In this document: piece by piece, positions 1-22,213 of the stretch
Numbering within the stretch: position 1 is the first letter of the stretch
How the letters are laid out: the number at the start of each line of letters is the position of its first letter
Virus record (IMG/VR): IMGVR_UViG_3300035698_018411
Location: 1-22,213 of that record
Strand: one strand, 5' to 3'
From: a virus
Length of the DNA: 22,213 bases
The notes under the pieces: model-generated
Told to the model about the DNA's origin: nothing
Databases searched by the model: none
The model's input: only the letters and a program-made list of their open reading frames with translations
Program-made: the position numbers and the translations under genes

Positions 1-444
1 AATTCTTTAGACATATTATCAACAGCTTGATTGTATACACCCATTATTGAAGCACTTAACCAATCAGAAAAATTCATAACATCAAACGCGTATTCTTCAA
101 CCTTTCCAAACAATTCTTTGAACACAGCATCCCGTGCTTTTAAATATTCACTGCTGATCATTGAAGTCAGCCATTCTGGAAAGTTTATAACATCAGTGAT
201 AAAACCTTCTACACTAGGAAATAACTCAGTAGATAGATTATCGATTGCTTGATTGTATACACCTTTAATTTCACCAAATAACCATGAAGTAAAAGATCCT
301 ACTTCACCAACGAATTCATCAAGTGCAGCTGCAGCTTTTGGGAATTTAGTTGCGTAAAGAGCGATACCTTTGTCATATAACGATTTCATCTCAGTAGCAA
401 TGAAATCACCAAAATTCGTTATGTCCGTTACTGTTTCATCCATA
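1..444 (-). repeat. In-gene repeats of about 111 and 222 bp in the tape-measure candidate
   Basis: The 17-mer GCTTGATTGTATACACC (plus-strand reading) occurs exactly at 25-41 and 247-263, 222 bp or 74 codons apart. At protein level the spacing halves to 37 residues, with Trp-Leu cores at residues 289, 326 and 363 and a weaker unit around 249. The array continues past the window edge, so copy number is unknown. The left and right limits given are approximate. Confidence 0.7.
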
Positions 445-1148
445 TCAAAATTCTTGATCCACTGAACGAAATCGAATACCATTTCTCCAAGTGCTTCACC
501 CGCTTCTTGAAGTTTAGCTTCTACATCTTCTTTCTTGAGCATTCCAAAACTAATCAATTCTACTAAGTCACCAATCATACCTTGGAATGCATCACGTAAG
601 CGATCTATTGTAGGTCCATCAGATTCTAAGAAATTCTCAACAAAACTAGACATCATTGTTAAAATAGCAGTGATAGGTAAAAATACTCTACCAATGAGTC
701 TTTTAAACCCTAAGCCACCCAGAGCAGCACCAGTTCCAGCACCACCAATTAAACCACCAAGTAGTCCTCCAGCAGCAGGTAGAAACGATCCTAAATCAAA
801 ACCCTCTTCTTCTTTGGGTTTAACATTAGTGTCTGTTGGTTTAGGTGCATAGTATTCTCCAGAACCTGGATCATCAGCAATGTCAGCTTGTTCTTTTTCA
901 AATTCAAATTGCTCAGAAAGGATATTTCTGAGTTGAGTAAAACCATCATCAATTCTTCCTAGATAAAGTATGGTATCATTTCTGAGTTTAACAATCTCTT
1001 CCGAGATTTCAATTAGCATACCAAGTGGAGTGTCCATCCCAATATCACCACCGATGCCACTACCTTCAGCTCCACCGCTAATGGAATCTAACACGGTAAC
1101 CATATCCGCATTTCTGGAATTGTTAAATGGTACTAATTGTCCAGCCAT
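1..1148 (-). CDS. Probable tail tape-measure protein, N-terminal part (C-terminus beyond window)
   Basis: An uninterrupted frame from the ATG at 1146-1148 runs off the left edge, leaving 382 residues without a stop. Residues 45-90 look helical and charged. An Ala/Gly-rich stretch at 124-147 leads into a hydrophobic segment near 151-170 that could enter a membrane. From about residue 245 there is a helical repeat of roughly 37 residues with an aromatic-Leu/Ile core (F249, W289, W326, W363) and twice the motif GVYNQA-I/V-DN (296 and 370). Long helical repeats plus a Gly/Ala-rich hydrophobic segment suit a tape measure, which fills the tail tube and sets tail length. Its place directly downstream of a tube-family gene and a gp26-like gene agrees. 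The start lies 2 nt after the stop of the short upstream ORF, with only a weak A-rich ribosome site. T4 gp29 (590 aa) is the expected functional counterpart, but I see no diagnostic gp29 motif. Another large tail structural protein is the alternative. Confidence 0.6.
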   Translation of the reverse strand, partial: MAGQLVPFNNSRNADMVTVLDSISGGAEGSGIGGDIGMDTPLGMLIEISEEIVKLRNDTILYLGRIDDGFTQLRNILSEQFEFEKEQADIADDPGSGEYYAPKPTDTNVKPKEEEGFDLGSFLPAAGGLLGGLIGGAGTGAALGGLGFKRLIGRVFLPITAILTMMSSFVENFLESDGPTIDRLRDAFQGMIGDLVELISFGMLKKEDVEAKLQEAGEALGEMVFDFVQWIKNFDMDETVTDITNFGDFIATEMKSLYDKGIALYATKFPKAAAALDEFVGEVGSFTSWLFGEIKGVYNQAIDNLSTELFPSVEGFITDVINFPEWLTSMISSEYLKARDAVFKELFGKVEEYAFDVMNFSDWLSASIMGVYNQAVDNMSKE

Positions 1149-1150
1149 AT

Positions 1151-1369
1151 TTATTTTTCTTTTTGTTTTTCTTGGAGATACTCATGGAGCATGTGTATGT
1201 ATATAGTTCTTTCGAATGGCATCATGTTATCTAATTCGGTTAAACTATATTTATGATGTTGCATGAGAGCGAAGTTAACTTTATAGTGATTACCTAGGCT
1301 GTCGTGGGAGAGCCCAATTTGAAAAAATTTCGCAATCCTTGGATCTTTTGTTCCACCTCCGCACCACAC
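1151..1369 (-). CDS. Short -1-frame ORF, probable frameshifted extension of the gp26-like protein
   Basis: This frame is -1 relative to the gp26-like gene and overlaps its end. As a stand-alone ORF its only upstream start is a GTG at 1367-1369, inside the gp26 gene and without a Shine-Dalgarno sequence. The next ATG (1262-1264) also lacks one. Entry by -1 frameshifting at 1321-1330 would add 56 residues, from Gln encoded at 1319-1321 to the stop at 1151-1153, giving a fusion of about 286 aa. The encoded segment reads as a compact helical domain with an HHKYSL stretch, a DNMMPFER motif and a charged Lys/Glu tail. Similar endings occur, from memory, in small tail proteins of marine myoviruses. 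Its position matches T4 gene 51, another hub-assembly factor beside gene 26, but I cannot show homology to gp51. Coding status is likely; mode of expression is inferred. Confidence 0.6.
   Translation of the reverse strand: MWCGGGTKDPRIAKFFQIGLSHDSLGNHYKVNFALMQHHKYSLTELDNMMPFERTIYIHMLHEYLQEKQKEK
1294..1330 (-). other. Putative -1 programmed ribosomal frameshift site (slippery run plus hairpin)
   Basis: On the minus strand the gp26 frame reads CGA AAT TTT TTC AAA. It contains two overlapping X-XXY-YYZ heptamers in the correct phase: A-AAT-TTT (1330-1324) and T-TTT-TTC (1327-1321). Three bases later TTGGGCT (1317-1311) can pair with AGCCTAG (1300-1294), counting two G-T wobbles, around a 10-nt loop; the 3' arm contains the gp26 UAG stop. 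A slip back by one base leads into the open frame ending at 1151. The heptamers and phase are seen directly; frameshifting is inference. Confidence 0.6.
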
Positions 1370-2010
1370 TCTACACAGGTGTATGGAACATTTACTTCTA
1401 TCTGTGGTTGATTCGTGAGGAATTTCATAACCTTATTGAATTGTGCTGTTGTTAGATGTTCGATATATTCACCAACTTCTTCAACAGTAAAGTCATCATA
1501 AACATCATCAGCATCAAATGCGTTAATCATGACACGATCGATAAGAGTAAATAACTTATCAGTATTCTTTTTGAAACCTTTGAGTTCTTCTAAATCCTTA
1601 AGAGAAGGATATCGCATTGTGATTCCATGGACATCATCAAACTTAATGATTCTATCTTTCTTTTTAACATTAACTTCTACTGTATCAAAGTTGATACTTA
1701 TTGGTGTTGGTTTTTCACAACCTTCATGAATGATTCCAACTTCTGCTATTTCATTTACGGATTTAGCTCGTAGCTTAATGAAGAGAAATTCTAAGTCAAA
1801 CGAAGTAAGAGCATCTACATCTAGTTTTCCTAGTGTACATGATACTAATACATTCTGAATTCCTCTTTGAATTTCTTCAACATCTCCAGATTCGAGAGCA
1901 ATGTAAAGGATTTTTTCTTCTTTAACTAAGAAGGGTCTCATTTCTAATTGCTTTCCAGTTGATGGAAGCTTTACTAGAAAGGATGTAACGGCTTGTCTTG
2001 GTAATGGCAT
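1294..2010 (-). CDS. 26: gp26-like baseplate hub assembly protein (T4_baseplate family), candidate tail assembly chaperone
   Basis: This 238-residue protein begins MPLPRQAVTSF and carries the phrase LPSTGKQLEMRPFLVKEEK near residues 16-34. That phrase is characteristic of the T4 gp26-type family, which in T4 helps assemble the central baseplate hub and is 208 aa. Near the C-terminus a Cys-x-x-Cys pair (CVEC) follows a VPYT strand and precedes GLRNFF, as in many relatives that end in a small Cys-containing motif. The ATG at 2008-2010 has a good GAGGG ribosome site (2017-2021) inside the last codons of the upstream gene, whose stop lies 2 nt away, so translation is probably coupled. The last eight residues (KLGSPTTA) lie beyond a slippery run and would be replaced if ribosomes shift to -1. 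Location between a tube-family gene and a tape-measure candidate suggests a chaperone role like lambda gpG. Family call is confident; the chaperone role is inference. Confidence 0.82.
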   Translation of the reverse strand: MPLPRQAVTSFLVKLPSTGKQLEMRPFLVKEEKILYIALESGDVEEIQRGIQNVLVSCTLGKLDVDALTSFDLEFLFIKLRAKSVNEIAEVGIIHEGCEKPTPISINFDTVEVNVKKKDRIIKFDDVHGITMRYPSLKDLEELKGFKKNTDKLFTLIDRVMINAFDADDVYDDFTVEEVGEYIEHLTTAQFNKVMKFLTNQPQIEVNVPYTCVECGAEVEQKIQGLRNFFKLGSPTTA

Positions 2011-2012
2011 TA

Positions 2013-2576
2013 TTAACCCTCAGATGCAGTACTTAGTGGTTTTTCGTAAAACCTATGGTATGACCAAGTTACTGGTAGTGTTGCGAAGTCTTGTGAACTC
2101 CAATCATATGTTATATCCCCAACAGCTATAGGGATTGCTTCTTCAAACCTAAGAGTTTTCTTCACCTTTTGGGCTTCATCGAAAATATCAATTTCTAAAT
2201 TTCCAATATACTCATCGTAATATCCGTGATCAAACATGCTTGGTGTATATGCAGCTTCTTCACGATAGTTACCAACAATTAAGTCCTGCCACTGAAGGAT
2301 GATATCCCTCTCTTTTAGATCTGTACTTAACAAAATTATCATGCTTATGTCAGCATAATTTGCTAGTGTTGCGATCTTTTGCTCTGGTCCATACATGAAA
2401 AACTCAGAAGATCTGATTACTCTTCCAGGTAAAGGCATGTTCAAAATTCTTAAAGATAAGTCACGCGTATTAGCACTCATGCTAGGTGGTGTGGTTACCC
2501 TTCCTTCAAAGTGTGCTAGCTTTGAATAGCCAGTCTTATTTATTGCACCTTGGAAATCGTGGATGTTGAATGACAT
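2013..2576 (-). CDS. Tail-tube-family protein (gp19/gp54-like)
   Basis: The product has 187 residues. The N-terminus (SFNIHDFQGAIN, then F-x-G-R-V) resembles the opening of T4 gp54 and tube proteins. The C-terminal half has the tube-fold signature: a strand with IDIFDEAQKVKKTLRF, then EAIPIAVGDITYDW, then a strand reading ATLPVTWSYHRFYE. In gp19 and gp54 the corresponding text ends in a D-x-TFDVTF-x-YR-type strand. gp19 builds the tail tube and gp54 starts its polymerisation on the baseplate. The protein is about gp19-sized and much shorter than T4 gp54 (about 320 aa). It opens the leftward operon from a perfect late promoter at 2606-2613, with AAGG about 9 nt upstream of its ATG. Its position just ahead of a chaperone-like gene and a tape measure favours a true tube or tube-initiator subunit. 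I cannot tell gp19 from gp54 by eye. Confidence 0.68.
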   Translation of the reverse strand: MSFNIHDFQGAINKTGYSKLAHFEGRVTTPPSMSANTRDLSLRILNMPLPGRVIRSSEFFMYGPEQKIATLANYADISMIILLSTDLKERDIILQWQDLIVGNYREEAAYTPSMFDHGYYDEYIGNLEIDIFDEAQKVKKTLRFEEAIPIAVGDITYDWSSQDFATLPVTWSYHRFYEKPLSTASEG

Positions 2577-2577
2577 G

Positions 2578-2585
2578 TATAAATA
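2578..2585 (+). promoter_or_regulatory. T4-type late promoter, rightward
   Basis: Exact match to the T4 late -10 octamer TATAAATA. T4 late promoters have no -35 element and start transcription about 6 nt after the box, so the start would fall near 2591, 27 nt ahead of the gp4 ATG. It lies in the only divergent gap of the window. Confidence 0.75.
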
Positions 2586-2605
2586 CCTTAAGGAAGTCTT
2601 ACAGA

Positions 2606-2613
2606 TATTTATA
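2606..2613 (-). promoter_or_regulatory. T4-type late promoter, leftward
   Basis: Plus-strand TATTTATA is TATAAATA read on the minus strand. The predicted start is near 2600, about 24 nt ahead of the tube-family ATG at 2576. The box points toward the rightward promoter, so the two transcripts would overlap by about 10 nt at their 5' ends. Confidence 0.75.
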
Positions 2614-2617
2614 CAGT

Positions 2618-3055
2618 ATGAGCAAATACAAAAAAGGACCCTTTAAACCTCGGAATCTTAAGAAGTATAAAGGTAACATTGACAATATCATTTACAGATC
2701 TTCATGGGAACTTCAATACATGAAGTGGTGTGATGAGAACAAACACGTTTTACAATGGTCAAGTGAGGAACTAATCATTCCTTATAAAAATCCAATTGAT
2801 GGGAGAATCCGGAGATATTATCCAGATTTTTGGTTGAAAATTGAAACACGCACTGGTGTAGAACAATGGGTTGTGGAAATTAAACCTTCTAAACAAACAC
2901 GAAAGCCCGCTAAAGTAAAACGAAAAACTAGACGGCATCTCAATGAAATAGCAACGTATGCGGTTAACCAACACAAATGGGCATACGCTGAACGATGGTG
3001 TCACCAAAGAAATTACAAATTTGTGATCATTACAGAAAAGGATCTTAACAGATAA
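2618..3055 (+). CDS. 4: gp4 head completion protein (TnsA-like nuclease fold)
   Basis: From the ATG at 2618 the protein has 145 residues, close to T4 gp4 (150 aa), which finishes DNA-filled heads before tail joining. It opens MSKYKKGPFKPRNLKKYKGN, a basic start typical of the family. Nuclease-type acidic residues are E31 in SSWE, D70 in YYPDFW and the E87-x-K89 pair in VVEIKPSKQT, followed by a Lys/Arg-rich stretch (94-107) and an INEIATYAVNQ-like helix (HLNEIATYAVNQ here). These fit the TnsA N-terminal-like endonuclease superfamily to which gp4-type proteins are assigned. An in-frame ATG at 2570 would add 16 residues, but it lies upstream of the promoter box and overlaps the divergent gene, so 2618 is preferred. 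The stop abuts the next ATG with no spacer, implying coupled translation. No strong ribosome site is visible. Confidence 0.85.
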   Translation: MSKYKKGPFKPRNLKKYKGNIDNIIYRSSWELQYMKWCDENKHVLQWSSEELIIPYKNPIDGRIRRYYPDFWLKIETRTGVEQWVVEIKPSKQTRKPAKVKRKTRRHLNEIATYAVNQHKWAYAERWCHQRNYKFVIITEKDLNR

Positions 3056-3637
3056 ATGGCAACGACATTTGAAAGATTACTAGACCAGGCCCGCTACCAA
3101 GGATTAGAACCTGGTAAGAAAAGCGCAGATTGGTTTCGTACACTTGCTCGCCAAGTCCGTATGACTCCAGAAAAATTGAAAAAACAATTGGGTGCTGAGC
3201 GCTTAACACGTGAGCCAGCAATTGGGCGAATGTTTGCTTTCTATTACGACGCAAAACACAAAGCCACCTTACCGTATTTTGATAAATTTCCATTAGTGTT
3301 TCCAGTTGAACCCGCACCTGGTGGATTCTATGGTATTAACTTTCATTACCTTCCATATAAACACAGAGCGATTTTAATGGATGGATTGTATGATTTAGCA
3401 AACAACAAGAAAATGGATGGCACTACAAAGCTTCGGCTTAGTTATCCTATACTCAAAGGTATTTCGAAGCTGAAATCTTTTAAGCCAGCTTTTAAACATT
3501 ATCTTTCAAAGCAATTGAAATCTAGATTAATTTACATTGAACCAGCAGAATGGGATATGGCAATCATGCTTCCTCTTGCAAGATTCGATGGCGCGAGTTA
3601 TCAGAAAGTTTGGTCAGATTCACGAAAGAAAATGTGA
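3056..3637 (+). CDS. Conserved-looking T4-like phage protein, possible DNA end protector (gp2-like)
   Basis: The 193-residue product is rich in Lys, Arg and aromatics. Features are a basic N-terminal helix region (FERLLDQARYQGLEPGKKSADWF), a central FYYDAKHKATLPYFDKFPLV stretch, then GFYGINFHYLPYKHRAILMDGLYDL, and a basic C-terminal part with SRLIYIEPAEWDMAIMLP. I recall very similar text in marine T4-like phages near gene 4, sometimes labelled DNA end protector. In T4, gene 2 (end protector, 274 aa) sits next to gene 4, so position gives some support, but length differs and I cannot confirm homology. There is no signal peptide or membrane segment. It starts immediately after the gp4 stop and its own stop lies inside an inverted repeat. 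A virion protein bound to DNA at the head-neck junction is a reasonable guess only. Confidence 0.45.
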   Translation: MATTFERLLDQARYQGLEPGKKSADWFRTLARQVRMTPEKLKKQLGAERLTREPAIGRMFAFYYDAKHKATLPYFDKFPLVFPVEPAPGGFYGINFHYLPYKHRAILMDGLYDLANNKKMDGTTKLRLSYPILKGISKLKSFKPAFKHYLSKQLKSRLIYIEPAEWDMAIMLPLARFDGASYQKVWSDSRKKM

Positions 3638-3682
3638 TCTTTATAACACATTAGAAGGCTTAACGTACCACAAAGATCACAT
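3632..3682. repeat. 11-bp perfect inverted repeat spanning the stop codon and the gp48 promoter
   Basis: ATGTGATCTTT (3632-3642) is the reverse complement of AAAGATCACAT (3672-3682), with a 29-nt loop. The left arm contains the TGA stop of the upstream gene (3635-3637). The right arm overlaps the first three bases of the CATAAATA box. No U-tract follows, so this is not a standard intrinsic terminator; it may instead act as an RNA 3'-end stabiliser, a processing site or an operator. Confidence 0.65.
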
Positions 3683-3687
3683 AAATA
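3680..3687 (+). promoter_or_regulatory. Variant T4-type late promoter upstream of gp48
   Basis: CATAAATA differs from the late octamer TATAAATA only at the first base. It lies in a 75-nt gap, 25 nt before the gp48 ATG, with a purine-rich AAGAGAA ribosome site between. The surrounding 11-mer TCACATAAATA recurs upstream of gp8. Confidence 0.6.
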
Positions 3688-3712
3688 TACTAAACACTAA
3701 AAGAGAAACTTA

Positions 3713-4675
3713 ATGTCTATAGCAGGCGTAGAACAGATTACGACATCAGATTGGCGTCAAGGTAGAGCTAATAAGACACCTAAGCAAATTAATAGTGCGG
3801 GTGATCAGCATCCAGATCTTTTCACGAATGAGAAGACTGCTGAAGAAAGTCCTATTGACAAAACTCTTAATCCTCAATCGCTAGCATACCCAACGAACAT
3901 TGAGAAAATGGATCATTGGATGTCTATCCGAATTGGTGAATTCAAATTTCGCAGAGATAAAGAAACTCCTAACAGTGAAACAATTGCTTACATTTTCCTC
4001 CCTGTCCCTCTTGGCCTTTCCACACAATACACGCAGCAATGGAATAGTGAAGAACTTCCATTAGGTTTGGGTAAAGTTCTAGAAGAATACCAAGATAAAG
4101 GTAGAGGTGGAATCACGCCAAGTGTTTTGACAGCAGCTGGTGCAAATGCTCTTTCAGATCCAACTGCTGCAGCCGCGGCGGGTGGTTTAGTAGGTAAGGT
4201 TGTTGGCGGTAACATTGGAGCTGGTGTTGGTGCTGCTGTGGGTGGTGTTGGAGCAAAAACATTCAAGCTTGTGAATAATGAAGCAACAAACACATATGAA
4301 TCTGTAAGCTATGAGAAGCCTGCACTTAGATCACACTCTCTTACGTGGAGATTAGTAGCAAGAAACGCTAAAGAATCTGAGACAATCAGAGCAATCATCA
4401 GAGCTTTCAAGTATTATTCATCTCCAGCAGCTGAGCAAGGATTATTACTTCAATATCCACAAACATTCGATATCGATTTTAAGTATCAAAAAAATCTATT
4501 TAACATTGGTCCTTCTGTTCTAGAAACAATCGGTGTTAACTATCATGCAGAAGGTCGTCCTATTTACGCTTTAGAAAGTGCATCTGAGAAGGCGCCTGTG
4601 CACATAGAAATTTCTACTACGTTTAAAGAAATTGCTGCTGTTACAAAAGAAACAATTGAGAGGCATAATCGATAA
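3713..4675 (+). CDS. 48: gp48 baseplate tail tube cap
   Basis: The product has 320 residues (T4 gp48: 364). gp48 caps the baseplate hub and begins the tail tube with gp54. The C-terminal third carries the family hallmarks: SHSLTWRLVARNAKESETI, an IIRAFKYYSSPA helix, LLLQYPQTFDIDF, and a final VHIEISTTFKEIAAVTKE strand-helix like the LEITMREI..LNR end of T4 gp48. The middle (151-181) is an Ala/Gly-rich glycine-zipper-like stretch, GGLVGKVVGGNIGAGVGA, with Gly at short regular spacings. It resembles the flexible low-complexity insert of other gp48 proteins but is more hydrophobic. The gene has its own promoter-like box and a purine-rich leader, and its stop overlaps the next start (TAATG). Family call is good; distinguishing gp48 from a gp54-type paralogue rests on the C-terminal motif. 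Confidence 0.78.
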   Translation: MSIAGVEQITTSDWRQGRANKTPKQINSAGDQHPDLFTNEKTAEESPIDKTLNPQSLAYPTNIEKMDHWMSIRIGEFKFRRDKETPNSETIAYIFLPVPLGLSTQYTQQWNSEELPLGLGKVLEEYQDKGRGGITPSVLTAAGANALSDPTAAAAAGGLVGKVVGGNIGAGVGAAVGGVGAKTFKLVNNEATNTYESVSYEKPALRSHSLTWRLVARNAKESETIRAIIRAFKYYSSPAAEQGLLLQYPQTFDIDFKYQKNLFNIGPSVLETIGVNYHAEGRPIYALESASEKAPVHIEISTTFKEIAAVTKETIERHNR

Positions 4676-5256
4676 TGTCATTTTATTTCAGACACTTTCC
4701 ATTTTTGCAATATGACATTTCTGGTTCAGGCGATCTTCAAGTAGCACAAAATCCTTTTTTGAGATTTCGCTTAATTGAGTCTTTAAAACAAAAGCGCTGG
4801 ACATTTTATGATCACGTTATTGGAGATGGACAGCGAGCAGAGGATATTGCTGTAGGCTATTATGGAGATGAAACTCTTGATTGGGTAATTTTAATCACGA
4901 ACAATATTGTTGATCCCAAATATGACTGGCCTTTAGACTCCGAACGTTTTGAGAATTACATCATTGACAAATATGGATCAGTTCAAATTGCAATGAGTGA
5001 AGTTTCTACTACAAATATTCATCATTACGAATGGATTACTAGAGTTCAATCTCGAACATTTGATGGAGTTATCATTCCAGAAGAAGTCCTTATTGTAGAT
5101 GAAGATACATATGACAATCTTCTTATATCTGAGAGACGTGTTGTTAGAAATTGGGAATATGAATTTAACTTGAATGAATCTAAAAGGCGTATAAAGGTGC
5201 TTAAGAGTAATTACCTTAGTCAATATCTTAATGAAGCGCGTGCACTTATTTCATGA
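4675..5256 (+). CDS. 53: gp53 baseplate wedge protein
   Basis: The protein has 193 residues (T4 gp53: 196). It begins MSFYFRHFPFLQYDISG, matching the usual F-x-x-FP-x-x-Y-N/D opening. It continues with a helix leading to WTFYDHVIGDGQRAEDIAVGYYGDETLDWVILITNNIVDP, the most recognisable gp53 block, followed by YDWPLDSERFENYIIDKYG. gp53 joins gp6 and gp25 when wedges associate around the hub. The C-terminal part ends with a strand and helix (RRIKVLKSNYLSQYLNEAR). A GAGAGG ribosome site lies in the end of the gp48 gene, whose TAA shares an A with this ATG, so the two are coupled. The stop overlaps the next gene by 4 nt. Confidence 0.88.
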   Translation: MSFYFRHFPFLQYDISGSGDLQVAQNPFLRFRLIESLKQKRWTFYDHVIGDGQRAEDIAVGYYGDETLDWVILITNNIVDPKYDWPLDSERFENYIIDKYGSVQIAMSEVSTTNIHHYEWITRVQSRTFDGVIIPEEVLIVDEDTYDNLLISERRVVRNWEYEFNLNESKRRIKVLKSNYLSQYLNEARALIS

Positions 5257-6758
5257 CATATAAAGCGTACAAATTAGACGACGCGTATAATGTAGCGATT
5301 TTCAATTACAAGAAGGAAGTAGTGCAGATTAAGGACATGGTTGAGGAATTCAATGTTTTCTTTGATATTTTCAATCAGGTTTCAAAAATAGAGTTAGTAA
5401 TACAGGATGCAGTAGGTTTACTTGAAAAGATGCCAATCATTGGGGATGAGCAAGTACTCATCTCTTTCAAGTCAACACAATTAGAAGTAGCAAATCATAT
5501 TTTCTTTGAGACTGAAGTTAATATGCTCTTTCAGATTTACAAAATATCTGATAGAAAGCAAACTGCTAACAGAGCTAGCACATATAAACTTCACGGGATT
5601 TCCCAAGAAGGTATTAACAATATGCGTTATGCTGTGTACCGTTCGTACATAGATATGAAAGCAGAAGATATGGTAGCTAGTATTTTCGAAGAATTCATGG
5701 TTCCTTCTGATTCTGAATTTGATGTGTACGGTAAGAATCAAGATATAGATTCTGATGATGCGGACGGTAAATACGCATTAGTTTTCACTGGAGAAAAACC
5801 TCTTGATGCTATTAACATTGTTGCTAAAGAAGCTAAACGTTATAGTGGTGGGAGTAAAGCATCTAATTATGTGTTCTTTCAAACTAAAGATCGCTGGGTT
5901 TTCAAAACTTTAGATGGTTTGATTTCTGAAAATCGTGACCTACGAGATGCTGGTGGAGAAGGATATGTTCAAGATCTTTATTACTTAGATCCCAGAATTG
6001 AAACTGAAGATACTAAAACTATTTTCGGTAAAAACATCCGAGCAGATCAAAAAATATTGTCACTTCATATCAATCGTCAATTAGATAATTCTGACAATCT
6101 AGAAAAAGGTTTATTCAATCACACTACTCAAACGATTGATACTTTGACTAAGAGATTCACGAATGATGGATTCATTTATGATGAAAATAAAGAAGACATT
6201 GCACATTTAGAAAATCTCAAATCACCTACTAGACCACATGTACATGCACCTGAAAGTATATACGCAGCTGAAGGAACTGCTACTCGTTTGGAAGAATTTC
6301 GAGTAAAGAACTTCCTGATTTCTCATATTGGGCCTGAATATTATGATCCTGAGATTTTCACTGAAGCAATGAAGGATGCTGATCCTCAATTAAAGAATCC
6401 ACGGAAACTTCATGAATTCTATAAATTCGATTATGCTTCAAGAGTTAAGCTTAACAATATCGTTGTAGCAGTGTCAGTACCCGGAAATACAGATCTAGAT
6501 ATTGGGCAACTTATCAATCTCAATATTGTAGGTAACAATCTCCAATCACCAGACACTCAAGAAAAAACTGCGCTTAACAGATTGTTAGGTAGCGAAAAAT
6601 ATGGTGGATATTTTATAATCACAACACTCAGACACGCGTATTCAAAAAATGGTGAACAATTTGTAACACACTTTCAATGTGTTAAAGACGTTTACACTTC
6701 AACTTTATCTGGATATTCCGCAGATAATACTGCTGTACAACAAGATATTTCAACATGA
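5253..6758 (+). CDS. 27: gp27-like baseplate hub protein
   Basis: The product has 501 residues, longer than T4 gp27 (391). The N-terminal barrel region contains the typical FDIFNQVSKIELVIQDA segment followed by MPIIGDEQVLISFKS. A helical-plus-strand middle includes MKAEDMVASIFEEFMVPS and GEKPLDAINIVAKEAKRYSGG, with YVFFQTKDRWVFKTLDGLI next, as in gp27/gp44-type hubs. The end (GGYFIITTLRHAYSKNGEQFVTHFQCVKD) corresponds to the FYVDEVIHELSNNNSVTH-type end of T4 gp27. gp27 is the trimeric hub that carries gp5, and the gp5 gene follows with an ATGA overlap, which supports the pairing. The extra length is mostly an insertion around residues 290-370. It begins at the ATG overlapping the gp53 stop with no clear ribosome site, so expression likely depends on coupling. 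Confidence 0.78.
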   Translation: MTYKAYKLDDAYNVAIFNYKKEVVQIKDMVEEFNVFFDIFNQVSKIELVIQDAVGLLEKMPIIGDEQVLISFKSTQLEVANHIFFETEVNMLFQIYKISDRKQTANRASTYKLHGISQEGINNMRYAVYRSYIDMKAEDMVASIFEEFMVPSDSEFDVYGKNQDIDSDDADGKYALVFTGEKPLDAINIVAKEAKRYSGGSKASNYVFFQTKDRWVFKTLDGLISENRDLRDAGGEGYVQDLYYLDPRIETEDTKTIFGKNIRADQKILSLHINRQLDNSDNLEKGLFNHTTQTIDTLTKRFTNDGFIYDENKEDIAHLENLKSPTRPHVHAPESIYAAEGTATRLEEFRVKNFLISHIGPEYYDPEIFTEAMKDADPQLKNPRKLHEFYKFDYASRVKLNNIVVAVSVPGNTDLDIGQLINLNIVGNNLQSPDTQEKTALNRLLGSEKYGGYFIITTLRHAYSKNGEQFVTHFQCVKDVYTSTLSGYSADNTAVQQDIST

Positions 6759-8611
6759 GTATAATCACAGATCAATTTAGATGGTTCTTTGGTGTTGTAG
6801 AAAATAACAATGACCCAGTGCAAGTAGGTAGAGTTCAAGTGAGGTGTTTCAACCTTCACACACAGGATAAAGATTTACTCCCTACAGAAGAACTTCCATG
6901 GGCACAAGTAGTGATGCCTTCTAATAGTGCATCTCTCGGTGATGCTGGTTGGACTCCCACAGGAATGCTTAATGGTTCTTGGGTTTTTGGTTTTTTCGCC
7001 GATGGTGAAGATAAGCAACGACCTTTTGTCCTTGGTACTATTCCAGGTATACCGTTTGATCGCCCAAATCCTGAATTGGGTTTTAATGATCCTAATGGTT
7101 TCTATCCTTCTAGACTAGGTGAACCAGACGTTAACCGTCTCGCTAAATCTGATGGAAATGAGCATACTTCAATTGGATTTCGAAATGCTCTTGTAGATGC
7201 TTTGATTGAAGAACCTATTCCAAACAGAGATTCTATTTACCCACAAAATCATGTACGTGAAACTGAGTCTGGTCACTTTGTAGAGTTTGATGATACGCCT
7301 GGCGCAAATAGAATGACTCACTTCCATAATTCTGGAACAAGTGAGGAAGTCCATCCCAATGGTGATCGTGTCTCGCGAGTGATGGGTGACAACTTCGAAG
7401 TGAGATTCGGTGATGACAAAATTCATGTACACGGAGACGTTAAGGTTTTTGTTGATGGTGATTCAACGGTATATGTACGTAACAATGCTGAAATTCAAGT
7501 AGATGGTAACTTAGCTACCTTCGTACAAGGTGATTACACGCTGGATGTCACTGGAAATTACGCAGTGAGAGCAAAAGGCAGTCTCACACATAGTACTGAT
7601 GGTGATGCTTTGCTTAGTTCTGTTGGAAACTATACTGTTAAATCTTCTGAGATTGATATAAATACTGGTGAGGGTGATATTAGTCTTTACTCTGCTGGAG
7701 ATATTCGTGGTTGGTACTGCGATGATTTTGTTTTTCAGAACACTTGCATTTTTGTAGGCCCTTCAGCATCTGGTGCTGTATTGAAACCTGGCTATGATGA
7801 TAATGGAAGACCTGTTATTAATTACGGTGCAGATAACCCAGTATATACTAATGCTGGCGGAACTTCATATGATCCTGGAGATCCACTTGCACCTCAATCG
7901 CAAGGTGGTCCTTCATCGGGTTCTATTTCACCAGCAGCAACAATTACTGAAAAGAGCAGTTCAAGTTCTGGTGGATCTTCGGCAAGTACAGATGGTGAAC
8001 TTGGATCCTTGTCAGCAAGGTACGAATCTAACGGTAACCCTTGCGCGATCGGTAATGATAGAGTCGGTGGACCTAGTTATGGTAAATATCAAATTGCTAC
8101 AAGAGTTGGTACATTTAAAAGTTTCATGTCATATCTGAGTAAGAACCACCCAGAGTATCATAAGACATTACAAAATGGTGGAGGCACAAGTTCTGCTAAA
8201 GCTGGATCTGGAAAATTCAAAACAGCTTGGAAATCTATCTGTTCGAAAGATGGTTTCGCTTCAGCCCAACATAATTTCATTCAAGCAACACATTACGAAC
8301 ACCCAAAGAGAGCATTGAAAAAGAAAGGGTTCGATCTAGACACGCGCTCAAAAGCAGTTAAAGATGTTGTTTGGTCTACTGCAGTACAGCATGGCCCAAA
8401 CTCTTCAGTATTCAAAATTGCGTTAGATAAATCTGGTGGTGCTTCTGCAACTGACAAAGCTTTCATCAATGCGGTATACGATGAAAGAGGAAGAGAATCT
8501 GGTGGAGTACTTGTCAGATTTAAAAGAAGTACGTCTGGTGTTCAAGCATCAGTTAGAAGAAGATTTGCTAGCGAACGTAAAGGTGCGCTAGCTTCACTCG
8601 CAAAAGGATAA
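6755..8611 (+). CDS. 5: gp5 baseplate central spike with C-terminal muralytic-like domain
   Basis: The protein has 618 residues. Residues 1-100 form the gp5 OB-fold domain (FRWFFGVVENNNDPVQVGRVQVR, then LPWAQVVMP and FADGEDKQRPFVLGTIPG). Residues 165-205 are the linker with ESGHFVEFDDTPG. Residues 225-318 are an 8-residue-period beta-helix: V at 225, 233, 241, 249, 257, 265 and G two residues later in most turns, continuing through G275, G283, G291, G307 and G315. The T4 lysozyme insertion before the helix is absent. After a Ser/Gly linker (400-413), residues 417-618 form a lysozyme-superfamily-like domain with YESNGNPCAI and DRVGGPSYGKYQ. E424 is the likely catalytic acid and D435 is conserved-looking. 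gp5 punctures the envelope and digests peptidoglycan. OB and helix calls are firm; the enzyme class of the C-terminal domain is inferred from the E-S-x-G...GG-x-SYG-x-YQ pattern. Confidence 0.88.
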   Translation: MSIITDQFRWFFGVVENNNDPVQVGRVQVRCFNLHTQDKDLLPTEELPWAQVVMPSNSASLGDAGWTPTGMLNGSWVFGFFADGEDKQRPFVLGTIPGIPFDRPNPELGFNDPNGFYPSRLGEPDVNRLAKSDGNEHTSIGFRNALVDALIEEPIPNRDSIYPQNHVRETESGHFVEFDDTPGANRMTHFHNSGTSEEVHPNGDRVSRVMGDNFEVRFGDDKIHVHGDVKVFVDGDSTVYVRNNAEIQVDGNLATFVQGDYTLDVTGNYAVRAKGSLTHSTDGDALLSSVGNYTVKSSEIDINTGEGDISLYSAGDIRGWYCDDFVFQNTCIFVGPSASGAVLKPGYDDNGRPVINYGADNPVYTNAGGTSYDPGDPLAPQSQGGPSSGSISPAATITEKSSSSSGGSSASTDGELGSLSARYESNGNPCAIGNDRVGGPSYGKYQIATRVGTFKSFMSYLSKNHPEYHKTLQNGGGTSSAKAGSGKFKTAWKSICSKDGFASAQHNFIQATHYEHPKRALKKKGFDLDTRSKAVKDVVWSTAVQHGPNSSVFKIALDKSGGASATDKAFINAVYDERGRESGGVLVRFKRSTSGVQASVRRRFASERKGALASLAKG

Positions 8612-8613
8612 AA

Positions 8614-9009
8614 ATGAGAGAATCCCAAGAAACAATTTTTCACGATCTTTCTTTAAATATGGTAGCACACCCATTAACTGGTAATGTAAAGACTGTGAAG
8701 AACACAGATGCTATTAAGCAAGCTGTGAAAATGATTGTGTTACATAATTTCTATGAGAAACCTTATAATCCAACCTTTGGAGGCAACATCTTAGCTATGC
8801 TCTTTGATAACATGACTGATATGACAACATTCATGATTCAGAAAAACATAGCTTTAGCGTTACAAAATTATGAGCCAAGAATATTATTACTTGATGTGCG
8901 TGTACGAGCTGCTACAGATTTGAATACTTTAGGAGTCACCGTTGTCTTTAAACCCATAAACGAAATAGAAACACAAACAGTAAACGTGATTCTAGAGAGA
9001 GTTCGATGA
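8614..9009 (+). CDS. 25: gp25 baseplate wedge protein
   Basis: The product has 131 residues, almost the length of T4 gp25 (132). The GPW/gp25 family core is clear: a VKTVKNTDAIKQAVKMIVLHNFYEKPYNPTFG block, then a helix with MLFDNMTDMTTFMIQKNIALALQNYEPRI containing the conserved EPR, and strands with VRVRAATDLNTLGVTVVF. gp25 is the wedge subunit whose relatives occur in all contractile tail systems, where it contacts gp6 and the sheath. It follows the gp5 stop by 2 nt with an AAAAGG ribosome site. Its TGA overlaps the ATG of the kinase-like gene (ATGA). Confidence 0.93.
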   Translation: MRESQETIFHDLSLNMVAHPLTGNVKTVKNTDAIKQAVKMIVLHNFYEKPYNPTFGGNILAMLFDNMTDMTTFMIQKNIALALQNYEPRILLLDVRVRAATDLNTLGVTVVFKPINEIETQTVNVILERVR

Positions 9010-9722
9010 AAACTTTTAATCAATTCAATGAATCAAATAACAAAGCTCAATCCCGTTGGGAATCACAAGCTGGAATTAAATTCGGGAGTAAGAGTGAACA
9101 AACTATTTTTCGCAGTGCGTATAGCAATCCCGATATAGCAGAACATGAAATTAGAAAAATGGGCTATACATCCGCTGGAGAAGGTTACTTTTCTGTAGTA
9201 TTTAAAAAATCTGGATCTAAAAATGTCATTAAGCTTAACCTGATTAGGGATAAATGTTGGTTACAGTTTGCAGAATTAGCGATGAAAGATTCTAACAGTA
9301 AACATTCACCTAGAATTCCTTGGATGAAAGTATATGGGGAAGAGAAAAAATTCTTTATTGTTGCAATGGAACCTTTGTTATCATTGGAAAATCACAATAA
9401 TCTTAAACTAATTAAAAATAAAAATGATCTTTGTGCATTAGCTATGGACGTTGATTTACACGATACTGAACTTGGGATTGTGTTAGAAAGATATGCTGCG
9501 CTACACTTGTATAGAAAGATACAATATCCAAAGCATGAAGAGATCATTCAAGAATCACTGCAAAATTATGTAGTATCCAGCGCATATGTTTCATCTAGTA
9601 TAGCAAAAGCTTTTGTAAAAATGCGGAAATTCAGGGGCACATGCTTTAATGATTTACACCTCGGTAACGTAATGTTAAGACAGCGCGATAACAATTTAGT
9701 CATAACAGACCCATGGGCATAA
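9006..9722 (+). CDS. Protein-kinase-like protein with capsid-targeting-like N-terminus
   Basis: The 238-residue product has the main kinase landmarks in order: a glycine-rich loop AGEGYFSVVF (57-66), a candidate ATP lysine K76 in NVIKLNL, a hinge-like FIVAMEPLLSL (117-127), a catalytic-loop-like CFNDLHLGNVMLR (D216, N221), and a metal-binding Asp in ITDPWA (D235, in place of DFG). It ends three residues after that Asp, so the activation segment and later C-lobe helices are missing. Related minimal kinases exist in other marine phages, from memory. The start MKTFNQFNES resembles the MKTYQEFIAE capsid-targeting peptide of T4 internal proteins. An AGAGAGAG ribosome site precedes the ATG, which overlaps the gp25 stop. 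Substrate is unknown; it could phosphorylate host or virion proteins, or be an inactive structural relative. Confidence 0.65.
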   Translation: MKTFNQFNESNNKAQSRWESQAGIKFGSKSEQTIFRSAYSNPDIAEHEIRKMGYTSAGEGYFSVVFKKSGSKNVIKLNLIRDKCWLQFAELAMKDSNSKHSPRIPWMKVYGEEKKFFIVAMEPLLSLENHNNLKLIKNKNDLCALAMDVDLHDTELGIVLERYAALHLYRKIQYPKHEEIIQESLQNYVVSSAYVSSSIAKAFVKMRKFRGTCFNDLHLGNVMLRQRDNNLVITDPWA

Positions 9723-9728
9723 AAACAA

Positions 9729-11576
9729 ATGACAGCTAACACTACAATAGCAGTAACCTCTTTAGATTTTGATGAGATTGTTTCATCTATCAAGACTTAC
9801 GTGCAAACACAAACAGAATTTGAAGACTATAATTTTGAAGGAAGCGTAATGAATATGCTTATCAAAATTCTAGCGTATAACACTTATCAAAATAATTTCC
9901 AAGTAAGTATGCTTGGTAATGAAGCATATTTAGATTCTTCTCAGATTCGCGCTAACATTGTATCAAAAGCAAAAGGTTTGGGTTACACTCCTACTTCTGC
10001 GAGATCAGCGACGACATCGTTAAACGTTACACACACTAATGTTACTGCTGATTCTTTAACACTTCCACGCGGCACTATTTTTGCTGTAACTGGAAATGAT
10101 GGAGAATCAATAAGGTTTGTTTCACAGGCTGCAAAGACACTCTATAAGGCAGATTCTTATACTGGCGATGTTGTTATTTACGAAGGATATGATTTAACCG
10201 AAAGATTTACTGTTAATGAAGCATCTCCAATTCTATACACTATTTCAAACCCTGGCGTAGATCTTGCTTCTGTAGTTGTAAATGTACGCTCTGCTCAAGG
10301 ATCTTCAGTCCTTGTTAAGCATTCATTAGCAAATGACATTACTCTTACAACTGCAACGTCTCCAGTATACTTTGTGTATGAGACTTTTAATGGTCTATTT
10401 TCCGTATACTTTGGTGATGATGTAATTGGTAAAAAAGTTAGCACTGGAAACATTGTAGAAATTACTTACAGAGTAACAAAAGATATTGTAGGTAATGACA
10501 TCCCAACAACTGCCACTTTCAATTCAGGGGACAGTGATCTACGCGTAAACAGTGTAGATAGTGTATCTGTAGGTGGTGCAAAGAAAGAAACAGAAACTTC
10601 TATAAAATTCAGTGCACCTAAGAACTTTCAAACACAAAATCGTGCTGTGTTAAGCACTGATTATGAATCAATCATTCTCAACAATCACGGTAACCTTATT
10701 AACTCTTTGAGAACATGGGGTGGTGAAGAAAATACTCCACCAGTTTACGGTAAAGTTTTTGCAGCAATTCAGCCTTCTGGTAGTGCTACATATCTATCTA
10801 CTACACAGAAAAATCTAATTGCTGCAACTATTCGTGATTATAGTGTGATGGGTATTCAATTAGAATTCATTGATCCAAGTTACATTTACATTAATCCAAC
10901 AATTAATGTTTACTACGACAGTACATTAACAAGTCTCAGTGGGCAACAAGTTGGTGCTAAAGTAAGTGCAGTAGTACAAGCATATGAATTAGATAAACTT
11001 GGTAAATTCACTAATCCTAAATTCAGATTATCAGAATTCTTAACAGCAATTGATGCAGCTGATTCTTCAATTTCTCATAATGTTACAACTACTAAACTTC
11101 AGAAAAGATTTGCCCCTACACTTGGATCAAATACAAAATATACCGTTAACTTCGGTAAAAGTATTATGAATAGAACTGGAATATCTTCTCTTAGTTCTAC
11201 ATCATTTACATACGAAAGTAATGTATCATATTTTGATGATGATTCTGCTGGAAATGTCCGCATTTATCACTTTAATACTTCTGAAGTAAAAACATATTCT
11301 AACCTTCTAGCAGGGACTCTAGATTATGACACTGGAATTATTATTCTCTCAGAGTTTAATCCTTCTGCTACACCTTCTGATGATGGTGAAATTAGACTTT
11401 ATATCGATCCCGATGGATACAATCTAGATGTAGATAAATACTTACTAATGGTCTTCAGTGATGTTCTTGTGAATGTCTATGATGAGCTAAATGTAAATGC
11501 AGCTACGTCAGTTACAGTTTCTACAACAGGCTCAGTTACACAAATCAATGAAACATCAATTGGCACATTTGTATGA
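9729..11576 (+). CDS. 6: gp6 baseplate wedge protein
   Basis: The protein has 615 residues (T4 gp6: 660). The start, LDFDEIVSSIKTYVQTQTEFEDYNFEGSVMNMLIKILAYNTYQNNFQVSMLGNEAYLDSSQIRANIV in outline, is the standard gp6 opening. Next come AKGLGYTPTSARSA, the Baseplate_J-like strand region with VYFGDDVIGKKVSTGNIVEI (about 225-245) and a conserved segment INPTINVYYDSTLTSL. gp6 dimers build the inner ring of the baseplate that holds wedges together and transmits the contraction signal. The gene follows the kinase-like gene by 6 nt with no obvious ribosome site and overlaps the next gene by 4 nt. Confidence 0.9.
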   Translation: MTANTTIAVTSLDFDEIVSSIKTYVQTQTEFEDYNFEGSVMNMLIKILAYNTYQNNFQVSMLGNEAYLDSSQIRANIVSKAKGLGYTPTSARSATTSLNVTHTNVTADSLTLPRGTIFAVTGNDGESIRFVSQAAKTLYKADSYTGDVVIYEGYDLTERFTVNEASPILYTISNPGVDLASVVVNVRSAQGSSVLVKHSLANDITLTTATSPVYFVYETFNGLFSVYFGDDVIGKKVSTGNIVEITYRVTKDIVGNDIPTTATFNSGDSDLRVNSVDSVSVGGAKKETETSIKFSAPKNFQTQNRAVLSTDYESIILNNHGNLINSLRTWGGEENTPPVYGKVFAAIQPSGSATYLSTTQKNLIAATIRDYSVMGIQLEFIDPSYIYINPTINVYYDSTLTSLSGQQVGAKVSAVVQAYELDKLGKFTNPKFRLSEFLTAIDAADSSISHNVTTTKLQKRFAPTLGSNTKYTVNFGKSIMNRTGISSLSSTSFTYESNVSYFDDDSAGNVRIYHFNTSEVKTYSNLLAGTLDYDTGIIILSEFNPSATPSDDGEIRLYIDPDGYNLDVDKYLLMVFSDVLVNVYDELNVNAATSVTVSTTGSVTQINETSIGTFV

Positions 11577-14212
11577 GTAACAAAACTTCTACATTCGTAG
11601 AAAATCAATTTCCTTTCTTTGTGAGAGAAGAAGGACAAAAGCTTATTGCTTTTGTGAAGAGATACTATGAGTCAGAAGAACAGACTGGGAATTATGTCGA
11701 TGTTCTAGAAAACATGTTGAACAATACGGACATTGATGAGAGTGATGATACTTATTTAGAATACATTGCTAATGAAATAATCCCATTGATTCCAGATAGA
11801 ATTGTAACTGATAAGCGCAAGCTCATGAAGCACATTGTAGAAGTTTACCGCGCGCGAGGAGCTCCTATTGGTTACCGTATTTTATTCCGTGCTTTGTTCA
11901 ATGAAGAAATCGACCTTTATTTCCCAGGTGATGATATACTTCGTGCATCAGATGGTCGATGGGTTGAAGAAGTTGCTATTAAAATGCTTAACATCTCAGG
12001 CACTGCTACAGATGTCACAGGTAATAGAATTATTGGTGCTACTTCACTTGCATCTGCTACTGTAGATAGAGTTGAAATTCGAATCTCTCGTGGCGCTAAT
12101 ATTTACTATGCATATCTAGAAAATGTTGTTGGAACTTTTCAACCTGGTGAAAACATTTCAAATATTGATGGAACAATTTCATTTAGTATCGATGATTCAG
12201 ATGCAGGGCCGCTTCAATTCTTAACATTAACTGCCGATGGTGGTTATGGACATGAAGTAGGAGATTTAGTTGCTGTTGTTACTAGTGGAATTGGATCTGC
12301 TGCTGTTGCTACAATTACTGGAACTCGCGCAGATTCTGCTGTCGATTTTTACGTAGCAAATGGTGGCGCAGGATATAGTACAAACACTACAATTATAACG
12401 GAAACAGTAGAGGGTGGGGTTGGTTCTGCAGCGGAATTTAGAGTCACTGCAGTTAAAGCACCTTATATTACCTTCGATATTTACAGTGATCTCATTGATT
12501 ATGTCGCAGATGTTCCTATAGGTAATGCTAACAATTATGTTGCAGGAATTAATGAATGTTCATTTTGGCCAGCAAATAACAATATCGTTCTTACTGCTCA
12601 TGGATTTGAAAACAATAATGATGTACGCTTTTTCTACGCTGCATCTAATACTGGAGTCCTAGGTGTTTCTGATAATGGGTCTATAGATTACTACATTATA
12701 AACAAAACAGATGACGGATTTCAAGTATCATTGACATCAGGTGGGGCAGCTGTTGATATTCTAGATAATGGAACAGCTAATGTAACAAAAGCTTCTGCAA
12801 ATATGGCGTACGCAAATTCTGGTACTTCAATGGCTACTGCTTTAGGAACTACAGCATCTAACACTGGAACAATATCTACTATCACAACTGTTAATAGCGG
12901 GTATGGATATTATGGAGTGAAACCTGTAGGTATCGCTAAATACACTGCATTAGCTGCCCAACAACATAATGACACTGTTAACGGGGGTATTTATGGTGAA
13001 AATGCAAGTATTCTCTCAACATATAAAACTGGCACAATAACCGATGCCCGAGTTACTCTACAAGGTGTAGCATATGGTTCTGGAGAAATTGTTACATTAT
13101 CAAATAGCAGAACAACATCATCACCCGGTGTTGCTATAGCTGTCGCTTCTTCAATCATCAAATTTGTTGGGCGATATACAGATACTAAAGGTTGGTTAAG
13201 TTGGAACAAATATCTCCAAGATAATCAATATTACCAAGAATTTTCATATGAGATTCAGTCAACGCAAAATCTCAAAAATTATCGTAAAACAGTTGAATCA
13301 GTAATTCATCCTGCAGGTATCAAAATGTTTGGGCGGGTTAACTTACATTTACCAGTTCAAAGCCTTGTAGTAGCAGATGAAAATAACATTGTTCTTAAAC
13401 AAGTAATTGCTAACACAAGTTTGGCGTTAAGTTTTACAAGATCTACAACTGCTGTGAAAGATAAATTAACAACAGTTGGTGGTGCTTTTGGTGCAGTTGC
13501 TGCTAATGATAATATCACTATTTCAAAAGCTCATCGAAATTCTGGAACTTATGTAGTAGATTCCGTGATTGATAGTAATAACGTTTACGTCAAAAATACT
13601 GATGTATATGTTAAAGTTCTACCGACACAACAGACAAGTAATGGATACACTTTCTCAGCACGTGCGAACACAATTATTAATGCAGCTGGTTGGAGTGCTA
13701 ACATTGCTGTTGGTGATGATGTATACACGCGTAACACTATCAACCCTGTAAATTCGGGTGGTCCTTTCTTAGTAGTCTCAAGTAACAATAGTCATTTAGA
13801 AGTTAATGGATATGATGGAAATACAATACCATTTACACTTTCTGCTAATGATTCTTCAGCATCTATTGAAATACGAAAGGAGTATGCTTTCCCAAGTAAC
13901 AATGATGTTGCTGTTGTGTTCGTTGCTACTGGTAATTTAGTGAATCGTGCTAATCATGAATTCACAAACACAGCACCAGTGATTTTCTATAATGTTGCAA
14001 ATACAGTTACTCTTAATTTCGTAGAAGAAACAACATACTACGTTGCAAACACTACACTGAATAGTTTTCAACTTCTTACTTCGTTGAGTTCAACAAGTGT
14101 AATAGATGTTGGCTCTGCAGGTTCTGCTGACTTAGAGCCTACTTTACTTCAAGTTGATATTAGTAGATTTTCTAACACATATATTTACAGCAACAACACT
14201 ATAGTCACATAA
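11573..14212 (+). CDS. Large baseplate structural protein, gp7-like by position
   Basis: The product has 879 residues. The first 135 form a well-conserved domain of marine T4-like phages: QFPFFVREEGQKLIAFVKRYYE, then VLENMLNNTDIDES, DKRKLMKHIVEVYRARGAPIGYRILFRALFNEEIDLYFPGDDILRASDGRWV. After that the protein is beta-rich, with Gly-Gly-x-Gly-Tyr/His repeat units near 222-250 and 262-293, each ending in a G-SAA segment. This pattern is common in phage beta-helical or beta-sandwich structural modules. A helix-containing segment KGWLSWNKYLQDNQYYQEFSYEI precedes a VESVIHPAGIKMFG motif. T4 gp7 (1032 aa) lies between gp6 and gp8 and initiates wedge assembly; synteny suggests the same role, but I see no gp7-specific motif. 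The stop lies inside the promoter-like box upstream of gp8. Confidence 0.6.
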   Translation: MSNKTSTFVENQFPFFVREEGQKLIAFVKRYYESEEQTGNYVDVLENMLNNTDIDESDDTYLEYIANEIIPLIPDRIVTDKRKLMKHIVEVYRARGAPIGYRILFRALFNEEIDLYFPGDDILRASDGRWVEEVAIKMLNISGTATDVTGNRIIGATSLASATVDRVEIRISRGANIYYAYLENVVGTFQPGENISNIDGTISFSIDDSDAGPLQFLTLTADGGYGHEVGDLVAVVTSGIGSAAVATITGTRADSAVDFYVANGGAGYSTNTTIITETVEGGVGSAAEFRVTAVKAPYITFDIYSDLIDYVADVPIGNANNYVAGINECSFWPANNNIVLTAHGFENNNDVRFFYAASNTGVLGVSDNGSIDYYIINKTDDGFQVSLTSGGAAVDILDNGTANVTKASANMAYANSGTSMATALGTTASNTGTISTITTVNSGYGYYGVKPVGIAKYTALAAQQHNDTVNGGIYGENASILSTYKTGTITDARVTLQGVAYGSGEIVTLSNSRTTSSPGVAIAVASSIIKFVGRYTDTKGWLSWNKYLQDNQYYQEFSYEIQSTQNLKNYRKTVESVIHPAGIKMFGRVNLHLPVQSLVVADENNIVLKQVIANTSLALSFTRSTTAVKDKLTTVGGAFGAVAANDNITISKAHRNSGTYVVDSVIDSNNVYVKNTDVYVKVLPTQQTSNGYTFSARANTIINAAGWSANIAVGDDVYTRNTINPVNSGGPFLVVSSNNSHLEVNGYDGNTIPFTLSANDSSASIEIRKEYAFPSNNDVAVVFVATGNLVNRANHEFTNTAPVIFYNVANTVTLNFVEETTYYVANTTLNSFQLLTSLSSTSVIDVGSAGSADLEPTLLQVDISRFSNTYIYSNNTIVT

Positions 14213-14215
14213 ATA
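14208..14215 (+). promoter_or_regulatory. Variant T4-type late promoter upstream of gp8
   Basis: CATAAATA, identical to the box before gp48 and inside the same 11-mer TCACATAAATA (14205-14215). It overlaps the TAA stop of the upstream gene (14210-14212) and lies 24 nt before the gp8 ATG. A GGAG ribosome site at 14229-14232, 7 nt before the ATG, is among the best in the window. Confidence 0.6.
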
Positions 14216-14239
14216 ACTAATATCCTCTGGAGTTACTTA

Positions 14240-15868
14240 ATGCCCTCTCTTATTAGTCGCCAATTCAAAATCGATTTTGCTGAATGCTTCAAAAATAGCA
14301 TTGATAGCGGATCGAGCACTTATTACTTCTTTGTTGGTAAGGGAAGTGATTGGGCTGTGCCAACATCTCCGGATACACCAAATGATTCTAGATTTGGAAG
14401 TGATATCAATGTTTGGGATAAAATATTACAGCTCAAGAAAATCACTTCTCAAAATGTCAGTTTTTGTATACCTCTTTATCGGTGGACTGCTTCAAATGTT
14501 TATGCTAAATATAAGAGCTACGCAGACATTTATCAAAATCAATCAAGTGCAAATACTTTTTACGTAGTAACTACCGCTGATCGCGTATACAAATGTATAG
14601 ACAATTTCTCAGGAGCAGATTCTACTATTGAACCCACTCAGACGGATCTAGTAGATACTTTCCGCACGGGAGATGGGTATGAATGGAAGTATATGTATCC
14701 TATTGTTGGTTCAGATCAAGAAAGATTTGTAAGCAGTACACACATTCCAGCTAAAATGGTAACAGCTGAAACTAACTTTACTACAGAACAATATAACATT
14801 CAGGTTGGTGCTGTTGATGGAAGTGTAGATTCAATTGATGTTACAGTATCTGGAAATAACTACATCAATTATAGTGGTTACATTAGCAGTTATGTTAATT
14901 CAACTTCTGTGATGATTGCTAATACAGATAATGGTGCTAATCGCGTAATTGATGATTATTACTTAGGTTGTGATCTTTATGTAAGTGCAGGTAGAGGTTC
15001 TGGTCAATTAGTAAATGTATCGGATTACAACGCTGCTACTGGACAGTTATCTTTTGGTACTGCTCTGACATCCGTGTTGAACGCTAAAACAGCGACAGAT
15101 CCCAGTTATATTAATGTTGGCCCAAAGGTTACAGTAAAGACAAATGGTTCTGGAGTTACTGCATACGCTAATGTGAATCCGCTCACATCTAATGGAATTA
15201 ACCGTATAAATATAGTAACAAAAGGAGCTGGTTCTACTGCAGGAATTGTTATCATTGAGGATAGTTTATACCTTAGTAGCACAGGCTCTGGTGCTGAAGC
15301 AAAAATTAATGTATCACCACGTGGTGGTCATGGTGCTGATGCTCATAGGGAATTGGGTACTGGTGCTTTGATGTTTAGTATAAGGTTCGATGAAAACGAT
15401 CCAGATTTAGTGTTGAATGATTCTAATTTTGCGATGTATGGAATTATTGAGAACCCTCTATTCGCTAACGGTACATCAATTGCTTCAAATACGGATATCA
15501 ATAACACTACAAAATTGGATATTATCAATTCAGTAGGGTTAACAAACACGGCTGTCGTGAGCGCTTGGAGCGCTATTGGAAACACTACAAAATGTGAAGC
15601 AAAAGTTATTAAGTATGTTTCAAGTGGAACAGGTTCAGCTAACGGTACACTCACAGTAAGTGAAGTCTTTGAAGCTAATGGTGAAGGATTTTCTACAAGT
15701 GAAGTAGTAGTTCTAAATGCTGACCAATCATATAAAGGTACGATTAACACTATAAGAACATCAGTACTAAAACAGAATACTGGAAATATTCTCTATGTAG
15801 AAAATAGAGAGATGATCCAAAGAGACACAGACCAAACTGAAGATTTTAAAGTCATAATTCAGTACTAA
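14240..15868 (+). CDS. 8: gp8 baseplate wedge protein
   Basis: The product has 542 residues, well over T4 gp8 (334). The N-terminal domain has gp8-family text: FKNSIDSGSSTYYFFVGKGSDW, the DINVWDKILQLKKITSQNV block, then YAKYKSYADIYQNQ and NTFYVVTTADRVYKCIDN, and a conserved TGDGYEWKYMYPI (143-155). A second conserved spot is SPRGGHGADAHRELG (359-373). The C-terminus NTGNILYVENREMIQRDTDQTEDFKVIIQY in outline matches the usual NRxxxxRxxDQTEDxK ending of marine gp8-like proteins. Extra length comes from beta-rich insertions at about 190-340 and 400-500. gp8 forms part of the outer wedge, bound to gp7 and gp10. The start is fixed by the GGAG site at 14229-14232. Confidence 0.82.
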   Translation: MPSLISRQFKIDFAECFKNSIDSGSSTYYFFVGKGSDWAVPTSPDTPNDSRFGSDINVWDKILQLKKITSQNVSFCIPLYRWTASNVYAKYKSYADIYQNQSSANTFYVVTTADRVYKCIDNFSGADSTIEPTQTDLVDTFRTGDGYEWKYMYPIVGSDQERFVSSTHIPAKMVTAETNFTTEQYNIQVGAVDGSVDSIDVTVSGNNYINYSGYISSYVNSTSVMIANTDNGANRVIDDYYLGCDLYVSAGRGSGQLVNVSDYNAATGQLSFGTALTSVLNAKTATDPSYINVGPKVTVKTNGSGVTAYANVNPLTSNGINRINIVTKGAGSTAGIVIIEDSLYLSSTGSGAEAKINVSPRGGHGADAHRELGTGALMFSIRFDENDPDLVLNDSNFAMYGIIENPLFANGTSIASNTDINNTTKLDIINSVGLTNTAVVSAWSAIGNTTKCEAKVIKYVSSGTGSANGTLTVSEVFEANGEGFSTSEVVVLNADQSYKGTINTIRTSVLKQNTGNILYVENREMIQRDTDQTEDFKVIIQY

Positions 15869-15879
15869 GAGAGAATTAA

Positions 15880-18800
15880 ATGGCACTAGCAAATACAGGA
15901 AAACTGTCTACGAACTTTAACGTAGATCCGTACTTCGATGATTTCGATGAGACGAAGAATTTTAACAGAATCCTGTTTAACCCAGGACTTGCTGTGCAGG
16001 CGCGTGAGCTTACACAAATGCAAACAATTCTTCAGAATCAGCTTGATCGTTTTGGAGAGCATGTTTTCAAAGAAGGAAGCACTGTAAAAGGTAATGAGCT
16101 TAAACTTGAAAAAGTTCCATTCATCAAAATTCGTAATGATGATGCGGACGGTACGGCTGTTACTCCTTCTGATTTTGTTGGTAGTGTACTCACAGGTGGA
16201 ACCTCTGGTTTAACGGCATATGTTGTTGATGGATTAGCTGGTACTGAAGCAACAGCACTTAGTAACACTGCTGGACCAAATACTCTTTACGTTAGATATA
16301 CAAATTCTGGAGCAAATAACACAGCACAAGCATTTGAAATAAATGAAGTGCTTACTTCAAATGTTGCACTACTTGCTTGTAATAGTGCTGTCGCTAATGC
16401 AAGCGGAATAGGTGTAAGAGCTCTTGCTGCTGATGGTATTATTTACGCTAAAGATCATTTCATTCGCGTTGATAGTCAAGCAATTATTGTAGGTCGATAC
16501 AGCGAAACTCCTACTATTCAAGTTGGGTATGATGTTGTAGAATCAATTGTTAAATTCACTGATGACATAACACTTCTAGATCCTGCTAGTGGTGCATATA
16601 ACTACGCGGCTCCAGGCGCTGATCGTCTTAAGTTAACCCCTACACTTACAACAAAACTTGTAACTGCTAATTCTACACCAAATTTCATTGAACGTGGTTC
16701 AATTAAGAAAGGTAGAATTATTGAACGTTTCGATAAGCCAGAATACAGTGTGATTAAAGATTACATTGCTCGTAGAACATACAATGAATCTGGAAATTAT
16801 CTAGTAAATGGATATAACGTTTCTACTGAGAGTGCTAATTCAAGTATGATGTATCTTCTTACATCTCCCGGTAAAGCATACATTCTTGGATACGATAACG
16901 AATTACTTACTACATACGCGCAGTTAATAGATAAAGCAAATACTACCGAAACTGTAACTGGTGGAATCATCAGTTCTAATTACGGCAACTATGTAACAGT
17001 AGACAACACAGTTGGTTATTGGGACATTAAAGATTCAGCAGCTATTTCACTAAGAGACACTGCATCCTTTGCTGCTAATACTTCAATTTCTGCTACAGCT
17101 GCTCCAGGTGCTGAAATTGGTACTGCTAGAATGCGCGCGGTAGAACACATAACTGGAACTAAAGGTGCAGCTGCCACCACTTACAGATTCTATCTTTACG
17201 ATGTGAAAATGACTTCTGGTCCTTTCTCTTCTGTAAGATCTATGTATTATGCACAATCCGATAAAGACGGACTAGCTGATATTGTTCTAACTGGTGGCTC
17301 AGCTGTTATTCAAGATACTACGCAGAATGATTTACTCTTCTACGTACCAGCAGAAAATGTATCAGCATACACTAACACAAGTTATCTTTATTGGTCTATT
17401 GTTTCGGGTTCAATTTCAAGTGGAACTGGTCAAGGTACCATAACTGCTCCAGCTTCAGGAACATATAACGTTTCAACTGGTGGTGAAACCCAACTATCAA
17501 TTGATGATAATTTCCATCTCTTCGTGGGTGGTAGTGCTACAGTAACAGCAAATTCTGGTCATAGTGTTACAATGCCAGGTTCTGGTACAACACATGGGTT
17601 TGGAAGTGGTAATGGTGCACTCTATAATATTGGAGAAAGACTCCAGATTAATGGTGCCGGAACTATTTACACGATCACTGACATCGCAACAGATACATTA
17701 ACATTCAATCAAACATTGGGTAGTGAATCTGGTCCAGTGCAGAAGATTTACGCTCCAGGACAATACATTCCTACTAAAGGATATAACGGTACAACTGGAG
17801 AAAGAACTGCTACAATCAGTGGATCTGATGTAACTTTTGATATTGAAGAAGATGATCTATCTGCATCTATTACTGTTGACTGTATTGCTAAAATCAATAC
17901 CCCAGCAGAGCAAGTCCAGTCAGCTAAAACTTTAGCATCTAACAACTGTGTTCTTATTGATACAGATACTCATTGGCACACTACAGTAGGTCCTTGGAAT
18001 CTAGGATTATATGATGGTGTTACTCTTAAAGAAGTTAGAATGGCAGCATCGTTCTCAGCAATCACTGATGGAACTGATGTAACAAGTGACTTTATTCTAG
18101 ATACTGGAATGAGAGATAATTTTTATAGCCACGCTCAATTGAAGCTTAAGAATTCATCTACTCTTACAGTAACTGGGGACTTGTTCGTTAAGCTTGATAG
18201 ATATGCTCATGCATCTACTGGACACTGGTTTGGTGTTGAATCATATCCTGATTATGCTACTGCTCCGGAAAATATTCCAGTTTACACTTCACCTGTAACG
18301 GGTGAAAAGCACGATCTTCGTAATTACATCGATGCGCGTCCTCACTTTGATGATAGTGCAACTACTGTAAATGATACATTGATTTCAATTTCTACAAATC
18401 CAGCTAATGGTAGTGTGTTATCAACGATTTCTACTGAAGGTGTAATTGCACCAAATGAAAATATCACTACAGATTACAGTTATTACCTTCCTAGAAAGGA
18501 TAGAGTAGTAATCAATTCTACTGGTGAAATCAATGTTGTTACAGGTGTACCATCGCTTAATCCACAGACACCTCCACCAACTCCAGATGGTTTAACAATC
18601 GCTGTGTTAGAAGTAGCTGCATTCCCATCATTAGTATATGAAGATGCACTTGCAATTGGTAGAACAGATCTTGCTAACAGAGTTAAACCTGTTCGCCAAG
18701 TTCGTTACACAATGCGAGACATTGGTGTTATCAAAAATCGTGTTGACAATCTTGAATATTACACATCACTTTCATTATTTGAAACTGCTACAAAAGATCT

Positions 18801-21672
18801 TACAATTTCAGATACTGCTGGAGTAGATCGATTCAAAAATGGAATCTTAGTAGATCCATTTACTGGACACGGTATTGGTAATGTTACAAATGAAGATTAC
18901 AAAATCTCCATTGATCCACAAAAAATGGAAATCCGCCCAACATTCAAGATTGATGATGGGCACTTAGAATACACAAGTGGTACTGGCCTTACTCAGAAAG
19001 GTAAACTGCTTATGTTCGACTATGTACACGACAAGCTTATCTCGCAGCCAAATGCTTCAGATACTCGTAGTGCTACTTCGTCCTTCTATAAGTACATTGG
19101 TAATTTAACACTTACTCCAGAAACAGATCACTGGGTCGATACAGTAAATGCTCCAAGAGTAAATATCAACTTCGATTCTAACATGGATGGTTGGGAGCAA
19201 GCTGCTAATTCTTGGGGAACTCAATGGGGTAACTGGTCAACAGTATGGACTGGAGACACTGGTGCAGGTAGCCGTGCTGGTACTCGTAGTGTTGTAGTAC
19301 CAGAAACACAAACACAGTCAACTGGTGAAATCGTAAGAGATGTTAACATCATCCCATACATGCGCTCTAGAATAATTCGCTTCAATGCTAGTGGTATGAA
19401 GCCAAGCACTAGAGTTTTCCCATTTTTCGATGACTTAAATGTAATCAACTATTCACGCCCAACAAATTCTGCATTTAACATTGCTGCGGGTGCTGCATTT
19501 GGTGATGCATTAATCACTGATGCTAGTGGTAATGTATATGGTGAATTTAGAATTCCAAATGATAGTGCTGCTCGCTTCCCAACTGGAAAAATCGAATTCA
19601 AATTATCTGATTCGATTAAAGGTAGCTCAAGTGCTAGTACGTACGCAGTAGCAGATTACAACGCTTCTGGCCTTACTCAAGAGGTTAGCGAAACTATAAT
19701 CAGTACACGCGTACCAACTATACAACGAGTATCGGTTTCTGACACTCGTACTACTACAAGAACAAGAGCAGTTGTTGCGCCTGTAGCACGACCTACTCCT
19801 ATTCGCCCACCACTTATCTCACCACTTATCTCACCAGACAATCCCGGAGACAATTGGGGAGTAAACTGGGCGGCAGATGAAAATGACATTGGTGGCGATG
19901 GTGGTGGGGATGATCCAATTGCTCAAACATTCTTAGTACGCACAGATAATTCTAGTGATACACTTATTGGTTCAGGTGCTTATCTTACTAAGATTGATTT
20001 ATTCTTCCAGTCAAAAGATACTACTCTTCCAGTGTATCTGGAAATTCGTGAAGTAGATCCTTCGACTGCACAAATCACTAATAAGATTTTGCCTTTTGGT
20101 AAATCTGAATTAGCTGCAGCTTCGGTTAATGCAAGTGCTACAGCTCCTGGTACTGCTACTAGCTTCGAATTCGATACACCAATATTCTTACTTAACGGTA
20201 CTGAATACGCTTTTGTTGTTCGCCCTGCTGCAAACAGTCCTGCATATTCACTCTGGATTTCACGTCTTGGTGAAACAGATGTTGTTACTTCGAACAGAAT
20301 CACAAAGCAGCCTTACTCTGGTATCTTATTCGTATCTTCAAATGATAGAACATGGACTCCAATCCAAGAAGAAGATATCAAATTCGATATGTATTTTGCT
20401 GATTTTTCTGGTGGAACTGTTTCACGTGATGCGCTATTTTCAAATAAGGATCTAGAATTCTTTAGCATTGCAAATACAGTAGGAACAGGTACTTCAGTTA
20501 ATGGAGAAAGAGTACACGGTGAAACAACCTTAACACTTGCTGGTTCACTAGCATCATCTGCAAATGGTGATACGCTTGTTGGATTCACAAGTACTGCAAA
20601 TGCAACAATTACAGATAACACATCTGCTCCAGCGTATAGAGTAAGATCTGTATTACCAATTAGTGCTAATGGAGATGTTGCATTCACTGATGGTGAGACA
20701 ATTCATCTATTCCAATCAGGTGCAAATACTGGAACGAATTCAACATTGAGTTCTCAAGTAACACCATTTGGTACTGTTAAACTTTACGATGCTGCTAATT
20801 TCGCTACTACAAAGATTCATCTAGAAGATATCTCTGGCACCTTTGCTAATAACACGTGGCTTAAAGGTCAGACATATTCTGGTGAAAATCTTATTACTTC
20901 GATTGACGCAGTAAATGTAGATCACTTACACACTAAAGTAGGTCTTATTGATCCTGCTGGAACAAGTGTAACTGGATCTCTTAAGCTTTCAACAACACTA
21001 GGATCTACTACACCCGACACTGCACGTTCAGTTAATCTTAACAACGATACTGCTTTTGCATCTAGAAAATATCTATTAAGTAATTCAATTGAAAGTGGAA
21101 CAAAGAGTACTGCATTAACATTAGCAATGACAAAGAGTGCTACAAATAAATATCATTCTCCAGCTGTCGATGTTGAACGTGTATCTATCTTTGCTGTTGA
21201 AAACTTCATCAACAATTTAACAACTAATGAAGCTGCAGGTTCTGGCGGTGATGCAGAAGCTAGATATATAACTAAAACAGTTACACTAGCAGATGAACAA
21301 GACGCTGAAGATCTGAAAGTATATCTTACTTCATATAAGCCTTCTACAGCAGGCATTACTGTCTACTACAAGATCCTGAATGCTGAAGATGGGGATTCAA
21401 TGGATACTCGTAGTTGGGTTGCAATGACACAAGAAACAAATGCAGCTACTGTATCTGATACGGAAAATACTGAAGATTACAAAGAATACTCATACACTAT
21501 TCCTACTGCAAACCTAACAGGTGGAAGTAGCGATACTGTTCAATACGTTAATTCTGAAGGAGTTACATATACTGGATTTAAGCGATTCGCTATCAAGATT
21601 GTTCTTACATCAAGTAACACAATCAAAGTACCAAGAGTCGCTGACCTTCGAGTAATTGCATTACAAGCATGA
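15880..21672 (+). CDS. Giant DUF4815-type tail/baseplate structural protein
   Basis: The product has 1930 residues and is the largest gene here. The first 70 residues (VDPYFDDFDETKNFNRILFNPGLAVQARELTQMQTILQNQLDRFGEHVFKEGS in outline) are the hallmark of the DUF4815 family found in marine T4-like phages. Later landmarks are DLRNYIDARPHFDD, a Trp-rich stretch GWEQAANSWGTQWGNWSTVW (about 1104-1123), IIPYMRSRIIRFNASGMKPSTRVFPFFDD, a Thr/Arg-rich and Pro-rich linker with a tandem PLIS repeat, DDPIAQTF (1344-1351) and a C-terminal beta domain ending in VADLRVIALQA. It probably forms an outer baseplate or fibre-anchoring structure, filling the place of T4 gp9-gp12, but no experiment-based function can be read here. 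An AAGAGAGAA ribosome site precedes the ATG in a 11-nt gap. The stop overlaps the next start. Confidence 0.8.
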   Translation: MALANTGKLSTNFNVDPYFDDFDETKNFNRILFNPGLAVQARELTQMQTILQNQLDRFGEHVFKEGSTVKGNELKLEKVPFIKIRNDDADGTAVTPSDFVGSVLTGGTSGLTAYVVDGLAGTEATALSNTAGPNTLYVRYTNSGANNTAQAFEINEVLTSNVALLACNSAVANASGIGVRALAADGIIYAKDHFIRVDSQAIIVGRYSETPTIQVGYDVVESIVKFTDDITLLDPASGAYNYAAPGADRLKLTPTLTTKLVTANSTPNFIERGSIKKGRIIERFDKPEYSVIKDYIARRTYNESGNYLVNGYNVSTESANSSMMYLLTSPGKAYILGYDNELLTTYAQLIDKANTTETVTGGIISSNYGNYVTVDNTVGYWDIKDSAAISLRDTASFAANTSISATAAPGAEIGTARMRAVEHITGTKGAAATTYRFYLYDVKMTSGPFSSVRSMYYAQSDKDGLADIVLTGGSAVIQDTTQNDLLFYVPAENVSAYTNTSYLYWSIVSGSISSGTGQGTITAPASGTYNVSTGGETQLSIDDNFHLFVGGSATVTANSGHSVTMPGSGTTHGFGSGNGALYNIGERLQINGAGTIYTITDIATDTLTFNQTLGSESGPVQKIYAPGQYIPTKGYNGTTGERTATISGSDVTFDIEEDDLSASITVDCIAKINTPAEQVQSAKTLASNNCVLIDTDTHWHTTVGPWNLGLYDGVTLKEVRMAASFSAITDGTDVTSDFILDTGMRDNFYSHAQLKLKNSSTLTVTGDLFVKLDRYAHASTGHWFGVESYPDYATAPENIPVYTSPVTGEKHDLRNYIDARPHFDDSATTVNDTLISISTNPANGSVLSTISTEGVIAPNENITTDYSYYLPRKDRVVINSTGEINVVTGVPSLNPQTPPPTPDGLTIAVLEVAAFPSLVYEDALAIGRTDLANRVKPVRQVRYTMRDIGVIKNRVDNLEYYTSLSLFETATKDLTISDTAGVDRFKNGILVDPFTGHGIGNVTNEDYKISIDPQKMEIRPTFKIDDGHLEYTSGTGLTQKGKLLMFDYVHDKLISQPNASDTRSATSSFYKYIGNLTLTPETDHWVDTVNAPRVNINFDSNMDGWEQAANSWGTQWGNWSTVWTGDTGAGSRAGTRSVVVPETQTQSTGEIVRDVNIIPYMRSRIIRFNASGMKPSTRVFPFFDDLNVINYSRPTNSAFNIAAGAAFGDALITDASGNVYGEFRIPNDSAARFPTGKIEFKLSDSIKGSSSASTYAVADYNASGLTQEVSETIISTRVPTIQRVSVSDTRTTTRTRAVVAPVARPTPIRPPLISPLISPDNPGDNWGVNWAADENDIGGDGGGDDPIAQTFLVRTDNSSDTLIGSGAYLTKIDLFFQSKDTTLPVYLEIREVDPSTAQITNKILPFGKSELAAASVNASATAPGTATSFEFDTPIFLLNGTEYAFVVRPAANSPAYSLWISRLGETDVVTSNRITKQPYSGILFVSSNDRTWTPIQEEDIKFDMYFADFSGGTVSRDALFSNKDLEFFSIANTVGTGTSVNGERVHGETTLTLAGSLASSANGDTLVGFTSTANATITDNTSAPAYRVRSVLPISANGDVAFTDGETIHLFQSGANTGTNSTLSSQVTPFGTVKLYDAANFATTKIHLEDISGTFANNTWLKGQTYSGENLITSIDAVNVDHLHTKVGLIDPAGTSVTGSLKLSTTLGSTTPDTARSVNLNNDTAFASRKYLLSNSIESGTKSTALTLAMTKSATNKYHSPAVDVERVSIFAVENFINNLTTNEAAGSGGDAEARYITKTVTLADEQDAEDLKVYLTSYKPSTAGITVYYKILNAEDGDSMDTRSWVAMTQETNAATVSDTENTEDYKEYSYTIPTANLTGGSSDTVQYVNSEGVTYTGFKRFAIKIVLTSSNTIKVPRVADLRVIALQA
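19810..19833 (+). repeat. 12-bp tandem repeat coding PLIS-PLIS
   Basis: CCACTTATCTCA is repeated exactly twice in tandem within the Pro-rich linker of the DUF4815-type protein. It may be a recent slippage duplication in a flexible hinge. Confidence 0.85.
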
Positions 21673-21890
21673 GTGATATATTAAAAATTGAAGACGATAC
21701 TTCTTTAGTTCGGGAAGTATCGTCTAATGCAATTCTAACAGTAGATGATGTTGGATTAAGTGCATATAGAAAACGAAAAGAACAACACAATAAAGTCGCT
21801 AAGTTAGAATCCTCGGTGGAATCCTTAGCAGGTGATATGAATACAGTCAAAACGCTTTTAGAGAGACTTATAAATGACAGCAATCGCTAA
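21669..21890 (+). CDS. Small coiled-coil protein of the structural operon
   Basis: The product has 73 residues. The first half (LKIEDDTSLVREVSSNAILTVDD, then SAYRKRKEQHNKV) resembles a small conserved protein found in marine T4-like phages next to the large structural gene, with the usual phrasing of a charged residue run, LVRD/E-x-SS-x-AIL, then a basic AYR-x-RK segment. The second half, KLESSVESLAGDMNTVKTLLERL, has hydrophobic residues at heptad-like spacing and should form a short coiled coil, perhaps trimeric. It overlaps the giant gene by 4 nt and the next gene by 17 nt, so translation is coupled. A role as a fibre adaptor or chaperone is possible. Function unknown. Confidence 0.7.
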   Translation: MSDILKIEDDTSLVREVSSNAILTVDDVGLSAYRKRKEQHNKVAKLESSVESLAGDMNTVKTLLERLINDSNR

Positions 21891-22213
21891 CACAGCTCGA
21901 ACAAACAATTTCGACTTTCAACGAATTAAGTTAAATGAAACTGTTCGTCGCCTTAACGGTCTTAGCCTTCTAGACAACACTCTAACTGTCACGGGTAATA
22001 GTGCTTTTGATACTAACGTTCTTGTTGTTGATACTACTAATGATCGAGTAGGTGTAGGAGTCACACTTCCTTTACACGGTTTACACGTTTCTGGAAACAC
22101 TTTAGTTGGATCTACAGTTTGGATCGATAACAGTTTAGGTTTTCTAGGAATAGGAAACACTACTCCAACACACACCCTTGAAGTTAAAGGAACTGGAAAA
22201 ATTTCTGGTGCTG
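21874..22213 (+). CDS. Repeat-built tail-fibre-like protein, N-terminal part
   Basis: An open frame begins at the ATG at 21874-21876 and runs past the right edge, giving 113 residues. After an N-terminal segment (NTARTNNFDFQRIKLNETVRRLNGLSLLDN), two units of about 34 residues appear. The first has VDTTNDRVGVGVTLPLHGLHVSGN, the second VWIDNSLGFLGIGNTTPTHTLEVKGTG. These match the D-x-x-N-x-R-V-G-I-G-T-x-x-P-x-x-x-L-x-V-x-G pattern common in trimeric phage fibres and other beta-prism adhesins. The protein is therefore probably a tail fibre or baseplate-attached adhesin. It starts inside the end of the preceding small gene, so the pair is probably translated together. An internal box TATAAATG over the start codon is likely fortuitous. 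Confidence 0.72.
   Translation, partial: MTAIANTARTNNFDFQRIKLNETVRRLNGLSLLDNTLTVTGNSAFDTNVLVVDTTNDRVGVGVTLPLHGLHVSGNTLVGSTVWIDNSLGFLGIGNTTPTHTLEVKGTGKISGA

Follow-up and report, generated by a model that had tools for sequence, protein, structure and literature searches.

A conserved T run near the end of gp26-like genes points to programmed −1 frameshifting in a probable tail assembly chaperone gene of T4-like phages

A single gp26-like gene in a 22,213-nt stretch of DNA from a marine T4-like phage (IMG/VR record IMGVR_UViG_3300035698_018411; the whole stretch is referred to here as the window) very probably encodes two proteins, putative tail chaperones, the second of which is predicted to arise by programmed −1 frameshifting at the heptamer T_TTT_TTC (1327–1321). 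Most ribosomes would read gp26 through to its UAG and yield a 238-aa short form (TAC-N), while a minority would slip back one base on this heptamer and yield a 286-aa product (TAC-NC), consisting of the short form plus a 56-residue gp51-like domain. As at dnaX, two features would probably favor slippage: a Shine–Dalgarno (SD)-like sequence ~10 nt upstream and RNA structure on the downstream side. If the short and long products act as lambda gpG and gpGT do, they would coat the tape measure protein and recruit tail tube subunits at a fixed ratio. We infer both the occurrence and the efficiency of frameshifting at the window's site from sequence, chiefly by comparison with relatives of the gene.

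Genes at this locus lie on the minus strand in the order tail tube (2576–2013), gp26-like (2010–1294), −1 extension (to 1151), and a long open reading frame (ORF; 1148–3). The gp26-like ORF ends GGA TTG CGA AAT TTT TTC AAA TTG GGC TCT CCC ACG ACA GCC TAG and, as a sequence-only reading of the window had noted, AAT TTT TTC holds two overlapping heptamers in the right phase, which read at 1327–1321 and 1330–1324. Direct reading also bore out that the −1 frame is open to 1151, where it terminates at TAA (1153–1151), and that neither of its candidate start codons (GTG 1369 and ATG 1264) has a ribosome site; the gp26 ATG is preceded by GAGGG. The products expected from this arrangement, 238 aa and about 286 aa, are likewise recovered (230 + 56 = 286 aa for the predicted fusion).

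Table 1 Features of the gp26-like locus in the window.
Feature	Position	Strand	Basis
Tail tube protein gene, directly upstream of gp26-like gene	2013..2576	−	phrog_45, E=8.8e-22
gp26-like gene, short form (TAC-N), 238 aa	1294..2010	−	Pfam T4_baseplate PF12322, E=1.6e-49; phrog_150, E=7e-53
AAGGA, SD-like, weak form of conserved GAGGG-type element	1336..1340	−	Family-level synonymous selection
Overlapping heptamer A_AAT_TTT, in phase here	1324..1330	−	AAT precedes run in only 17/130 relatives
Slippery heptamer T_TTT_TTC, inferred −1 frameshift site	1321..1327	−	In phase; T_TTT_TTN in 130/132 relatives
Predicted stem-loop, 3 nt past slip site, contains UAG of short form	1294..1317	−	Predicted fold
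Zero-frame UAG stop, 8 codons past slip site	1294..1296	−	Direct reading of sequence
−1 extension, gp51-like C-terminal domain (QIGLSHDSL...KQKEK), 56 residues post-slip	1151..1321	−	phrog_634, E=1.9e-26
Presumed tape measure gene, directly downstream, runs off window	3..1148	−	Position; relatives' annotation

Conservation gives strong support to this site. We gathered gp26-like loci from IMG/VR, searching by the gp26 part and by the extension, and from named phages, obtaining 132 loci with a recognizable gp26 gene; because these were found via similarity to the window's two proteins, the sample is tilted to relatives keeping both parts. T_TTT_TTN occurs in phase 0–9 codons before the stop in 130 of the 132 genes. 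Clustering these 130 by protein identity gave 81 groups at the 70% level and 35 at the 50% level; they come from Kyanoviridae, Schizotequatrovirus, Chrysonvirus, Ceceduovirus, Emdodecavirus, Pootjesviridae, and Pelagibacter phages. The two genes without the run belong to a T4-type Klebsiella phage (L137) and to an odd locus (L087). TTTTTTC is the commonest form (84 loci), followed by TTTTTTT (29), TTTTTTA (15), and TTTTTTG (2); no representative of the 81 clusters at 70% departs from T at any of the first six positions. Elsewhere in gp26 genes, the in-phase heptamer appears in just 7 of 14,457 codon steps. Synonymous constraint is also evident within the run, where TTT is always chosen, compared with 486 TTT to 233 TTC in gp26 gene bodies. 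Across the family, chance is very far from accounting for the slippery run. Its distance from the zero-frame stop is typically one codon (93 loci) or eight (26 loci, the window included). The comparison thus upheld the sequence-only reading with respect to T_TTT_TTC, though not its second slip candidate: we rejected A_AAT_TTT, which is probably incidental since AAT before the run is unconserved (Table 1). Among the relatives examined, none lacked the run while encoding a short ORF with an independent start.

The extension, which had been described as hidden, is instead a known gp51 domain that many phage annotations treat as a separate gene and others shorten or miss. The family it matches, phrog_634, is that of gp51 ("baseplate hub assembly catalyst"), and it is 53–70% identical to 48 relatives. 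It also matches positions 228–279 of phrog_150, which shows that the extension is present, within a single frame, in some phrog_150 members. In public records, gp51 is unannotated in ACG-2014e, S-CAM1, Cronobacter S13, and Aeromonas CC2, and is annotated from an internal ATG in HTVC008M and phiAS5. In four loci (L139, L140, L131, and L133), annotation skips ~160 nt after gp26; this gap, which extends to the next gene, corresponds to the gp51 domain, apparently missed there because it has no start codon.

Most public records, in keeping with two separate genes, would have gp51 initiated alone or by translational coupling near the gp26 stop. An ATG lies just after or overlapping that stop in KVP40, S-CRM01, phiM9, and P-SSM2, TAATG-type overlaps likewise produce a −1 relation, and in about one-sixth of relatives a start codon coincides with the site or closely follows it. 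However, in 108 of the 130 loci with the run, the segment that begins at the upstream −1 stop and reaches 15 nt beyond the first base of the run contains no ATG, GTG, or TTG, so none lies ahead of the conserved domain; in 38 of the 130, the −1 stop is at most 12 nt upstream of the run. Where records place the gp51 start at the following ATG, part of the conserved domain is lost, and separate initiation gives no reason for the invariant T run, its phase, or its synonymous positions. Given the lack of a start codon in most relatives, we rejected separate initiation, which we regard as very unlikely. In support of programmed frameshifting, the −1 frame is open through the gp51 domain in 129 of the 130 loci. 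In S-SCSM1 (locus L127, 1472–1656), the sole such relative examined, the gp51 domain is in +1 relative to gp26, and the −1 frame meets a stop 18 nt after the start of the slippery run; this arrangement is either a sequence error, as is perhaps the case, or a real change.

Two further elements flank the run. Across the family, an SD-like element, typically GAGGG, is found ~10 nt upstream, and it is selected at synonymous sites at family level. The glycine at this element is invariant, and the codon preceding it is GAG in 31 cases and GAA in 10, compared with 414 and 1039, respectively, in gene bodies. Predicted pairing energy with the anti-SD core is −6.03, versus −4.56 ± 0.16 in synonymous resamples, and the difference persists with one value per 50% cluster (−5.84 vs. 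−4.53 ± 0.26). The window's AAGGA has an anti-SD core energy of −4.7, stronger than every control segment of its own gp26 gene. Downstream, RNA between +12 and +72 past the site folds at −11.26, versus −6.97 ± 0.32 when synonymous codons are resampled without altering the protein (−10.05 vs. −6.70 ± 0.41 with one sequence per 50% cluster), and the same test found no folding excess in two segments further downstream. Structure in this region is therefore under selection at synonymous sites at family level. A single conserved hairpin was rejected, since stem register differs among relatives; for that reason, folding energy against synonymous resampling was tested rather than covariation.

In the window itself, both stimulatory elements are weak. 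The 7-bp hairpin that the sequence-only reading placed 3 nt downstream, enclosing the UAG, is present at 1317–1294 (with an inner 2 bp; −8.6 kcal/mol), but it is only modestly unusual in a single sequence (z −1.66) and alone proves little, since 13 of 200 shuffles were as stable. The E. coli dnaX cassette consists of an SD-like sequence ~10 nt upstream, the heptamer A_AAA_AAG, and a downstream stem-loop, and gives rise to a truncated product. The three elements at gp26-like genes resemble this cassette in order and spacing, but the heptamer is T_TTT_TTN and the product would be extended.

These flanking elements also bear on transcriptional slippage, in which an extra base in some mRNAs at the T run would produce the same fusion. 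The site is a homopolymer and one inserted U gives the same frame, but transcriptional slippage usually needs runs longer than 6 T, and the run is only 6 T long in 101 of the 130 loci (7 T in 24 and 8 T in 5). Moreover, both selected signals, the SD-like element and the structure downstream, work through ribosomes. We rejected this mechanism on run length and consider it extremely unlikely. Errors in sequencing or assembly, or the decay of a once-fused gene, could also underlie the split, as a single-base indel would join the frames; but 130 records share the arrangement and have conserved protein on either side, which already refutes this reading and leaves it a negligible probability.

A pair of tail assembly chaperones is suggested by the position of the locus and by its lambda G/GT-like layout, and we infer the chaperone role by this analogy. 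The upstream neighbor is assigned as tail tube by its match to phrog_45, and the downstream neighbor as tape measure by position and by the annotation of relatives only (public records for Cr30 and HTVC008M carry a tape measure label at the equivalent slot). The downstream ORF itself gave only a weak tape measure match (phrog_1272, E=0.067), and no relative of its protein was found in the phage collection searched. The first 119 nt of another IMG/VR contig, 3300035698_008589 (L141, 1–119), are identical to positions 1–119 of the window (minus strand), so this contig probably continues the presumed tape measure gene, for a total of ~600 aa.

An AlphaFold2 model of the gp26-like protein (mean pLDDT 91.3) matched other gp26-type proteins in BFVD; against the PDB, it showed a weak match to the HK97 gp13 tail chaperone (2ob9, E=6.5, target TM 0.42), a likeness that is only suggestive. 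In the Pfam search, the match of this protein to Phage_TAC_7 (E=0.08) fell below the cut-off. The extension is predicted to form a three-helix domain (mean pLDDT 78). Searched by sequence against solved structures, gp26 had no match, and the extension matched only coiled coils, by chance. Many gp26-like proteins have cysteine pairs and weak zinc-ribbon matches (for example, around residues 95–99 and 213–216 of the window's gp26-like protein), and T4 gp51 contains CPKC; a metal site in gp26-family chaperones is possible.

Two plus-strand genes elsewhere in the window also deserve mention. Among the baseplate genes, an ORF of 238 aa (9006–9722) has motifs that appear kinase-like by eye (FSVVFKK...VIKL, DLHLGNVML, and VITDPWA) and gave no Pfam match. 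A gp5-like spike (6755–8611) has Gp5 OB and repeat domains, and its C-terminal part matches a VgrG3-like C-terminal domain (PF21277, E=1.2e-40).

T4 offers a natural counterpart to the predicted fusion. The gp26-like protein matches PF12322 and phrog_150 ("baseplate hub") and the extension phrog_634, and the T4 proteins match the same models. T4 gp26 (208 aa) matches the short family only and ends GAG TTC TTT GAG TTA CTA TAA, without a slip site. In T4 gp51 (249 aa), T4_baseplate covers residues 1–201 and phrog_634 residues 147–246, so gp51 is an unbroken fusion of both parts. T4 and its close relatives therefore have separate genes, a short gene 26 and an unbroken gene 51, for what their relatives would make from one gene by a −1 shift. 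The suggestion that a gp26-type protein of a T4-like phage uses frameshifting is thus supported for the relatives, 130 of 132 of which carry the signal, but not for T4 itself.

The frameshift device is already known from many tailed phages, with lambda gpG/gpGT as the precedent for tail chaperones made in this way (PMC5009743). The parallel with lambda G/GT drawn in the sequence-only reading is supported by the comparative evidence: in lambda, P2 (E/E'), and HK97, as predicted for the window, a short form is accompanied by a rarer, C-terminally extended form through −1 slippage shortly before the first gene ends, and lambda-type chaperone genes likewise lie between the tail tube and tape measure genes (the latter presumed in the window). 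However, lambda/HK97-type chaperones have a different slippery sequence and no significant sequence or fold match to the window's proteins. Another parallel is found in Vandenendeviridae and Andersonviridae, myoviruses whose TAC-N genes also have a conserved poly-T site at the 3′ end (PMC12846349); these belong to another phage lineage and have the motif GTTTTT, and the frameshift section of that paper describes neither an SD-like element nor RNA structure.

Papers citing Vladimirov, Gautam and Davidson (2022, Virology 566:9–15) indicate that, for T4-like phages, frameshifting in the genes of tail chaperones is already in print. According to these papers, that study identified the T4-like tail assembly chaperones gp26 and gp51, the same two families (phrog_150 and phrog_634) as at the window locus. 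The Vandenendeviridae study, which reports poly-T −1 frameshifting, cites it for the same device in T4-like TAC-N genes (PMC12846349), and the PRFect preprint cites it for T4-like phages in which the short and fused forms have a gene each (PMC10274946). In view of these citations, the window locus is best seen as a further, well-supported case of a known device. We lean slightly toward a broader proposal, part of which may already be in Vladimirov et al. 2022, that T4-like phages ancestrally make gp26 and gp26–gp51 by a three-part, dnaX-type cassette and that separate genes 26 and 51 stem from a late duplication in the T4 branch.

The comparison indicates that, for cyanophages and other T4-like phages, many public records mis-annotate gp51 as separate, truncated, or absent. 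With an SD-like element upstream and structure downstream, the efficiency of frameshifting could be probed by simple mutations. If the duplication in the T4 branch was indeed late, the "hub assembly catalyst" gp51 of T4 would be its long tail chaperone. The locus connects the old T4 genetics, in which gp26 and gp51 figure as helpers of the baseplate hub, with the general mechanism of tail chaperones.
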